Origin: an uncultured cyanobacterium
Lineage (GTDB): Bacteria > Cyanobacteriota > Cyanobacteriia > PCC-6307 > Cyanobiaceae
Direction: 5' to 3'
Assembly (NCBI GenBank): GCA_903917565.1
Contig: CAIXBB010000001.1
Span: 186,001 to 250,000, forward strand
Length of the DNA: 64,000 bases
This document shows, piece after piece, positions 1-64,000 of this stretch. A program made the translations under genes and the position numbers. The notes under the pieces are model-generated. The model saw only the letters and a list, made by a program, of their open reading frames with translations, was not told the DNA's origin and ran no database searches. Each line of letters begins with the position of its first letter. Within the stretch, counting starts at the first letter, position 1.

Positions 1-1308
1 GCCCACGCTCTGGACCTGGCGCAGGACAAGCCCGATCGTCTCGTTCGGAGCACCCGCCCCGGCGGACATGGCGCTCACAAAGCGGGGTCCATCCACTGTC
101 TGGAGAACGCCGCTGATCGAGCGCACGCCGGTGAGCGTTCCGGTCTTGGCGAAGAACTGTCCATCGAGACTGGTGCCCTTGTAGAGGTTGCGGAGGGTGC
201 CGCGACGACCGGCGATGGCCAGGGAACTGACGTAATCCCTGGAATAGGGGTGGTGGTCCATGCGCAGCAGCAGGGCCACCAGGAAGCGGCTGGTCAGCCG
301 GTTGGAGCGATCCAGGCCACTGCCGTCGGCGATCCTGATCCCCTGCATGGGCAGGCCCTGGTCATTCAACCAAAGGGACTCCTGCCGCGTGGCGCTGGTC
401 ACATCCCAGGTGCCGGCCGCCTGACGCAGCAGCACCTCGGCGGTGAAGTTATGGCTTTCGGTGTTGGCCAGGCTGAGCAGGCCATGCATGGAGGTGGAGG
501 GTTCCTCATGCACCAGCACGGCATCGCTCGGCAGCGGCTGGCGAGCGGAGACCATGGCCAGCTGCACCTGCTGGCCGCTGCCCTGGGCCATGGAACGGCG
601 TAGCAGGGTCTGGAGCCGGGAGGGCGGGTTGCTCACGGCCTCGTCAATCGCGTTGCTTGTGATCGCCAGGCGAGTGATCGGGGCGCCGTAGGCATAGGCC
701 CGATCACCCATGTTCCAGCCACTCGGCCACCAGTTCTGGGAGGCTTCCTCCGCCAGCTCCAGCCGCACGGGGGTGCCGGCCGCCATGGCGAGCTGGGCAA
801 AACGCTGCAGCTGGGGCAGGGCCAGATCGGGGTCCCCCTGACCGATCAGCCGCAAGGTGCCGTCATGCAGCCGCCAAAGCTGGGTGGTGAGCCGGTAGTC
901 GGGACCGAGGCGGTCGAGGGCAAAGGCCGTGCTGACCAGCTTCTGGTTGGAGGCCGGCACCCTGGGCTGCCGGCCGTTGACATCCGCCAGCAGGCGGCCG
1001 CTGCCATCGGCGACGCTGACGCTCCAGCGGGACTGCTCTTCCCCCAGCACCTGGGCCACCTGCCGTTGCAGCGTCGGACAACTGACTTCGCTGGCCAGCT
1101 GCGGGAGGCCCACCGGCGGCGGGGCCGACGGCAAGGAAGCCACGGGCAGGGGCCGCAGGCTTCGACCTGACGGCAGCGCCGGTGTGCTCTGGGCCCAGCC
1201 AGCCGTGGCCAGGGGGATGGAGCCACCGGCGGCCAGGAGCATCGCCATCACCAGCAACGGACGGCGGCGGCGCTGGAGCCAGGCCAACAGGCGGGCGGGC
1301 GATGTCAT
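1..1308 (-). CDS. dacB: D-alanyl-D-alanine carboxypeptidase/endopeptidase, PBP4 (DacB) family, 3' end cut by window
   Basis: Periplasmic penicillin-binding protein that trims or cleaves D-Ala-containing peptidoglycan cross-links. From the ATG at 1308 the frame stays open to base 1 (436 codons), so the last residues lie outside the window. A basic N-terminus and hydrophobic stretch (residues 14-37) form a signal peptide. The three serine-acyltransferase motifs are visible: SxxK as S120-N-Q-K123, SxN as S285-H-N287, and KTG at 388-390. The start lies 1 bp beyond the DUF4330 stop, so the two genes are probably co-transcribed. The family is clear; endo- versus carboxypeptidase activity is not decided by sequence. 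Confidence 0.9.
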   Translation of the reverse strand, partial: MTSPARLLAWLQRRRRPLLVMAMLLAAGGSIPLATAGWAQSTPALPSGRSLRPLPVASLPSAPPPVGLPQLASEVSCPTLQRQVAQVLGEEQSRWSVSVADGSGRLLADVNGRQPRVPASNQKLVSTAFALDRLGPDYRLTTQLWRLHDGTLRLIGQGDPDLALPQLQRFAQLAMAAGTPVRLELAEEASQNWWPSGWNMGDRAYAYGAPITRLAITSNAIDEAVSNPPSRLQTLLRRSMAQGSGQQVQLAMVSARQPLPSDAVLVHEEPSTSMHGLLSLANTESHNFTAEVLLRQAAGTWDVTSATRQESLWLNDQGLPMQGIRIADGSGLDRSNRLTSRFLVALLLRMDHHPYSRDYVSSLAIAGRRGTLRNLYKGTSLDGQFFAKTGTLTGVRSISGVLQTVDGPRFVSAMSAGAGAPNETIGLVLRQVQSVG

Positions 1309-1309
1309 G

Positions 1310-1840
1310 TCAGGAGGTTCGCAGTTTCAGGTCCGTGACGGTGCCGTTGAAGCGGTAGTTGAGGCCCTCCAGTTCCACCGGGGCACCGATCTTGATCGTC
1401 TGGTTGCCGAAGACAACGCCGCCATCGGTGCGCCGTCCCTGCCCCTCAAGGACGAAACGGCCATCGAAGGTGCTGAAGGTCTTCTGGTTGGGATCAGGGG
1501 CACTGACCACCTTCCCGTCGGGGGTGAGGGTGGAGATGATCCGATTGAAGGGAATGATCTGCTTCACCGCCACACTGCCGTGGGGTTGGTTGCGGATCAC
1601 GATCGCCACCTTGCCCTCCTGGCGTGCCTGCTGCAGCAACTCCTGGGGGGCAGCGGCGGGTTCGCCGCGCACATCGACCATCACGGTGACCGGCACGAGG
1701 GCTCCGGTGGCCTGGGCCACAGCGCCACTCAGGCGGGGGCTCCAGATCACGCCTCCGATCGCCAGAAGGGCCGCGGCGGCGGCTCCGAGGTCGACGAAGC
1801 TCCAGGAACGGGTTCGGGGCGAATCGCTGGGCATGGGCAC
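1310..1840 (-). CDS. DUF4330 domain-containing membrane-anchored protein
   Basis: 176-residue protein of unknown function, recognised as the cyanobacterial DUF4330 family. It has a short polar N-terminus, one membrane segment at about residues 14-35 (with the family-typical VDLGA and GGVIWSP context), then a soluble domain that includes VTVMVDVRG at about 51-59. The soluble part is probably extracytoplasmic or luminal. It ends 1 bp before the start of dacB. Nothing in the sequence shows a catalytic site. Confidence 0.8.
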   Translation of the reverse strand: MPMPSDSPRTRSWSFVDLGAAAAALLAIGGVIWSPRLSGAVAQATGALVPVTVMVDVRGEPAAAPQELLQQARQEGKVAIVIRNQPHGSVAVKQIIPFNRIISTLTPDGKVVSAPDPNQKTFSTFDGRFVLEGQGRRTDGGVVFGNQTIKIGAPVELEGLNYRFNGTVTDLKLRTS

Positions 1841-1897
1841 CTGGAAGCCAGCGAAGTGTACGCAGCCTTTCCGGGATGCACCAGCCGGGCCGGAGCG

Positions 1898-2587
1898 TCA
1901 GTTCTGCAGGTCTTCGATCATCTGGCCCAGGGCCCGCAGGTTGCTCCCCAGACCCGCCTCCTCCCGCCCGCTCAGGGCCAGGTCCTGCTGCTCGGCATCG
2001 GGCTTCTGCTCAAAGCGGCTGGCGAGCCGGAAGCCGTCGGGGTCGAGGCGGTAGAGCTCCCACTCGCCCGGATAGGCACAGCGCAGGGCGCGATCGGACT
2101 TCGGCAGCAGGGCATAGGCGGCCTGCCAGCCGGCCAGGAAGCCCTTGCGACGCTGGCGCGCCACGCTGCCGATGCCGATGGCGGCATCCTCCAGGGAGGG
2201 ATTGAGAAGCACCACGGTGTCGCCGTGGCTGCCGCACACTGCCTCCACCAGCTCGTACTCCGGCTGGCTGGCCCCCACCAGCAGCAGCAGCCCCTGGGAG
2301 GGCTTCTCCTGCTGCAACCGCCGCTGGTCGGAGAAACTGCCGATGCGCTCCGCCTGGGCCGGAGCATTCCGGCGTGCCAGGGCGGTGGCACCGGCATCCG
2401 GGAACAACAGCCGCACCTCCGGCCGTTCAGCGATCAATCCCTCCAGCAGGCGCAGCGCCACCGGTAGCAGGCGCAACCCCTCGAAGCGGAACTCCACGGT
2501 CCAGCGACCCTTCGATCCGCCCGCCAGGGCCGCCTGCAGGGCCCCGAGGGCTTCGGCTTCGGCGGTGTGCAGGTCGGCAGGCAGCAT
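1898..2587 (-). CDS. DUF1995 family protein
   Basis: 229-residue soluble protein with features of the cyanobacterial/plastid DUF1995 family, which includes plant LPA3-related proteins linked to photosystem II accumulation. The N-terminal part resembles a nucleotide-binding-like alpha/beta fold: VEFRFEGL near residue 32, then LLFPDAG near 80 and LLLLVGASQPEYELVEAV near 120. No signal peptide or membrane segment is visible. The assignment rests on overall pattern; the role in photosynthesis is inferred from relatives. Confidence 0.7.
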   Translation of the reverse strand: MLPADLHTAEAEALGALQAALAGGSKGRWTVEFRFEGLRLLPVALRLLEGLIAERPEVRLLFPDAGATALARRNAPAQAERIGSFSDQRRLQQEKPSQGLLLLVGASQPEYELVEAVCGSHGDTVVLLNPSLEDAAIGIGSVARQRRKGFLAGWQAAYALLPKSDRALRCAYPGEWELYRLDPDGFRLASRFEQKPDAEQQDLALSGREEAGLGSNLRALGQMIEDLQN

Positions 2588-2613
2588 CGGCTCGCAGCAG
2601 GGCTGATCGGACC

Positions 2614-3846
2614 TTACCCAGGCGATACCGCCAGGTTGCGGCGTGCCTGCTCCAGGGCCGCAGGCAGGCCGGCCAGGTCCGCCGGGGTGATCCAGGGCCC
2701 TAGGCTGACCCGCAGGCCGCTGGAGGCCTCCTCGGGTGGATACCCCATGGCGAGCAGAACGGCACTGGCGCCCGGTGCCCCTGAGCCTGTCGCCGTAGCC
2801 CCACTGGTGCAGGCCGAACCACTGCTCACGGCATAGCCCAGGCGGGCCAGCTCCCGCACCAGCCTCCGACCACTCACCGGTCGGTCCTTGGCAGAGGTCA
2901 CCAGCAGGCTGATGTGATGGGGAAGGCGCCCGCTGGGATCGTCCGGGTCAGGTCCGCTGAGGCGCACCCCCTCCAGCCGGAGCAGCTCGTCCAGCAGACG
3001 ATCCCGCAGCGGCCCCATCGGATCCTGGCCTTCATGGGCCGCAAGCCGCCGTTCGGCCAGCTCAAGGGCCGTTGCGAAACCCGCCACCAGAGCGACAGGC
3101 TCGGTGCCTCCGCGTCGCCCGCCCTCCTGCACACCGGCGATCAGGGGTTCCAGCCGGATCCCGCGCCGCACCAGCAGGGCCCCGACACCGCGGGGCCCCT
3201 GAAGCTTGTGGGCCGCGCAGCTGAGCAGATCCACAGGCAAGCGGCTGAAGTCAATGCTTCGGTGGCCCACCACCTGTACGGCGTCCACATGGAGCAGAAC
3301 CCCGGCCTGACGACAGAGCTGACCGATCACGGTGATCGGCTGAAGCGTGCCCACTTCGCTCTGGCCCCAGAGGATGGACACCAGACGGGTCGGCGGGTGA
3401 AGCAGTGCCTGGAGAGCCTCCAGGTCCACCACACCGCGGCGATCCACCGGCAGGAGTTGCGCATCCCAGCCCCGCCGAGCCATGGCGTCGGCAGCGGCGT
3501 AGCTGGCGGGATGTTCCACCGCCGAGAGCAGCACCCTCCCTGGCTCCAGGGAGCCGGCGCAGCCGATCAGGGCGGTGTGGATCGCTTCGCTGCCCCCCGA
3601 GACAAGCATCAGCTCCTCGCTGGCGCAGCCCAGCCTTGAAGCAAGAGCCTGGCGGTCGCGCTCCAGACGGTCGGCCGCCGCCAGGCCGAAGCCATGCAGG
3701 CTGGAGGGATTGGCCCAGGCTTCCCGATGGGCGACCTCCATGGCTTCCAGCACCTCCGTCGCCGGGGGACTGGTGGCGCAGGCGTCGAGGTAGATCTCAG
3801 GGGAGGGCCTGGCCGTTCCACGGGCCTCAGGGAGCGGCGGGTTCAT
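2614..3846 (-). CDS. cysteine desulfurase, NifS/IscS-type aminotransferase class V
   Basis: PLP enzyme taking sulfur from cysteine for Fe-S or thio-cofactor assembly. The chosen ATG at 3846 gives 410 residues beginning MNPPLPEARG; a longer in-frame start at 3912 would extend further into dapF. Visible features are the N-terminal substrate loop YLDACATSPP, the PLP-lysine region AAHKLQGPRGVG, and the mobile catalytic Cys loop SSGSACTSGA. The loop reads DACATSP where most relatives have DNAATTP. It overlaps the 3' end of dapF by 20 bp, implying co-transcription. The exact paralogue (IscS, NifS or a specialised desulfurase) is not settled. Confidence 0.88.
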   Translation of the reverse strand: MNPPLPEARGTARPSPEIYLDACATSPPATEVLEAMEVAHREAWANPSSLHGFGLAAADRLERDRQALASRLGCASEELMLVSGGSEAIHTALIGCAGSLEPGRVLLSAVEHPASYAAADAMARRGWDAQLLPVDRRGVVDLEALQALLHPPTRLVSILWGQSEVGTLQPITVIGQLCRQAGVLLHVDAVQVVGHRSIDFSRLPVDLLSCAAHKLQGPRGVGALLVRRGIRLEPLIAGVQEGGRRGGTEPVALVAGFATALELAERRLAAHEGQDPMGPLRDRLLDELLRLEGVRLSGPDPDDPSGRLPHHISLLVTSAKDRPVSGRRLVRELARLGYAVSSGSACTSGATATGSGAPGASAVLLAMGYPPEEASSGLRVSLGPWITPADLAGLPAALEQARRNLAVSPG

Positions 3847-4960
3847 CACGGGAGAGGCGTCCCCGGGTGCGGGATTCCAGGGACTCGCCGGCCAGGGCCA
3901 CCAGGTCATCAAGGGAGCGACCCTCCAGCAGGGCCGTGACGCGGGCCCGGGCGTCGGCGCTGGCGCAGGCCCCGGGGCGAAGGCAGCCGTTCACGCACGC
4001 CGTGGCGCAATCGATGGAGGCAGGCGCCGGAATGGCCTCGGCCACCACCGGCTCGGTCATGTCTGCGGCGGGGGGGGCTGCTGGGGCAGGGCCGAACAGG
4101 GAGGGGGCCACCACCCCGTCGAACACCGCCTCAGCGGGACCGGTCATGATGACGTGGCCGCTGGCCTCGTCCCAGTGGATCTCCAGTGGCCCCCCCGGCA
4201 GATCCACCCGGGCGTGGCGGTCGGAAAGACCCAGCAGATGGCAGGCCACCAGAGTGGCGCACGCACCGGTGCCACAGGCCAGGGTGGGCCCGGCCCCCCG
4301 CTCCCAGACGCGCATCACCAGATGGTCGGGGGCCATCACCTGGACGAAGTGGACGTTGGTGCGGGCCGGAAAGGCCTCGTGCACCTCCAGCGCGGCGCCA
4401 AGGGTCTCCAGATCGATCACCGACACGTCGTCCACCGGCACCACGGCATGGGGATTGCCCATGCCGGCGGCCGCCACCGCCAGGGGCTGACCCAGCACCT
4501 CGAGCAGACCCACCGGCAGCCCCTCCACCCCCACGGCCAGGCCGGTGGGAATGGTGTCCGGCGCCAGGAACGGGGCGCCCATGTCGACACGAATGCGCCC
4601 GTCTTCAGCCAGGGCCGGCACGATGCGACCGGCCAGGGTCTCGACCTCCCAGCGGCGGGGGGCGACGTCGCCGTCGCTGTCTGCCAGGAAGCGGGCCAGA
4701 CAGCGGATGCCGTTGCCGCACATCTCCGGCTCCGTGCCATCGGCGTTGAAGATCCGCATCCGCAGTTCCCCGCCCTCCCGGGGGGGCAGAGCCAGGATCA
4801 CGCCATCGCCTCCGACCCCGAAGCGCCGGTCGCAGAGCCGTTGCACCCGCTCGGGGGTCAATCCGAGTGTGTCCTCAGAATCCCCTAAGCTGCGGCCGTC
4901 AAGCAGCAAGAAGTCATTCCCCAGACCCTGGTATTTGCTGAATGGGAGCACCTGGAGCAC
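3827..4960 (-). CDS. dapF: diaminopimelate epimerase with extra C-terminal Cys-rich tail
   Basis: Converts LL- to meso-diaminopimelate for lysine and peptidoglycan synthesis. Both catalytic-cysteine regions are present: MCGNGIRC and LACGTGACAT. The GTG at 4960 is preferred because homology begins at once with LPFSKYQGLGNDF; an in-frame ATG at 5035 would run back over the divergent hfq start. The normal DapF end (MTGPAEAVFDG) is followed by roughly 80 more residues: a Pro/Ala linker, a cluster of four cysteines (about CATACVNGCLRPGAC), and a helical-looking SLDDLVALAGESLESR segment. That tail is not part of the epimerase fold. Confidence 0.93.
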   Translation of the reverse strand: MLQVLPFSKYQGLGNDFLLLDGRSLGDSEDTLGLTPERVQRLCDRRFGVGGDGVILALPPREGGELRMRIFNADGTEPEMCGNGIRCLARFLADSDGDVAPRRWEVETLAGRIVPALAEDGRIRVDMGAPFLAPDTIPTGLAVGVEGLPVGLLEVLGQPLAVAAAGMGNPHAVVPVDDVSVIDLETLGAALEVHEAFPARTNVHFVQVMAPDHLVMRVWERGAGPTLACGTGACATLVACHLLGLSDRHARVDLPGGPLEIHWDEASGHVIMTGPAEAVFDGVVAPSLFGPAPAAPPAADMTEPVVAEAIPAPASIDCATACVNGCLRPGACASADARARVTALLEGRSLDDLVALAGESLESRTRGRLSRDEPAAP

Positions 4961-4994
4961 CGTTCCGTATGTCCTGGAGGTTGGGGTCGATCCT

Positions 4995-5234
4995 ATGCAG
5001 AGTTTCTTTGAACGACGGGGGCCCAAGCTCGACACGACCCTGCCCAGTGTGCGCCATGTTCAGGAGCTGATTCGCATCCGCACCCCCGTGAGCGTCATGC
5101 TGCTTTCCGGCCAGGAGTGTGATGGCATCATCCGTTGGCAGGACAGTCATTTCCTGGCGATGAGCACCGAGCCCGGCACGCCGTTGCTGCTGATCAGCCT
5201 GACGGCGATCGCCTCGCTGCGTGCCCTGACCTGA
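4995..5234 (+). CDS. hfq: Hfq-like Sm-fold protein, cyanobacterial type
   Basis: 79-residue protein with the Sm-like order: N-terminal helix (VRHVQELIRIRTPVSV), Sm1-type strands with LLSGQECDGIIRW, and a short Sm2 part. Cyanobacterial Hfq is a divergent hexamer known to bind RNA poorly and, in Synechocystis, to act in motility through the pilus ATPase. The ATG at 4995 gives the expected small size; the open frame reaches further upstream but that part overlaps dapF. It is divergent from dapF with 34 bp between the starts, and followed 45 bp later by leuS. Confidence 0.82.
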   Translation: MQSFFERRGPKLDTTLPSVRHVQELIRIRTPVSVMLLSGQECDGIIRWQDSHFLAMSTEPGTPLLLISLTAIASLRALT

Positions 5235-5279
5235 GCCACCCATGGGCTGTGACACGATCACTCCCACCCCATACGGCCC

Positions 5280-7904
5280 GTGACAGAACCCTCCCGCTAC
5301 CGGCCCGAGACGATCGAGCAGCGCTGGCAGCTGCAGTGGGAGCAGCTGGGACTCCACGCCACGCCTGACCTCGACGGCGTCGCCGACGACCCCTACTACG
5401 CCCTGTCGATGTTCCCCTACCCATCGGGGAGCCTCCACATGGGCCACGTCCGCAATTACGTGATCACGGATGTGATCGCCCGGGCGGCCAGGCTTCGGGG
5501 ATACCAGGTGCTTCACCCCATGGGCTGGGATGCCTTCGGGCTGCCGGCGGAGAACGCGGCCATTGAACGGGGCGTTGACCCGGGGGACTGGACCGACCGG
5601 AACATCGCCCAGATGCGGGAGCAGCTCAAGCGCCTGGGCCTTTCGATCGACTGGGACCGGGAGGTGGCCACCTGCCATGCCGACTATTACCGCTGGACCC
5701 AGTGGCTGTTCCTCCAGTTCCTCGATGCCGGCCTGGCCTACCGCAAGGAGGCGACGGTCAACTGGGACCCGATCGACCAGACGGTGCTGGCCAACGAGCA
5801 GGTGGATGCCGAGGGGCGCTCCTGGCGTTCCGGCGCCCAGGTGGAGAAGCGCCGGCTCCGCCAGTGGTTCCTGAGGATCACCGCCTACGCCGATGCCCTG
5901 CTCGACGATCTCCCCTCCCTGCAGGGCTGGCCGGAGCGGGTGCGCACGATGCAGGCCAACTGGATCGGCCGCTCCCTCGGCGCCGAGCTCACCTTCACGG
6001 CAGAAACCGGTGCCGACATCACCGTCTTCACCACCAGGCCCGACACGATCTACGGGGCCACCTACGTGGTGCTGGCTCCGGAGCATCCCCTGGTGGCCGA
6101 GCTGACCACGGACGAGTGTCGCCTTTCCGTGGCCGCCTTCTGTGATCTGGTCAGCCGCCAGAGCGAGCAGGAGCGGATGGCCGAGGACCGGCCCAAGCGG
6201 GGGGTGCCCATCGGCGCCTGGGTCCGCAATCCCGCCAGCGGCGAGGTCATTCCCGTCTGGATCGCCGACTACGTGCTGGCCGACTACGGCACCGGCGCCG
6301 TGATGGGGGTCCCGGCCCACGACCAGCGCGACTTCACCTTTGCCCGCCAGTACGCGCTGCCGGTGCGGCGGGTGGTGATCCCCGAGGGTTCCGACCCCCA
6401 CGCCTACGAAGGCCAGGCCTGGACCGAAGGCGGCGTGTTGATCGCCTCCGGCCCCTTCGACGGTCTGACCACCGCCAAGGCCAAAACCAGCATCGTCGCC
6501 AGCGCCGAAGAGCAGGGCTGGGGGCAGGGCCGGGTGCAATATCGGCTGCGCGACTGGCTGATCTCCCGCCAGCGCTACTGGGGCTGCCCCATCCCCGTGA
6601 TCCACTGTGACGCCTGCGGCGTGGTGCCGGTCCCCGTGGACCAGCTGCCGGTGGAACTGCCCCGGGACATCCCCTTGAGCGGCAAGGGGGGCAATCCCCT
6701 GGCGCGGCTTGAATCTTGGCTGACCGTGCCCTGCCCCAGCTGTGGCGCCCCCGCCCAGCGGGAGACCGACACGATGGACACCTTCATGTGCTCGTCCTGG
6801 TACTACCTGCGCTTCAGCGACCCCCACAACAGCGAGCGGCCGTTCGTCCGCGGCGCCGTCGACCGCTGGTTGCCCGTGGATCAGTACGTGGGCGGCATCG
6901 AGCACGCCATCCTGCACCTGCTCTATTCCCGCTTCTTCACCAAGGTGCTGCGGGACCGGGGGCTGCTGGGCTTCTCCGAACCCTTCGCCCGCCTGCTCAC
7001 CCAGGGCATGGTGCAGGGCATCACCTACCGCAACGCCCACACCGGGCAGTACGTGGCGCCGGCCCAGGTGGACGACCCCAACGACCCCCGTGATCCCATC
7101 AGTGGCGAGGTGCTGGAGGTGTTCTACGAGAAGATGTCCAAGTCGAAGCACAACGGGGTGGATCCGGCGGTGGTGATCGACCGCTACGGCGCCGACACGG
7201 CCCGCATGTTCATCCTGTTCAAGGCACCGCCTGAGAAGGATCTGGAGTGGGACGACGCCGATGTGGAAGGCCAGTACCGGTTCCTGCAGCGCCTCTGGCG
7301 CCTGGTGGACGGGGCCCAGGGCAGGGGGCTGTGCCTTTCCGGGCCGGGCCTGCAGCCCGCCAAGGGGCTCGATCCCGCCACCCTCAGCGACGGGGAGAAG
7401 GACCTGCGGCGCGCTGTGCACACCGCCATCGCCGCCATCAGCGAAGACCTGGAGGGGGAGCTCCAGCTCAACACCGCCGTCTCGGAGCTGATGAAGCTCA
7501 GCAATGCCCTGGCCGCCTATCTCGACACGGCCAGCCCAGCGGTGGGCAGCGAGGCGCTCTCCACCCTGCTGATCCTGCTGGCCCCCTTCGCGCCCCACCT
7601 GGCCGAGGAACTCTGGCAAAGGCTCCATGGCCGCGAGGATGGGGCGATCGTCGCGGCCGAAGCGAGTGTGCATCGCCAGCGCTGGCCCGTCGTTGATCCA
7701 GCCGCCCTGGTGCGCGACACCATCCCCCTGGTGATCCAGGTGAAGGGAAAGATGCGAGGCAGCCTGGAGGTTCCCGCCGACGCCGATGCGGCCACCCTGG
7801 AGCGGCTGGCCCTGGAGAGCGAGGTGGCCCAGCGCTGGCTGGAGGGTCAGCCCCCCAGGCGGGTGATCGTGGTGCCCGGCAAGCTGGTCAATCTGGTGCC
7901 CTGA
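5280..7904 (+). CDS. leuS: leucyl-tRNA synthetase
   Basis: 874-residue cytoplasmic class I aminoacyl-tRNA synthetase charging tRNA-Leu. The HIGH signature is HMGH at residues 53-56, in a [14 protein letters not shown] context; KMSKS is at 618-622. Between them lie the editing domain ([20 protein letters not shown], about 240-260) and a zinc-like segment with CDACG and CPSCGAP. Length is normal for bacterial LeuRS. The start is GTG at 5280, since homology starts within the first residues. A 1028-codon frame open on the opposite strand is a shadow caused by high GC. Confidence 0.98.
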
Positions 7905-7923
7905 GGGCCTACAGGCTGCGTCC

Positions 7924-8766
7924 TCAGGCCAGCAGGGCGGCCGCGTGGTGACGCAGGTGGTCGTCGATGAAGCTGGCGATAAAGAAGTAACTGTGGTCAT
8001 AGCCCTCCTGGTAGCGCAGCTGCAGGGGGTGACCCGCCGCTGCCGCCGCCGCCGCCAGGTCGGCGGGCCTCAGCTGGCTGTGAAGGAATGGGTCGGCGAG
8101 GCCCTGATCCACCAGCAGGGGCAGCCGCTCCGCCGCTGAGGGGAGCAGAAGGGTGGCATCCCAGGCGGTCCAGGCCCGCTGATCCGGGCCCAGGTAGGCC
8201 CCGAAGGCCTTCTGGCCCCACGGACACGCGCAGGGGTGGCAGATGGGGGCCAACGCGGACACCGAGAGGTAACGGCCCGGGTGCCGCAGGGCCGCGACCA
8301 GGGCGCCGTGCCCCCCCATGGAATGGCCACTGATGCCACGGGCCTGGCCCAGGGGCAGGTGGGCTTCCAGCAGGGTGGGCAGTTCCTCCACCACATAGCT
8401 GTGCATCCGGTAATGGCGGTCCCAGGGGGATGTGGTGGCATCCACGTAGAAACCCGCGCCATGGCCCAGATCCCAGCCGCCCTCTGGATCCGTGGGCACC
8501 GCCGCACCCCTGGGGCTGGTGTCAGGGGCCACCAGGGCCAGGCCGAGGCTGGCGGCGAGGCGATGGGCCCCGCCCTTCTGCATGACGTTCTCGTCGGTGC
8601 AGGTGAGGCCCGACAGCCAGTAGAGGGCGGGGACCAGGGCCCCGGCGAGGGCCTGGGGGGGCAGGAACACCGCGAAGGTCGCTGCAGCATTGAGCTGGGT
8701 CGACAGGTGCCTGTAACGGCTGTGCAGACCGCCGAAACTGCGGTTCTCGCTGAGCAGCTCGAGCAT
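7924..8766 (-). CDS. fghA: S-formylglutathione hydrolase
   Basis: Serine esterase hydrolysing S-formylglutathione to formate and glutathione, the second step of glutathione-dependent formaldehyde removal. With ATG at 8766 it has 280 residues, normal for the family. The nucleophile elbow is GHSMGG (S149); an Asp in DQGLADPF and a His in GYDHSYFF complete the likely triad. An LTCTDENV segment near residue 54 is typical of the family. The open frame extends upstream over frmA, but that part has no homology. It lies 17 bp downstream of frmA on the same strand, forming a two-gene detoxification unit. Confidence 0.95.
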   Translation of the reverse strand: MLELLSENRSFGGLHSRYRHLSTQLNAAATFAVFLPPQALAGALVPALYWLSGLTCTDENVMQKGGAHRLAASLGLALVAPDTSPRGAAVPTDPEGGWDLGHGAGFYVDATTSPWDRHYRMHSYVVEELPTLLEAHLPLGQARGISGHSMGGHGALVAALRHPGRYLSVSALAPICHPCACPWGQKAFGAYLGPDQRAWTAWDATLLLPSAAERLPLLVDQGLADPFLHSQLRPADLAAAAAAAGHPLQLRYQEGYDHSYFFIASFIDDHLRHHAAALLA

Positions 8767-8783
8767 GGGGCCGACCTCGGCGT

Positions 8784-11517
<2,734 letters not shown>

Positions 11518-11660
11518 GGCTCCTGGGACGCCGTGACGGGCCCATGAACCGTATCCATCCTCCTCCGTGTTCGGCAAGCGGATCGGCGGATGCGGGGCTT
11601 CCCCCACAGGGTCCAGCGGCAGGAGCGCCCCAAAGGGAAAGAAAATCCGGAATTGTTCGT

Positions 11661-11666
11661 TACAAT
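11661..11666 (+). promoter_or_regulatory. possible -10 element upstream of the unknown gene at 11691
   Basis: TACAAT at 11661-11666 sits in the only AT-rich stretch between divergent pgi and the gene starting near 11691. It matches the sigma-70 type -10 box in five of six positions. No clear -35 box is seen. If this is the real promoter, transcription starts near 11673, which rules out the in-frame ATG at 11544 as the start codon. Confidence 0.35.
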
Positions 11667-11690
11667 CCATCTAAAGATCCACGTTTTTGC

Positions 11691-12563
11691 TTGCTGTCCC
11701 GCCTCGCAAGAACTAATCCTCTCAGCTTCACCCGCGTGCGGGGCAAGCGTCGCTTCTTTCTGCGCGGGTCCCTTGCCCTGGGTGTGATCGGACTGTGTCT
11801 CGTCCCCTTCACCTGGGAACCCCGGGTCCGGGGGCGCTCCACTTTTCTGCCCACGGAAGGCCACCGCGCCATTGACGCCTTCCCTCTGATCAGTCGTTCC
11901 ACCAGCGAAGGCCTTCGGCCGGATCCGATCGATTTCAGCCCCGAGGAACTGCGGGAGCTGAACCGTCGTTTTGGCGTGCACGGCCCCCAGCCCCGTCTCG
12001 CCCAGTTGTTCACTGAGGGCATCGACCAGCTCCAGCCCCTGCGCACCCACACCCTCGGTCGGCTTGAGGAGCTCAGGCCGGTGATCCTCAGCGAGAGCCT
12101 CCGTCACCACATCAATCCGATGCTTGTGACGGCCGTGCTGTTCGATGAGCTTCAGCACGCCAAGCCAGGCGAGGACAACCCTCTGGCCGCCCGCAGCGGC
12201 CTGTTCAGCACCCATGGCCCTGCCCAGCTCAGCCTCGGCGAGCTCGTCAAACAGGGTCTGCTGCCGGCCGATGCCACTCCGGAGCAGATCGATGAGGCCC
12301 GCATGGAGCTGCTCGATCCCGATCGCAACGTACGGCTGCTGGTGGGCAAGTTCGTGCGCCTGAAGCAGGCCCTCGGCCTCTCCGGCCAGGCCCTGCTGAT
12401 GGCCAGCACCTCCCCTGCCGACGCCAAGTCCATGGCCACCCTGGCCTATCTGCACAACGGCAAGCTCGACTACCCCGCTCGGGTGCTCCGCTACATGCAG
12501 GACCCGGAACTGCATGCCCTCGTCTATGGAACCCGCAATCCGATCACCAGCCCGCTGATCTGA
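11691..12563 (+). CDS. conserved hypothetical membrane-anchored protein, possibly lysozyme-like
   Basis: About 290 residues. The N-terminus is basic and followed by one membrane segment (GSLALGVIGLCLVPF). The rest is soluble and helical, with a block ESLRHHINPMLVTAVLFDEL followed by GPAQLSLGELVKQG and a line of leucine-rich helices. The HINPMLVTAVLFDE plus GPAQLS pattern recalls lytic transglycosylase-type domains, where a catalytic Glu sits in the first helix, but I cannot assign activity. The start is uncertain: TTG 11691 or GTG 11736. The ATG at 11544 would lie upstream of the only promoter-like sequence. A peptidoglycan amidase gene is convergent and next to it. Confidence 0.6.
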   Translation: MLSRLARTNPLSFTRVRGKRRFFLRGSLALGVIGLCLVPFTWEPRVRGRSTFLPTEGHRAIDAFPLISRSTSEGLRPDPIDFSPEELRELNRRFGVHGPQPRLAQLFTEGIDQLQPLRTHTLGRLEELRPVILSESLRHHINPMLVTAVLFDELQHAKPGEDNPLAARSGLFSTHGPAQLSLGELVKQGLLPADATPEQIDEARMELLDPDRNVRLLVGKFVRLKQALGLSGQALLMASTSPADAKSMATLAYLHNGKLDYPARVLRYMQDPELHALVYGTRNPITSPLI

Positions 12564-12595
12564 TCCCGTGCGGCGACCTTCCTCCCTGCCGCCCT

Positions 12596-13471
12596 TCAGC
12601 AGAGGACGCCGATGGAGGCCAGCCGCACCTGCAGTTCATGCCAGTCGAAGCTGCGGGGATCCATGCGCTCCCCGCCCAGATCCACGTGCTGGTGGGTGGT
12701 GATGTTGTTGGCAGGAATACCGTAGCGGCGCATCCAGCGGCCCAGGACGACGGCCAGAGCGTCGTACTGGGCGGCGGTGTAACCACTGTGGGCGCGCTCC
12801 TGGTCCTCCCCATCGAGGGGGGTCTCCAGGCTCAGGTGCAGGGAGAAGTTGTTGATCGACCCTCCCACCTCCGGGTTGGTCACCACCCAGCGGCCGTTGA
12901 AGGCGGAGTTGCCCGATCCGAAGGCTCGCTTGGAGGGATCGAGCACTTCCACCACCCGGCCATCCTGAGCGATCAGGGTGTGATAACTCACCTGATCCTC
13001 GTCCCTGGGATGGGGTGTCATGAACGTGTTGATGGCCGAGTCGATGCCGTTGACGGTCTCGTGGAGCACAACGACCTGGGGGGTGGGATTCACCGGCTGG
13101 CCAAAGGCATCCTGGCGAAACCGCTCGCCATAGTTGCTCGGATCGATGCGCAGATGGATGGAGTCGTAGCGGAGGCGCTCCGCCAGGGCGAGCAGGCGGC
13201 TGCGCATCTGGGGGTCCGCCTGGCAGGCGCCCCCCAGGGGAGCACGCCAGGCCGCATGGGGCGGCGGCAGGGCCGTCGCCAGGGGCTGCTGCAGGTTCCT
13301 GGCTGCGCCTGGGGACTGCCGCACCTCCTGCAGCAGGTCGAGCAGGGAGGAGCGGCCACCGGCATTGCCCGGGGCGCCGAACAGGTCGCGGCCCAGCCAG
13401 GTCAGTCCGCCGATGCTCAGCACACCCGCGCCAGCCACCGCCAACACCAGGGGGCGCAGGGACGAACTCAT
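12596..13471 (-). CDS. N-acetylmuramoyl-L-alanine amidase, Amidase_2 family
   Basis: 291-residue zinc amidase cutting the bond between muramic acid and the stem peptide. The N-terminal hydrophobic segment (residues 7-25) is a signal or anchor, placing the domain outside the cytoplasm. Zinc-binding candidates are H137 in VVLHETVN and H260 in ITTHQHVD, with D271 as a further ligand-type residue in the conserved ERMDPRSFDW. Its ATG overlaps the M61 peptidase stop (ATGA), so the two are translationally coupled. Confidence 0.87.
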   Translation of the reverse strand: MSSSLRPLVLAVAGAGVLSIGGLTWLGRDLFGAPGNAGGRSSLLDLLQEVRQSPGAARNLQQPLATALPPPHAAWRAPLGGACQADPQMRSRLLALAERLRYDSIHLRIDPSNYGERFRQDAFGQPVNPTPQVVVLHETVNGIDSAINTFMTPHPRDEDQVSYHTLIAQDGRVVEVLDPSKRAFGSGNSAFNGRWVVTNPEVGGSINNFSLHLSLETPLDGEDQERAHSGYTAAQYDALAVVLGRWMRRYGIPANNITTHQHVDLGGERMDPRSFDWHELQVRLASIGVLC

Positions 13472-15216
13472 GGCAGCAACGACAGCCAGCGCTGTCGGTT
13501 CCGGCCCGTCTGGTCAGAGGCCAGCAAGGGGTCGATCACCAGCTGCCAGCTGAGCGGGGAAGGGGGATCGGGCCTCAATCCGGTGCTGCGCACCCGACCA
13601 TCGCGGCAGTAGAGCACCTCCCGTTCCGCCAGCGCCATGGTGTGGCTGAGCGCCAGGGCGAGGTCGTCCGGCCGTCGCAGGCGCACACCGTCGAGGGCCA
13701 GCAGCTCATCCCCCGCCTGCAGGCAGGCCCGTTCCGCAGGACCGTCCCTGTGCACCCGCTTCAGCTGCATCGGCCTGTCCGTGGCGTCCTCGAGTTGCCA
13801 GCCGAGAAATGGCTCCAGGGCGGGTTTCTGCGCCAGGGCCAGTCCCACGTCAGCCAGGTAGCCGGCGAGGTCGGGGTCGTCGGTGCTCACCAGCCAGTGG
13901 GGCAGGAGCTCGGCCAGGTCTGGGGACTGCCCGGCGAAGGCATCGATCAGGTCCTGGTTCCGATAGCCGCGACCCCAGGCCCCATGGCTGCGCCAGAGGC
14001 CCCGCAACACCAAGGCCAGGCACGACCCCTGGCGCCGTAGGTGCAGGTCGAGCACCAGGGCGACCACAGCCCCCTTGAGGTAGTAGCTGATCTGGCTGTC
14101 GGCGGAGGAGGCGTCCTGCCGGTAGAGCTTCACCCAGGCCTCCTCGGCGCTCTGGCGCAACCCCTGGACCCGGCGCCCTGGGGTGAGCAGGTACCGGCTG
14201 AGATCGGCCCCCAGGTCCTCCAGCAGTTCGGCCTCCGTGCCCACACCCGCTGCCAGGGGAAGCAGGAGGTCGAGGTAGGAGGTGACGCCTTCGGCAAACC
14301 AGAGGCCGGGCACGATCGTGACCCTGTCGTAGTCGATCGGGGTGAGCTCGGCTGGCTTCAGCCGTCGCACATTCCACTGGTGGAGGTACTCGTGGGCCAC
14401 GAGTTGCAACAGCTTGCGGCGACCCCCTGGAGCCGCCAGGGCCCGGCGACCGAACTGGAGCACGGTGCTGTGGTCGTGTTCCAGGCCGCCGTAGGCCTCG
14501 GCCAGCAGATGCAGCACGAACAGGTAGTCGTTGCTGGCCGGGGCCGGCTCCCCCATCAGGCGGCAGCAGGCCAGAGCGACCCTCTCCACGTCGGCGAGCC
14601 AGAGGGGATCGTCGGCGGGCAGGTCGGCACCCCAGGTGACCCAGCGGTGGGGCACCCCGGCAACGCTGAACCGGTGGCAGGGATGGGGGCCGGCCTCGAC
14701 GGGACTGTCGATGAGTCGGTCGAAGTCGTTGGCGATCCAGGCGTTCTCGCCGGCGCTGGGGAGAGGCACGAAGGGCTGCCAGGTCTCGGGAAGTCGCAGC
14801 TCGAGCCGGTGGGGGCGCCAGCGCTCCTGGCTCACCTGCAGAACCACCCCGGCCAGGGCGAGGAAGCCATGGTCGGCGCTGAGATGGCAGGTGCGCACGC
14901 TCAATTCCGTGGCCTGGAGTCGATAGATCGCCACAAGCGGCGCCAGGCTGGTGAGGGCCAGTTGCCAGCAGGCCTCCGACGTCCGGGACACCGCCACTGG
15001 CGTCTCCCCCTGATGCACCTCCAGGGCCTCCAGGTGGCGCACGTGGTCGCGGATCAGGTAGGAACCCGGGGTCCAGGCGGGCAAACGCAACTCCGGCCGC
15101 AGGCACCGGGGGGTGAAGTGGAGCGTGACCCTGACCAGGTGGCGGTGGGGTTGACGCAGATCGAGCTGAACGACCGGCCCGGCGGCCGTGTCGGGACGGG
15201 GTGGGTCGTCAGGCAC
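13468..15216 (-). CDS. M61 family glycyl aminopeptidase-like protease with C-terminal PDZ
   Basis: 582-residue zinc peptidase. HEYLHQWNVRR holds the HExxH site at residues 275-279, followed by WFAEGVTSYLD carrying the third ligand Glu. A PDZ-like segment lies near the C-terminus (RVHRDGPAERACLQAGDELLALDG). The start is GTG at 15216, overlapping the Ycf35 stop by 8 bp; the upstream extension of the open frame runs through Ycf35 and has no homology. No clear signal peptide is present. It sits in the middle of the Ycf35-M61-amidase unit. Confidence 0.88.
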   Translation of the reverse strand: MPDDPPRPDTAAGPVVQLDLRQPHRHLVRVTLHFTPRCLRPELRLPAWTPGSYLIRDHVRHLEALEVHQGETPVAVSRTSEACWQLALTSLAPLVAIYRLQATELSVRTCHLSADHGFLALAGVVLQVSQERWRPHRLELRLPETWQPFVPLPSAGENAWIANDFDRLIDSPVEAGPHPCHRFSVAGVPHRWVTWGADLPADDPLWLADVERVALACCRLMGEPAPASNDYLFVLHLLAEAYGGLEHDHSTVLQFGRRALAAPGGRRKLLQLVAHEYLHQWNVRRLKPAELTPIDYDRVTIVPGLWFAEGVTSYLDLLLPLAAGVGTEAELLEDLGADLSRYLLTPGRRVQGLRQSAEEAWVKLYRQDASSADSQISYYLKGAVVALVLDLHLRRQGSCLALVLRGLWRSHGAWGRGYRNQDLIDAFAGQSPDLAELLPHWLVSTDDPDLAGYLADVGLALAQKPALEPFLGWQLEDATDRPMQLKRVHRDGPAERACLQAGDELLALDGVRLRRPDDLALALSHTMALAEREVLYCRDGRVRSTGLRPDPPSPLSWQLVIDPLLASDQTGRNRQRWLSLLP

Positions 15217-15553
15217 GGAGCTCAATCGACGCCGTGGGGAGAGCCAGACTGGCGTCCTGGAGGGCCACTCTGGCGGCATAGGCCCGGGTGATCCCCCCCA
15301 GCAGTCGCTGCAGAACGGTGTTGCGGCTGAGGCGCTGGAGATCGCCCACCAGGGACAGGGATCCATCCGCCTGCCTGGTCCATCCCAGGGTCTGACCATC
15401 CTTCAGCTGCAGCTGCAGCGTCAGCGCCTGGCGTTCGCCACCGAAACCGATGAGTTCACCGCCATGGCGCCAGGGAAGGCCAAGGCTGGAGAGGGTGGCC
15501 CCCAGGACATCCGCATCCCGAAGCACGGTGGGCAGGATGGAGAGGTGGGACAT
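15209..15553 (-). CDS. ycf35: DUF1257 protein, Ycf35 homologue
   Basis: 114-residue protein beginning MSHLSILPT, the hallmark of the DUF1257/Ycf35 family found in cyanobacteria and algal plastids. It contains repeated beta-type segments with paired glycines. Function is unknown. The ATG at 15553 overlaps, on the opposite strand, the ATG at 15552 of purN, so the two divergent genes share start-codon bases. Confidence 0.85.
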   Translation of the reverse strand: MSHLSILPTVLRDADVLGATLSSLGLPWRHGGELIGFGGERQALTLQLQLKDGQTLGWTRQADGSLSLVGDLQRLSRNTVLQRLLGGITRAYAARVALQDASLALPTASIELRA

Positions 15554-16220
15554 GGACGCAATGCCCGATTCCGCCGACCATAGCGATCCCAGCGGGTCTC
15601 TCCAGTGGCCATTGTCACAGCCGCTCCCAGTCGTTGAGGTCCCGCTGCGACTGGCGGTGATGGCGTCCGGCGAGGGAAGCAACTTCGAGGCCCTGGTCCT
15701 CGCCTGCGCGGAGGGACGCCTGCAGGGGCAGGTGGTCGTTCTGGCCGTGAACCGGGGGGGCTGCGGGGCCCAGGGGCGGGCCGAACGGCTCGGTATCCCC
15801 TGCCAGGTGATCGACCACCGCAGCCAGCCGTCGCGGCAGGCCCTTGACCAGGCCCTGATCGCCCTGTTCCGGGAGCACCGGGTTGATCTGGTGGTGATGG
15901 CGGGCTGGATGCGCATCGTCACCCCCGTGCTGATCGAGGCGTTCCCGGATCGCCTGCTGAACATCCACCCCTCCCTGCTGCCCAGCTTCCGCGGTGCCGA
16001 CGGGGTGGGCCAGGCCCTGGCCGCCGGGGTCACCCTGGCGGGATGCACGGCCCACCTGGTGAGCGCCGAAGTGGATGCGGGACGGATCCTGGTGCAGGCG
16101 GCCGTGCCGGTGCTGGCGGGGGACGACCGGGAACGGCTCCATGCCCGCATCCAGTGTCAGGAGCATCGGATCCTGCCATTGGCCGTGACCCTGGCCGCCA
16201 AGCGGCTGGCTCAGGGGTAG
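15552..16220 (+). CDS. purN: phosphoribosylglycinamide formyltransferase, folate-dependent (GART)
   Basis: Transfers formyl from 10-formyl-THF to GAR in purine synthesis. Family features are LAVMASGEGSNFEAL near the N-terminus, VVMAGWMRIVTP, NIHPSLLPSF (catalytic Asn/His region), and GCTAHLVSAEVDAG with the conserved Asp. Two ATGs compete: 15552 (222 residues) and 15561 (219 residues); homology starts about 30 residues in. The last 10 bp overlap the convergent argC. Because Ycf35 begins at the same bases, this gene's promoter must lie inside ycf35. Confidence 0.95.
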   Translation: MDAMPDSADHSDPSGSLQWPLSQPLPVVEVPLRLAVMASGEGSNFEALVLACAEGRLQGQVVVLAVNRGGCGAQGRAERLGIPCQVIDHRSQPSRQALDQALIALFREHRVDLVVMAGWMRIVTPVLIEAFPDRLLNIHPSLLPSFRGADGVGQALAAGVTLAGCTAHLVSAEVDAGRILVQAAVPVLAGDDRERLHARIQCQEHRILPLAVTLAAKRLAQG

Positions 16221-17275
16221 AAGGGCAGCAGCGGCAGGCCAGCTCCCGCCTCCAGGCCGCAGAGCAGATTCAGGCACTGCACCCCCTGACCGGCCTGGCC
16301 CTTGACCAGGTTGTCGATGGCGCTCATGACAATCAGTTGGCCGGTGCGCTGATCCACCTGCACCGACAGCAGGCAGCGGTTGGTGCTGCGCACCCACTTG
16401 GTGGAGGGGTAGACCCCCACCGGCAGCACCTGCACCGTGGGGCTGTGGCGGTAGGAGGCCTTCAGAAGGGTGGTGCAGTCTTCGGCGGTGAGCCCGGGGT
16501 CCCGCAGCCGCCCGTAGACCGTGGCCAACAGGCCGCGCACCATGGGCATCAGGTGGGGCGTGAACTGCAGCTGGATCGGCTGGCCCGCCGCCTGGGCCGC
16601 CAGTTGCTCGATCTCGCTGGTGTGGCGGTGGCCGACCACCCCGTAGGGAGCAACCGCCTCGGCGGCTTCGGCCAGCAGCAGATTCTCCTTGGCGGCCCGG
16701 CCGCCGCCGGAGGTGCCCGTTTTGGCATCGATGACAATGCCGCTCGTCTCGATCAGCCCCTGCTTAAGGAACGGCAGCAGGGCCAGCAGGCTGGCCGTGG
16801 GGAAGCAGCCGGGGGCTGCCACCAGGCGAGCTTCGCGGATGCGCGTTTCCGCCATCTCCACCAACCCGTACACCGCCTCCTGGCAGAGATCGGAGTCCTG
16901 GCGGGGGACCTGGCGGGCTTCGGCGGCATAGACCTCCTGCCACTGGGCCAGGGAGCGGTAGCGGTAGTCGGCCGAGAGATCCACCACCTTCACGCCACGT
17001 TGCAGCAGATGAGGCACCAACCCCGCCGCCAGGCCGTTCGGCAGGCTCAGCACGGCCAGATCGGCGGCGGCGGCGATGGCGTCCGGATCCGGCGAGCGCA
17101 CCACCAGGTCGTCCTGCAGGGGCAGGAAGGGCACCAGCTCGCTCCAGCGCTTGCCGGTGCTGCGCTCCCCGCCCAGAAAGCTCACCGTGAGATGGGGGTG
17201 GTCCTGCAGCAGCCGCAGGGTCTGCAGCCCCCCATAGCCGCTGGCACCGATCACCGCAACGCGTTTAGCAGCCAT
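16211..17275 (-). CDS. argC: N-acetyl-gamma-glutamyl-phosphate reductase
   Basis: 354-residue NADPH-dependent reductase of arginine synthesis. The Rossmann GASGYGG is at residues 10-16 and the catalytic Cys is C157 in [14 protein letters not shown]. Length and ends are as expected. It is divergent from ribBA across only 44 bp and convergent with purN. Confidence 0.96.
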
Positions 17276-17319
17276 GCGGAACGCAGAAGGACGCTGGATC
17301 GTACCGGCACCCTATAAAT

Positions 17320-19089
17320 ATGGTTCGATCCGTTCAGCGATCGGCCACGTCCAACGCCCCTGCGGGTGCAGGAGCTCCTCTTCCTTTCCGTCCCTTGACC
17401 GTCCTGTCCGGCCCGCCCCAGACCAGGGGCCTTCACTTCGATGCCATCGCGGATGCCCTGGCGGCGATCCGCAACGGGGAATCGGTCGTGGTGGTCGATG
17501 ACGAGAACCGAGAGAATGAAGGTGATCTGATCTGTGCGGCCCAGTTCGCCACACCCCAGCAGATCAACTTCATGGCCACCGATGCCAGGGGGCTGATCTG
17601 TCTGGCCATGGAGGGGGAACGGCTCGATGCCCTGGATCTGCCCCTGATGGTGGACCGCAACACCGACAGCAACCAGACCGCTTTCACCGTGAGCGTGGAT
17701 GCGGGGCCGGAGCTGGGGGTGAGCACCGGCATCTCGGCGGAGGATCGGGCCAGGACGATCCAGGTGGCGATCCATCCGGACTCCCGACCCGGCGACCTGC
17801 GCCGGCCCGGCCACGTCTTCCCGCTACGGGCCCGCCAGGGCGGGGTGCTCAAACGGGCGGGCCATACGGAGGCGGCCGTCGACCTGGCCCGCCTGGCCGG
17901 GCTCTATCCGGCCGGCGTGATCTGCGAGATCCAGAACGCCGATGGCTCCATGGCCCGCCTGGCCCAGCTGGCCGACTACGCCCGCCAGCATGGCCTGCGC
18001 CTGATCAGCATCGCCGACCTGATCAGTTACCGGCTGGACACGGAACGGTTCGTGGCCCGCCAGGCGGAGGCCAGGCTGCCCAGTTCCTTCGGACAGTTCC
18101 GGGCCATCGGTTATCGAAACGAGCTGGATGGCAGCGAGCATGTGGCCATCGTCAAGGGATACCCGGAGCGGTGCACCGGCCCGGTGCTCGTGCGGGTTCA
18201 CTCCGAGTGCCTCACCGGAGATGCCTTCGGTTCCCTCCGCTGCGACTGCCGCCCCCAGCTGGAAGCGGCCCTGCGCATGATCGAGTCGGCGGGAGAAGGG
18301 GTTGTGGTCTACCTGCGCCAGGAAGGCCGGGGCATCGGCCTGATCAACAAGCTCAAGGCCTACAGCCTCCAGGATGGCGGCCTGGACACGGTGGAGGCCA
18401 ACGAGCGGCTGGGGTTCGCCGCCGATCTGCGCAACTACGGCGTCGGGGCCCAGATCCTCAGCGACCTGGGTGTGCGCCGGCTGCGGCTGATCACCAACAA
18501 CCCCCGCAAGATCGCCGGTCTCGGCGGCTATGGCCTGCAGGTGGTCGACCGGGTCCCCCTGGTGATGGATCCCGGCATCCACAACGCCGCCTATCTGCGG
18601 GTGAAGTGCACCAAGCTGGGGCACCTGATGGATGTGGAGTCCCATGGACTCACGGCGGTGCTCGGCTGGCAGGGCCCGGAGGATCCCCTGCTGGGGGCGA
18701 ACCGTCTCGAGAACCTGCGCGACTGGGCCCGGCGCAAGGGCCTGCTGCTCGAGCGCGAGGAGGACCCCCGACTGCTCGCCCTGCTCCATGGTCCTGGTCT
18801 GGCCCTGCTGCTGGCCGCCCACCAGAGCCGTCAGCTCAGCGCCGCCGACCTGGCCGGCCCCCTGATGGAGATGGCCCGCTGGCAGGGCACCACCGGCGTG
18901 AATCTGTTGCTGGCGCCCGATGCACAGCGCAAGGGCCATCCCAGCATCAACCTGGAGCCGGAGCGCAGGCCGCTGGCCGACCTCGTGCCGCTGCCAGCGG
19001 GGGTGGAAGCCGGGGATGGGGAGCCGGCCATGACACTCACCTGCCCGCTCCTCAACCTCACCCCCGGTGCCTTCATCGTCTGGTCCTAG
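17320..19089 (+). CDS. ribBA: bifunctional 3,4-dihydroxy-2-butanone-4-phosphate synthase / GTP cyclohydrolase II
   Basis: 589-residue enzyme supplying both riboflavin precursors. The N-terminal DHBP synthase domain (about 40-245) has [19 protein letters not shown] and [12 protein letters not shown]. The GTP cyclohydrolase II domain (about 246-445) has zinc cysteines C297, C308 and C310 ([17 protein letters not shown]), RQEGRGIGL, and [10 protein letters not shown]. About 140 residues follow the cyclohydrolase domain and are less conserved. A TATAAAT box just upstream (17311-17317) may be the -10 element of this gene. I see no FMN riboswitch. Confidence 0.96.
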
Positions 19090-19526
19090 CCCTCGATTGT
19101 CACCGATCGGATGCGGCTGCCGTTCTTCAGCGCCAGCACCACATCGATGTTCTCGGTGTGGCCGAACACCGTGTGCTGACCATCCAGGTGGGGCTGGGGA
19201 CCGTGGCAGAGGAAGAACTGACTGCCGCCGGTGTTGCGGCCCGCATGGGCCATCGACAGGCTGCCGGCCTTGTGTTTCTGGGCGTTGATCTCGCAGGGGA
19301 TCGTGTAGCCGGGGCCGCCGGTGCCGGCCGTGCCACGGCTGCCTTCACGGCTGTTGGGACAGCCTCCCTGGGCCATGAAGCCGTCAATCACCCGGTGGAA
19401 GGCGAGGCCATCGTAGAAGCCGTCCTTGGAGAGCTTCACGAAATTCGCAACGGTGCCGGGGGCATCGGTGTCGAAAAGATCAATGGTGATCAGGCCGGCG
19501 TCGGTGTCCATCAGGGCCTTGGTCAC
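19086..19526 (-). CDS. peptidyl-prolyl cis-trans isomerase, cyclophilin type
   Basis: Cyclophilin catalysing proline isomerisation, apparently cytoplasmic because no signal peptide is seen. With GTG at 19526 it has 146 residues beginning [11 protein letters not shown]. Core signatures are [13 protein letters not shown], the [15 protein letters not shown] block and [13 protein letters not shown] longer frame to 19586 overlaps the divergent mtnP start and lacks homology. Its stop overlaps the ribBA stop from the other strand. Confidence 0.93.
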
Positions 19527-19575
19527 AGTCAAGGAGGCAAACTTCGACTGTATCCGTCCAGGGCACCCCGTTTCC

Positions 19576-20550
19576 ATGACCACCACCGAGCCCCTTTCCC
19601 CATCCCCCCAGGCCGGCGGCCCGGCGAGCCCCGATCTTGCCCGCGCCCGCCTGGGGGTTCTTGGCGGCAGCGGCCTCTATGCCATGGAGGGCCTGGAGGA
19701 CGTCCGCGAACTGACCGTCGAGACTCCCTATGGGGCCCCCTCCGACAGCCTGCGGATCGGGCGCATCGGCGATCTGGAGGTGGTCTTCCTGGCCCGGCAC
19801 GGGCGGCACCACACCTTCACCCCCAGTGAGGTTCCCTACCGGGCCAACCTCTGGGCCCTGCGCTCCCTGGGTGTGCGCTGGATCCTGTCGGTGTCGGCCG
19901 TCGGCTCGCTCCAGGAGAGTGTGCGCCCCCTCGACATGCTGGTGCCCGATCAGTTCATCGATCGCACCATGCAGCGGCCCCTCACCTTCTTCGGCGAGGG
20001 GCTGGTGGCCCACGTGGGCAATGCCGATCCCTACTGCGGCGTGCTCTCCCGGGTCCTCGCCGATGTGAGCGACAGCCTGATGCCGGAGGGTCGCCAACTG
20101 CACCGCGGCGGCACCTACCTCTGCATGGAGGGGCCGGCCTTTTCCACCCGGGCCGAATCCGAGCTCTACCGCTCCTGGGGCTGCGCGGTGATCGGCATGA
20201 CCAACCACACCGAAGCGCGGCTGGCCCGGGAGGCGGAGATGGCCTACGCCACCCTGGCGATGGTCACCGACTACGACTGCTGGCACGCGATGCACGACGC
20301 CGTGACCGTCGAGCTGGTGATCGACAACCTGCGTGCCAATGCGGTCCTGGCCCAGCAGATCGTGCGGCTGGCTGCCGAGCGGGTGCAGGCCCTGCGGCCC
20401 CCCAGCCCGGCCCACCAGGCCCTGAGGGATGCGCTGATGACCCCGGCCGCCCAGGTGCCGCCGGCCACCCGCCGCCGCACCGAGCTGTTCACCGCCCCCT
20501 ACTGGGGGCCGTTCACCGGGGCGGAAGGGGGGACGACGGCGGCAGGCTGA
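19576..20550 (+). CDS. mtnP: S-methyl-5'-thioadenosine phosphorylase
   Basis: Phosphorolyses methylthioadenosine from polyamine metabolism, starting methionine salvage. GVLGGSGLYAMEGL begins the domain; FLARHGRHHTFTPSEVPYRAN carries the phosphate and substrate contacts; later come CMEGPAFSTRAES and GMTNHTEARLAREA. ATG 19576 gives 324 residues, slightly long for the family because of a Pro/Ser-rich N-terminus and a C-terminal tail. The last 38 bp overlap the convergent murQ. Confidence 0.94.
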   Translation: MTTTEPLSPSPQAGGPASPDLARARLGVLGGSGLYAMEGLEDVRELTVETPYGAPSDSLRIGRIGDLEVVFLARHGRHHTFTPSEVPYRANLWALRSLGVRWILSVSAVGSLQESVRPLDMLVPDQFIDRTMQRPLTFFGEGLVAHVGNADPYCGVLSRVLADVSDSLMPEGRQLHRGGTYLCMEGPAFSTRAESELYRSWGCAVIGMTNHTEARLAREAEMAYATLAMVTDYDCWHAMHDAVTVELVIDNLRANAVLAQQIVRLAAERVQALRPPSPAHQALRDALMTPAAQVPPATRRRTELFTAPYWGPFTGAEGGTTAAG

Positions 20551-21463
20551 CGCCGAGGCCGTCGAGGCACTGGCGAAGGCCGGGTCCATGGCGTTCCAGG
20601 GCCTCCCGCGCCGCTTCGATCTCCAGGCCGGAGGAGGCCATCAGCAGCGCCAGCCGCACCGATCCCCCGGCCCTCTCCAGCAGGCCCAGACCGACGTCCC
20701 GAGGAACCCCGGCCAGGTCCCGCAGGATGCGCAGGGCTCGGTCCTCCAGCTTGCTGTTGGTGACCGCCACATCCACCATCCGGTTACCGAAGACCTTCCC
20801 CAGGCGAACCATCACGCCGGTGGAGAGGATGTTGAGAGCCATCTTGGTGGCCGTGCCCGCCTTGAGACGGGTGGAACCGGTCAGCAGCTCGGGGCCGGTC
20901 AGCAGGCGGATGTCGATGTCGCAGGGCATCGGCACCTGCTCGGCGGGCACACAGGCCATGGCCACCGTGAGGGCCCCGATGGCCTGTCCGTGGGCCAGCC
21001 CCCCCAGCACGTAGGGGGTGGTGCCACCGGCGGCGATGCCCACCAGGGCATCACCCGACCCGAAGCCCCGCTGGCCGAGGTCGTCCCGACCCGCCTCCCG
21101 CAGGTCCTCCAGGCCCTCGGAGCTGCGCAGCAGGGCCGCCGCCCCGCCCGCCAGCACCCCCTGCACCAGGTCTGGGGGACTGCAGAAGGTGGGTGGACAC
21201 TCCGCCGCATCCAGCACACCGAGCCGGCCCGAGGTGCCGGCCCCCAGGTAGAACAGGCGGCCACCGCTCGACAGTCGTGCCGCGATGGCATCGATGGCCG
21301 CCGCCAGAGCCGGAGCGGCGGCCGCCACTGCCTGCTGGGGCAGCAGGTCGTTGGCACAGAACAGCTCCACCAGGCTCGCCGTCGGCAGCCGGTCCAGATC
21401 TTCGCTCGCCGGGTTGGGCCGCTCCGTGAGCAGATGGCCCCTGTCGCCGCCAGGAACGCTCAA
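20513..21463 (-). CDS. murQ: N-acetylmuramic acid 6-phosphate etherase
   Basis: 316-residue SIS-domain enzyme removing the lactyl ether from MurNAc-6-phosphate during cell-wall recycling. LLTERPNPASEDLD at the N-terminus, GAGTSGRLGVLDAAECPPTF and GSTRLKAGTATKMALN are characteristic. The start is TTG at 21463, overlapping the DUF3110 stop as TTGA. Together with dacB and the Amidase_2 gene it points to active peptidoglycan turnover in this strain. Confidence 0.95.
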   Translation of the reverse strand: MSVPGGDRGHLLTERPNPASEDLDRLPTASLVELFCANDLLPQQAVAAAAPALAAAIDAIAARLSSGGRLFYLGAGTSGRLGVLDAAECPPTFCSPPDLVQGVLAGGAAALLRSSEGLEDLREAGRDDLGQRGFGSGDALVGIAAGGTTPYVLGGLAHGQAIGALTVAMACVPAEQVPMPCDIDIRLLTGPELLTGSTRLKAGTATKMALNILSTGVMVRLGKVFGNRMVDVAVTNSKLEDRALRILRDLAGVPRDVGLGLLERAGGSVRLALLMASSGLEIEAAREALERHGPGLRQCLDGLGVSLPPSSPLPPR

Positions 21464-21900
21464 AGCAGTCCTTCGAGGCGGCGACGGAAGGCCTCCAGTT
21501 CCGGATCGCTGCCAGCCCCGTCGGGAGTCTCGGCGCCGGCTTCCGGCGCCGCCGCAAGATCCTCCTTCCAGGTGGTCACGTCCATGTTGCGTTCGGGCGG
21601 TGCGATCAGAAGCCGCTCTTCCTCGCTCTTGGGCAGAAAGCCCGCCGGAACAAGGCGGGCTTCATACCCAGCCTCGGCACAGAATTTCTCGAGCTCCTCG
21701 CGATCCAGGGACTCGACGCAGGGCACGGGAAAATCCTGGGCTTCCAGCAGGCCGGCATAGCGCTCGGCATCGTCCGGGTCCTCGAACAACAGCACCACCG
21801 TGCGACCCCCGATCTCGAGGGAATGGATGCCCTCCTGGTCGCTGCCCGGATCGAACAGCAGGACATGCACCGGCTTGTGTGGGGAACCGCTGGCAGTCAC
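21460..21900 (-). CDS. DUF3110 domain-containing protein
   Basis: 146-residue soluble protein of a cyanobacterial/plastid family of unknown function. The core (about residues 10-90) has VHVLLFDPGSDQEGIHS, then VVLLFEDPDDAERYAGLLEAQDFP. The C-terminal 50 residues are acidic and low-complexity, ending in a predicted helix. Start is GTG at 21900. It lies downstream of dnaJ and overlaps murQ, so it probably belongs to the dnaK-dnaJ transcript. Confidence 0.8.
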   Translation of the reverse strand: MTASGSPHKPVHVLLFDPGSDQEGIHSLEIGGRTVVLLFEDPDDAERYAGLLEAQDFPVPCVESLDREELEKFCAEAGYEARLVPAGFLPKSEEERLLIAPPERNMDVTTWKEDLAAAPEAGAETPDGAGSDPELEAFRRRLEGLL

Positions 21901-21956
21901 ATCGTCATGGATGGGGCGCAGGCCAGTGTCTCATCCGCTGGCTGCCGCTGGGCCGT

Positions 21957-22961
21957 TCAGTCGTCGGTGGTTGCGCTGTGCTGCTCCCGGTCCAGTTCCC
22001 GAAGGCGTCGGAACAGGGCCTCCTCAGCTTCCGTGGGTGCGGCAGGAACGACGATCCTCACCTCCACCAGCTGGTCGCCCCGCTGCTCTCCCTGGCTCTG
22101 GCCCCGGTGCCGCAGACGCAGCAGCCTGCCGCTGGAGGAACCGGGAGGCACCCGCAACCGCACCGGACCTTCCAGGGTGGGAACCACTGCCTGGCAGCCG
22201 AGGGCGGCATCAGCGGGGTGGAGATCGAGTTGATAGAGCACCCGCAGGCCATCGATGCGCAGCCCCTCCTCCGTCCGCACCCTCAGCTGCAGGAAGTGAT
22301 CGGCGCCGCCGGCCGCCACGCCGGCCAGCCGTAACCGCCAGCCATCCCCCGCCAGGGGGGGCGACCAGACCTCCACCACGGTGCCATCGCGCAGCTCCAG
22401 TTCAAGCCGCTGGCCGGTGAGCGCCTGCTCCGGAGTGAGGCTCACAAGGGTTTCCTCGTCCGTGGCGGCCGTCACCGGTGGCGGCGTTGGGGACGCCATG
22501 GTGACGCCACCGCCACTGTCACCTCCACCTGCGCGCGCTGCTTCCGGCCGGGGTTCCTGGTCGTGGACATCCTGTTCAGGGCGGCCTTCCACCTCAGGCT
22601 CCTCCTCCCACGTCCGGTTGCCGCGGCGCTCCTGTCCGAAGAGCTGCGCCAGGTAGTCCTCGAAACGGGGGAAGCCCCTGGCGAAGGGATCACTGTCGAG
22701 GCCAGCGCTGTCCTGCCCCTCGCCAGCCTCCCACGCATGGCGACGGATGGGATCCGAGAGAACGGCGTAGGCCTCGTTGACCCGCTTGAAGCGAGCCTCC
22801 GCCACCGGATCATTGCCATTGAGGTCGGGATGCCAGAGGCGGGCCTGCTGGCGAAAGGCCCTTTTGATGCTGACCGCATCGGCGCCCGGTTCCAGCCCGA
22901 GCACCTCCCAGTGATCACGGGCGGCGCTCGCCACCGAATCCGTGGTGGGGGATTGGCTCAC
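21957..22961 (-). CDS. dnaJ3: DnaJ-type co-chaperone, partner of the adjacent DnaK3
   Basis: 334 residues. The J domain is at about 15-80 with H44-P-D. A low-complexity linker follows, then a C-terminal substrate-binding region (LTPEQALTGQRLELELRDG... GSSSGRLLRLRHRGQS) like class B J proteins; no cysteine-rich zinc domain is present. GTG start at 22961, 5 bp after the dnaK stop. In Synechocystis the dnaK3 gene is likewise next to a dnaJ gene, which supports the name; it remains an inference. Confidence 0.85.
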   Translation of the reverse strand: MSQSPTTDSVASAARDHWEVLGLEPGADAVSIKRAFRQQARLWHPDLNGNDPVAEARFKRVNEAYAVLSDPIRRHAWEAGEGQDSAGLDSDPFARGFPRFEDYLAQLFGQERRGNRTWEEEPEVEGRPEQDVHDQEPRPEAARAGGGDSGGGVTMASPTPPPVTAATDEETLVSLTPEQALTGQRLELELRDGTVVEVWSPPLAGDGWRLRLAGVAAGGADHFLQLRVRTEEGLRIDGLRVLYQLDLHPADAALGCQAVVPTLEGPVRLRVPPGSSSGRLLRLRHRGQSQGEQRGDQLVEVRIVVPAAPTEAEEALFRRLRELDREQHSATTDD

Positions 22962-22966
22962 GACCC

Positions 22967-25114
22967 TCAGCCGTCGGCCCAGGGATCATCCTGATCGACC
23001 CTGCCACTACGGCGTGGGCGGTGCCGTTCGGCCAAGCCGTCGCGCTCGTACGACTCCTGCCGGTCCCAGGAGCGTCCGTTCTCCCAGCGACGGGAGGGGA
23101 TGTCGTCGTCGTAGCCACCCTCCCGCTCGGCGAAGCGGCTCAGCGGATAGGGATCCCGCTGGGGCAGCCGCGGTGGGCTGGACCAGGGATCGGAGCGGCC
23201 CGATCCACCCCAGTCGTCCCAGTCGTCATCGGAGAAGAGTTCGTCCTTGAGGGAGCCCAGGGTGTTCTTGAGTCCCTTGAGGGGGCCGCCTTCCGAGCGC
23301 CGTTCCCCCAGCAGGCGACGGTTGAGCCCGAACAGGGCCTCCTGAAGCTGGCTCACGCTCAGGTCCAGGTCAGCAGGGTCGTCCTGGGCCAGCACGTCCT
23401 GCACATCACGCAGGGCAAGCTCCACGGCACGCTGCTGGCGTGCGGCCCCGGCAGGCCCCAGCTCCAGGGCGGCATCTCGCAGGCGACGTTCGGCCTGGGC
23501 CACCAGGGTCTGGGCGCGGTTGCGGCGGTCGATCACGGCCCGCCTGCGGCGATCCTCAACCGACTTGCGCTCCGCCTCCTCCAGCAGCCGGTTGATCTCC
23601 TCTTCGCTGAGGTTCGATCCCCCCTGGATTGAAACGCTCTGCTGGCGTCCGGTGGTGCGGTCGGTGGCCGACACCTGCAGCAGGCCGTTGGCATCGATGT
23701 CGAAGGACACCTGCACCTGGGGCACACCGCGGGGGGCCGGCGGGATGCCGGAGAGCCGGAAGCGACCGAGTGATTTGTTGCCTTCGGCCATCTGGCGCTC
23801 GCCCTGCAACACGTGGATCTCCACCGACGACTGGTTCGCTTCCGAGGTGCTGAACACATCCGACTTGCGCACGGGAATCGAGGTGTTGCGTGGAATCAGC
23901 ACCTTCATCACGCCACCGATCGTCTCCAGGCCGAGGGAAAGGGGGGTGACGTCATTGAGCATCAGGTCGCGCAGCTCGCCCGTGAGGATGCCGGCCTGCA
24001 CGGCTGCACCGATGGCGACCACCTCATCGGGATTGACCGACTGGCAGGGTTCGCGGGGAATGAGGGTGCGCACCATTTCCTGCACCATCGGCATGCGGGT
24101 GGAGCCCCCCACCAGCACCAGGTCGTCGATGGCGTCGGCGTTGAGACCCGAATCGCGCAGGGCGCGCTGAACGGGGCGCAGCAGCCGGTCGAGCAGGTCG
24201 GGACAGAGGCCTTCGAAGGTGCCCCGCTCCAGGGTCGTCTCGATGTGGAGGGGCCCGTCGGGGCCCGTGGCGATGAACGGCAGCGATAGGGGGGTGCTCT
24301 GGACCCCGGAAAGCTCCTCCTTGGCCTTCTCGGAGGCCTCGGTGAGCCGCTGCAGCGCCTGGCGGTCGCGGCGCAGGTCGAGGCCGTTCTGCTGCAGGAA
24401 GGCATCAGCCACCCAGTCAACGATGCGACGGTCCCAGTCGTTGCCCCCCAGCTGGGTGTCGCCGCTGGTGGCCATCACGTCGAAGACACCGTTGGCGATG
24501 CGCAGCACGGAAACGTCGAAGGTGCCGCCGCCGAGGTCGAACACGAGCACCCGTTTGACGGTGCTGCGATCGAAGCCATAGGCCAGCGCCGCCGCGGTGG
24601 GCTCGTTGAGGATCCTCTCCACGGCGATCCCTGCCAGCCTGCCGGCGTCGCGGGTGGCCTGGCGCTGGGCGTCATTGAAGTAGGCCGGCACCGTGATCAC
24701 GGCCGCCTCCACCGCCTCGCCGAGGTAGGTGGTGGCGTCATCCACCAGCTTGCGCAGGATGGAGGCCACCAGCTCCTCGGGGGCGTACTCCCGCTCGGTG
24801 GCCGGACAGATGACGCGCACATTGCCCTGGTCATTGGCGCGCACGCTGTAGGGCACGCCCAGGCTGCCCTCGTCGAGTTCATCCCAGCTGCGTCCGACGA
24901 AGCACTTCAGGTTGGCAAAGGTGTTGCGGGGGTTCAGCACGAGCTGCCGCCGGGCCAGCTGGCCCACCAGCAGCTCCTGATCACGGCTGAAACCCACCAC
25001 CGAAGGAGTGGTACGGCCCCCCTCGGCATTGGCGATGACCTGGGGCCTGCCGCCTTCGAGCACGGCCACCACCGAGTTGGTGGTGCCCAGATCGATCCCG
25101 ACGATTCGCCCCAT
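22967..25114 (-). CDS. dnaK3: Hsp70 chaperone, DnaK3-type
   Basis: 715-residue Hsp70. The ATPase part starts GIDLGTTNSVVAV and contains VITVPAYFNDAQRQAT, FDLGGGTFDVSVL and VLVGGSTRMPMVQ; the substrate domain follows. The last about 90 residues form a charged Trp/Asp/Arg/Pro-rich tail (DDWDDWGGSG and repeats of RW, RS, RP) in place of the usual EEVD-like DnaK end. Long divergent tails mark cyanobacterial DnaK3, reported as membrane-associated. The paralogue call rests on the tail and the adjacent dnaJ. Confidence 0.88.
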   Translation of the reverse strand: MGRIVGIDLGTTNSVVAVLEGGRPQVIANAEGGRTTPSVVGFSRDQELLVGQLARRQLVLNPRNTFANLKCFVGRSWDELDEGSLGVPYSVRANDQGNVRVICPATEREYAPEELVASILRKLVDDATTYLGEAVEAAVITVPAYFNDAQRQATRDAGRLAGIAVERILNEPTAAALAYGFDRSTVKRVLVFDLGGGTFDVSVLRIANGVFDVMATSGDTQLGGNDWDRRIVDWVADAFLQQNGLDLRRDRQALQRLTEASEKAKEELSGVQSTPLSLPFIATGPDGPLHIETTLERGTFEGLCPDLLDRLLRPVQRALRDSGLNADAIDDLVLVGGSTRMPMVQEMVRTLIPREPCQSVNPDEVVAIGAAVQAGILTGELRDLMLNDVTPLSLGLETIGGVMKVLIPRNTSIPVRKSDVFSTSEANQSSVEIHVLQGERQMAEGNKSLGRFRLSGIPPAPRGVPQVQVSFDIDANGLLQVSATDRTTGRQQSVSIQGGSNLSEEEINRLLEEAERKSVEDRRRRAVIDRRNRAQTLVAQAERRLRDAALELGPAGAARQQRAVELALRDVQDVLAQDDPADLDLSVSQLQEALFGLNRRLLGERRSEGGPLKGLKNTLGSLKDELFSDDDWDDWGGSGRSDPWSSPPRLPQRDPYPLSRFAEREGGYDDDIPSRRWENGRSWDRQESYERDGLAERHRPRRSGRVDQDDPWADG

Positions 25115-25157
25115 GGAAGTCCTGATGGCGGGCCAACGCTACCGGAGCCTGAAGGCC

Positions 25158-25176
25158 GTTAAACCCAGCTTAAACG
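25158..25176 (+). promoter_or_regulatory. Pho-box-like tandem repeat upstream of pstCAB
   Basis: GTTAAACC at 25158-25165 and CTTAAACG at 25169-25176 are two 8-bp repeats separated by 3 bp, giving the 11-bp period of cyanobacterial PhoB/SphR boxes (consensus near YTTAACCT). They lie 62 bp upstream of the pstC start in the dnaK-pstC divergent gap. Only two of the usual three copies are convincing; the flanking positions do not match. Confidence 0.6.
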
Positions 25177-25237
25177 CGGAGGCCGAAACTTGTGCTCAGA
25201 TCAGGGGATCGTCCACGCCGCAAGGCACCATCCCTGC

Positions 25238-26191
25238 ATGAGGAGCGCACCACCCATCGACGCGTACACCCTGAGGCGACGTCCCCCGCAGGAGAAGCTG
25301 ATCGACCTCGGCTTCCGCCAGCTCACACTTGTGATGGCCGCGTCGGTGGGGATCGTCCTGCTGGCCATCTTTTTTACTGTGTTCGGCGGCGCCAGGGAGG
25401 CCATGGCCACCTTCGGCCTCAAGTTCCTCACCACGTCCGCCTGGGACCCGGTCAATGAACAGTACGGCGCCCTGATCGCCATTTATGGAACCCTCGTGAC
25501 CTCGGTGCTGTCCCTGACCATCGCCGTCCCCATCGGCCTGGGCACCGCCATCTTCATCACCGAGGATCTCCTGCCCAGCCGTCTGAGGGATGTCATCGGC
25601 CTGCTGGTGGAACTCCTGGCCGCCATTCCGTCGGTGGTGCTGGGCCTCTGGGCGATCTTCGTGATGGAGCCGGCCATCCGCCCCTTTCTGTCGCTGCTGC
25701 ACACCACCCTCGGCTGGACCCCTTTCTTTGCCACCGAACCCCAGGGGCCGGGCACAGCGCCGGCCGTTCTGATCCTGGTGGTGATGGTGCTGCCGATCAT
25801 CACAGCCATCGCCCGTGATGCCCTCAACCAGGTGCCGATCGAACTGCGACAGGGGGCCTACGGGGTCGGCACCACCCGCTGGGGCGCCATCTTCAACGTG
25901 ATCCTGCCGGCGGCGGTCTCCTCGATCATGGGTGGGGTGATGCTCTCCCTGGGACGCGCGATGGGCGAAACCATGGCCGTCACGATGATCATCGGCAACT
26001 CCCTCAACTTCAGTGTGTCGCTGCTGGCACCGGGCAACACGATCGCCTCGATGCTCGCCAACCAGTTCGGTGAAGCCGATGGCATCCAGGTGTCGGCCCT
26101 GATGTACGCGGCCGTCGTGCTGATGATTCTCACCTTCGTCGTCAACGTGCTGGCCCAGTGGATCGTGCGGCGTCTCAGCCTGCGCTACTGA
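25238..26191 (+). CDS. pstC: phosphate ABC transporter permease PstC
   Basis: 317-residue inner-membrane permease of the high-affinity phosphate importer. About six hydrophobic segments are visible, beginning QLTLVMAASVGIVLLAIFFTVF. The conserved permease loop is ELRQGAYGVGTTRWGAI. The ATG at 25238 is chosen because an in-frame ATG at 25190 would sit next to the Pho box. First gene of pstCAB; pstS is not in this window. Confidence 0.95.
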   Translation: MRSAPPIDAYTLRRRPPQEKLIDLGFRQLTLVMAASVGIVLLAIFFTVFGGAREAMATFGLKFLTTSAWDPVNEQYGALIAIYGTLVTSVLSLTIAVPIGLGTAIFITEDLLPSRLRDVIGLLVELLAAIPSVVLGLWAIFVMEPAIRPFLSLLHTTLGWTPFFATEPQGPGTAPAVLILVVMVLPIITAIARDALNQVPIELRQGAYGVGTTRWGAIFNVILPAAVSSIMGGVMLSLGRAMGETMAVTMIIGNSLNFSVSLLAPGNTIASMLANQFGEADGIQVSALMYAAVVLMILTFVVNVLAQWIVRRLSLRY

Positions 26192-26238
26192 AACCGTCCA
26201 CACCCTCGCTCCACTCCCGTTCACGCCGTTTCCTGGCC

Positions 26239-27147
26239 ATGTCCTTCTCATCACCACCAACGACCAGTCACTTCACAGAGCGGCTCACCCTTCACTACGA
26301 CCCCGCCCTCAAGCGCAACCGCCTCAACCAGATCGCTAATGCGATTGCCGCCTTTTTCGCGGCGCTCGCGGTGGTTCCTCTGTTTCTGGTGCTGATCTAC
26401 GTCCTCATCCAGGGGGGTCGTCTGCTCAGCCTGCAGCTCCTCACCCAGCTGCCCCCGGCCCCCGGCCTCGAAGGTGGCGGCATCGGTAACGCGATCATCG
26501 GCACCATCGTCGTGACCCTGATCGCCTCCCTGATCGCCATCCCCGTGGGGGTTGGGGGCGGCGTCTATCTCTCGGAATACGCCCAGAACGGCTGGTTCTC
26601 GAAGTTTGTGCGTTTCGGCAACGATGTGCTTGCCGGGGTGCCCTCGATCATCTGCGGGGTTTTCATCTATTCCCTGATCGTGGCCACACGGATTTTCTTT
26701 GACCAGAGCTTCAGCGCCATGGCCGGCGGCATTGCCCTTTCGGTGCTGATGCTGCCCACCGTGATCAAGACCACCTACGAGGGCTTGCTGCTGGTGCCCC
26801 AGGAGATGCGCATGGGCGCCTATGGCGTCGGCGCCTCACGGTTCGTCACCATCACCCAGATCACCTTGCCCGCCGCCTTCACGCCGATCGCCACGGGTGT
26901 GGTCCTGGGGATCGCCAGGGCCGCCGGGGAAACGGCCCCGCTGATCTTCACGGCCCTCTTCTCGCCCTTCTGGCCCGAGGGGTTGTTCAATCCGATCGCC
27001 ACCATGTCGGTGCTGATCTTCAACTTCGCGATCATGCCCTATGAGGCGCAGAACGAGCTGGCCTGGGCCGCCTCCTTCGTGCTCGTGATCATGATTCTGG
27101 GAGCCAACCTGCTGGCCCGCTGGATCAGCCACGCCTCCCGTTCCTGA
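26239..27147 (+). CDS. pstA: phosphate ABC transporter permease PstA
   Basis: 302-residue permease pairing with PstC. It has membrane segments from AIAAFFAALAVVPLFLVLIYVLI onward and the EAA-type loop PQEMRMGAYGVGASRF followed by ARAAGETAPLIFTA. ATG 26239 is used; the open frame also runs upstream into pstC with no homology. It starts 47 bp after pstC. Confidence 0.95.
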   Translation: MSFSSPPTTSHFTERLTLHYDPALKRNRLNQIANAIAAFFAALAVVPLFLVLIYVLIQGGRLLSLQLLTQLPPAPGLEGGGIGNAIIGTIVVTLIASLIAIPVGVGGGVYLSEYAQNGWFSKFVRFGNDVLAGVPSIICGVFIYSLIVATRIFFDQSFSAMAGGIALSVLMLPTVIKTTYEGLLLVPQEMRMGAYGVGASRFVTITQITLPAAFTPIATGVVLGIARAAGETAPLIFTALFSPFWPEGLFNPIATMSVLIFNFAIMPYEAQNELAWAASFVLVIMILGANLLARWISHASRS

Positions 27148-27198
27148 CCTCTCTTTTCCCGTCCATTCCTTCCGGATCCGTTTCACCCCATCCCTGAC

Positions 27199-28008
27199 AT
27201 GACTGCTTCTCCTTCCTCCACAGTGGCCAGCGACGTCTGCATGTCCCTGCAGGACGTGACCATCTCCTACGGCAGCTTTGAAGCGGTCAAGAACGTCTAC
27301 ATGGATCTGCCCAAGGGCAAGGTGACGGCCTTCATCGGCCCCTCGGGCTGTGGGAAGAGCACGGTGCTGCGGGCCCTCAACCGCATGAACGACTTGATTC
27401 CCGGTTGCACCCTCAAGGGCCGGGTGGTGTTCGATCAGCACGATCTGTACGACAAGCGGGTGGATCCGGTGGAGGTCAGACGCCGCATCGGCATGGTCTT
27501 CCAGAAGCCCAACCCCTTCCCCAAGTCGATCTACGAGAACATCGCTTTCGGGGCACGGATCAACGGGTACAAAGGGGACATGGACGAGCTGGTGGAGCGC
27601 TCCCTGCGTAAGGCGGCCGTGTGGGACGAGTGCAAGGACAAGCTCAAGGAGAGCGGCTTCTCCCTCTCCGGCGGCCAGCAGCAACGCCTCTGCATCGCCC
27701 GGGCCATCGCCACGGAACCCGAGGTGATCCTGATGGACGAGCCCTGCTCGGCGCTGGATCCGATCTCGACCCTGAAGATCGAAGAGACCATGCATGAGCT
27801 GAAGCGCAGCTTCACGATCATGATCGTGACCCACAACATGCAGCAGGCCGTGCGCGTCGCCGACATGACCGCTTTCTTCAACGCCGAGGCCGTCGAAGGA
27901 GGCTCGGGAAAAGTGGGCTATCTGGTGGAATTCAACGAGACTGAAAACATCTTCAATTCCCCCAGCCAGCAGTCGACGCTCGACTATGTCAGCGGACGCT
28001 TCGGCTGA
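27199..28008 (+). CDS. pstB: phosphate ABC transporter ATP-binding protein PstB
   Basis: 269-residue ATPase energising PstCA. Walker A is GPSGCGKST at 47-55, the signature LSGGQQQRL begins at about 156, and Walker B is [14 protein letters not shown] switch His is in VTHNMQQA. The order pstC-pstA-pstB and the upstream Pho box indicate phosphate-starvation control. Confidence 0.97.
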
Positions 28009-28021
28009 GTCCGCTGCCCCG

Positions 28022-28056
28022 GAGGGGTCATCACAAAAGCTGCCCGCAGACCCCTC
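28022..28056. terminator. weak inverted repeat after pstB, possible terminator
   Basis: GAGGGGTC (28022-28029) and GACCCCTC (28049-28056) form a perfect 8-bp inverted repeat with a 19-nt loop directly downstream of pstB. No T-tract follows, so termination by this hairpin alone is uncertain. Confidence 0.35.
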
Positions 28057-28097
28057 TCAACACTCGGTTTGAAGATGTTTCTCAGCGGCTTCGAACG

Positions 28098-28125
28098 AAA
28101 AAAAAAGCCGGCCCAGTGGACCGAC
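28098..28125 (-). terminator. intrinsic terminator of tRNA-Ser
   Basis: On the minus strand the stem is GTCGGTCC - ACT - GGGCCGGC (28125 to 28107; two G-U pairs), followed by nine T (28106-28098). It starts 9 nt after the tRNA 3' end. This is the classical rho-independent form. Confidence 0.85.
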
Positions 28126-28133
28126 TTCTACAA

Positions 28134-28220
28134 CGGAGAGGGAGGGATTCGAACCCTCGATAGAGTTGCCCCTATACAGCATTTCCAGTGCTGCGCCTTC
28201 GACCACTCGGCCACCTCTCC
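28134..28220 (-). tRNA. trnS-GGA: tRNA-Ser(GGA)
   Basis: 87 nt, read on the minus strand. The acceptor stem is GGAGAGG/CCTCTCC with discriminator G. Stem CAGCA/TGCTG closes the loop CTGGAAA, giving anticodon GGA at 28186-28184. A long variable arm (ATAGGG GCAA CTCTAT) marks class II tRNA-Ser, and the T arm is GAGGG-TTCGAAT-CCCTC. CCA is not encoded. It reads UCC and UCU codons. Confidence 0.97.
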
Positions 28221-28309
28221 AGCGGCTAAATGGGGCAGATGGCAATGTAGCAGGGGCGGCACCTGGCTTCCCTGACCCGCTTGCACCCTGCCCCTTGCCG
28301 AGCGCCCCC

Positions 28310-28678
28310 ATGACCCGCACCTACCCGATCACGGTCCACTGGCGACAGGCCAACCGTGTCATTCACCTTGACGTGGCGGAAGGGGAGTACATCCTGCGCA
28401 GCTTCGAAGCCCAGGGCGAACCGCTGCCCTTCAGCTGCCGCAACGGCTGCTGCACCGCCTGCGCCGTGCGGGTGCTGGATGGATGCATCGACCAGCGGGA
28501 GGCCCTCGGCCTCTCCAAGGACCTCCGCAAGGAGGGCTACGGGCTGCTCTGCGTCGCCCGGGCCACCGGCCCGCTGGAGGTGGAGACCCAGGACGAGGAC
28601 GAGGTCTACGACCGCCAGTTCGGCCGCTTCTTCGGCCGCGGTCTGGTGCGTCCCGGCCTGCCCCTGGACGACGAATGA
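28310..28678 (+). CDS. plant-type [2Fe-2S] ferredoxin
   Basis: 122-residue soluble electron carrier. Cluster ligands are C43, C48, C51 and C81 in the CxxxxCxxC...C pattern (FSCRNGCCTAC, then LLCVA). The C-terminal extension of about 25 residues after the fold (YDRQFGRFFGRG) is longer than in photosynthetic PetF, so this is probably an alternative ferredoxin. ATG at 28310 follows the tRNA by 90 bp. Its stop overlaps the suhB start (ATGA). Confidence 0.9.
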   Translation: MTRTYPITVHWRQANRVIHLDVAEGEYILRSFEAQGEPLPFSCRNGCCTACAVRVLDGCIDQREALGLSKDLRKEGYGLLCVARATGPLEVETQDEDEVYDRQFGRFFGRGLVRPGLPLDDE

Positions 28679-29577
28679 GCTCCCTCTGCCAACGGGCCCT
28701 GGCGGGCTCCGGCCTCGATGCCGCCGAGCTGGAACGGCTGCTGCAGGTGGCCCGCGACGCCGCTGAAGCCGGGGGCCGTGAGCTCCGGCGCCACTTCGGC
28801 CGCCTGGAGCAGGTGAAAGAGAAGGGGCTGGCTGGCAACCTGGTCACCGAAGCCGACCTGGCGGCCGAAGCCGCCGTGCTGGCGGTCCTGGCGGCAGGGA
28901 CCCCCACCGTGGCCGTGCTGGCCGAGGAAAGCGGCCGCCGGGACGGCCAGGGCGACCTGCAGTGGTGCGTCGACCCCCTCGATGGCACCACCAACTACGC
29001 CCATGGCTATCCGTTCTTCGGCACCTCCGTGGGGCTCAGCTGGCGGGGGCTGCCTCTGCTCGGCGCCCTGGAGGTGCCGGCCCTCGAGGAGCAGTACTGG
29101 GCAGCCCCGGGCCGGGGTGCCTGGTGCAACGGACGGCGGCTGCAGGTGAGCGACTGCGGCGCTCTGGCGGATTCCCTGCTCGTCACCGGTTTCTCCTACG
29201 ACCGGGTGCGGCGCCTCGACAACAATTACGCCGAGTTCGCCTGGTTCACCCACCGCAGCCACGGGGTGCGCCGTGCTGGGGCCGCCGCTGTGGATCTGGC
29301 CTTCGTCGCCGCCGGCCGGGTCGACGGCTACTGGGAACGGGGCCTGTCCCCCTGGGACCTGGTGGCCGGAGTGGTGCTGGTGGAAGAGGCCGGCGGGCAG
29401 GTCTGTGCCTACGACGGCGGCCGCCTCGACCTGGCCGACGGCCGGGTGATCGCCTGCACCCCTGGCCTGCGCCAGCCCCTGATCGAAGGATTGGCCCTCT
29501 GCAGGCCCCTCAGCGGTGCCAGCTTCGGGGCCCCCGAGCTGGATGCCACCGCCGGCCGCGGCGCCGACGCTCCATAG
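28675..29577 (+). CDS. suhB: inositol monophosphatase family protein
   Basis: 300-residue Mg-dependent phosphatase. Metal-binding motifs are AEES (about 83-86), D100-P-L-D103-G-T-T-N and SPWDLVAGVVLVEEAGG. The substrate could be inositol-1-phosphate or another sugar phosphate; family members vary. The ATG at 28675 overlaps the ferredoxin stop. Confidence 0.9.
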   Translation: MSSLCQRALAGSGLDAAELERLLQVARDAAEAGGRELRRHFGRLEQVKEKGLAGNLVTEADLAAEAAVLAVLAAGTPTVAVLAEESGRRDGQGDLQWCVDPLDGTTNYAHGYPFFGTSVGLSWRGLPLLGALEVPALEEQYWAAPGRGAWCNGRRLQVSDCGALADSLLVTGFSYDRVRRLDNNYAEFAWFTHRSHGVRRAGAAAVDLAFVAAGRVDGYWERGLSPWDLVAGVVLVEEAGGQVCAYDGGRLDLADGRVIACTPGLRQPLIEGLALCRPLSGASFGAPELDATAGRGADAP

Positions 29578-29613
29578 GATCCGACGCCCACCTCCGCCTG
29601 CCCCCCGTCCTCC

Positions 29614-30804
29614 ATGGCCCTCCAACCTGCCGCCGGCGCGCGGGACCTGAACCCGGGACAGGTGGACAGCAACCGGCGCCTGTGCGAGCTGCTGGCCAAC
29701 GTGTACCGCCTGTGGGGCTACCAGGAGGTGGCGCCCCCCACCATCGAGCGGCTCGACACCCTGGCGGCCGGCGGCGCCATCGCCGAACGGGAGCTCGTGC
29801 GTCTGGTGGCGGATGAGCCCCTGGGGCTCAGGCCGGAACTCACCGCCCCGATCGCCCGTGCCGCCAGCACCCGGATGCTGGGTCGTCCCCGTCCCCTGCG
29901 GCTCTGGGCCAGTGGCACCACCTTCCGCAGCTTCATCGGCGATGGGGGCAGCCAACGCATCAGCGAGCAGCTCCAGTGCGGTGTGGAACTGCTGGGGGAG
30001 CCCTCCCCCGCCGCGGACACCGAGCTGCTGCATCTGCTGCTGGCCGCCGTCGCCAGCCTGGGGCTGCCACCCCAGCACCAGCCGACCCTGCTGGTGGGGC
30101 ACCACGGGCTGCTCAGCGCCCTGCTGAGCCAGGTCCCGGTGGATCAGCGCTCCCTGGCGCGCCATGCCCTGACCGACTTCGACCCCCTGGCCCTCGGGGC
30201 CCTTGCTCTGCCCGACAGCCAGCGGCAGCGGCTGATGGCCCTGATCGGCCTGCGGGGCGAGCCGGTGCGGGTGCTCTATCAGCTGGAGCAGTGGCTCGGG
30301 CCGGTGCCCTTGTTGGACAGCCTCGCCGCCACCCTGGCCAGTGTGAAGACCTCAGCCGCAGACCTGGGCGTTCGGGTGCAGCTGGATCCCACCTTCCAGC
30401 CCCACTTCGACCTCTATGACGGCCTGGTGTTCAAGCTCGTCTGCCAGGGGCCCGATGCTCCGGTGGCCGTCGCCAGCGGCGGCCGCTACGACGCCCTGGT
30501 GGGTCGCTTCTGCGCCGGCAGCACCCAGGCGGCGGGCACCGGCTTCGGCTTTGATGTGGAAGCCATTCGCGACCTGCTCGAATCGGAGGGTGCCCCTGCG
30601 ATGGTCGATGCTCAGGTCCCGGGTCCCTGGTTGGTGGCGAGTGCCACCGCCGCCGACCTCGGGCAGGCCCTCAGCCGCATGGGGGAGCTGCACCGGGGGG
30701 GGGAAGCCGCCGAACTCTGCACCCGCCCCTGCGCCGACCGATCGGACGCGGAACGGCTCGCCGCAGAGCGAGGCTGCCGTGGTGTGGTGTGGCTGCCTGC
30801 CTAG
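29614..30804 (+). CDS. hisZ: ATP phosphoribosyltransferase regulatory subunit HisZ
   Basis: 396-residue HisRS-like protein that activates the short HisG in histidine synthesis. The N-terminus ARDLNPGQVDSNRRL and the class II-type block PTIERLDTL...GLRPELTAPIAR are visible. The C-terminal anticodon-binding domain of true HisRS is absent, and SGGRYDALVGRF marks the HisZ/HisS core. It starts 36 bp after suhB. Confidence 0.87.
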   Translation: MALQPAAGARDLNPGQVDSNRRLCELLANVYRLWGYQEVAPPTIERLDTLAAGGAIAERELVRLVADEPLGLRPELTAPIARAASTRMLGRPRPLRLWASGTTFRSFIGDGGSQRISEQLQCGVELLGEPSPAADTELLHLLLAAVASLGLPPQHQPTLLVGHHGLLSALLSQVPVDQRSLARHALTDFDPLALGALALPDSQRQRLMALIGLRGEPVRVLYQLEQWLGPVPLLDSLAATLASVKTSAADLGVRVQLDPTFQPHFDLYDGLVFKLVCQGPDAPVAVASGGRYDALVGRFCAGSTQAAGTGFGFDVEAIRDLLESEGAPAMVDAQVPGPWLVASATAADLGQALSRMGELHRGGEAAELCTRPCADRSDAERLAAERGCRGVVWLPA

Positions 30805-30830
30805 GATCCGGCCGCTGCCTCTCCCGATTG

Positions 30831-31058
30831 ATGGCCCACTCGATCGTCACCAACGTCTGCGAGGGCGTGGCCGACTGCGTCGACGCCTGCCCGGTGGCCT
30901 GCATCCACCCCGGCCAGGGGGCGAACAGCAAGGGGACAACGTTCTTCTGGATCGATTTCGACACCTGCATCGATTGCGGTATCTGCCTGCAGGTGTGTCC
31001 GGTGGAGGGGGCGATCCTGCCGGAGGAGCGGCCTGACCTGCAGACCCCCGGCGGATGA
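30831..31058 (+). CDS. bacterial-type ferredoxin with two clusters (7Fe/8Fe)
   Basis: 75 residues with eight cysteines: C10, C16, C20-P, C24 and C46-x2-C49-x2-C52-x3-C56-P. The spacing C10-x5-C16-x3-C20 in the first motif is that of 3Fe-4S/4Fe-4S (PsaC-unlike) ferredoxins; the second is a standard 4Fe-4S motif. ATG 30831 is chosen over 30789 because homology begins at MAHSIVTNVC. Electron partner unknown. Confidence 0.9.
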   Translation: MAHSIVTNVCEGVADCVDACPVACIHPGQGANSKGTTFFWIDFDTCIDCGICLQVCPVEGAILPEERPDLQTPGG

Positions 31059-31146
31059 GGCCCGGTGGTTCGGTGACCCCACCCTCGCTGGCCTTGAGGC
31101 TCCGCGGCGGCCCCACCTAGGTTCAGAGTGATTTTTCTGATTCGCC

Positions 31147-33069
31147 ATGACGGTGCTGGAACAAGGCCAAATTCAGATCCACACCGAGAACATCTTCCCG
31201 ATCATCAAGAAGGCCGTCTATTCCGGCCATGAGGTGTTCCTGCGGGAGCTGGTCAGCAACGGGGTGGATGCGATCAGCAAGCGCCGCATGGCCGCCATGG
31301 CAGGCGACTGCAGCGAGGGGGCCGAAGGCACGATCAGCATTCGCATCGACCGGGAGGCGAAAACCCTTACCATCAGTGACAACGGCATCGGCATGAGTGC
31401 TGATGAGGTGAAGCGCTACATCAACCAGGTGGCCTTCTCCAGTGCCGAGGATTTCCTTGAGAAGTACAAAAGCGAGAGTGATGCCATCATCGGCCATTTC
31501 GGTCTTGGCTTCTATTCCAGTTTCATGGTGGCTTCCCACGTGGAGCTGGTCAGCCTGAGTGCCAGGCCCGGCGCCGAGGCGGTGCGCTGGAGCTGCGACG
31601 GTTCCCCCAACTTCAGCCTTGAGGGCACGGAGCGGTCCGAACCCGGCACCGACGTGATCCTGCACTTGATGGAGGAGGAACTGGAGTACATCGAGCCCTC
31701 CAGAATCCGCACCCTGATCACCACCTACTGCGACTTCCTGCCGGTGGCGGTGCAGCTGGATGGTGAAACGGTGAACAAGCGTGAGGCGCCCTGGCGCAAG
31801 AGCCCGCGCGACCTCAGCGACGACGATTACATCGCCCTGTACCGCTATCTGTACCCCTTCCAGGGTGATCCCCTGCTCTGGGTGCACCTCAACACCGACT
31901 ATCCCTACAACCTTCAGGGCATTCTCTATTTCCCGAGGATCACCGGCCGCGCTGACTGGGAGAAGGGGGAGATCCGCCTCTACTGCAACCAGGTGTTCGT
32001 CAGCGATTCCATCAAGGAGGTGGTGCCCCGCTACCTGCTGCCCCTGCGGGGCGTGATCGATTCGCCCGACATTCCCCTGAACGTCAGCCGCAGCGCCCTG
32101 CAGACCGACCGTCGGGTGCGCTCCATCGGCGGCTTCGTGGCCAAGAAGGTGGGCGACCGCCTCAAGGAGCTGCACCGCGAGGAGCCAGCCCGCTACGCCG
32201 AGATCTGGGATTCGCTGGCCCCTTTCATCAAGATCGGCGCCATGGAGGACGAGAAGTTTGCCGAGCAGGTGGCGGATCTGATTCTCTACGGCACCACCGC
32301 GGCGGCCGCCCAGCCGGCAGAAGCCGTTGGTGAAGCCAGTGGCCTCGATCCCGTCGCGACCGATGGCCGCACTTACACCACCCTGGCCGGTTACCGGGGT
32401 CGGTTGGTCGCCGACAACGCCGACCGAATCCTCTATTGCACCGATGAAGCCGGGCAGGCCGGAGCCCTGGCCCTGTGGAAAGGGCAGGGGGCGGAGGTGT
32501 TGCTGGCCGACACCCTGATCGATTCCCAGTTCATCCCCTGGCTGGAGGCCCGCCATGGCGACCTCCGCTTCCAGCGGGTCGACGCCGAGCTCGACGCCAG
32601 CCTGCACGAGCCCGAGAGCGACCTTGCGGACGCGGAAGGCAAGGACAGCGGCGAAAAGTTGCGGGAGCTGTTCAAGGCCGCCCTCGATGACGCCAAGATC
32701 ACCATCCAGGTGCAGTCGCTCAAGGGGGAGGGATCACCGGCCGCCCTGATCCTGCTGCCGGAGCAGATGCGCCGTCTCAACGACATGGGCGCCCTCATGG
32801 AGCAGCGGCTACCGGGTCTCCCCGACCACCACGTGCTGCTGGTGAACCGCCGCCATCCCCTGGTGGAGGGTCTGCTCAAGCTCTCTTCCGGTGCCGTCAT
32901 CACCGGGGGCGACACCACCTCCCCCAGCCGTCAGCTGGCGGAGGATCTCAGTCGCCACATCTACGAAGTGGCCCGCCTGGCCGTGGGGGGGCTGGAGCCC
33001 AACCAGCTGTCCGGCTTCCAGCAGCGCAGCTCCGACCTGATGGGTCGGTTGATGCAACGGGCTCTCTGA
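31147..33069 (+). CDS. htpG: molecular chaperone HtpG (Hsp90)
   Basis: 640-residue Hsp90. N-terminal GHKL ATPase motifs are LRELVSNGVDAISKRR, ISDNGIGM and IGHFGLGFYSSFMVA. The middle domain includes NLQGILYFPR and IDSPDIPLNVSR. The C-terminal dimer region is present. Bacterial HtpG usually reads RELISNASDA; here SNGVDA. I see no CIRCE element upstream. Confidence 0.96.
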   Translation: MTVLEQGQIQIHTENIFPIIKKAVYSGHEVFLRELVSNGVDAISKRRMAAMAGDCSEGAEGTISIRIDREAKTLTISDNGIGMSADEVKRYINQVAFSSAEDFLEKYKSESDAIIGHFGLGFYSSFMVASHVELVSLSARPGAEAVRWSCDGSPNFSLEGTERSEPGTDVILHLMEEELEYIEPSRIRTLITTYCDFLPVAVQLDGETVNKREAPWRKSPRDLSDDDYIALYRYLYPFQGDPLLWVHLNTDYPYNLQGILYFPRITGRADWEKGEIRLYCNQVFVSDSIKEVVPRYLLPLRGVIDSPDIPLNVSRSALQTDRRVRSIGGFVAKKVGDRLKELHREEPARYAEIWDSLAPFIKIGAMEDEKFAEQVADLILYGTTAAAAQPAEAVGEASGLDPVATDGRTYTTLAGYRGRLVADNADRILYCTDEAGQAGALALWKGQGAEVLLADTLIDSQFIPWLEARHGDLRFQRVDAELDASLHEPESDLADAEGKDSGEKLRELFKAALDDAKITIQVQSLKGEGSPAALILLPEQMRRLNDMGALMEQRLPGLPDHHVLLVNRRHPLVEGLLKLSSGAVITGGDTTSPSRQLAEDLSRHIYEVARLAVGGLEPNQLSGFQQRSSDLMGRLMQRAL

Positions 33070-33126
33070 AGCGCTCCGCAGGGAGCGGCCCCAGAGCGGC
33101 CCGAACGGGCCGGGTAACGTTTCACC

Positions 33127-34452
33127 ATGGCAGCCCGCCCCTTTTTCACCAGCCTGCGGCGGCAGCCCGTCGTCGTTGGGCTACTGGTTGTGCTGCTGCT
33201 GGTGCTGCTGCCCGCCTTCGGCCTGAAGGGGATTCAGGCGATCGCGGCGGAGCCGGTCCCGATCCGGGTGCTGATGCCCGCCCCCCTGGCCGATGCGGTG
33301 GCGGGCCCGGTGGCGCGCTTCAACGCCAGCGGCTCCGGGGTGGCGGTGCAGGTGATCCGCGGCCCCCTGGACACGGAAACCATCTCCGATCTGGCGATCA
33401 GCAGCCTGCTGCTGGGGGAGGCCCCCTTCGATCTACTGCTGGTGGATGTCAGCTGGCTGGCCAAATACGTGGCTGCTGGCTGGTTCTTGCCGCTCGAGCG
33501 GTGGTTTGGCCCGGAGATACTGGCGGCGATGGAACCCGGCGCCCGCCTGGGCAACGGCCTGGGCGACCACCTCTGGCGCATGCCCCTCACCGGCGACACG
33601 GGCCTGCTCTACTGGCGCAGCGATCTGATGGATCGCCCGCCGCGGGATACCGCGGAGCTGGTGGCCATCTCCCGCGACCTGCAGCGCCGGGGCCGGGTGC
33701 GCTGGGGCTACCTCTGGCAGGGCCGCCAGTACGAGGGGCTGAGCTGCGTGATGGTGGAGATGCTGCAGGCCTTCGGCGCCCGCTGGTGGGATGACGCCAC
33801 GGCCACCACGGTGCTCGACAGCCCCGGGGCCGTCGCAGCGGCCTCCTGGCTCGATGCCCTGCTGCGCGACGGGGTGAGCCCGAAGGCGGTGGCCAATTTC
33901 GCCGAAAATGACGCCCTGCAGTCCTTTGCCGCCGGTGAGGCCGCCTTTCTGCGCAACTGGCCCTACGCCTGGCGGGAGATCGAGAAGGGCGAAGGGCCGG
34001 TGACGGGCAAGGTGGGCGTCACCACGATGGTGGGGGCCCCGGGGGAGCAGGGAGGGGGCACCCTGGGCACCTGGGGGCTATCCCTGATCAAGGGAAGCCC
34101 TCATCCCGAGGAGGCGGTGGCGGTGATCCGCTGGCTCACCGGTCCCGTTGTGCAGCGCCAGCTCGCCCTCGAGCAGGGCTATGCCCCCACCTGGAGCCGT
34201 CTTTACGACGACCCGGAACTGCAGCGCCGCGCCCCGCTGCTGGCGGTGCAGCGGCAGGCCCTGCAGCATCCCCAGTTGCGGCCACTCACCCCCGCCTATG
34301 CCCAGCTCAGCGATCTGCTGGCCCGGCAGGTGAACGGCATGCTCACCGGACAGGATGGGCCTGGCCAGACCATGGCCACCGCCCAGCGGCAGAGCCAGCA
34401 GGTGCTGCGTTCGGTGGCCGGCACCCCAGACCGTGCGCCACGAATCCCATGA
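33127..34452 (+). CDS. ggtB: ABC transporter sugar/osmolyte-binding protein (GgtB-like)
   Basis: 441-residue extracytoplasmic solute-binding protein of the sugar-binding class. Residues about 15-40 are a signal peptide (VVGLLVVLLLVLLPAFGLKGI). The mature part has EAPFDLLLVDVSWLAKYVAAGW, WRMPLTGDTGLLYWRSDLM and FAAGEAAFLRNWPYAWREI, typical of this family. It is first of four overlapping genes. The order B-C-D with an ATPase resembles the cyanobacterial Ggt importer for glucosylglycerol, sucrose and trehalose; the substrate is inferred. Confidence 0.85.
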   Translation: MAARPFFTSLRRQPVVVGLLVVLLLVLLPAFGLKGIQAIAAEPVPIRVLMPAPLADAVAGPVARFNASGSGVAVQVIRGPLDTETISDLAISSLLLGEAPFDLLLVDVSWLAKYVAAGWFLPLERWFGPEILAAMEPGARLGNGLGDHLWRMPLTGDTGLLYWRSDLMDRPPRDTAELVAISRDLQRRGRVRWGYLWQGRQYEGLSCVMVEMLQAFGARWWDDATATTVLDSPGAVAAASWLDALLRDGVSPKAVANFAENDALQSFAAGEAAFLRNWPYAWREIEKGEGPVTGKVGVTTMVGAPGEQGGGTLGTWGLSLIKGSPHPEEAVAVIRWLTGPVVQRQLALEQGYAPTWSRLYDDPELQRRAPLLAVQRQALQHPQLRPLTPAYAQLSDLLARQVNGMLTGQDGPGQTMATAQRQSQQVLRSVAGTPDRAPRIP

Positions 34453-35336
34453 GAACCCGCACCAGCTCCCTCCTGTTGATGCTGCCGGCCCTGGTCCTGC
34501 TGGCGACGGTGTTCCTTTATCCCCTTCTGCGCTACGGCTGGCTGAGCCTGCAGGCCAGTTCGGTGCTCACCGGGCTGCTGCCCGTGCCGAATGGAGGTGC
34601 CAACTGGCTGCGGTTGCTCGACGACGCCCGTTTCTGGACGGATGCGGGCCAGACCCTGCGATTTGCCCTCTGCTCGGTGGCCCTGGAACTGGTGGGGGGC
34701 CTGGCCCTGGCCCTGCTGCTGCATCGCCCCCTGCGCGGCCGGGGCCCCCTGAGGGCCCTGACCCTGCTGCCCTGGGCCCTGCCCACCACGGTGATGGCCC
34801 TGGGCTGGCGCTGGATCCTCAACGATCCCCACGGTCCGATCAATGGCGCCATCCGCTCCCTTGGCGGCACCAGCTACGGCTTCCTCTCCACCCCAGCCAC
34901 CACCTGGTTCTTCGTGGTGCTGGCGGATGTCTGGAAGACCATGCCGTTCGTGGCCCTGCTGTTGCTGGCAGGACTGCAGACCATTCCGGCGGATCTGGAG
35001 GAGGCGCTGCGACTGGAGGGGGCCAGCCGCGTCCAGATCCTGCGCCGTCTCACCCTGCCCCTGTTGCTCCCCTATCTGTCCCTGGCGCTGCTGTTCCGGC
35101 TTGCCCAGTCCCTGGGCGTCTTTGACCTGATCCAGGTGCTCAGCGGCGGTGGGCCGGCCGGCACTACCGAGAGCCTGGCCCTTTATGCCTACCTCAATGC
35201 CATGCGTTTCCTCGACTTCGGCTACGCCAGCACCGTGATGCTCGCCACCTTCCTGCTGCTGGTGGTAGCGCTCGGCGGTGGCTGGCTGCTGCTGCGGCGT
35301 GGCGGCATCGCGCGAGCCACGGAGCGACCGGCATGA
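34449..35336 (+). CDS. ggtC: ABC transporter permease (GgtC-like)
   Basis: 295-residue MalF-type permease with about six membrane segments, starting LLLMLPALVLLATVFLYPLL. The EAA loop is LEEALRLEGASRVQILRRLTLPLL. Its ATG overlaps the ggtB stop by 4 bp and its stop overlaps ggtD, so the four genes form one translational unit. Confidence 0.9.
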   Translation: MRTRTSSLLLMLPALVLLATVFLYPLLRYGWLSLQASSVLTGLLPVPNGGANWLRLLDDARFWTDAGQTLRFALCSVALELVGGLALALLLHRPLRGRGPLRALTLLPWALPTTVMALGWRWILNDPHGPINGAIRSLGGTSYGFLSTPATTWFFVVLADVWKTMPFVALLLLAGLQTIPADLEEALRLEGASRVQILRRLTLPLLLPYLSLALLFRLAQSLGVFDLIQVLSGGGPAGTTESLALYAYLNAMRFLDFGYASTVMLATFLLLVVALGGGWLLLRRGGIARATERPA

Positions 35337-36127
35337 GGTTGCTTGTGCTGCTCTGGAGTCTGGGGCCCCTGCTCTGGCAGCTACGCACCTCCCTGCTGCG
35401 CCCCGAGGCCCTGGTGGCTCCGCTGCTGGAGGGCAACCCCTGGACACTGGCCAACTACCAGCTGGTGCTCTCTGGTGATCCACCCTTCTGGCGTTACCTG
35501 GGCAACAGCACCCTTGTGGGTCTGGCCACCACCCTGCTCACCCTGCTGCTGGCGGTGCCCTGCGCCTACGGATTGCAGAAGCTGCGGGGTCCATTGCGCT
35601 GGGGGGTGGGCCTGGCTCTGGTGGGGGCGGCCATGTTCCCCACCGTGCTTCTGTTCCTGGCGCTGCTGGAGATCGCCCGGAGCTTCGGCCTGGCCAACAA
35701 CCTGCTCACCCTCAGCCTGCCCTACACGGCGTTGTCGCTGCCCCTGGCGGTGCTGCTGCTGCGGGCCGCCTTCGCCGACCTTCCCGGGGAGCTGGAAGAT
35801 GCGGCGCGGCTGGAGGGTCTGGACCTGGGCCAGCGACTCCAGCATGTGCTCCTGCCGCTGCTGGCTCCGGCCCTCGCCAGCACGGCGATCCTGGTGTTCC
35901 TGGCCAGCTGGAACGAGTACGCCATCGCCCTCACCTGGATCAGCCGCAACGATCTGCTCACTCTGCCAATCGCCATTGCCCGGATCGGTGGCGGCTCGGT
36001 GTTCACCATCCCCTACGGAGCCTTCGCCGCTGCCACCGTCCTGGGCAGCCTGCCCCTGCTGCTGTTGGTGTTGCTGGCCCAGAGGTCCATCGTCTCGGGA
36101 CTCACCCGTGGGGCGGTGAAGGGATGA
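35333..36127 (+). CDS. ggtD: ABC transporter permease (GgtD-like)
   Basis: 264-residue MalG-type permease, partner of GgtC. The EAA loop is LEDAARLEGLDLGQRLQHVLLPLL, followed by FLASWNEYAIALTWI. The N-terminus is shorter than usual for MalG: the first membrane helix merges with the start. ATG at 35333 overlaps the ggtC stop. Confidence 0.88.
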   Translation: MRLLVLLWSLGPLLWQLRTSLLRPEALVAPLLEGNPWTLANYQLVLSGDPPFWRYLGNSTLVGLATTLLTLLLAVPCAYGLQKLRGPLRWGVGLALVGAAMFPTVLLFLALLEIARSFGLANNLLTLSLPYTALSLPLAVLLLRAAFADLPGELEDAARLEGLDLGQRLQHVLLPLLAPALASTAILVFLASWNEYAIALTWISRNDLLTLPIAIARIGGGSVFTIPYGAFAAATVLGSLPLLLLVLLAQRSIVSGLTRGAVKG

Positions 36128-37119
36128 GCACCGCCTCCGGCGCCGGTCTGGAACTGCGGCAGCTGTGCCGCGAGGTGGGGGAACGGCTGCTGCTGGATCG
36201 GCTCGACCTGCACGTCGCCCCCGGCGAATGCGTCGCCCTGCTGGGACCAAGCGGCTGCGGCAAGTCCACCACCCTCCGTCTGGTGGCGGGGCTGGATCCG
36301 GCCAGTGGGGGACAGGTGCTGCTGGACGGTGAGGATCTCAGCGAGCGGGGCCCCGGCGAACGGCAGGTGGCGATGGTCTTCCAGAGCTACGCCCTTTACC
36401 CCCACCTGAGCGTGGAGGGCAACCTGGGTCTGGGCCTGAAGGTGCGCGGGATGGCCGCCCGCGAGCGCCAGCGACGCATCGACGCCACCCTTGACCTGCT
36501 TCAGCTCGGGGAGCTGCGCCATCGCCGGCCCGCCCAGCTCTCCGGCGGCCAGCGCCAGCGGGTGGCCCTGGCCCGCGCCCTGCTCCGGGAACCACGAATC
36601 GTTCTGCTCGATGAGCCGATGAGCAACCTCGACGCCCAGCTGCGGGAGGAACTGCGGCCGGAACTGCGGCGGCTGCTGTGCGGCCGGGAGCAACCGGTGA
36701 TGTACGTGACGCACGACCAGCAGGAGGCCGTGGGCATGGCCGACCGCATCGCCCTGCTCGAGGCCGGCCGGCTGCAGCAGGTGGGCAGCCCACGGGAGCT
36801 TTACACCAACCCCGCCAACAGATTCGTCGCCTCCTTTCTGGGCCGGCCGGCGATCAACCTCCTGGCGCTCGAACCCGGACGCCAGCTCGGCCTGCGGCCC
36901 GAGCACCTGCACCTCAGCGAGGACGGTGCCGTGGCGGCACGGTTGCTGCGCCGTGAGTGGTGGGGCCACCAGCAACTCCTCTGGCTCGACTCCCAGTGGG
37001 GCACCCTGCGGGTGCTCACCGCCCCCGAGACACCGACGCCCCGGGAACCGCGACTGAGCTGGCAGCGGCAGCACGAACTGTGGTTCGATCCCCAGAGCGG
37101 CGCCAGACTCGCTCCCTGA
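36124..37119 (+). CDS. ggtA: ABC transporter ATP-binding protein (GgtA-like, MalK family)
   Basis: 331-residue ATPase. Walker [10 protein letters not shown] at about 42-50, signature LSGGQRQRV, Walker B IVLLDEPMSNLD, H-loop VTHDQQEA. A C-terminal regulatory (TOBE-like) region of about 100 residues is present but shorter than in MalK (about 370 residues total). Overlaps ggtD by 4 bp. In Synechocystis ggtA lies apart from ggtBCD; here all four are together. Confidence 0.9.
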   Translation: MSTASGAGLELRQLCREVGERLLLDRLDLHVAPGECVALLGPSGCGKSTTLRLVAGLDPASGGQVLLDGEDLSERGPGERQVAMVFQSYALYPHLSVEGNLGLGLKVRGMAARERQRRIDATLDLLQLGELRHRRPAQLSGGQRQRVALARALLREPRIVLLDEPMSNLDAQLREELRPELRRLLCGREQPVMYVTHDQQEAVGMADRIALLEAGRLQQVGSPRELYTNPANRFVASFLGRPAINLLALEPGRQLGLRPEHLHLSEDGAVAARLLRREWWGHQQLLWLDSQWGTLRVLTAPETPTPREPRLSWQRQHELWFDPQSGARLAP

Positions 37120-37130
37120 CAGCCACGGGT

Positions 37131-37173
37131 CCTGAGCCAGACCCCGTTTGGTAAAGTCACAGGCTGGCTCAGG
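37131..37173 (+). promoter_or_regulatory. perfect inverted repeat around a possible rpmB promoter
   Basis: CCTGAGCCAG (37131-37140) and CTGGCTCAGG (37164-37173) are perfect 10-bp complements with a 23-nt spacer. The spacer includes TAAAGT (37152-37157), a possible -10 box. The element lies 30 bp upstream of rpmB. It may be a leader hairpin, an operator, or a weak terminator of the ggt operon; there is no T-tract. Confidence 0.4.
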
Positions 37174-37202
37174 CCTCCATCGTCCACCGTCGTCACAACG
37201 TC

Positions 37203-37439
37203 ATGTCCCGGGTCTGTCAGCTCACCGGCAAGCGCGCCAACAACGGCATGGCCGTCAGCCATTCCCACGTGCGCACCAAGAAGTTGCAGCAGGTGAATCT
37301 GCAGGAGCGGCGGCTCTGGTGGGCCGAAGGCAAGCGCTTCATCAAGCTGCGGGTGTCCACCAAGGCCCTCAAGACCATCCTGAAGAAAGGCCTTGGCACC
37401 TATGCCAAGGAGTTGGGTGTCAACCTTGCCAAGATCTGA
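37203..37439 (+). CDS. rpmB: 50S ribosomal protein L28
   Basis: 78-residue basic ribosomal protein. [20 protein letters not shown] and [16 protein letters not shown] are the family signature. A stand-alone gene, as is common for L28 in cyanobacteria. Confidence 0.97.
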
Positions 37440-37513
37440 GCCATCGCTGATTCCCCCTCCCCCAGGCCGAGCGAGCAGCATCGCTAGGGTGCATTGCTGA
37501 TGAGACCAAGCTC

Positions 37514-38095
37514 GTGCAGCGTCGCGCGTTTCTAGGCGGAGCCGCCATTGCCGGTTTCGCCCTCCTGGTCCGTCCGGCCCGGGCTGGGGCCATCGGAGGC
37601 ACCCTTCCGGAGATCGGCCAACCTGCCCCAGTCTTCGATCTCGACGGTGTGGCCCCGGGGTCGGATGGGACGGTGAGGGAGGCCCACCTGGACACCGAGG
37701 CGTTCCGGGGTCGCTGGCTTGCCCTCTACTTCTACCCCAAGGATTTCACCAGCGGTTGCACCCTGGAGGCCCGGGGTTTTCAGCGTCACCTGGCCAGTTT
37801 CCGCTCCCGCAACGCTGAGGTGGTGGGCGTCAGCGCCGATGACGCCGAGGCCCACCTTTCTTTCTGTGGCAGCGAGGGCCTGGCCTATCCGCTGCTCTCC
37901 GATCCCGGCGGGCTCGTCAGCCGTCGCTACGGCTCCTGGCTGGCCCCCTTCTCGGCCCGCCACACCTTCCTGATCGATCCGGATGGGGTGCTGCGCAGCC
38001 TCTGGACGGCGGTACGGCCCGCCGGCCATGCCCAGGAGGTGCTGACAGAACTGCGACGGATGCAGAACAGCGGCGATGCCACGATCGCTGCCTGA
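37514..38095 (+). CDS. prxQ: peroxiredoxin, PrxQ/BCP family, predicted Tat-exported
   Basis: 193-residue thiol peroxidase. The N-terminus QRRAFLGGAAIAGFALL is a twin-arginine-type signal. The peroxidatic Cys is C82 in DFTSGCTLEA. The usual PrxQ resolving Cys five residues later is missing (LEARGF). The only other Cys is C118, 36 residues downstream, the spacing of the alpha-3 type PrxQ. Start is GTG 37514. It is next to a second Tat-type protein. Confidence 0.88.
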   Translation: MQRRAFLGGAAIAGFALLVRPARAGAIGGTLPEIGQPAPVFDLDGVAPGSDGTVREAHLDTEAFRGRWLALYFYPKDFTSGCTLEARGFQRHLASFRSRNAEVVGVSADDAEAHLSFCGSEGLAYPLLSDPGGLVSRRYGSWLAPFSARHTFLIDPDGVLRSLWTAVRPAGHAQEVLTELRRMQNSGDATIAA

Positions 38096-38119
38096 CCTTC
38101 CGCCGACCCAGTAACTCCC

Positions 38120-39025
38120 TTGCCCGCTCCGATGACCGTCAGCCGCCGCCACCTGCTCCATCTGGCCCTGGGCTCGGCCACAGCCTTGCTCGCCGGCAAC
38201 CGCCGCGTCCTGGCCGGAAGCGACCCCCCTGCAGATCGGCTGCACTGGCTGGCGACAGCCGACAGCGGCAGCGGCGACCGCCACCAATTCGCCAACGGCA
38301 GTGCCATGGCGGCCCTGCATCGCCGCGATCCTGTGGATCTTGTGGTCATGGCTGGGGACAACATCTATGACAATGGCGACATGCGCGAGGTGGTCGCCAA
38401 GTTCGAAAGGCCCTACAAAGAGCTGCTCAGGGCCGGTGTCCCGTTTCACGCCGTGCTCGGCAACCACGACATCCGCTCCAAAAACGGTGCAGGCCAGATC
38501 GCCTACCCGGGCTTCGGCATGAAGGGGCGTTGGTACACCCTGCGGCGGGGCCCGGTTGAATTCTTCATGCACGACAGCAATGTCGACTGGCCTGAGCAGA
38601 TGACCTGGCTGAAGTCCTCCCTTGCGGCCAGCCGTGCGCCCTGGAAGGTGCTGGTGGGGCACCATCCGATCTATTCATCTGGGCTCTACGGCGACGATCG
38701 GGAGGCGATCGGCCGTCTCACCCCGCTGCTGCGCCGCCATGGCGTGCAGCTCTACATCAACGGCCACGATCACAACTATGAGCGCAGCGTCCCGATCAAC
38801 GGCACCACCTACCTCACCGTCGGCAATGGGGGGGCCGCCCTCAGACCGGTCGTCCCCGGGCCCAACAGCGCCAAGGCGGTGAGCACCTATGGGTTCACCG
38901 AGATCACCGCCACCCCTGACAGGCTGCGCATCGACGCCTGGGACAGCCAGGGGCGTCGCATCGACCAGGCCGAGCTGCTCCGGGCTGATGAGAAAAGGCC
39001 CCCTGGGCGGGACTCAGGCCCGTAG
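38120..39025 (+). CDS. calcineurin-like metallophosphoesterase, predicted exported
   Basis: 301-residue phosphatase of the purple-acid/acid-phosphatase-like group. Metal ligands are seen in VVMAGDNIYD, AVLGNHD, VGHHPIYSSG and NGHDHNYER; the first Asp is in ATADSGSGD. SRRHLLHLALGS looks like a Tat signal. The start is TTG at 38120 or ATG at 38132. Substrate unknown; export would suit scavenging of phosphate esters, an inference only. Confidence 0.85.
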   Translation: MPAPMTVSRRHLLHLALGSATALLAGNRRVLAGSDPPADRLHWLATADSGSGDRHQFANGSAMAALHRRDPVDLVVMAGDNIYDNGDMREVVAKFERPYKELLRAGVPFHAVLGNHDIRSKNGAGQIAYPGFGMKGRWYTLRRGPVEFFMHDSNVDWPEQMTWLKSSLAASRAPWKVLVGHHPIYSSGLYGDDREAIGRLTPLLRRHGVQLYINGHDHNYERSVPINGTTYLTVGNGGAALRPVVPGPNSAKAVSTYGFTEITATPDRLRIDAWDSQGRRIDQAELLRADEKRPPGRDSGP

Positions 39026-40111
39026 GGCCGCCAGCACTCCCCTGTGCACCTGGCTGTCCCGTTGCAGAGCGGCGATGCCGGCGGCGTCCGGAGGCGTATC
39101 GAGCACGGCGGCCCAGGTGGCCTCGAGGGTTCCGGCGGGAGCCGCTTCCAGGTCCTGGCAGGGACAGCCGATGCCGGCCGCCGCGGCGGCCACCTTGGGG
39201 TCGTAGCTGAGGGCGGCGCAGGGGCTGCCGGCCAGCGCCGCCAGGATCAGACCGTGCAGGCGCATGGAGAGCACCAGAGCCGCCTGCCGGAAGACGCCCA
39301 TGGCCTCCTCAGGGGTCTGCACCGCCAGCTCCCGGCTGCGGCCGGCGAGTGCCGGGCCCACCAGACCCTCCTGGGTGAGGCTCGCCAGCAGGCCCCGGTC
39401 CTGGTCCTGATGGAAGGGGAGCCAGAGCACCTCCCTTTCGGCCGCCACCGCCACCCGTTCGAGGGCCTGCAGGTAGGGCACCCAGGCCGCACCGCTCAGC
39501 TGATGCACTGGCCGGAAGCAGAGCACGATCGGTCCACCGGGTCCGTTCCAGCTCTGGGCAGGCAGGGCCCACACCGGATCACTGCCGACGGGGGCTTCCA
39601 CCCCCCAGGCCCTCGCCAGGCCAGCGGAAGCGGCATCCCGCCAGCTGATCGCCGTGGCCAAGGGCAGCAACCCCCGCACCAGGACCCGGCTGCGGTGGCG
39701 GCGCAGGGGACCGAGTCCCTGGCCCCAGAGGATCACGGGCTTGCCCCGGGTCCGGGCCGCCAGCATCAGGGCGCCGTAATAGAGCAGGCTCCGGAAGCTG
39801 GTGGCGTCCTGGAGCAGGCTGCCGCCGCCGAGCACCAGGGCCTCGCAGTGGCCAAGGGCGGCCAGCACCGCCCCCAGGCGGCGGCGGTCGGTGGTCTCCA
39901 CGGCGAAGCGGGCCTGCACCAGGGCCTGGTCGTGGGCCGTGACCACAGGCAGGCAGCCGTCGGGAAGCTGGCCCAGCAGCACGTCCAGCAAGGCGTCATC
40001 ACCGAGGTTGTGCTCGCCGTAGTACCCGCAGAGCAGCACTTTCTTAGACGACACCGGCTGGGCAGCCAAAACGCCTGGAGCACCTGTGGCGAAGCATCGC
40101 ACCACCATCAC
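39014..40111 (-). CDS. csaB: polysaccharide pyruvyl transferase CsaB
   Basis: 365-residue GT-B-like enzyme that adds pyruvate ketals to cell-surface polysaccharide, which can anchor S-layer-type proteins. GYYGEHNLGDDALLDVLLGQL, LGGGSLLQDATSFRSL, GQGLGPLRRHRSR and LSMRLHGLILAA are family motifs. Start 40111 or 40108 (adjacent ATGs). A homology-free lead of about 20 residues precedes KKVLLCGYYG, so the real start may be further in. Its 3' end overlaps the phosphatase by 12 bp. Confidence 0.9.
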   Translation of the reverse strand: MMVVRCFATGAPGVLAAQPVSSKKVLLCGYYGEHNLGDDALLDVLLGQLPDGCLPVVTAHDQALVQARFAVETTDRRRLGAVLAALGHCEALVLGGGSLLQDATSFRSLLYYGALMLAARTRGKPVILWGQGLGPLRRHRSRVLVRGLLPLATAISWRDAASAGLARAWGVEAPVGSDPVWALPAQSWNGPGGPIVLCFRPVHQLSGAAWVPYLQALERVAVAAEREVLWLPFHQDQDRGLLASLTQEGLVGPALAGRSRELAVQTPEEAMGVFRQAALVLSMRLHGLILAALAGSPCAALSYDPKVAAAAAGIGCPCQDLEAAPAGTLEATWAAVLDTPPDAAGIAALQRDSQVHRGVLAALRA

Positions 40112-40132
40112 CCTCTCCCCAGCAGCTCCAAG

Positions 40133-41105
40133 GTGCCTGGCTGCCTACAAGGGTTCACCCTGCGCCCGTATCAACAGGACTTGATCGACCATACCCGGAC
40201 GGCCCTGAGGGCGAAGCAGAGCCCCTTGGTGGTGCTCCCCACTGGTGGCGGCAAGACTGCGTTGATCGCCGAGCTGACCCGTCTCGCTGGCATCACCGGC
40301 AATCAGGTGTCGGTGATCTGTCACCGCTGAGAGATTGCCCTGCAGCTCGCCGCGGCCATCAGGCACCACTCCGGCAAGCCGCCCGAATTGGTCACCGCCG
40401 GCAGCAATCCCAACTGAGCAGCGTCTGTCATTGTCGCCATGGTGCTCACCATCAGTCGGCGGCTGGACCGGCTCCCCCAGGGCGGCCTACTGATTGCTGA
40501 TGAATTTCCCCACAGGGCAGCCCCAGCTGGCAGAAGGTCAAAGAAGCCATGGCGCCAACGCTGCTGGCCGGGTTCACCGCCACCCCGATTCGTCCGAACG
40601 GTTCTGGCCTGGGGGATGCCGGCTTCGGTGCGCTGATCGAGGGGCCCAGCCCCCGGTGGTTGATGGGGTAGGGCTTCCTCTGTCACTGCGACCATTTCGA
40701 CGCTGACTACCAGATCGACACGAGGGACATCCTCACCGTTCGGGGGGACTCGATTTGAAACAGCTCCGCCAGCGGGTGGTCGGGATTGCCCGGGATGTCG
40801 TCGAAACCTGGCGGAAGCTGAACACCAACCGGATGCCGACCTTGCTGGTTGGGATCACGGTGGACCACGCCCGAGGGCTGGGCGCAGCATTCCAGACCGC
40901 AGCCATCTCCGCTGAAGCGGATGATGGTGACACTTCCACCGCCGAGCGGGGCCGGATCCTTGCTGCCTTCCTGGGCGGCCGGCCGGCAGTGCTTTGCGCA
41001 TGCGCCGTGGTGGACGAGGGCCTCGTTGCACCCGAAGCAGGGTCCCCCCAACTGGTTCGGCCCACCAGATCCCTGAGGCTTCTACGGCAGCTCGAGGGCG
41101 GGTGA
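40133..41105 (+). pseudogene. broken superfamily II (DEAD/DEAH) helicase
   Basis: A once complete helicase now split by stops and a frameshift. Motif I VVLPTGGGKTAL near 40240; in-frame stops at 40328-40330 and 40415-40417; motif II-like LLIADEF near 40490; a frameshift near 40515; motif III GFTATPIRPNG near 40575 in another frame; stops at 40669-40671 and 40756-40758; then an open part encoding the C-terminal helicase domain (ILAAFLGGRPAVLCACAVVDEGL, LVRPTRSLRLLRQLEG). The N-terminus FTLRPYQQDLI is the Q-motif area. It resembles phage or restriction-type helicases. Certainly not a functional protein. Confidence 0.85.
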
Positions 41106-41229
41106 TGCGGCATAGCCCGCCACGCGAAACATCCAGTCATATCTTCTCGATACCGTGCCTTAAAAACCATGGGAGGCTGAAAGCGAGTCCATCTCACTCG
41201 GCGGGGGATGGAACCCTCAAGGAGTTCCA

Positions 41230-41319
41230 ATGCCAGAGACAAGAGATCAGGAAAAGGCCCAAATCGAAGCCCACACCAGCGACGCGAGGACATCGGCCCG
41301 AAAACCTGATCGCCCATGA
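41230..41319 (+). CDS. 29-codon leader ORF coupled to DUF1800 gene
   Basis: ATG 41230 follows an AAGGAG ribosome-binding sequence (41218-41223). The product is a charged, helix-prone 29-residue peptide beginning MPETRDQEKA. The stop TGA overlaps the DUF1800 ATG (ATGA, 41316-41319). No homology is recognised. It may be a real small protein, a leader that couples translation, or the remains of the true N-terminus. Confidence 0.4.
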   Translation: MPETRDQEKAQIEAHTSDARTSARKPDRP

Positions 41320-42506
41320 CCCTCCTATCCCCCACCCGAGCGATCCGCCGCCGCATCGGCGCCAGCTCCCGGGTCTCCTCTCTGGTCGCCGTAACCCCCT
41401 TTGCTCTCCCAGCCGGAGTTGAGGACTGTTCGACCCTCCCCGTAGGCCCGCTCCGCTTTGCCTGCAGTCAGGACATGGGCCGATGGCTGCAACAGAGCTG
41501 GATCGAGCGGCTGACGTTCGGTCCTGCCCCCGTTGAGGACCGGCTGATCCAGTTGTGGCTGGGGATTTTCCCGGTTAACTGGAGGCAATTAGGGTTTCGA
41601 ATCCCTTTGTTGGTTGGCCAGATCGAGGCCATCCGCGCAAATCTGGGCGGCACCTACCCCGAACTGCTGGCGGCGATGGTGGCCGATCCCGCCGTCCAGA
41701 TTTCCCTCGACGGCCTGGCCAGCCACCGCGCTCAACCCAACGAAAACCTTGGCCGGGAACTGCTGGAGCTGTTCTCCCTCGGCGAAGGCAACTACAGCGA
41801 ACGGGACGTGATCGAGGCCGCCCGGGCCCTCACCGGCTACCGCCTCCAAGGCGACGGCACCCTTGCGATGGACCCCCGCCGCCACGACGACGGCCTCAAG
41901 ACGATCCTGGGCCGCACCGCTGCCTTCGATGGCCCCACCCTGGTGCAGTGGCTTGGTCAGCAGCCCTCCACGGCTCGCAACATCACCACACGGCTCTGGC
42001 TGCGGCTGGTGGGGCCACGGCCACCAGCCCAGCGCATCGCCACCATCGCCAGCACGTGGAGCAAACACAACCTTTCCATACCCTGGCTGATGGATACCCT
42101 TTTGAGCTCCCCTGAGGCCGCCGCCAGCATGCGCACCGGGGCCATGCTGCGCGATCCCATCGACCTGATGGTGGCCTCCCTGGCCCTGATCGGCAGCCGC
42201 CATCCCGAGGCGTTCGTAGCCGCCCGTCTTCACCTGACACGCTCGGGCCAGGTGCCGTTCGAGCCCCCGTCGGTGAAGGGCTGGCCCGTCAACGAACAGT
42301 GGCTCAGCCTGCGGGGCCTGCAGGCTCGTCGCCGGGGCCTCCAAGCCTTGCTGGCCGATGCGGAGGTGTGGGGCTCCCGCTCGTTACCGGACGAGCTCGG
42401 TTCCCAGCTCACCCCCATCCGCCCCCTCACCCTCGCGCTGCCCGCCAAGCCCGGCCGCGACACACTCGCCCAGCTGTTCAACGACCCCGTCTGGCAACTG
42501 AAATGA
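41316..42506 (+). CDS. DUF1800 domain-containing protein, short N-terminus
   Basis: 396 residues of a family found next to DUF1501 proteins in many bacteria, role unknown. Core motifs are NENLGRELLELFSLGEGNYSERDV, EAARALTGYRL and EPPSVKGWPVNEQW. The N-terminal about 100 residues do not match the usual start of the family, and the total is shorter than the usual 450 or more. The gene is translationally coupled to a leader ORF before it and to DUF1501 after it (ATGA). Confidence 0.85.
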   Translation: MTLLSPTRAIRRRIGASSRVSSLVAVTPFALPAGVEDCSTLPVGPLRFACSQDMGRWLQQSWIERLTFGPAPVEDRLIQLWLGIFPVNWRQLGFRIPLLVGQIEAIRANLGGTYPELLAAMVADPAVQISLDGLASHRAQPNENLGRELLELFSLGEGNYSERDVIEAARALTGYRLQGDGTLAMDPRRHDDGLKTILGRTAAFDGPTLVQWLGQQPSTARNITTRLWLRLVGPRPPAQRIATIASTWSKHNLSIPWLMDTLLSSPEAAASMRTGAMLRDPIDLMVASLALIGSRHPEAFVAARLHLTRSGQVPFEPPSVKGWPVNEQWLSLRGLQARRRGLQALLADAEVWGSRSLPDELGSQLTPIRPLTLALPAKPGRDTLAQLFNDPVWQLK

Positions 42507-43588
42507 AACGCCGCTCCCTGCTGCTGGGCGCCGTCGCCCTGGCGGCCGTGCCGCTGCTGGATCAACTCAGCGCCAGGGGGGCCACCGTCGGCCGCCAGGG
42601 CAAGGTGTTCGTGCTGCTGGAGTTGCGCGGCGGCAACGACGGCCTCAACACCGTGGCGCCCGTCGCAGACCCCCTCTACCTGCAGGCCCGGCCGCGCCTG
42701 GCCCTTAGGGAGGGGGTGCCCCTCGGAGGCCCCGGCGGCCTGCAGCTTCACCCGGCCCTGGCGTCGCTCAGGCCCGCCTGGGAGGCCCAGCGACTGGCCA
42801 TCGCCCTTGGGGTGGGCTGGCCCAAGCCCAACCGCAGCCATTTCAAGGCCATCGATCAATGGTCCACTGGCCTGGCGAGTGGCGAAGGTCCGGGTTGGCT
42901 GGCCACTGCCTTCCAGAAGGCGGGATCTCCGGGTCCTCTGGTGGCCCTGTCGCCGGAGGGGTCCGCCGCCCTGGAGGGGGGCCCATCGCTTTCCCTGCAG
43001 TTGAACCTGGCCACACTCACGGCACCGGCCCTGGTGATGCCTGATCCGTCGGCGGCCGGCGGCAATCAGATCCTGAGGCGCCTGCTGGCCCTGGAGGAGG
43101 CGGGCAACCGGGAGCTGGCCCGCCTCAAGAAGGCCCTGGCACCGCTACCGACGGGTCTCATCGTGCCTGGCGGTGACCTGGGGCAGCAGGTGGCCCTGGC
43201 CCTGCGCCTGATTGCCAGCGGCCTGGCGCCGCCTGTCCTGGAGATGTCGGTTGGAGGATTCGACACCCACAGCGGCCAGCTGGGTCGCCAGGCCGGCTTG
43301 CTCAACCGGGTGGGCGCGGCCCTGGCCGCCTTAGACGACGGCCTGCAGCGCATCACTGATCGCCCCCAGGTCACCCTGCTGACCACCAGCGAATTCGGGC
43401 GTCGGCTGCGGGAGAACGACTCCGGTGGCACCGACCACGGCAGCGCCTCGGTGTCCCTGCTGATGGGCGACCACGTGCCCCACCCCTTCCTGGGGACCTA
43501 CCCCAGCCTCAGCCAACTCGATGCCCGCGGCGACCTGATCCCCGGCCTCAGCCCGCCGGATCTCTACCGCCAGGCTCTGCAGCTCTGA
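42503..43588 (+). CDS. DUF1501 domain-containing protein, exported
   Basis: 361 residues of a sulfatase/phosphatase-like fold family. The N-terminus MKRRSLLLGAVALAAVPLL is a Tat-like signal. Conserved points are LLELRGGNDGLNTVAP, WPKPNRSHFKAIDQWSTG, VGGFDTHSGQ and TTSEFGRRLRENDSGGTDHG. DUF1800 and DUF1501 are a conserved gene pair, so the products probably act together outside the cytoplasm. Start ATG 42503 overlaps the upstream stop. Confidence 0.88.
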   Translation: MKRRSLLLGAVALAAVPLLDQLSARGATVGRQGKVFVLLELRGGNDGLNTVAPVADPLYLQARPRLALREGVPLGGPGGLQLHPALASLRPAWEAQRLAIALGVGWPKPNRSHFKAIDQWSTGLASGEGPGWLATAFQKAGSPGPLVALSPEGSAALEGGPSLSLQLNLATLTAPALVMPDPSAAGGNQILRRLLALEEAGNRELARLKKALAPLPTGLIVPGGDLGQQVALALRLIASGLAPPVLEMSVGGFDTHSGQLGRQAGLLNRVGAALAALDDGLQRITDRPQVTLLTTSEFGRRLRENDSGGTDHGSASVSLLMGDHVPHPFLGTYPSLSQLDARGDLIPGLSPPDLYRQALQL

Positions 43589-44222
43589 GCCGCCCCAACG
43601 ATCCACCCCCCCTGTGCTGGAGTTGCATGACATCTCGACTCCTCGCATCCTTGCCGGAACCGCCGCCCAACGCAATCCCTTCGGAGCAGCTGCTGGCGGT
43701 GGTGCGTCGTCTGGCCTGCCTGGTGGGAGAACCCCGCTGAGGAGCGACATCCGGTGCTTAAACCACCGCGACGGGCGCGTGAAGCAGGTGATGGCCGCCT
43801 TGGGCACCACCGCAGGACTTGCCCAGAGCAGCGGCGGCGGCAAGGTGGCCGCGATCCTGAGGCGTTTCGCCAAACTCTGCTTCAACCTCTCCGGCCGCAG
43901 TGCCCCCAAGGACTGAGTCATGGCCGCGCCCGAGGCTGTGCTGGTGGCCGCCGGCGGCGCCATCACCCCTGCCGATGGGCTGCCTCCGCCCTACAACACC
44001 GCAGAACTAGAGCGGGCCGGCTGCCTGATCCCCAGCTACGGGGTGGCCCACGTCGATCGTTGACTCGCCGCCGCCGAGGCCCTCGCGCCCATCGATCCGT
44101 ACTTTGCGGTCTGAGGAGACTCTAGGAGGCGTTCACGCCTCAAGAGACTGGCTCAGGGCGAACAGATGGGTCTCTTGAAGGTCCAGCGCTTGAGCCAGAG
44201 CATGGGCAGGTGCAGACGAACT
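43589..44222. other. gene-free stretch of about 630 bp with degraded fragments
   Basis: No gene can be supported here. Short open frames exist: 37 codons at 43627-43740 with SEQLLAVVRRLACLVGEPR; a fragment at 43780-43916 with ALGTTAGLAQSSGGGKVAAILRR; and 43921-44062 with PPYNTAELERAGCLIPSYG. They have Cyanobium-like codon use but broken ends and no recognised family. The stretch is followed by dense inverted repeats (44116-44198). Together with the flanking pseudogenes it looks like a decaying accessory segment. Confidence 0.55.
44116..44198. repeat. cluster of three interleaved inverted repeats
   Basis: GAGGCG-TTCA-CGCCTC hairpin at 44126-44141 sits inside a longer imperfect arm (AGACTCT/AGAGACT). 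TCAAGAGAC (44140-44148) matches GTCTCTTGA (44170-44178), and CTGGCTCA (44148-44155) matches TGAGCCAG (44191-44198). The three pairs overlap, so they could form alternative structures. It may be a terminator for the minus-strand DUF368 remnant or the end of a lost mobile element. Confidence 0.5.
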
Positions 44223-44745
44223 TCAGTTCAGCGAAGGCAGGCCGAGCCGGGAGGGTCTCACCGCCGGGTATTCAACCCCCATGCCCTGCACCCGTACCCG
44301 CGAATGCACCCGTTGGATCACCACCACCAGCTCCACGCCAAGGGCGGCCAGCAGCAGAGCCACGGTCAGGCCGTGGTAGCGCCCGAGAAGCGAGCGCAGC
44401 CGCCGCACGAAAGCCACCAATCCCGTGGCGTAACCCAGCAAGAAGGGCACCAGGGTGGGTAGATGCATCCCCTTGACCGCCTCCATCACATGCAACTGCT
44501 AACCCAGGATCAGGAGCAGGTACGAGCCTGAGATCCCCTGCTGAATCATCGCCATGATTGCCACTCCCACACTCCAGAAAAGGATGAAGGGGTTGTGGGG
44601 CATGGTCACCGTCAGCAGGGTCCGTAGCACCAGCGCGGCGATCGCGCCGGCCACCATCCCCAGAAAGCCCTGCAGACCCCCTAGTCGCCTGTCGGGAGAT
44701 CAGCGCGATCGGGCCCACGATCAGTGCGCAGATCAGAGCACCCAT
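44223..44745 (-). pseudogene. remnant of DUF368 membrane protein (C-terminal half)
   Basis: On the minus strand the open part ends with about 90 residues containing PFLLGYATGLVAFVRRLRSLLGRYH and VALLLAALGVELVVV. A stop lies just upstream of it at 44499-44501; before that, GLQGFLGMVAGAIAALVLRTLL and MIQQGISGSYLLLILG are readable. The 5' part is shifted (frameshift near 44685). GISGS-type and YHxxTxALLxG-type features match DUF368 integral membrane proteins. The N-terminal half is missing, replaced by the promoter of the next gene. Confidence 0.75.
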
Positions 44746-44800
44746 CCGACGCAGCGGTGGTTCCGGCTCCGTACATTACGGATCGCACCAGGTCCCTTCC

Positions 44801-45118
44801 ATGCACGCCCTGTCGCTGCCCACCTGGTGGATCCACATCACCTCGGTGCTCGAGTGGATGCTGGCGATCCTCGCCGTGCAGGCCTACGGCCGGCTGCGAC
44901 GGGAAGGGGGCTGGCGCTGGCTCGCCCTGGCCATGGTGCCGGCGCTGGTGAGCGCCATGGCGGCCTGCACCTGGCACCTGTTCGACAACAGTGAGGCTCT
45001 CAAGGGGCTGGTGGTGCTGCAGGCCGGCCTCACTGCCCTGGGCAATGGGGCCCTCGCCCTGGCGGCCTGGAACCTGCTGCGCCTGCAGCGGCTGGAGCCC
45101 GAGGACGGGCCCTCGTGA
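44801..45118 (+). CDS. DUF2499 domain-containing membrane protein
   Basis: 105-residue protein of a family conserved in cyanobacteria and plastid-bearing eukaryotes. Three hydrophobic segments are visible: VLEWMLAILAVQAYG, WLALAMVPALVSAMAACTWHLF and LVVLQAGLTALGNGALALAAW. ATG 44801. A TACATT box about 28 bp upstream may be a -10. Overlaps the DUF3593 gene by 4 bp. Confidence 0.85.
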   Translation: MHALSLPTWWIHITSVLEWMLAILAVQAYGRLRREGGWRWLALAMVPALVSAMAACTWHLFDNSEALKGLVVLQAGLTALGNGALALAAWNLLRLQRLEPEDGPS

Positions 45119-45504
45119 GCCTGCCCCTGCCCGAATGGTTCGGGCGCCTAGGCGGCGTCGATCCGGCACCGTTTTTCGTGCTCTCCCTCCTGCCCTACCT
45201 GGCCTTCCTGTGGTGGGCCCACAAGGTGCGGGCCTTTCCGCGGCTGGCGCTGCGGGGATTCCAGCTGACGCTGCTGTTCGTGGCGGTCACGATCGCCGCC
45301 GCCGTGGTGGCCCAGCAGGCCTACGGCAGGCAGCTGGCGGACGTGGATCCCCTCCACGGCGGCGCCGAAGCGTTCCTGACTCTCAGCAACCTGGTGGTGC
45401 TGCTGGGATTTCGGCCGAGGCAGGACGGCCCGCTCAAGCCCGACGCCGCCGCTGCAACGCCCAAATCCTCCGAAGAATCGGAACCGTCCGACGACGCCAG
45501 GTGA
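45115..45504 (+). CDS. DUF3593 domain-containing membrane protein
   Basis: 129-residue partner of DUF2499; the two are adjacent in many cyanobacteria, suggesting a common complex. It has FFVLSLLPYLAFLWWAHKV and QLTLLFVAVTIAAAVVAQQAYG as membrane segments, then LHGGAEAFLTLSNLVVLLGFRP, and a polar C-terminal tail. Start is GTG at 45115. Confidence 0.85.
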   Translation: MSLPLPEWFGRLGGVDPAPFFVLSLLPYLAFLWWAHKVRAFPRLALRGFQLTLLFVAVTIAAAVVAQQAYGRQLADVDPLHGGAEAFLTLSNLVVLLGFRPRQDGPLKPDAAAATPKSSEESEPSDDAR

Positions 45505-45570
45505 ACAAGTCTTAAGGGCGCGGGACACAGCTCGCCCTGACCCGGAAGATGGGGCGTCAGCACGTGCAAC

Positions 45571-45828
45571 ATGATCGCTCATCTTCTGGCCATTGCTCCC
45601 GCGTCAATCAGCTGGTCTCCCAAGGTGGCCCTGGTCATGATCGTCTGCAATGTCATCGCCATCGCCATCGGCAAGGCCACCATCCAGCAGCAGAACGTGG
45701 GCCTGCAGCTGCCCAACAACTCCTTCTTCGGCGGCTTCAGCCACGGGGCCATGCTCGGCACCACCAGCCTGGGTCACATCCTCGGCATGGGCGCAATCCT
45801 GGGTCTGGCCTCCCGCGGCGTCCTCTGA
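45571..45828 (+). CDS. psaK: photosystem I reaction centre subunit PsaK
   Basis: 85-residue thylakoid membrane protein at the PSI edge. Two hydrophobic segments (VALVMIVCNVIAIAIGKATI and LGTTSLGHILGMGAILGLAS) flank the conserved loop LPNNSFFGGFSHGAMLG. ATG 45571. Its presence confirms an oxygenic phototroph. Confidence 0.95.
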   Translation: MIAHLLAIAPASISWSPKVALVMIVCNVIAIAIGKATIQQQNVGLQLPNNSFFGGFSHGAMLGTTSLGHILGMGAILGLASRGVL

Positions 45829-45832
45829 GGCC

Positions 45833-47038
45833 TCAGCTCCAGCCGAGCAGGTACGGCATGGCCCTGAGGCCGTAGCGCTCGAAGCGATAGCCGAACAGCA
45901 GGGCTGAGAGATCCTCCGCCCTGCATGTTTCCAGTCCCCGCAGCACCTGGTCGAGTCGGCCATCGGCTCTCGGCCCGTGCAGATTGAGCCAGGTGCGCCG
46001 CGCCAGCCGGCCGCTGAGCGACCATCGCCAGCCCAGGGCTCGCCTGAGTTGGGGCGCGTAGTCACGCAGCACCCCCTGCTGCAGCAGGGGAGCCAGCACG
46101 GCGCTGCTGGTGAGGGCATGGCGGATCCCTTCGCCGCCCAGCAGGTTGGCAGTGCTGACCGCATCGCCCAGCCCCACCAGTCGGCCCCGCTGGTGGGGCT
46201 CACGGCGACGGATTGTGCTGCGCACCAGCCCCCCATGGCGGTCCAGGACGGCGAAGGCGTCTCCGTCCCAATCGGAGTCCAGCAGGCGGCGGCCCACCTC
46301 CGTGATCAGGCCCCCCAGGGGCGGTTGCTGGCGCTGGGGGTCCACCAGGCGGCACACCCCGAGCTTCAGCACCCCGGGCGCCATCGGAAAGATCCAGCCG
46401 TAGCCCTGGGGCACCCAGTCGCTGCCCAGGCAGAAGCTGAGCCGATCGGCCCAGCGCTCCCAGCAGGCGGGTGACACCCGCAGCAGCCATTCCAGGCCAG
46501 CGGCCCGCACCAGCCCATCACGGGGACGCTCCGCCGGCGGCGGATCCCCCAGCAGGGCCCGCGCCTGGCCGCTGGCATCCACGGTCCAGTCGCTGGTGAC
46601 CCGCAGCGTGGAGCCATCGGAGCGGCGCAGCAGGGTGACCATCCGCTCGCTCTCCTGGTGGCTGGAGCAGGCGTGGAGCCCGAGCAGCACCCGTGCGCCC
46701 CAGCGAAGACTCTGGTCCGCCTGCCAACGGCGCAGGGCGGCGAAATCAAGCACCACACCAAGGGGCTGGGGCGAGGCCCAGGATCGGGTGGCGGTGCCGG
46801 GCCCGATCAACTGCCATTGCCGCCAGCGACTGCCCACCACCTCCGCCGGCAGGCCGAAGGCCTCCATGGACGCGATCGGCAGGGCGGCGCTGCTGAAGGC
46901 GGAGCGACTCAGGTCGGCGAGCCGGTCGACCAGGACGACATCCAGCCCCTGAAGGGCAAGGCGCCGAGCCAGGTCACCGCCGGACGGACCGGCGCCCACC
47001 ACCAGGACCTGGCAGCGGAGGGACGCCTCAGACGGCAA
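45833..47038 (-). CDS. geranylgeranyl-reductase-like FAD-dependent oxidoreductase
   Basis: About 401 residues. [31 protein letters not shown] is the FAD-binding fold at the N-terminus; [18 protein letters not shown] is the conserved GD motif. The family includes geranylgeranyl reductases and lycopene-cyclase-like enzymes; the substrate is not evident. Start is probably TTG 47038, overlapping the dxs stop by 11 bp. The nearest ATG, at 47083, would overlap dxs by 56 bp. Coupling to dxs fits an isoprenoid role. Confidence 0.8.
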
Positions 47039-48947
47039 GGGCGGTGGGAACGGTGGCGCGGAAGACAGGGCCGAAACGCGCATAGATGCGATCGGCCATC
47101 TGGGAAGGGGTGAGGCCGAGACGTTCCTTGCTCTGGTCGGGACTGGCGTGGTCCACCAGAACGTCCGGAATGCCGATGCGCAGCACAGGGACGGCCAGCT
47201 CGTGATCGTTGAGGGTTTCCACCACCGCTGCTCCGAAACCACCGGCCAGGGCACCTTCCTCCATCGTCACGACCCGGCCGATGCGTCGCGCCAGGGGGAG
47301 GATCAGGGCCTCATCAAGGGGCCGAAGGAAACGGGCATTGACCACCGCGGCCCGGAGTCCCTTCTCCTGGAGCAGCCCGGCGGTGGCCATCGCCGGCGCC
47401 ACCATGGCCCCATAGGCGACGATCAGCAGGTCGTCTCCATCGGCCAGCTGCTCACCCCGGCCGATCTCCAGCGGCTGCCAGCCTTCGTCCATCAGAGGGA
47501 CCCCCTCGCCTTCGCCCCGGGGGATGCGGATGGCGCAGGGGCCGTCATGGCCGATCGCGGTGACCAGCATCCGCTGCAGCTCCGCCTCGTCCTTTGGGGC
47601 CATCACGGTGAAGTTCGGCACGGCCCGCAGGTAGCTGATGTCGTACTGGCCCTGGTGGGTGGGGCCGTCGGCACCGACGATGCCGGCCCGGTCGAGCACG
47701 AAGGTGACCGGCAGCTTCTGGATGCCCACGTCGTGGATCAGCTGGTCGAACGCCCGTTGCAGGAAGGTGCTGTAGATGGCCACCACGGGCCGCAGGCCCT
47801 CGCAGGCCATGCCCGCCGCCATGGTGACGGCATGCTGTTCGGCGATGCCCACATCGAAGTACTGGTTCGGCAGGGCTTTCTCCAGCAGGTCGAGCCCCGT
47901 GCCGGTGGCCATGGCTGCGGTGATCCCCACCACCCGGGGATCCTGCTCGCAGATCTTGACGAGGGTCTGGCCGAACACCTTGCTCCAGCTGGGGGGCTTG
48001 GGCTTGCTGGAGGGGTAGGCCTTGCCGGTGGCCAGGTCGAAGGCCGACTGGGCGTGATAGCCCACCTGATCGGCTTCGGCGTAGGGATAGCCCTTGCCCT
48101 TGGTGGTGGCCACATGCACCAGCACCGGGCCCTCGCAGCGGTGGGCCGCCTGGAAGGTGCGCACCATCTCGGGGATGTCGTGGCCGTCGATCGGGCCCAC
48201 ATAGGTGAAGCCCAGCTCCTCGAACACGGCCCCCACCTTGGGCACCGCCAGCCGCTTCATGCTCTCCTTGAGGGTCTTGAGCTCCGTGGGCAGCTCTCCA
48301 TGCAGGAAGGGGAGGTGCTTCACCGCCTCCTCGGCGCTGCCGGAGAGGAACTGCACCGGCTTGCTGAGTCGCATGCGATTGAGATGGGTGGACAGGGCAC
48401 CCACCGGCGGTGAGATCGACATGTCGTTGTCGTTCAGCACCACCAGCAGCTTGGTGCGTGGCAGGTGCCCCGCATGGTTGATGGCCTCCAGGGCCATGCC
48501 GCCGGTGAGGGCCCCATCACCGATCACGGCAACGCATTTGAAGTCCTCTCCGCGACGGTCGCGGGCCAGGGCCATGCCAAGGGCGGCCGAGATGCTGGTG
48601 GAGGCGTGGCCGGCGCCGAAGTGGTCGAAGCGGCTTTCGCTGCGCTTGAGGTAACCGGCCACACCGCCCTTCTGGCGCAGGGTGTGAAAATCCTTGTACC
48701 GGCCAGTGACCAGCTTGTGGGGATAGGCCTGGTGGCCCACATCCCACACGACCCGGTCTCGGTCGAGGTCGAGGGTCTGATAGAGGGCAAGGGTCAGTTC
48801 GACGACCCCCAGCCCCGGACCCAGGTGGCCGCCACTGGTGGCCACAACCTCCAGGTGCTTCTCGCGGATCTGGCGAGCCATGGCCTCGAGTTCAGCGGTG
48901 CTCAGGCCGTGCAGCTGATTCGGATGGCTCAGCTCGCTCAGATGCAT
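47028..48947 (-). CDS. dxs: 1-deoxy-D-xylulose-5-phosphate synthase
   Basis: 639-residue ThDP enzyme that begins the MEP isoprenoid pathway. Motifs are [49 protein letters not shown], and [18 protein letters not shown]. Full length. A TAGATT box at 48972-48977 on the minus strand could be its -10 element, in the 96-bp gap divergent to ilvA. Confidence 0.97.
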
Positions 48948-49043
48948 GCCGGTCCTTTCTTCCAGATCGCCAATCTACGGGGTTCGCCCCGACCCACGGC
49001 GGCGAACGCCACCGTTCCAGGGTCGGGTTGCGACACTGGGTCC

Positions 49044-50657
49044 ATGACTTTGGCCGCCCACGACAACGCCTTCCCCGAGGCGACCGACTATCTGCAGCGG
49101 ATCCTGCGGGCTCGGGTGTACGACGTGGCGATCGAATCTCCCCTCGATCCTGCCCCCAACCTTTCCCGCCGGCTCCTCAACCAGGTGCTGCTCAAGCGGG
49201 AGGATCTCCAGCCCGTGTTCAGCTTCAAACTGCGCGGCGCCTACAACAAGATGGCGGGCCTGGAGCGCTCGGAACTTGACCGAGGGGTGATCGCCGCCAG
49301 CGCCGGCAACCATGCCCAGGGGGTGGCCCTGGCCGCCCAGCGGCTCGGCTGCACCGCCGTGATCGTGATGCCGGTGACCACACCGGAGATGAAGGTGCGC
49401 TCGGTGGCGGCCCGCGGGGCCGAAGTGGTGCTCCATGGCGACACCTACGATGAGGCCTGCGAGGAAGCCCACCGGCTGCAGCGACAGCGTGGGCTCACCT
49501 TCATCCATCCCTTCGACGACCCGGACGTGATCGCCGGTCAGGGCACGATCGGCCTGGAGATCCTGCGCCAGTGCTCCGATCCCCCCGATGCGATCTACGT
49601 GGCCGTGGGCGGTGGCGGGCTGATCGCGGGGATCGGCGCCTATGTCAAGAGCCTCTGGCCCGGAGTGGAGGTGGTGGGCGTCGAGCCGAGCGATGCCGAT
49701 GCCATGACCCGCTCCCTGGCCGCGGGTCAGCGGGTGCGGCTTGACCAGGTTGGCCTCTTTGCCGATGGTGTGGCCGTGCGCCAGGTCGGTGAGCACACCT
49801 TTGCCCTGGCCCAGCGCTGCGTCGACCGCATGGTCACGGTGGACACCGATGAGATCTGCGCCGCCATCAAGGATGTCTTCGAGGACACCCGATCGATCCT
49901 GGAGCCGGCGGGCGCGCTCTCGGTGGCGGGCATGAAGAAGGATGTAGCCCAACGTCAGCTGCGTGATCGGACCCTGGTGGCGGTGGCCTGCGGGGCCAAC
50001 ATGAACTTCGACCGCCTGGCCTTCGTTGCCGAACGGGCCGAACTGGGCGAGGAGCGCGAAGCCCTGCTGGCGGTGGAGATCCCGGAGGAACCCGGGAGCC
50101 TGGGGCGCTTCTGCGCCGTCCTCGGCCAGCGGAGCCTCACCGAGTTCAGCTATCGGCTGGCCGACCCCCAGCTGGCCCATATCTTCGTGGGGGTACAGAT
50201 CAGCGGCCACCAGGACACCCACAGGCTGATGGACGCCCTGGAGGCCCATGGGTTCCCCTGCCTCGACCTGAGCGGAGACGAGTTGGCCAAGCTCCATCTC
50301 TGCCACATGGTGGGGGGACGGCTGCCGGCCAGTGCCGGGGCGGCCCTCACCCAGGGGGAGGAGCGGCTGTATCGCTTCGTGTTCCCGGAGCGGCCCGGGG
50401 CCCTGATGGCCTTCGTGAGCGCCCTGCATCCCAACTGGAACATCAGCATCTTCCACTACCGCAACCACGGCGCCGACGTGGGGCGCATCGTGGTGGGGGT
50501 GCAGGTGCCGCCGGCCGAGCTGGAGGACTGGCAGGCCTTCCTCGCCGATCTCCCCTACCAGCACTGGGAGGAGACCAACAACCCGGCCTACCGCCTTTTC
50601 CTTGGTGAGGTGGGGCCCACCCTTCCGACACGCCGGGCCGGACATCCCCATGGCTGA
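49044..50657 (+). CDS. ilvA: threonine ammonia-lyase (biosynthetic)
   Basis: 537-residue PLP enzyme making 2-oxobutanoate for isoleucine. The PLP lysine is K62 in FSFKLRGAYNKM; SAGNHAQGVALAA and GGGGLIAGIGAYVK bind cofactor phosphate. Two ACT-like regulatory repeats fill about 340-537, so feedback inhibition by isoleucine is expected. ATG 49044 is chosen; the same frame stays open 193 codons upstream across dxs without homology. Confidence 0.95.
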   Translation: MTLAAHDNAFPEATDYLQRILRARVYDVAIESPLDPAPNLSRRLLNQVLLKREDLQPVFSFKLRGAYNKMAGLERSELDRGVIAASAGNHAQGVALAAQRLGCTAVIVMPVTTPEMKVRSVAARGAEVVLHGDTYDEACEEAHRLQRQRGLTFIHPFDDPDVIAGQGTIGLEILRQCSDPPDAIYVAVGGGGLIAGIGAYVKSLWPGVEVVGVEPSDADAMTRSLAAGQRVRLDQVGLFADGVAVRQVGEHTFALAQRCVDRMVTVDTDEICAAIKDVFEDTRSILEPAGALSVAGMKKDVAQRQLRDRTLVAVACGANMNFDRLAFVAERAELGEEREALLAVEIPEEPGSLGRFCAVLGQRSLTEFSYRLADPQLAHIFVGVQISGHQDTHRLMDALEAHGFPCLDLSGDELAKLHLCHMVGGRLPASAGAALTQGEERLYRFVFPERPGALMAFVSALHPNWNISIFHYRNHGADVGRIVVGVQVPPAELEDWQAFLADLPYQHWEETNNPAYRLFLGEVGPTLPTRRAGHPHG

Positions 50658-51216
50658 ACCCGAACCCTTCTGCAGACTTTCCCTGCCGGCGCGGCTGGAG
50701 GCGATCCTCTATCTCAAGGGGAGGCCGCTGGAGCTGGGGGAGCTGGCCACCATCGCCGGCATCGAACGGGACGCGACCGAGCTGGCCCTGATCACCCTGA
50801 TGGCCGACTACGCCCACCGTGACACCGCCCTGGAGATCCACCAGGAAGGTCAGCACTATGCGCTGCAGCTGCGCGCGGGCCTTGGGGATCTGGTGCAGAA
50901 CCTGCTGCCGGTGGATCTTTCCATCGCCGCCCTGCGCACCCTGGCCACGATCGCCCTCAAGAAGCGCCTGCTGCAGTCGGAACTGGTCGAGCTGCGCGGC
51001 TCGGGGGCCTATGAGCACATCAAGGAACTGCTGGCCCAGGACTTCATCGAACGCCGCCGGCAGAGTGACGGCCGCTCCTACTGGCTCAGCCTGAGCGAGA
51101 AGTTCCACCGCACCTTCTCCCTGAAGGCCGACGACCTGGCGGCCCTGGGCTCGCGCCTGGCGGCAGCCGAGACAGACGCGACTCCGACGGCGCCCGAGGA
51201 TGACACTGATCCATAG
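50650..51216 (+). CDS. scpB: segregation and condensation protein B
   Basis: 188-residue winged-helix partner of SMC-ScpA in chromosome condensation. LPARLEAILYLKGRPLELGELA and LATIALKKRLLQSELVELRGSGAYEHIKELL are characteristic. ATG 50650 overlaps the ilvA end by 8 bp. smc and scpA are not in this window. Confidence 0.9.
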   Translation: MAEPEPFCRLSLPARLEAILYLKGRPLELGELATIAGIERDATELALITLMADYAHRDTALEIHQEGQHYALQLRAGLGDLVQNLLPVDLSIAALRTLATIALKKRLLQSELVELRGSGAYEHIKELLAQDFIERRRQSDGRSYWLSLSEKFHRTFSLKADDLAALGSRLAAAETDATPTAPEDDTDP

Positions 51217-51257
51217 AGTTGGCTGACGGTTGCAGCCCCACCCCCTCGACCCTTTCC

Positions 51258-51551
51258 ATGAACATCCTTGTTTTCCTGCTCCAGGTGCTGGCCCAGACCC
51301 TCAGCATCTACCTCTTGGTGCTGCTGGTTCGGGTGCTGCTGAGCTGGTTCCCCAATCTCGACTGGAGCAACCCGGTTCTCTCCAGCGTCAGCGCCATCAC
51401 CGACCCCTACCTCAATGTCTTCCGTGGTCTGATTCCTCCCCTGGGTGGCCTGGACCTGTCGGCCCTGGTGGCCTTCATCGCCCTTCAGCTGGCCCAGAGC
51501 CTGCTTGGGGCCTCCATCGCCACCCTCTCCTCCGGCGGCCTGCCCTATTGA
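51258..51551 (+). CDS. YggT family membrane protein
   Basis: 97 residues with two membrane segments separated by a loop: LLQVLAQTLSIYLLVLLVRVLLSW and LSALVAFIALQLAQSLLGASI. DPYLNVFRGLIPPLGGLDLSALV is the YggT/YlmG signature. Plastid relatives (YlmG) act in nucleoid or thylakoid organisation. ATG 51258. Confidence 0.9.
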   Translation: MNILVFLLQVLAQTLSIYLLVLLVRVLLSWFPNLDWSNPVLSSVSAITDPYLNVFRGLIPPLGGLDLSALVAFIALQLAQSLLGASIATLSSGGLPY

Positions 51552-52045
51552 GGCCCAAGGGCCTCTTCGAGGGGCAGAAGTTCGTCGTCGACCCCGGCCC
51601 GGGTGCGCACCGGGGCACTGAATCCCCTCGCCTTGACGCTGCGGGTTCCGAGCGGGCCGGGGGTGCCGGCCGGCACCGCCAGCCGCAGGGCGAAGCTGGA
51701 ACGCCCGGGGGGCACGTCGCCGATCGACCCCACCCTGGTGCGGTTCGGCAGCACGGGTTCACCGCTGGCATCGACGATCAGACCGAACACATCGGTGTCG
51801 ATGACGGGCTTCGATCCAGGGTTCATCACCACGCCCCGCAGGGCCCAGCAGCTGGCTCCGCTGGGTCGGGCCAGCTGCGGCTGGGTGGCGGAGTCGCCGG
51901 TGGGGCACGGCTCGAGCACCACATCCGACACCTTCAGGTCGGTGGCGGCTGCCAGATCGGGGCCAAGGAGCAGGATCAAGAGCCCCAGCAGCAGCCCGGA
52001 CACCAGGCGCGCGAGCGTGGTCGCGATGGTCCTTCGCTGCTTCAC
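51545..52045 (-). CDS. exported hypothetical protein, FxLYD-like
   Basis: 166 residues. Signal peptide with core LVSGLLLGLLILLLGPDLAAA, then a beta-rich domain with the cysteines C47 and C66. Segments LRGVVMNPGSKPVIDTDVFGLIVD and PPGRSSFALRL resemble domains comparing N-linked loops in extracytoplasmic proteins (FxLYD-like). I cannot confirm the family. It overlaps mazG by 4 bp. Confidence 0.65.
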   Translation of the reverse strand: MKQRRTIATTLARLVSGLLLGLLILLLGPDLAAATDLKVSDVVLEPCPTGDSATQPQLARPSGASCWALRGVVMNPGSKPVIDTDVFGLIVDASGEPVLPNRTRVGSIGDVPPGRSSFALRLAVPAGTPGPLGTRSVKARGFSAPVRTRAGVDDELLPLEEALGPQ

Positions 52046-52371
52046 CGCCGGTCACCGCTGCCTCCAATCACGTTACGGTCCGCGCGGCTGGCCAGCTTGG
52101 CCAGGTTGGCTTCCGCCACGTCGTCGAGATCCAGCCCCAGCTCCGTGGCCAGCTGGGCCACATACCATAGTACGTCGCCCAGTTCAAGCCGCAGGTCGTC
52201 GCGGACGCCGGGGCCGAACTCGCCGCCCCGGTCCCGCAGGACCTTTTTCACCTTGTCGGCCACTTCGCCAGCCTCACCGCACAATCCCAGGGTGGGGTAG
52301 AGGATGTTGGCCCCCACATCCGGGTAGCGCGCCGTCTCACGGGAGCGTCGCTGATAGTCCTGAAAGTCCAT
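52042..52371 (-). CDS. MazG-like nucleotide pyrophosphohydrolase
   Basis: 109 residues, one MazG domain. MDFQDYQRRSRETARYP starts the domain; GLCGEAGEVADKVKKVL with ExxE and LELGDVLWYVAQLA with ExxD provide metal ligands. ATG 52371 is chosen; an upstream in-frame ATG at 52431 coincides with the pyk start on the other strand. It probably clears non-canonical NTPs. Confidence 0.9.
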   Translation of the reverse strand: MDFQDYQRRSRETARYPDVGANILYPTLGLCGEAGEVADKVKKVLRDRGGEFGPGVRDDLRLELGDVLWYVAQLATELGLDLDDVAEANLAKLASRADRNVIGGSGDRR

Positions 52372-52430
52372 TTCAAGCTCACTCCGGGCAAGTTCGGATG
52401 GTAGTTTCCGGCCCAGTACAAGGTCGTCCA

Positions 52431-54215
52431 ATGGCCCCTCACGATCTCATGCGTCGCACAAAGATCGTGGCCACGATCGGACCCGCCACCGAGTCTCCAG
52501 AGGTGCTGCGGCAGCTGATCGCCGCCGGCGCCACCACCTTCCGCCTCAACTTCTCCCACGGGGACCACAGCGATCACGCCGACCGGATCGCCACCATCCG
52601 CCAGGTGGCCCACGAGCTGGGCGTGCACATCGGCATTCTCCAGGACCTGCAGGGCCCCAAGATCCGCCTGGGCCGATTCCAGGCCGGTCCGATCACCCTG
52701 GCCAAGGGGGATCTGTTCTCGCTCACCTCCCGCGCCGTCAACTGCGACAACACCATTGCCACGGTCACCTACGAACGGCTGGCGGATGAGGTGACCAATG
52801 GCAGCCGCATCCTGCTCGACGACGGCCGGGTGGAGATGGTGGTGGTGGAGGTCGACGGACCCGGGCAGACCCTGAAGTGCAAGGTCACCGTGGGAGGCGT
52901 GCTCTCCAACAACAAGGGCGTCAACTTTCCGGACGTGCAACTCTCCATCCGGGCCATGACACCCAAGGACCGCCGCGACCTGACCTTCGGCCTTCAGCAG
53001 GGCGTCGACTGGGTGGCGCTCAGCTTCGTGCGCAATCCCTCCGACATGCTGGAGATCCGCGAGCTGATCCGCAGCCAGGGCCACGAAACCCCTGTGGTGG
53101 CCAAGATCGAGAAGTTCGAGGCGATCGATGCCATCGACGCCATCCTTCCCCTCTGTGACGGGGTGATGGTGGCCAGGGGCGACCTCGGGGTGGAGATGCC
53201 CGCGGAGGAGGTCCCCCTGCTGCAGAAGGAGCTGATCCGCAAGGCCAACAGCCTCGGCATCCCGATCATCACCGCCACCCAGATGCTCGATTCGATGGCT
53301 TCCTGCCCGCGGCCCACCAGGGCCGAGGTGAGTGATGTAGCCAACGCCATCCTTGATGGCACCGATGCGGTGATGCTCTCCAACGAGACCGCCGTGGGCG
53401 ACTACCCCGTGGAAGCCGTGGCCACCATGGACCAGATCGCTCGCCGCATCGAGCGCGACTACCCCCAGCGGGTGCTGGACAGCCACATGGCCACCACCAT
53501 CCCCAACGCCATCTGCCAGGCGGTCAGCAGCATCGCCCGCCAGCTCAACGCCGCGGCGATCCTTCCCCTCACCAAGACTGGCTCCACCGCCCGCAACGTC
53601 AGCAAGTTCCGCCCCAGCACACCCATCCTGGCGATCACCTCCGACGTCATCGTGGCCCGCCAGCTGCAGCTGGTGTGGGGGGTCAATCCACTGCTGATCC
53701 ACGATGAGCCGAGCAGTAGCCGCACCTTCAGTGTCGCCATGGCCGCCGCCCAGGAGCAGGGCCTGCTGAGCGCCGGAGATCTGGTGGTCCAGACCGCCGG
53801 CACCCTGGAGGGGGTGAGCGGCTCCACCGACCTGATCAAGGTGGGCATCGTCTCCGCCGTGATGGGACGTGGCACGGGGATCGGCACCGGCACCGTGAGC
53901 GGCAAGGTGCGGCTGGCCAGCACCCCGGAGGATGCGGCCCGCCTGGAGGCCGGGGAAATCCTGGTGGTGCGGGAAACCAGTGCCGCCTATCTGGAGGCGA
54001 TCCGCAAGGCCCGTGGGGTGATCGCCGAGGAGGAGGGGCGCCAGAGCCACGCGGCCGTGATCGCCGAGCGCCTGGGGGTACCCGTGATCGTGGGCGTGGC
54101 CAATGCAACCCTCGAACTACGCATGGGGGAGGTGGTCACCCTGGAAGTGCAGGAGGGTGTGGTGCACCGTGGCCCCCAGAGCACCCACCCATCGGCGGTT
54201 CCCTCATTCCTCTAG
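52431..54215 (+). CDS. pyk: pyruvate kinase with C-terminal PEP-utiliser domain
   Basis: 594-residue glycolytic enzyme. RRTKIVATIGPATESPE begins the barrel; ILQDLQGPKIRLG, VAKIEKFEAID, MVARGDLGVEMP and GTDAVMLSNETAVGDYP follow. About 110 residues beyond the usual end carry EEEGRQSHAAVIAERLGVPVIVG, the PEP-utilising mobile domain known in cyanobacterial and Bacillus enzymes. ATG 52431; the upstream-open frame through mazG has no homology. A TACAAG box (52417-52422) is too close to the start codon to be a normal promoter. Confidence 0.97.
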   Translation: MAPHDLMRRTKIVATIGPATESPEVLRQLIAAGATTFRLNFSHGDHSDHADRIATIRQVAHELGVHIGILQDLQGPKIRLGRFQAGPITLAKGDLFSLTSRAVNCDNTIATVTYERLADEVTNGSRILLDDGRVEMVVVEVDGPGQTLKCKVTVGGVLSNNKGVNFPDVQLSIRAMTPKDRRDLTFGLQQGVDWVALSFVRNPSDMLEIRELIRSQGHETPVVAKIEKFEAIDAIDAILPLCDGVMVARGDLGVEMPAEEVPLLQKELIRKANSLGIPIITATQMLDSMASCPRPTRAEVSDVANAILDGTDAVMLSNETAVGDYPVEAVATMDQIARRIERDYPQRVLDSHMATTIPNAICQAVSSIARQLNAAAILPLTKTGSTARNVSKFRPSTPILAITSDVIVARQLQLVWGVNPLLIHDEPSSSRTFSVAMAAAQEQGLLSAGDLVVQTAGTLEGVSGSTDLIKVGIVSAVMGRGTGIGTGTVSGKVRLASTPEDAARLEAGEILVVRETSAAYLEAIRKARGVIAEEEGRQSHAAVIAERLGVPVIVGVANATLELRMGEVVTLEVQEGVVHRGPQSTHPSAVPSFL

Positions 54216-54242
54216 AACCGAAGGCCCCCCGGCTGCGCCGCC

Positions 54243-55472
54243 ATGGCCTCCAAGCTGCCCCTGAGCGAAACGGTGGCCATGGCGTTGCTGACGCTTCGCT
54301 CCAATCGTCTGCGCAGCCTGCTCACCATGTTGGGCATCGTCATCGGCAACGCCTCGGTGATCACCCTGGTGGGGGTGGGCAGGGGCGCCCAGAAACTGGC
54401 TGAGAGCCAGCTCAGCACCCTGGGCGCCAATGTGCTTTTCGTGGTGCCCGGCAACAACGACACACGGCGCCAGGGGATCGAGATGCCCCGCACCCTGGTG
54501 CTCGAAGACGCCAAGGCCATCGCCGAGCAGGTGCCGAGCGTGCGCCGGGTCGCCCCCCAGATCACCCTGAACGCAGTAGCCCAGGCCGGCGGCTTCAGCT
54601 CCTCGATCTCCGTTTCGGGGGTGACTCCCGAGTTCCTGCCGGTGCGCAGTTTCGAGGTGGCCCGTGGCCGCTTCATCGACAAACGCGACGTTCAGGGCGC
54701 CCGCAACGTGGTGGTGATCGGGCCCGATCTGCAGGAGAAGCTGATGCCCACCGGCGAAGCCCTGGGACGCCAGCTGCGCATCCGCGACAAGTCGTTCGAA
54801 GTGATCGGTGTGCTGGAGCCGAAGGGAGCCGTGTTCGGCTCCAATCAGGACGAGAACGCCTACATCCCCCTCACCACCATGGTGAGCCAGCTGAGTGGGC
54901 GTGATCCCACCTTCGGCATCAGCCTCACGTTCATCAGCGTGGAGGCGCGCGATGAAGCCAGCACCGGAGCGGCCGCCTTCCAGATCACCAACCTGCTACG
55001 CCAGCGTCACCGCCTGCTGCGCGAGGACGACTTCGCCGTGCGCTCGCAGAAGGATGCCCTCACCATTGTCGGCACCATCACCGGCGGCCTCACCCTCATG
55101 CTGGGGGCCATCGGTGCGGTGTCCCTGCTGGTGGGAGGGATCGGCATTATGAACATCATGCTGGTATCGGTGAGCGAACGCACCGAGGAAATCGGCCTGC
55201 GCAAGGCCCTCGGCGCCCGCAGCACTGACGTTCTGCTCCAGTTCCTGGTGGAGTCGCTGGTCCTCGCCAGCCTCGGCGGCGTCATCGGCAGTGCCCTCGG
55301 CCTGGGTACGGTGGCACTGGTGGCGGTCTTCACCCCCCTGCCGGCCACCATTGAGGCCGGCACCGTGCTGCTGACGGTGGGTCTGTCCGGCTCGATCGGC
55401 CTCTTCTTCGGCGTGGTGCCGGCGCGGCGTGCGGCGCGTCTGGATCCGATCGCTGCCCTGAGAAGCCTCTGA
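54243..55472 (+). CDS. ABC transporter permease, MacB/FtsX family
   Basis: 409-residue inner-membrane protein. It starts with a membrane segment after SETVAMALLTLRSNRLRSLLTMLGIVIG, has a large periplasmic MacB-PCD domain, then TM segments including LMLGAIGAVSLLVGGIGIMNIMLVSV with the family-typical ERTEEIGLRKALGAR. Start ATG 54243. No ATPase gene is adjacent, so the partner is encoded elsewhere. DevC-type and drug-export roles are both possible. Confidence 0.88.
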   Translation: MASKLPLSETVAMALLTLRSNRLRSLLTMLGIVIGNASVITLVGVGRGAQKLAESQLSTLGANVLFVVPGNNDTRRQGIEMPRTLVLEDAKAIAEQVPSVRRVAPQITLNAVAQAGGFSSSISVSGVTPEFLPVRSFEVARGRFIDKRDVQGARNVVVIGPDLQEKLMPTGEALGRQLRIRDKSFEVIGVLEPKGAVFGSNQDENAYIPLTTMVSQLSGRDPTFGISLTFISVEARDEASTGAAAFQITNLLRQRHRLLREDDFAVRSQKDALTIVGTITGGLTLMLGAIGAVSLLVGGIGIMNIMLVSVSERTEEIGLRKALGARSTDVLLQFLVESLVLASLGGVIGSALGLGTVALVAVFTPLPATIEAGTVLLTVGLSGSIGLFFGVVPARRAARLDPIAALRSL

Positions 55473-55614
55473 CCGCCAGGCTGGTCCGGGCATGGTTGGC
55501 CAGGAAAAGTCCAGCAGATAACAGAAGAAAAGATTAAGAGTGACAATCCGTCGCCTTCGTCACCGAATCCCCACAGCTGGAATGTCTTGATGGAAAGGAA
55601 GCAGCAGTAACAAG

Positions 55615-55917
55615 GTGTTGGAACAGTTGGCCAGGACGGAACAGGTGGATTGCGGCTACCGGAATGGATCCGATCGCATGATCATCCTGCGCTGCATCGG
55701 GCCGGAGCAGTTTTTCCTTGAACGGGTCGTCTTCCCTTTTGAACTCCTGACCTTTCAATGTCCAGCGATGAGCGAAGTGGAAATCTGGACCCACGGTCTC
55801 GGCGGACCCGAGCTTCGGGAGTCCATTGAGGCACTGGAACTCACGATGGAATCCACCCCCGTCACCGAACCTGCCCAGGAGGGCATCGGGGCCAATCCCT
55901 GGCTCCAGGCCAACTGA
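55615..55917 (+). CDS. DUF1830 domain-containing protein
   Basis: 100-residue soluble protein of a cyanobacterial family of unknown function. [36 protein letters not shown] and [13 protein letters not shown] are the conserved blocks. Start is GTG at 55615 with AAGG just upstream. The preceding gap (55473-55614) is AT-rich and likely carries its promoter. ftsH follows. Confidence 0.85.
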
Positions 55918-56015
55918 GCCAGCCGTCGTCGTCCGCTGCACAGGTCATCCTTAACTCCGGAGAGCTCCCGAAGCCGGGCCCCCCGCTCTTAAGGTTGTTC
56001 AAAAGCTTCACAACC

Positions 56016-57986
56016 ATGAACCAGCGCTGGCGTGTCCTTGCCCTGTGGCTGTTGCCGGTCGCCGTGGCCCTGTTCCTGGGTTGGCAGTTGCTGAGTTCAG
56101 GGGGACGGCCGGCGCCCGGGCCCACTGGTGACACCACGGGGCCCCGCAATGCAGCGGTGGCCCGCATGAGCTACGGCCGCTTCCTCGATTACGTCCAGGC
56201 GGGCCGGGTCACGGCAGTCGACATCTACGACGGTGGCCGCACCGCAGTGATCGAGGCGGTGGATCCCGATCTCGACAACCGGGTGCAGCGGCTGCGTGTC
56301 GACCTGCCCGGTGTCGCGCCCGAGCTGATCAACAAGCTCAAGGATCAGGGCATCAGCTTCGATGTCCATCCCCCCAAGTCCACCCCGCCCGCCCTGGGTC
56401 TGCTGGGCAACCTGCTCTTCCCGCTGCTGCTGATCGGGTCCCTGATCTTCCTGGCGCGACGCTCCTCGGGCATGCCAGGTGGACCTGGTCAGGCGATGCA
56501 GTTCGGCAAATCCAAGGCCCGTTTCGCCATGGAAGCGGAAACCGGCGTCAAGTTCGATGACGTTGCCGGTGTCGAGGAGGCCAAGCAGGACCTGCAGGAA
56601 GTGGTCACCTTCCTCAAGACCCCTGAGCGCTTCACCTCCGTTGGGGCCAAGATTCCCCGCGGCGTGCTGCTGGTGGGCCCACCAGGCACCGGCAAGACGC
56701 TGCTGGCCAAGGCCATCGCAGGAGAGGCCGGGGTCCCCTTCTTTTCTCTCTCGGGTTCCGAGTTCGTCGAGATGTTCGTGGGTGTCGGTGCCAGCCGCGT
56801 CCGCGACCTCTTCAAGCGGGCCAAGGAAAACAGCCCCTGCTTGATCTTCATCGATGAGATCGACGCCGTCGGTCGTCAGCGCGGTGCTGGAATCGGCGGC
56901 GGCAATGACGAGCGGGAGCAGACCCTCAACCAGCTCCTCACCGAGATGGATGGCTTTGAGGGCAACAGTGGCATCATCATCATTGCGGCCACCAACCGCC
57001 CTGACGTTCTCGATTCGGCCCTGATGCGCCCGGGCCGTTTCGATCGCCAGGTCCAGGTGGATCCCCCCGACATCAAGGGACGCCTCTCGATTCTGAAGGT
57101 GCACAGCCGCAACAAGAAGCTGGCCGATGATGTCTCCTTGGAGATGATTGCCCGCCGCACCCCGGGTTTCACCGGGGCCGATCTGGCCAACCTGCTCAAC
57201 GAGGCGGCGATTCTCACCGCCAGGCGCCGCAAGGAGGCCACCGGCCTGTCGGAGATCGACGATGCCGTTGACCGGATCATCGCCGGAATGGAGGGCAAGC
57301 CGCTCACCGATGGCCGCAGCAAGCGGCTGATCGCCTACCACGAGGTTGGCCACGCCCTGGTGGGCACGCTGGTGAAGCAGCATGACCCCGTCCAGAAGGT
57401 CACCCTGATTCCTAGGGGACAGGCCCAGGGGCTCACCTGGTTCGCCCCCGACGAGGAGCAGATGCTCGTCAGCCGCGCCCAGCTGCGTGCCCGCATCATG
57501 GGGGCCCTCGGCGGCCGGGCGGCAGAAGATGTGGTGTTCGGCCACTCGGAGGTCACCACCGGCGCGGGCGGTGACATTCAGCAGGTCGCCTCGATGGCCC
57601 GGCAGATGGTCACCCGTTTCGGCATGAGCGAGCTGGGTCCGATGTCTCTGGAGGCCGGCAACCAGGAGGTGTTCCTGGGCCGTGACCTGATGACCCGCAG
57701 CGATGTTTCCGATGCCATCGCCCACAAGATCGATGAAGCCGTGCGGCACATCGTCCAGGGCTGCTACACCGAAACCGTCAAGTTGGTGGCCGACCATCGC
57801 GCCTGCATGGACCGGCTGGTTGAGCTGCTGATCGAAAAGGAAAGCCTCGATGGTGATGAGTTCCGGCTGATCGTTTCGGAATTCGCCTCCATTCCCGACA
57901 AGGACCGGTTCTCGCCGTTGCTGACGGCTGCTGATCTGCAGTCCGCCAGCCATCAGAGCGTGGCAGATCCTGCCGAAGCGCCCTGA
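56016..57986 (+). CDS. ftsH: ATP-dependent zinc metalloprotease FtsH, slr0228/FtsH2-type
   Basis: 656-residue thylakoid membrane AAA protease that removes damaged photosystem II D1. Two membrane segments (about residues 6-26 and 130-150), Walker A GPPGTGKT, Walker [19 protein letters not shown] block [21 protein letters not shown], and zinc site HEVGH at 442-446 (HExxH; Val rather than the Ala common in E. coli). The [27 protein letters not shown] block matches the FtsH2 group. ATG 56016; an upstream ATG at 55995 would add 7 residues. Confidence 0.95.
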
Positions 57987-58008
57987 GCCCTGAGGGCAAC
58001 GATCCATG

Positions 58009-58037
58009 GAAAAGGCCTGCTGAAGCAGGCCTTTTTT
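58009..58037 (+). terminator. intrinsic terminator after ftsH
   Basis: Stem AAAGGCCTGC (58011-58020), loop TGAA, and GCAGGCCTTT (58025-58034) followed by Ts to 58037. It is nearly symmetrical (poly-A on the other side), so it could also terminate the minus-strand clpP transcript, whose stop lies 38 bp away. Confidence 0.88.
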
Positions 58038-58074
58038 GATGCCCCTGGATTCGGATTCTGGCAGCCGTTCAGGC

Positions 58075-58665
58075 TCAGACCGGTCGGATCGGCCGCTTCT
58101 CGATGACTTTGTCGATCAGGCCGTAGGCCATCGCTTCGACAGGGGACATGAAGAAGTCCCGGTCGGTGTCGATCTGGATCTGCTCAAGATCCCGGCCAGT
58201 GCGGCTGGCCAGCTCCCGGTTGAGCTTGTCCTTGAGATAAAGGATCTCATCGGCCTGAATGCGGATATCGCTGGCCTGGCCCCGTGCCCCGCCGAGGGGC
58301 TGGTGGATCATGATCCGCGAATGGGTGAGACTGCTGCGCTTGCCCTTGGCTCCGGCGCAGAGCAGGAAAGCCCCCATGCTGGCTGCCAGGCCGACGCAGA
58401 CGGTCTGCACATCAGGTTTGATGTGCTGCATGGTGTCGAAGATTCCGAGGCCGTCGTAGACCGAACCTCCCGGGGAATTGACATATAGAAAGATATCCTT
58501 TTCGGGATCCTCTGCCTCAAGAAAGAGAAGTTGCGCCACCACACGGTTGGCGGATTCTGCGGTGACCGGTTCCCCGAGGAAGATGATCCTCTCCCGCAGC
58601 AGGCGGGAATAGATGTCGAAGGCTCTTTCACCGCGACCCGACTCCTCAATGACGATCGGGATCAT
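58075..58665 (-). CDS. clpP: ATP-dependent Clp protease proteolytic subunit
   Basis: 196-residue serine protease. Catalytic triad S96 ([11 protein letters not shown]), H121 (IMIHQPLGG) and D170. Length is as in other ClpP. It is convergent with ftsH and divergent from thf1 across 95 bp. Which ClpP paralogue this is, and whether it pairs with ClpR, cannot be told here. Confidence 0.96.
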
Positions 58666-58760
58666 GGGCTCCAGACAGGCGATTGAAACGATCCTACCCA
58701 GCCGCCGATCGGGCCGAGTGCCTGCAGCGCTAAGGTCGCTGCAACGAAGAATCCAACCGC

Positions 58761-59456
58761 GTGAGCGCTGCTCTCACCGTCGCTGACAGCAAGCGCGCCT
58801 TCCATGGCGCCTTCCCCCATGTCATCGGTCCCCTCTACCGGCGCATGGTCGACGAATTGCTGGTGGAGCTCCACCTGCTGAGCCGTCAGAAGGGTTTTCA
58901 GAATGATCCTCTGTTCGCCGTTGGCCTCGTTCAGGTGTTTGATGGCTTTGCCCGGGGCTACCGTCCCGAGGAGCAGAAGGGACCCCTGTTCGAGGCGCTG
59001 TGCGCCTCCTCCGGCTTCCACGGCCCCGAGCTTCGGCGCCAGTGCAGCGACGCCCTGGCCGCCATGGGGCGCCACAGCCAGCAGGAGGTGCGCCAGTGGA
59101 TCGAGGCGCAGGGGGTTGGGGCGCCAACGCCGGTGGCCACGGCCCTGTCCAGCATTCGACGGCCGGATTTCCACTACTCCCGCCTGATGGCGGTCGGCCT
59201 GCTTGCCCTGCTGGAGCAGGCCCTCGCCGACGACGCCATGGAGCCCCAGGCCCTGCGTCAGCTCGCCCACGACATCGGGTCGTCGATCGGCCTCCTGCGG
59301 GATCGGCTCGACAAGGACCTCTCGCTTTATGCGAGCAACCTCGAGAAGATGACCATGGCCGTCGAGCTCATGGAGGAAACCGTGGCGGCGGAGCGGCGGC
59401 GACGCGAACGGCAGGAGATCACGGGCCCACCCGAAGGCGTCCCTTCAGCCAGCTGA
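58761..59456 (+). CDS. thf1: photosystem II biogenesis protein Psb29 / Thf1
   Basis: 231-residue helical protein needed for PSII accumulation; in plants and cyanobacteria it is linked to FtsH stability. [35 protein letters not shown] and [18 protein letters not shown] are diagnostic. GTG start at 58761. The last 38 bp overlap the convergent gene. Its location close to ftsH is notable. Confidence 0.95.
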
Positions 59457-60801
59457 CCCCGGCATTGCCGGTAGCGGCTTCCATCGCGAGCTGGTCGGCA
59501 CGGCGCACCAGCTCTGGCAAGGGTTCGGGCAGAAGGCCCAGCCGATCCAGCCCCTGGGGACGCACCCGTAACCAGAGCGACCCCGCGGCGGGGGCCTGCT
59601 CGCCGGCGGTGGCCATGGTCTGCCAGCGGGCCGGCACCGGGCCGAGGAAGAGCAGCAACTGGGGCGCGGGTCCGGTTTCCCTGATCCAGCGCCAGCCCCC
59701 CAGCACCACGCCATCCTCCCGGCGCCAGGTGGCCGCCTGGGCCTGGGATGACCCACCTCCTGGAGCCTCCTGCAGGGCCTGGGCCTGCAGGGAGCGGGCC
59801 AGGCCGATCAACAGCTGACGCCAGGCCTGCCGGTCAGGCCCCACCGCCACCTGGAGCTCCAAGGAGGCCTGGAAGGGGCCGCTGGCCTGGGGTTGGAGCC
59901 TCAGACGGAAGGGGGAACGCCGCAGCAGGGCCAGTCCCTTGGTGTCGATGCCGTAGCGCGCCGCCAGGGGATCCCGGATCAGCTGGCGGGCGAGCAGCCC
60001 ACGGAACAGCTGCTCCAGGGAGGAACCCTGGAGCTCCAGCAGCAGGTCGGCCGCCAGTGGAGGCAGGGAAGACGCCGGGACTTCAGGGGCCCGTACGGTT
60101 TCAGCAGGGCTCGCTGAAGCGGCACGGTCGGAGGCTTCGCCCCGCCAGCGCAGCTCGGAAGCCTCGAGCGAGAGGGAGAGGCAACCCTCCTGGTAGGTCT
60201 CCAGCAGCGGAGCCAGGGGGCCCACCAGCGCCCCGAGGCCCTGGGCACTCCAGAACACCCCCTGGCCGTTCTCAAGCCGCGGCAGACAGATGCTGTACAG
60301 CCCGCGCCCAGCACGCTGATCCGGCCGCAGCTGGTCCTGGAGCAGGCGGCGGGAAAGGGGATCCGGCGCCACCACCAGCAGGTTTCCCACCCGCAGGCCA
60401 TTGGCGGGCAGGGGATGCTGGGGCCCACCGCCGCCGTTGTCCTGCACCGCCAGGTAGGCCCCTCCCTCGGCGTGGGGTCCCCAGAACTGCCACCAGGTGC
60501 GGCGTTGCTCCCGCCAGAGACGGGTGGCCGGGGCTGCCCCGAAGCGTTCCTGCCAGAGGGCCGGCACGGGCCGTTCAGGACTGGCCGGGAAGCTCTGCAG
60601 CAGGCTGCTCGCGGCCATCAGCTGCTCCAGTCCCTGGGCCCTGGGCCTGGGCCAGCGCCACAGGGCCAGGCTCGGCAACAGCAGCAACAACAGCAGCGTG
60701 GCCGTGGAGACAGGCAGTGGGGGCCGCGGCAAGGACCTGGGCAGCGGCGGCAGGACCGGTAACACCACAGAACGTTGCAGCAGATCTGACGGGCGGCTCA
60801 T
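59419..60801 (-). CDS. hypothetical membrane-anchored protein, DUF3352-like
   Basis: 460 residues. One N-terminal membrane segment (TATLLLLLLLPSLALW) after a Pro-rich lead, then a large luminal or periplasmic domain rich in Leu and Gln, with FWGPHAEGGAYLAVQDNGGGG near residue 110. It resembles DUF3352-type cyanobacterial proteins in layout, not confirmed. ATG 60801 is preferred to 60900 because the lead before it has no pattern. Confidence 0.6.
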   Translation of the reverse strand: MSRPSDLLQRSVVLPVLPPLPRSLPRPPLPVSTATLLLLLLLPSLALWRWPRPRAQGLEQLMAASSLLQSFPASPERPVPALWQERFGAAPATRLWREQRRTWWQFWGPHAEGGAYLAVQDNGGGGPQHPLPANGLRVGNLLVVAPDPLSRRLLQDQLRPDQRAGRGLYSICLPRLENGQGVFWSAQGLGALVGPLAPLLETYQEGCLSLSLEASELRWRGEASDRAASASPAETVRAPEVPASSLPPLAADLLLELQGSSLEQLFRGLLARQLIRDPLAARYGIDTKGLALLRRSPFRLRLQPQASGPFQASLELQVAVGPDRQAWRQLLIGLARSLQAQALQEAPGGGSSQAQAATWRREDGVVLGGWRWIRETGPAPQLLLFLGPVPARWQTMATAGEQAPAAGSLWLRVRPQGLDRLGLLPEPLPELVRRADQLAMEAATGNAGVSWLKGRLRVGP

Positions 60802-60917
60802 GGAAACGCCGACAGGGTTCGGCCTCGGTGGTTGATGCGCTGCACCCCCTTGATCAGCCACGGCCCATCGAGCACCAGGCTGGGGAGTCGCCGTCATCAC
60901 ACAGCGAATGGGGGGCC

Positions 60918-61085
60918 TCAGGAGCGGGAGCGCCCTTCGTTCGAGCGACGGCGGCGCCTGTCACGCCATTCTACGGTGGAGAGGTAAATGACGCCGACGC
61001 TCACGAAAAGGAGCAGAGCTGAGGCCAGACCAGCCAGCAGGGTGGTGGTGGGGAAGGCCAGATCAGAAACCGATGCTGTTGTCAC
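60918..61085 (-). CDS. 55-codon single-membrane-segment ORF overlapping petN
   Basis: GTG at 61085 lies inside petN, 23 bp before its stop. The product (beginning [10 protein letters not shown]) has one membrane helix, [22 protein letters not shown], then [12 protein letters not shown] and a basic tail. The layout (one helix, a WRD motif and an arginine-rich tail) is like small thylakoid subunits such as those of NDH-1 or PSII, but the family is not confirmed. It is probably co-transcribed with petN. Confidence 0.55.
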
Positions 61086-61164
61086 CGTTGCGGCCCCACA
61101 CCACCATGGCGATCGAGAAGGTGAAGATGGCCGCCAGGGCGGACCAACCGAGGGTGATCAACAT
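61063..61164 (-). CDS. petN: cytochrome b6-f complex subunit PetN
   Basis: 33-residue single-helix subunit of the cytochrome b6f complex. [14 protein letters not shown], then [12 protein letters not shown], then SIGF match the alpha-cyanobacterial PetN. ATG 61164; stop 61063-61065. The gene is divergent from clpS with 64 bp between. Too short for ordinary gene finders. Confidence 0.88.
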
Positions 61165-61228
61165 CGAGCCCGATTCAAGGGTGACCGCATGTTACCTACG
61201 CTGGTGACCGGCAGCCGCTGCGGGCCCC

Positions 61229-61522
61229 ATGGTCGTCGCTCCATTGAGAAGTCCCGCCCAGGCAGGGCAGCGCCTCCAGGAGCGCTACCCCAACGTGAAC
61301 GTGATCGTCCTCGACGACGATGTCAACACCTTCCAGCATGTGGTTGAGGCCCTGGTGCGGCACCTCCCCGGCATGCAGCCCGATCAGGCCTGGAATCTGG
61401 CCTACCGGATCGATGGGGAGGGGTCGGCGGTGGTCTGGAGCGGTCCCCTGGAGCAGGGGGAGCTCTATCACCAGCTGCTCAGCGCCGAGGGGCTGACGAT
61501 GGCACCCCTGGGCCAGGGCTGA
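61229..61522 (+). CDS. clpS: ATP-dependent Clp protease adaptor ClpS
   Basis: 97-residue N-recognin adaptor delivering N-end-rule substrates to ClpAP/ClpCP. VIVLDDDVNTFQHVVEALVRHLPG is the signature; N33-T34-F35 and the following helix contact N-terminal residues. The N-terminal 20 residues are variable as usual. ATG 61229. Confidence 0.92.
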   Translation: MVVAPLRSPAQAGQRLQERYPNVNVIVLDDDVNTFQHVVEALVRHLPGMQPDQAWNLAYRIDGEGSAVVWSGPLEQGELYHQLLSAEGLTMAPLGQG

Positions 61523-61525
61523 GGA

Positions 61526-61807
61526 ATGGCCATGGCCCGGCTCGTGATCACCCACAGCACCTACGTGGAGGGCCTCATCCCCCTGCTGCGGCGGCTGGCC
61601 ACCCTGCCGGACATCGACACGATCACGCCGGCTGTGATCTCACGGGTGAAGGGCCGCAGCATCGGTTTGCGGCTGCGGGTGTCGAGCCCGATCACCGGTG
61701 GCCACAAGTTGATGGCCCGCAGGGGCAGCACGGCCCAGGAGGTCTTTGTGGTCACCCGCCTGAGCCGGGATCAGCTGCAGGAGGCACTGGATCGGCTGAC
61801 GCGCTGA
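61526..61807 (+). CDS. DUF2103 domain-containing protein
   Basis: 93-residue basic protein starting MAMARLVITHSTYVEGLIPLLRRLA, with ITPAVISRVKGRSIGLRLRVS and GGHKLMARRGSTAQEVFVVT. It is a cyanobacterial family of unknown function, found next to clpS here (3-bp gap), and may be co-translated. The last 56 bp overlap the convergent gene at 61752. Confidence 0.82.
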   Translation: MAMARLVITHSTYVEGLIPLLRRLATLPDIDTITPAVISRVKGRSIGLRLRVSSPITGGHKLMARRGSTAQEVFVVTRLSRDQLQEALDRLTR

Positions 61808-62228
61808 GCAGGCTGGTGGGGGCGGCCCGCTCGTAGACCGCCGGGGTGCCAAAGCGGCCATAGGCGCCGGCCTCCCTGAACCAGCTCGCCCCTTCCACCT
61901 CCATCAGATTGTGGGGGCGGAGCCCCCAGCGCCCTTTGAGGTAGGCGGCGGCAGCCGCCGCATCGAAGCACGGTTGGCCCCATGCCACGACCGCCAGGGC
62001 CAGGGCCCGGATCCGCAGAGCACCGGCCGGACTCTCCTGGATTTCCTCCTCCAGCAGAAATGTCCGGAAGTCGCCCTGGGGCTCCGCCTCTAGGGGGTAC
62101 TTCTGCAGATAGAGCGCTCGGGCACGTGGAAAGACGGGGCCCGGGGCGCGGGCGAGCAGGCGCTCGAAGGACTGCTGGAAGCTCGGAGGCTCGCTGATCA
62201 CGGTGGCGAAAGGACGTTCCCCCAGCAT
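61752..62228 (-). CDS. conserved hypothetical protein
   Basis: 158 residues, no signal peptide. Patterns RALYLQKYPLEAEPQGDFRTFLLEEEIQ and AVVAWGQPCFDAAAAAAYLKGRWGLRPHNLMEVEG are visible; the last 35 residues are low-complexity. Not recognised. It is convergent with DUF2103 and divergent from the nitroreductase. Confidence 0.55.
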   Translation of the reverse strand: MLGERPFATVISEPPSFQQSFERLLARAPGPVFPRARALYLQKYPLEAEPQGDFRTFLLEEEIQESPAGALRIRALALAVVAWGQPCFDAAAAAAYLKGRWGLRPHNLMEVEGASWFREAGAYGRFGTPAVYERAAPTSLLSASADPVPPAADPGSGG

Positions 62229-62275
62229 GCCTGCCTGGTGAGCCCGCGATGATGCGGGTCCCCAGCCGTTTTTGC

Positions 62276-62923
62276 ATGGCCTTCACCCCTGAGCAGCTCG
62301 CCGGCGCCCTGCGCTGGCGCTACGCCACCAAGAGTTTCCAGGCCGGAGCCCGAATCCCGTCAGCCACCTGGTCGGCCCTGGAGGACGCCCTGGTGCAAAG
62401 CCCTTCCAGCTACGGACTGCAGCCCTGGAAGTTTCTGGTGATCGAGGACCCATCCCTGCGCACGACCCTGAAACCCCACTCCTGGGGCCAATCCCAGATC
62501 ACGGACTGCTCCCACCTGGTGGTCTTTCTGGCCCGCCGCAGGATCGAGGAGGCCGATCTGGATCGGCTGATCCAGGCCACGGCCGAAGCCAGGGGGCTGA
62601 ACCCCGAGCAGCTGGCCCCCTATCGGGGAATGATGGCCAACGATCTGATCCAAGGTCCCCGCAGCGCGGTGATCGATCGCTGGGCCAGCAACCAGGTGTA
62701 CATCGCCCTCGGCACCTTTCTGACGGCGGCGGCGTTGCTGTCCGTCGACACCTGCCCCATCGAGGGCTTTTCTCCGGCCGACTACGACAGGATTCTCAAC
62801 CTGGAAACAAGCCTCTACCGGAGCTGCGTGGTCTGTGCAGCGGGCTACCGCGCTCCCGAGGACCGCTATGCAGCTCTCGCGAAGGTGCGCTATTCGGCAG
62901 CGGATCTGATCGAAACCCGCTGA
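62276..62923 (+). CDS. nitroreductase family NAD(P)H oxidoreductase
   Basis: 215-residue FMN enzyme. RWRYATKSFQAGARIP binds FMN phosphate; SPSSYGLQPWKFLVIED and CPIEGFSPADYDRIL are further family blocks. ATG 62276 is preferred; an in-frame ATG lies at 62249. A 14-bp tandem duplication straddles its stop codon. Substrate unknown (quinones, nitro-compounds or similar). Confidence 0.9.
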   Translation: MAFTPEQLAGALRWRYATKSFQAGARIPSATWSALEDALVQSPSSYGLQPWKFLVIEDPSLRTTLKPHSWGQSQITDCSHLVVFLARRRIEEADLDRLIQATAEARGLNPEQLAPYRGMMANDLIQGPRSAVIDRWASNQVYIALGTFLTAAALLSVDTCPIEGFSPADYDRILNLETSLYRSCVVCAAGYRAPEDRYAALAKVRYSAADLIETR

Positions 62924-62930
62924 TCGAAAC
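62906..62930 (+). repeat. 14-bp tandem duplication at the nitroreductase stop
   Basis: CTGATCGAAAC at 62906-62916 recurs at 62920-62930 after CCG. The repeat unit is 14 bp and the second copy begins at the base before the stop codon (TGA 62921-62923). It looks like a small local slippage event. Confidence 0.8.
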
Positions 62931-62941
62931 GGAAAGGGGGT

Positions 62942-63117
62942 GGACCGCCGTGCCGTCTTGCCCCAGTGTTCGACCTGGATGAACCAGGTGGGGAGTCAGG
63001 GGCGGGGCTTCGTTTCCGGCCGTGAGGCCGGTATACGTTGCCGTCGCTGAAGACTCCCCGCGTCGAAAGGGAGTCAGATCAGAAAACTGTGAAAGGCAGT
63101 CACCAACACAGCAGTCC
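62942..63117 (-). ncRNA. ssrS: candidate 6S RNA downstream of purK
   Basis: About 176 nt on the minus strand. The ends pair over 14 bp (63117-63104 with 62955-62942). Several of these pairs are G-U on the minus strand and become A-C mismatches on the plus strand, which fixes the direction. Further in, GACTCCC/GGGAGTC-type segments can pair in two ways and a CCGGCC-TCAC-GGCCGG hairpin exists at 63031-63016. A long rod of this size with its ends paired fits 6S RNA, which in marine Synechococcus and Prochlorococcus lies next to purK. Not tested by a covariance model. Confidence 0.6.
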
Positions 63118-63126
63118 GATCCAATC

Positions 63127-64000
63127 CTAAGTGGGTTGGGGGGGCAGCGGCCAGATGGCCCGCACCTCCGCCAGCCGGCGCTGCTTGTCCAGCTCTCGCT
63201 CGGCCTCCGAGCGGCCCTCGAGCAGCAGGGTGAGATGGCCGAGCTTGCGGCCAGCCCCCCCCCCCCTGCTTGCCATACCAGTGCAGATGGGCTCCGGGGA
63301 GCGCCTCAAGGGCCCGGCGCCGTTCCAGCTGGTCGACATCGCCGCCCTCCGGTGCGAGCAGATTCACCATCAAGGCGCCGGGCACCACCGCTTCGGTGGC
63401 GCCCATCGGCAGCCCGGCGACGATGCGCACCTGCTGGGAGAACTGGCTGGTGCGGCAGGCCTCGATGGTCAGGTGGCCGGAATTGTGGGTGCGGGGGGCC
63501 AGCTCGTTGACCTGCAGACCCGCGGGACCGTAGAAGAACTCGATCGACAGCACACCCACGTAGTCGAGGGCGGTGAGCAGGGAGGCGGCCACGTTGCGGG
63601 CGAACACCTCGACCCGGTGATCCACCGGCGCGGGAAAGAGCACCCAGTCGCAGACACGGCAGTGCTGGTGGGTCTGCACCAGTGGGTAGCAGGACACCAT
63701 GCCGTGCTGGTCGCGGCAGGCCACCAGCGCCAGCTCCTGATCGAATCTCACCAGCTCCTCGAGGATCCAGTCCTCGGGGTCGACCGAGGCGAGCAGCCCC
63801 TCCAGCGCCGCCAGATCGGCCAGGGGAATCGTGCCCCGGCCGTCGTAGCCCCCACGGCTGGCCTTGGCCATCATCGGAAAATCAAAGCCCTCAGGGAGGC
63901 GGGGAGTGGCTGGCGACAGCATGGAGCGCGCCATGCCAAGCGGCATGGAGGCCTGTCCCGCGTCCGCTGGAGTGGGGGCGGCGGCCTGGAGGACATCGGC
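63127..64000 (-). pseudogene. purK: 5-(carboxyamino)imidazole ribonucleotide synthase, frameshifted in a C run and cut at 5' end
   Basis: ATP-grasp enzyme of purine synthesis. PMMAKASRGGYDGRGT, ILEELVRFDQELALV, SIEFFYGPAGLQVNELAPRTHNSGHLTIEACRTSQF and LHWYGKQGG are PurK motifs. At 63255-63266 a run of 12 C breaks the frame: upstream code continues out of frame to 63074, while the true C-terminus (GRKLGHLTLLLEG, ending at 63127) is in the next frame. Removing one C restores it. Sequencing error in a homopolymer is more likely than a real mutation because purK is needed without purine supply. Confidence 0.85.

Follow-up and report, generated by a model that had tools for sequence, protein, structure and literature searches.

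RNAs of the 6S family mimic promoters and are released through pRNA synthesis (PMC5721685; PMC8876501), and a central-bubble-collapse helix has been described for the 6S RNAs of B. subtilis and Aquifex (PMC8876501). In picocyanobacteria, Axmann et al. (2005) placed the small RNA Yfr7 downstream of purK and equated it with 6Sa RNA and 6S RNA; it is 174–175 nt long in WH 8102, MIT 9313 and SS120 and was detected on Northern blots in 11 strains (PMC1242208). In Synechocystis 6803, knock-out of the 6S RNA gives a phenotype, and what the RNA does in vivo may not be simple sequestration (PMC5721685). Here, we describe the region between purK and a nitroreductase gene in a 64,000-nt stretch of DNA from an uncultured cyanobacterium (hereafter, the window). 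The DNA comes from a picocyanobacterium of freshwater type, close to Cyanobium/Synechococcus; judged by the neighbouring protein, its nearest named relatives are Synechococcus sp. CS-1332, Synechococcus sp. CCY 0621, Aphanothece saxicola and Cyanobium sp. Cruz-8D1.

Identity and conservation of the 6S RNA gene

A reading made from the letters of the window alone (the sequence-only reading) had held that the gap downstream of purK is not empty and had proposed a 6S RNA there, with an Rfam covariance scan as a check. The gap does contain such a gene (Yfr7/6Sa/ssaA), lying between the purK stop codon and that of the convergent nitroreductase-family gene (62249-62923, plus strand; stop codon ending at 62923). 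The scan (cmscan) bore out the proposed identity, matching RF00013 on the minus strand at 62938-63120 with 86.6 bits, far over the gathering cut-off of 46.4 (E = 1e-15), in a complete alignment that covered all of model positions 1-187. The mature RNA probably extends over about 62942-63117, and its predicted length of 176 nt fits the ~175–185 nt expected of Yfr7/ssaA RNA. In common with RF00013 (6S/SsrS), the RNA combines a full-length match over the curated cut-off with a long closing stem that joins the 5′ and 3′ ends (14 bp, covarying), a central bubble and an apical arm, these last two appearing in the consensus fold and the arm covarying. Directly downstream of purK and on the same strand, the gene also has the position of Yfr7/ssaA, and it is the only 6S RNA copy in this 99.9% complete genome. 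Relative to Yfr7/6Sa RNA/SsaA of picocyanobacteria and Synechocystis (PMC1242208, PMC5721685), the purK position, strand, length (174–176 nt), fold and single copy are the same; the strain differs, and there is no difference that matters. The locus is an ordinary, already known cyanobacterial 6S RNA gene in its known place after purK, for which the identity, structure, conservation, position and −10 box have been obtained here. We assign a probability of about 0.97 to the explanation as a whole, namely a single ssaA/yfr7 gene that has its own −10 promoter and whose RNA would mimic a promoter for RNA polymerase and be released by pRNA synthesis.

Searches recovered the gene from 58 of 60 relatives and, across the order, from 148 of 150 genomes, in one copy per genome, so that conservation at the locus is not limited to purK coding sequence but includes the RNA after its stop codon. 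Two nearly complete drafts from the family (G081 and G185) gave no 6S match even at E = 10, perhaps reflecting assembly gaps. Across 80 loci, purK was found upstream of the 6S gene on the same strand in 71, including every picocyanobacterial locus except L009, where the contig stops about 200 bases upstream of the gene. The purK–6S order is general in picocyanobacteria; the sequence-only reading had named this neighbourhood correctly, and it is published (PMC1242208).

Promoter and flanking genes

A −10 box, TAGGAT (63124-63129, minus strand), overlaps the purK stop codon, TAG (63127-63129 in the true frame), which forms the first three bases of the hexamer as read from 63129 to 63124. Of 64 picocyanobacteria, 60 have a TANNNT hexamer 9–10 bases ahead of the model start, and most of the sequence upstream of it is poorly conserved. 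From the 6-base spacing, transcription is predicted to start near 63117, where the closing stem begins. No −35 element turned up in a consensus promoter scan, which requires one and for that reason returned nothing. The 6S gene probably has its own promoter, with the −10 box at the purK stop codon, and read-through from purK is a possible additional source of the RNA.

The 3′ part of purK occupies 63127-64000 on the minus strand, where, in the sequence as assembled, a run of 12 C (63255-63266; 12 G on the coding strand) shifts the last part of the gene out of frame, while an intact purK tail runs on in another frame to 63127. The C runs in purK of relatives are shorter and in frame, and purK of Cyanobium sp. 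CACIAM 14 (L049) is broken at the same glycine-rich place. The frame change may be a sequencing error or slippage.

Secondary structure and alternative explanations

The closing stem is formed by 63117-63104 (GGACUGCUGUGUUG) and 62955-62942 (CGGCACGGCGGUCC), giving 14 bp, four of them G-U, over a span of 176 nt, exactly the segment and end stem that had been read from the sequence. In an alignment of 65 picocyanobacterial sequences, 98.5% of its cells were paired and 9 of the 14 pairs showed two-sided changes; none of 500 shuffles was as good and no slid register came close. The four G-U pairs would turn into C-A on the opposite strand, and the claim that the stem works only on the minus strand is accordingly upheld. 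Free-energy folding was rejected as a strand test, as both strands score about alike (z = −4.57 for the minus strand, with 0 of 200 shuffles as stable, and z = −4.34 for the plus strand); it is the G-U pairs, the covariance model and the −10 box, rather than folding energy, that decide for the minus strand. A 5′ hairpin in the minimum-energy fold of 191 nt was also set aside, being only 79% paired in relatives and weakly supported.

The apical arm pairs GGGGAGUC (63052-63059, 5′ strand) with GACUCCCC (62990-62997, 3′ strand) and is 93.8% paired across the 65 sequences, with covariation in six of its eight pairs. The three internal pieces named by the sequence-only reading are all present, although one was shifted by a base: 62989-62996 reads ACUCCCCA, whereas the piece that actually pairs is 62990-62997. 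That reading had also seen two exclusive pairings, and GGGGAGUC can indeed pair with either neighbour, the alternative partner being GACUCCC (63069-63075), but covariation does not support a switch between them. The free minimum-energy fold contains the local GACUCCC:GGGGAGUC hairpin, and its pairing across relatives reaches 88.7%. Its two-sided changes, however, are confined to two of seven pairs, a level matched by 149 of 500 shuffles, its changes are mostly one-sided and one pair is broken in 27 of the 65 sequences, unlike the apical arm with which it would compete and which does covary. A regulatory switch between the two is therefore unlikely. The hairpin itself may exist in solution, since the free fold containing it lies 0.6 kcal/mol below the canonical arm state; the same fold counts against the preferred explanation, by this small amount only, in that the minimum-energy structure is non-canonical unless the canonical arm is enforced.

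Two further explanations concern the identity of the conserved feature. Since both strands fold strongly, and since the 6S gene follows so closely behind purK that read-through is possible, the likeness to 6S RNA might be one of fold only, the element being a different structured RNA or a terminator-like part of the purK transcript; a full-length 6S covariance match that includes conserved sequence, a conserved −10 box of its own and the failure to find an intrinsic terminator at the locus make this very improbable. A protein-coding origin is scarcely credible: the plus strand does carry a 162-aa open frame at 63022-63510, and similar frames were once annotated opposite Yfr7 in the marine strains WH 8102 and MIT 9313 (PMC1242208), but changes in the stem track base pairs and not codons, and expression of the marine frames went undetected where the opposite-strand RNA gave strong signals (PMC1242208).

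Putative pRNA template and refolding

By analogy with the 6S family, the RNA from this locus would form a rod of closing stem, central bubble and apical arm, resembling an open promoter, to which RNA polymerase with the housekeeping sigma factor would bind. Once nucleotides are available again, the 5′ side of the bubble would serve the polymerase as template for a short pRNA, whose synthesis would open helix P2 and release the 6S RNA. The likely pRNA template is the nearly invariant UUUUCUGAUCUGAC (63086-63073, minus strand), assigned by alignment with the template region of the E. coli model. This stretch also supplies the 5′ strand of P2; the 3′ strand, AGGUC (62972-62976), pairs with 63076-63080 (GAUCU) and is invariant in the 65 sequences.

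The refolding step on release may involve other strands than those of the GACUCCC hairpin. When the pRNA template was masked in silico, P2 opened and the RNA refolded to a helix between UUCGAC (63062-63067) and GUCGAA (62969-62974) together with a 3′ central-bubble hairpin, CUGG...CCAG (62975-62987, invariant in the 65 sequences); RNAalifold on the alignment likewise placed both. The core UUCGAC:GUCGAA pairs form in 63–64 of the 65 sequences, and the bases of both elements are nearly invariant, so covariation cannot test these pairings. In distant cyanobacteria, a collapse helix of 6–8 bp occurs in some loci (L005, L011-L014), while others do no better than shuffles, and because of this mixed support the collapse helix is left tentative. 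With this reservation, P2 giving way to UUCGAC:GUCGAA and CUGG:CCAG may be a better-conserved alternative than the GACUCCC hairpin. The short CUGG:CCAG hairpin and the possible collapse helix resemble the 6S RNAs of B. subtilis and Aquifex (PMC8876501), whereas no long 3′-bubble hairpin like that of E. coli is evident in this RNA.

The 3′ end of the 6S RNA gene as a probable integration site

The genes for tRNA and tmRNA are classic integration targets. Comparison of the window with relatives suggests that the 3′ end of the 6S RNA gene is used in a similar way, as nine relatives carry tyrosine-integrase elements of about 6–40 kb directly downstream of it. For example, in a close relative matched to Aphanothece saxicola (G012), 22 kb separate the nitroreductase gene from the 6S gene (G012:C11:379735-401855; L161, L162), with a complete 6S on the purK side, 45 bp of its 3′ end perfectly repeated on the nitroreductase side and two tyrosine recombinases just inside. 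The stretch matching this 45-bp repeat in the window (62932-62978, minus strand) is unoccupied. The same arrangement was found in G098:C14 (L168) and G342:C1 (L169); their integrases share 39% identity. When 300 family genomes were searched with the G098 integrase, 12 homologues turned up in 11 genomes, and nine of the homologues lie 4–40 kb downstream of the 6S gene on the opposite strand (G012, G098, G342, G109, G158, G260, G188, G154 and G191; further loci L186-L193), in genomes spanning eight genera. In eight of these nine, verified direct repeats place a second copy of the 6S end past the integrase, and in G260 the contig ends just past the integrase. None of the other integrases (those of G107 and G076 and the second of G098) adjoins the 6S gene, and neither a 6S-like repeat nor a tRNA was found near them.

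Two of the elements encode a single-subunit phage-type RNA polymerase (PF00940; L168:6246-8678 and L169:7787-10222), the two proteins being 39% identical to each other. The G012 element encodes a match to the PADLOC PD-Lambda-1 defence protein (L161:7180-8655) and one to a type I restriction subunit (C-terminal, 307 aa; L161:11804-12727). A viral source of the attachment site was also considered: four viral-contig matches were taken as chance, because the phage genes look unrelated (two examined) and one match falls inside the frame of a 720-aa phage gene, and a second pattern gave none.

We consider it likely, from these comparisons, that tyrosine-integrase elements of one family repeatedly use the 3′ end of the 6S gene for attachment, much as others use tRNA and tmRNA genes, that insertion restores the 6S gene, that two of the elements carry a phage-type RNA polymerase and that the window holds the empty site. 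A literature search, mainly of openly accessible papers, returned nothing on 6S as an integration target; this does not establish novelty. Of the findings here, the attachment-site pattern is the one that may be new.

As for the 6S gene, the window adds a clean orthologue that confirms a known rule, its promoter being located at the purK stop codon; the integration pattern is of greater importance. If this pattern holds across picocyanobacteria, including Prochlorococcus, it would add a third small-RNA gene to the tRNA and tmRNA targets, and the gene of an RNA that restrains the host RNA polymerase would be a standard landing site for mobile DNA. Mobile cargo could then be sought at a defined place, and some of that cargo would bring its own RNA polymerase.
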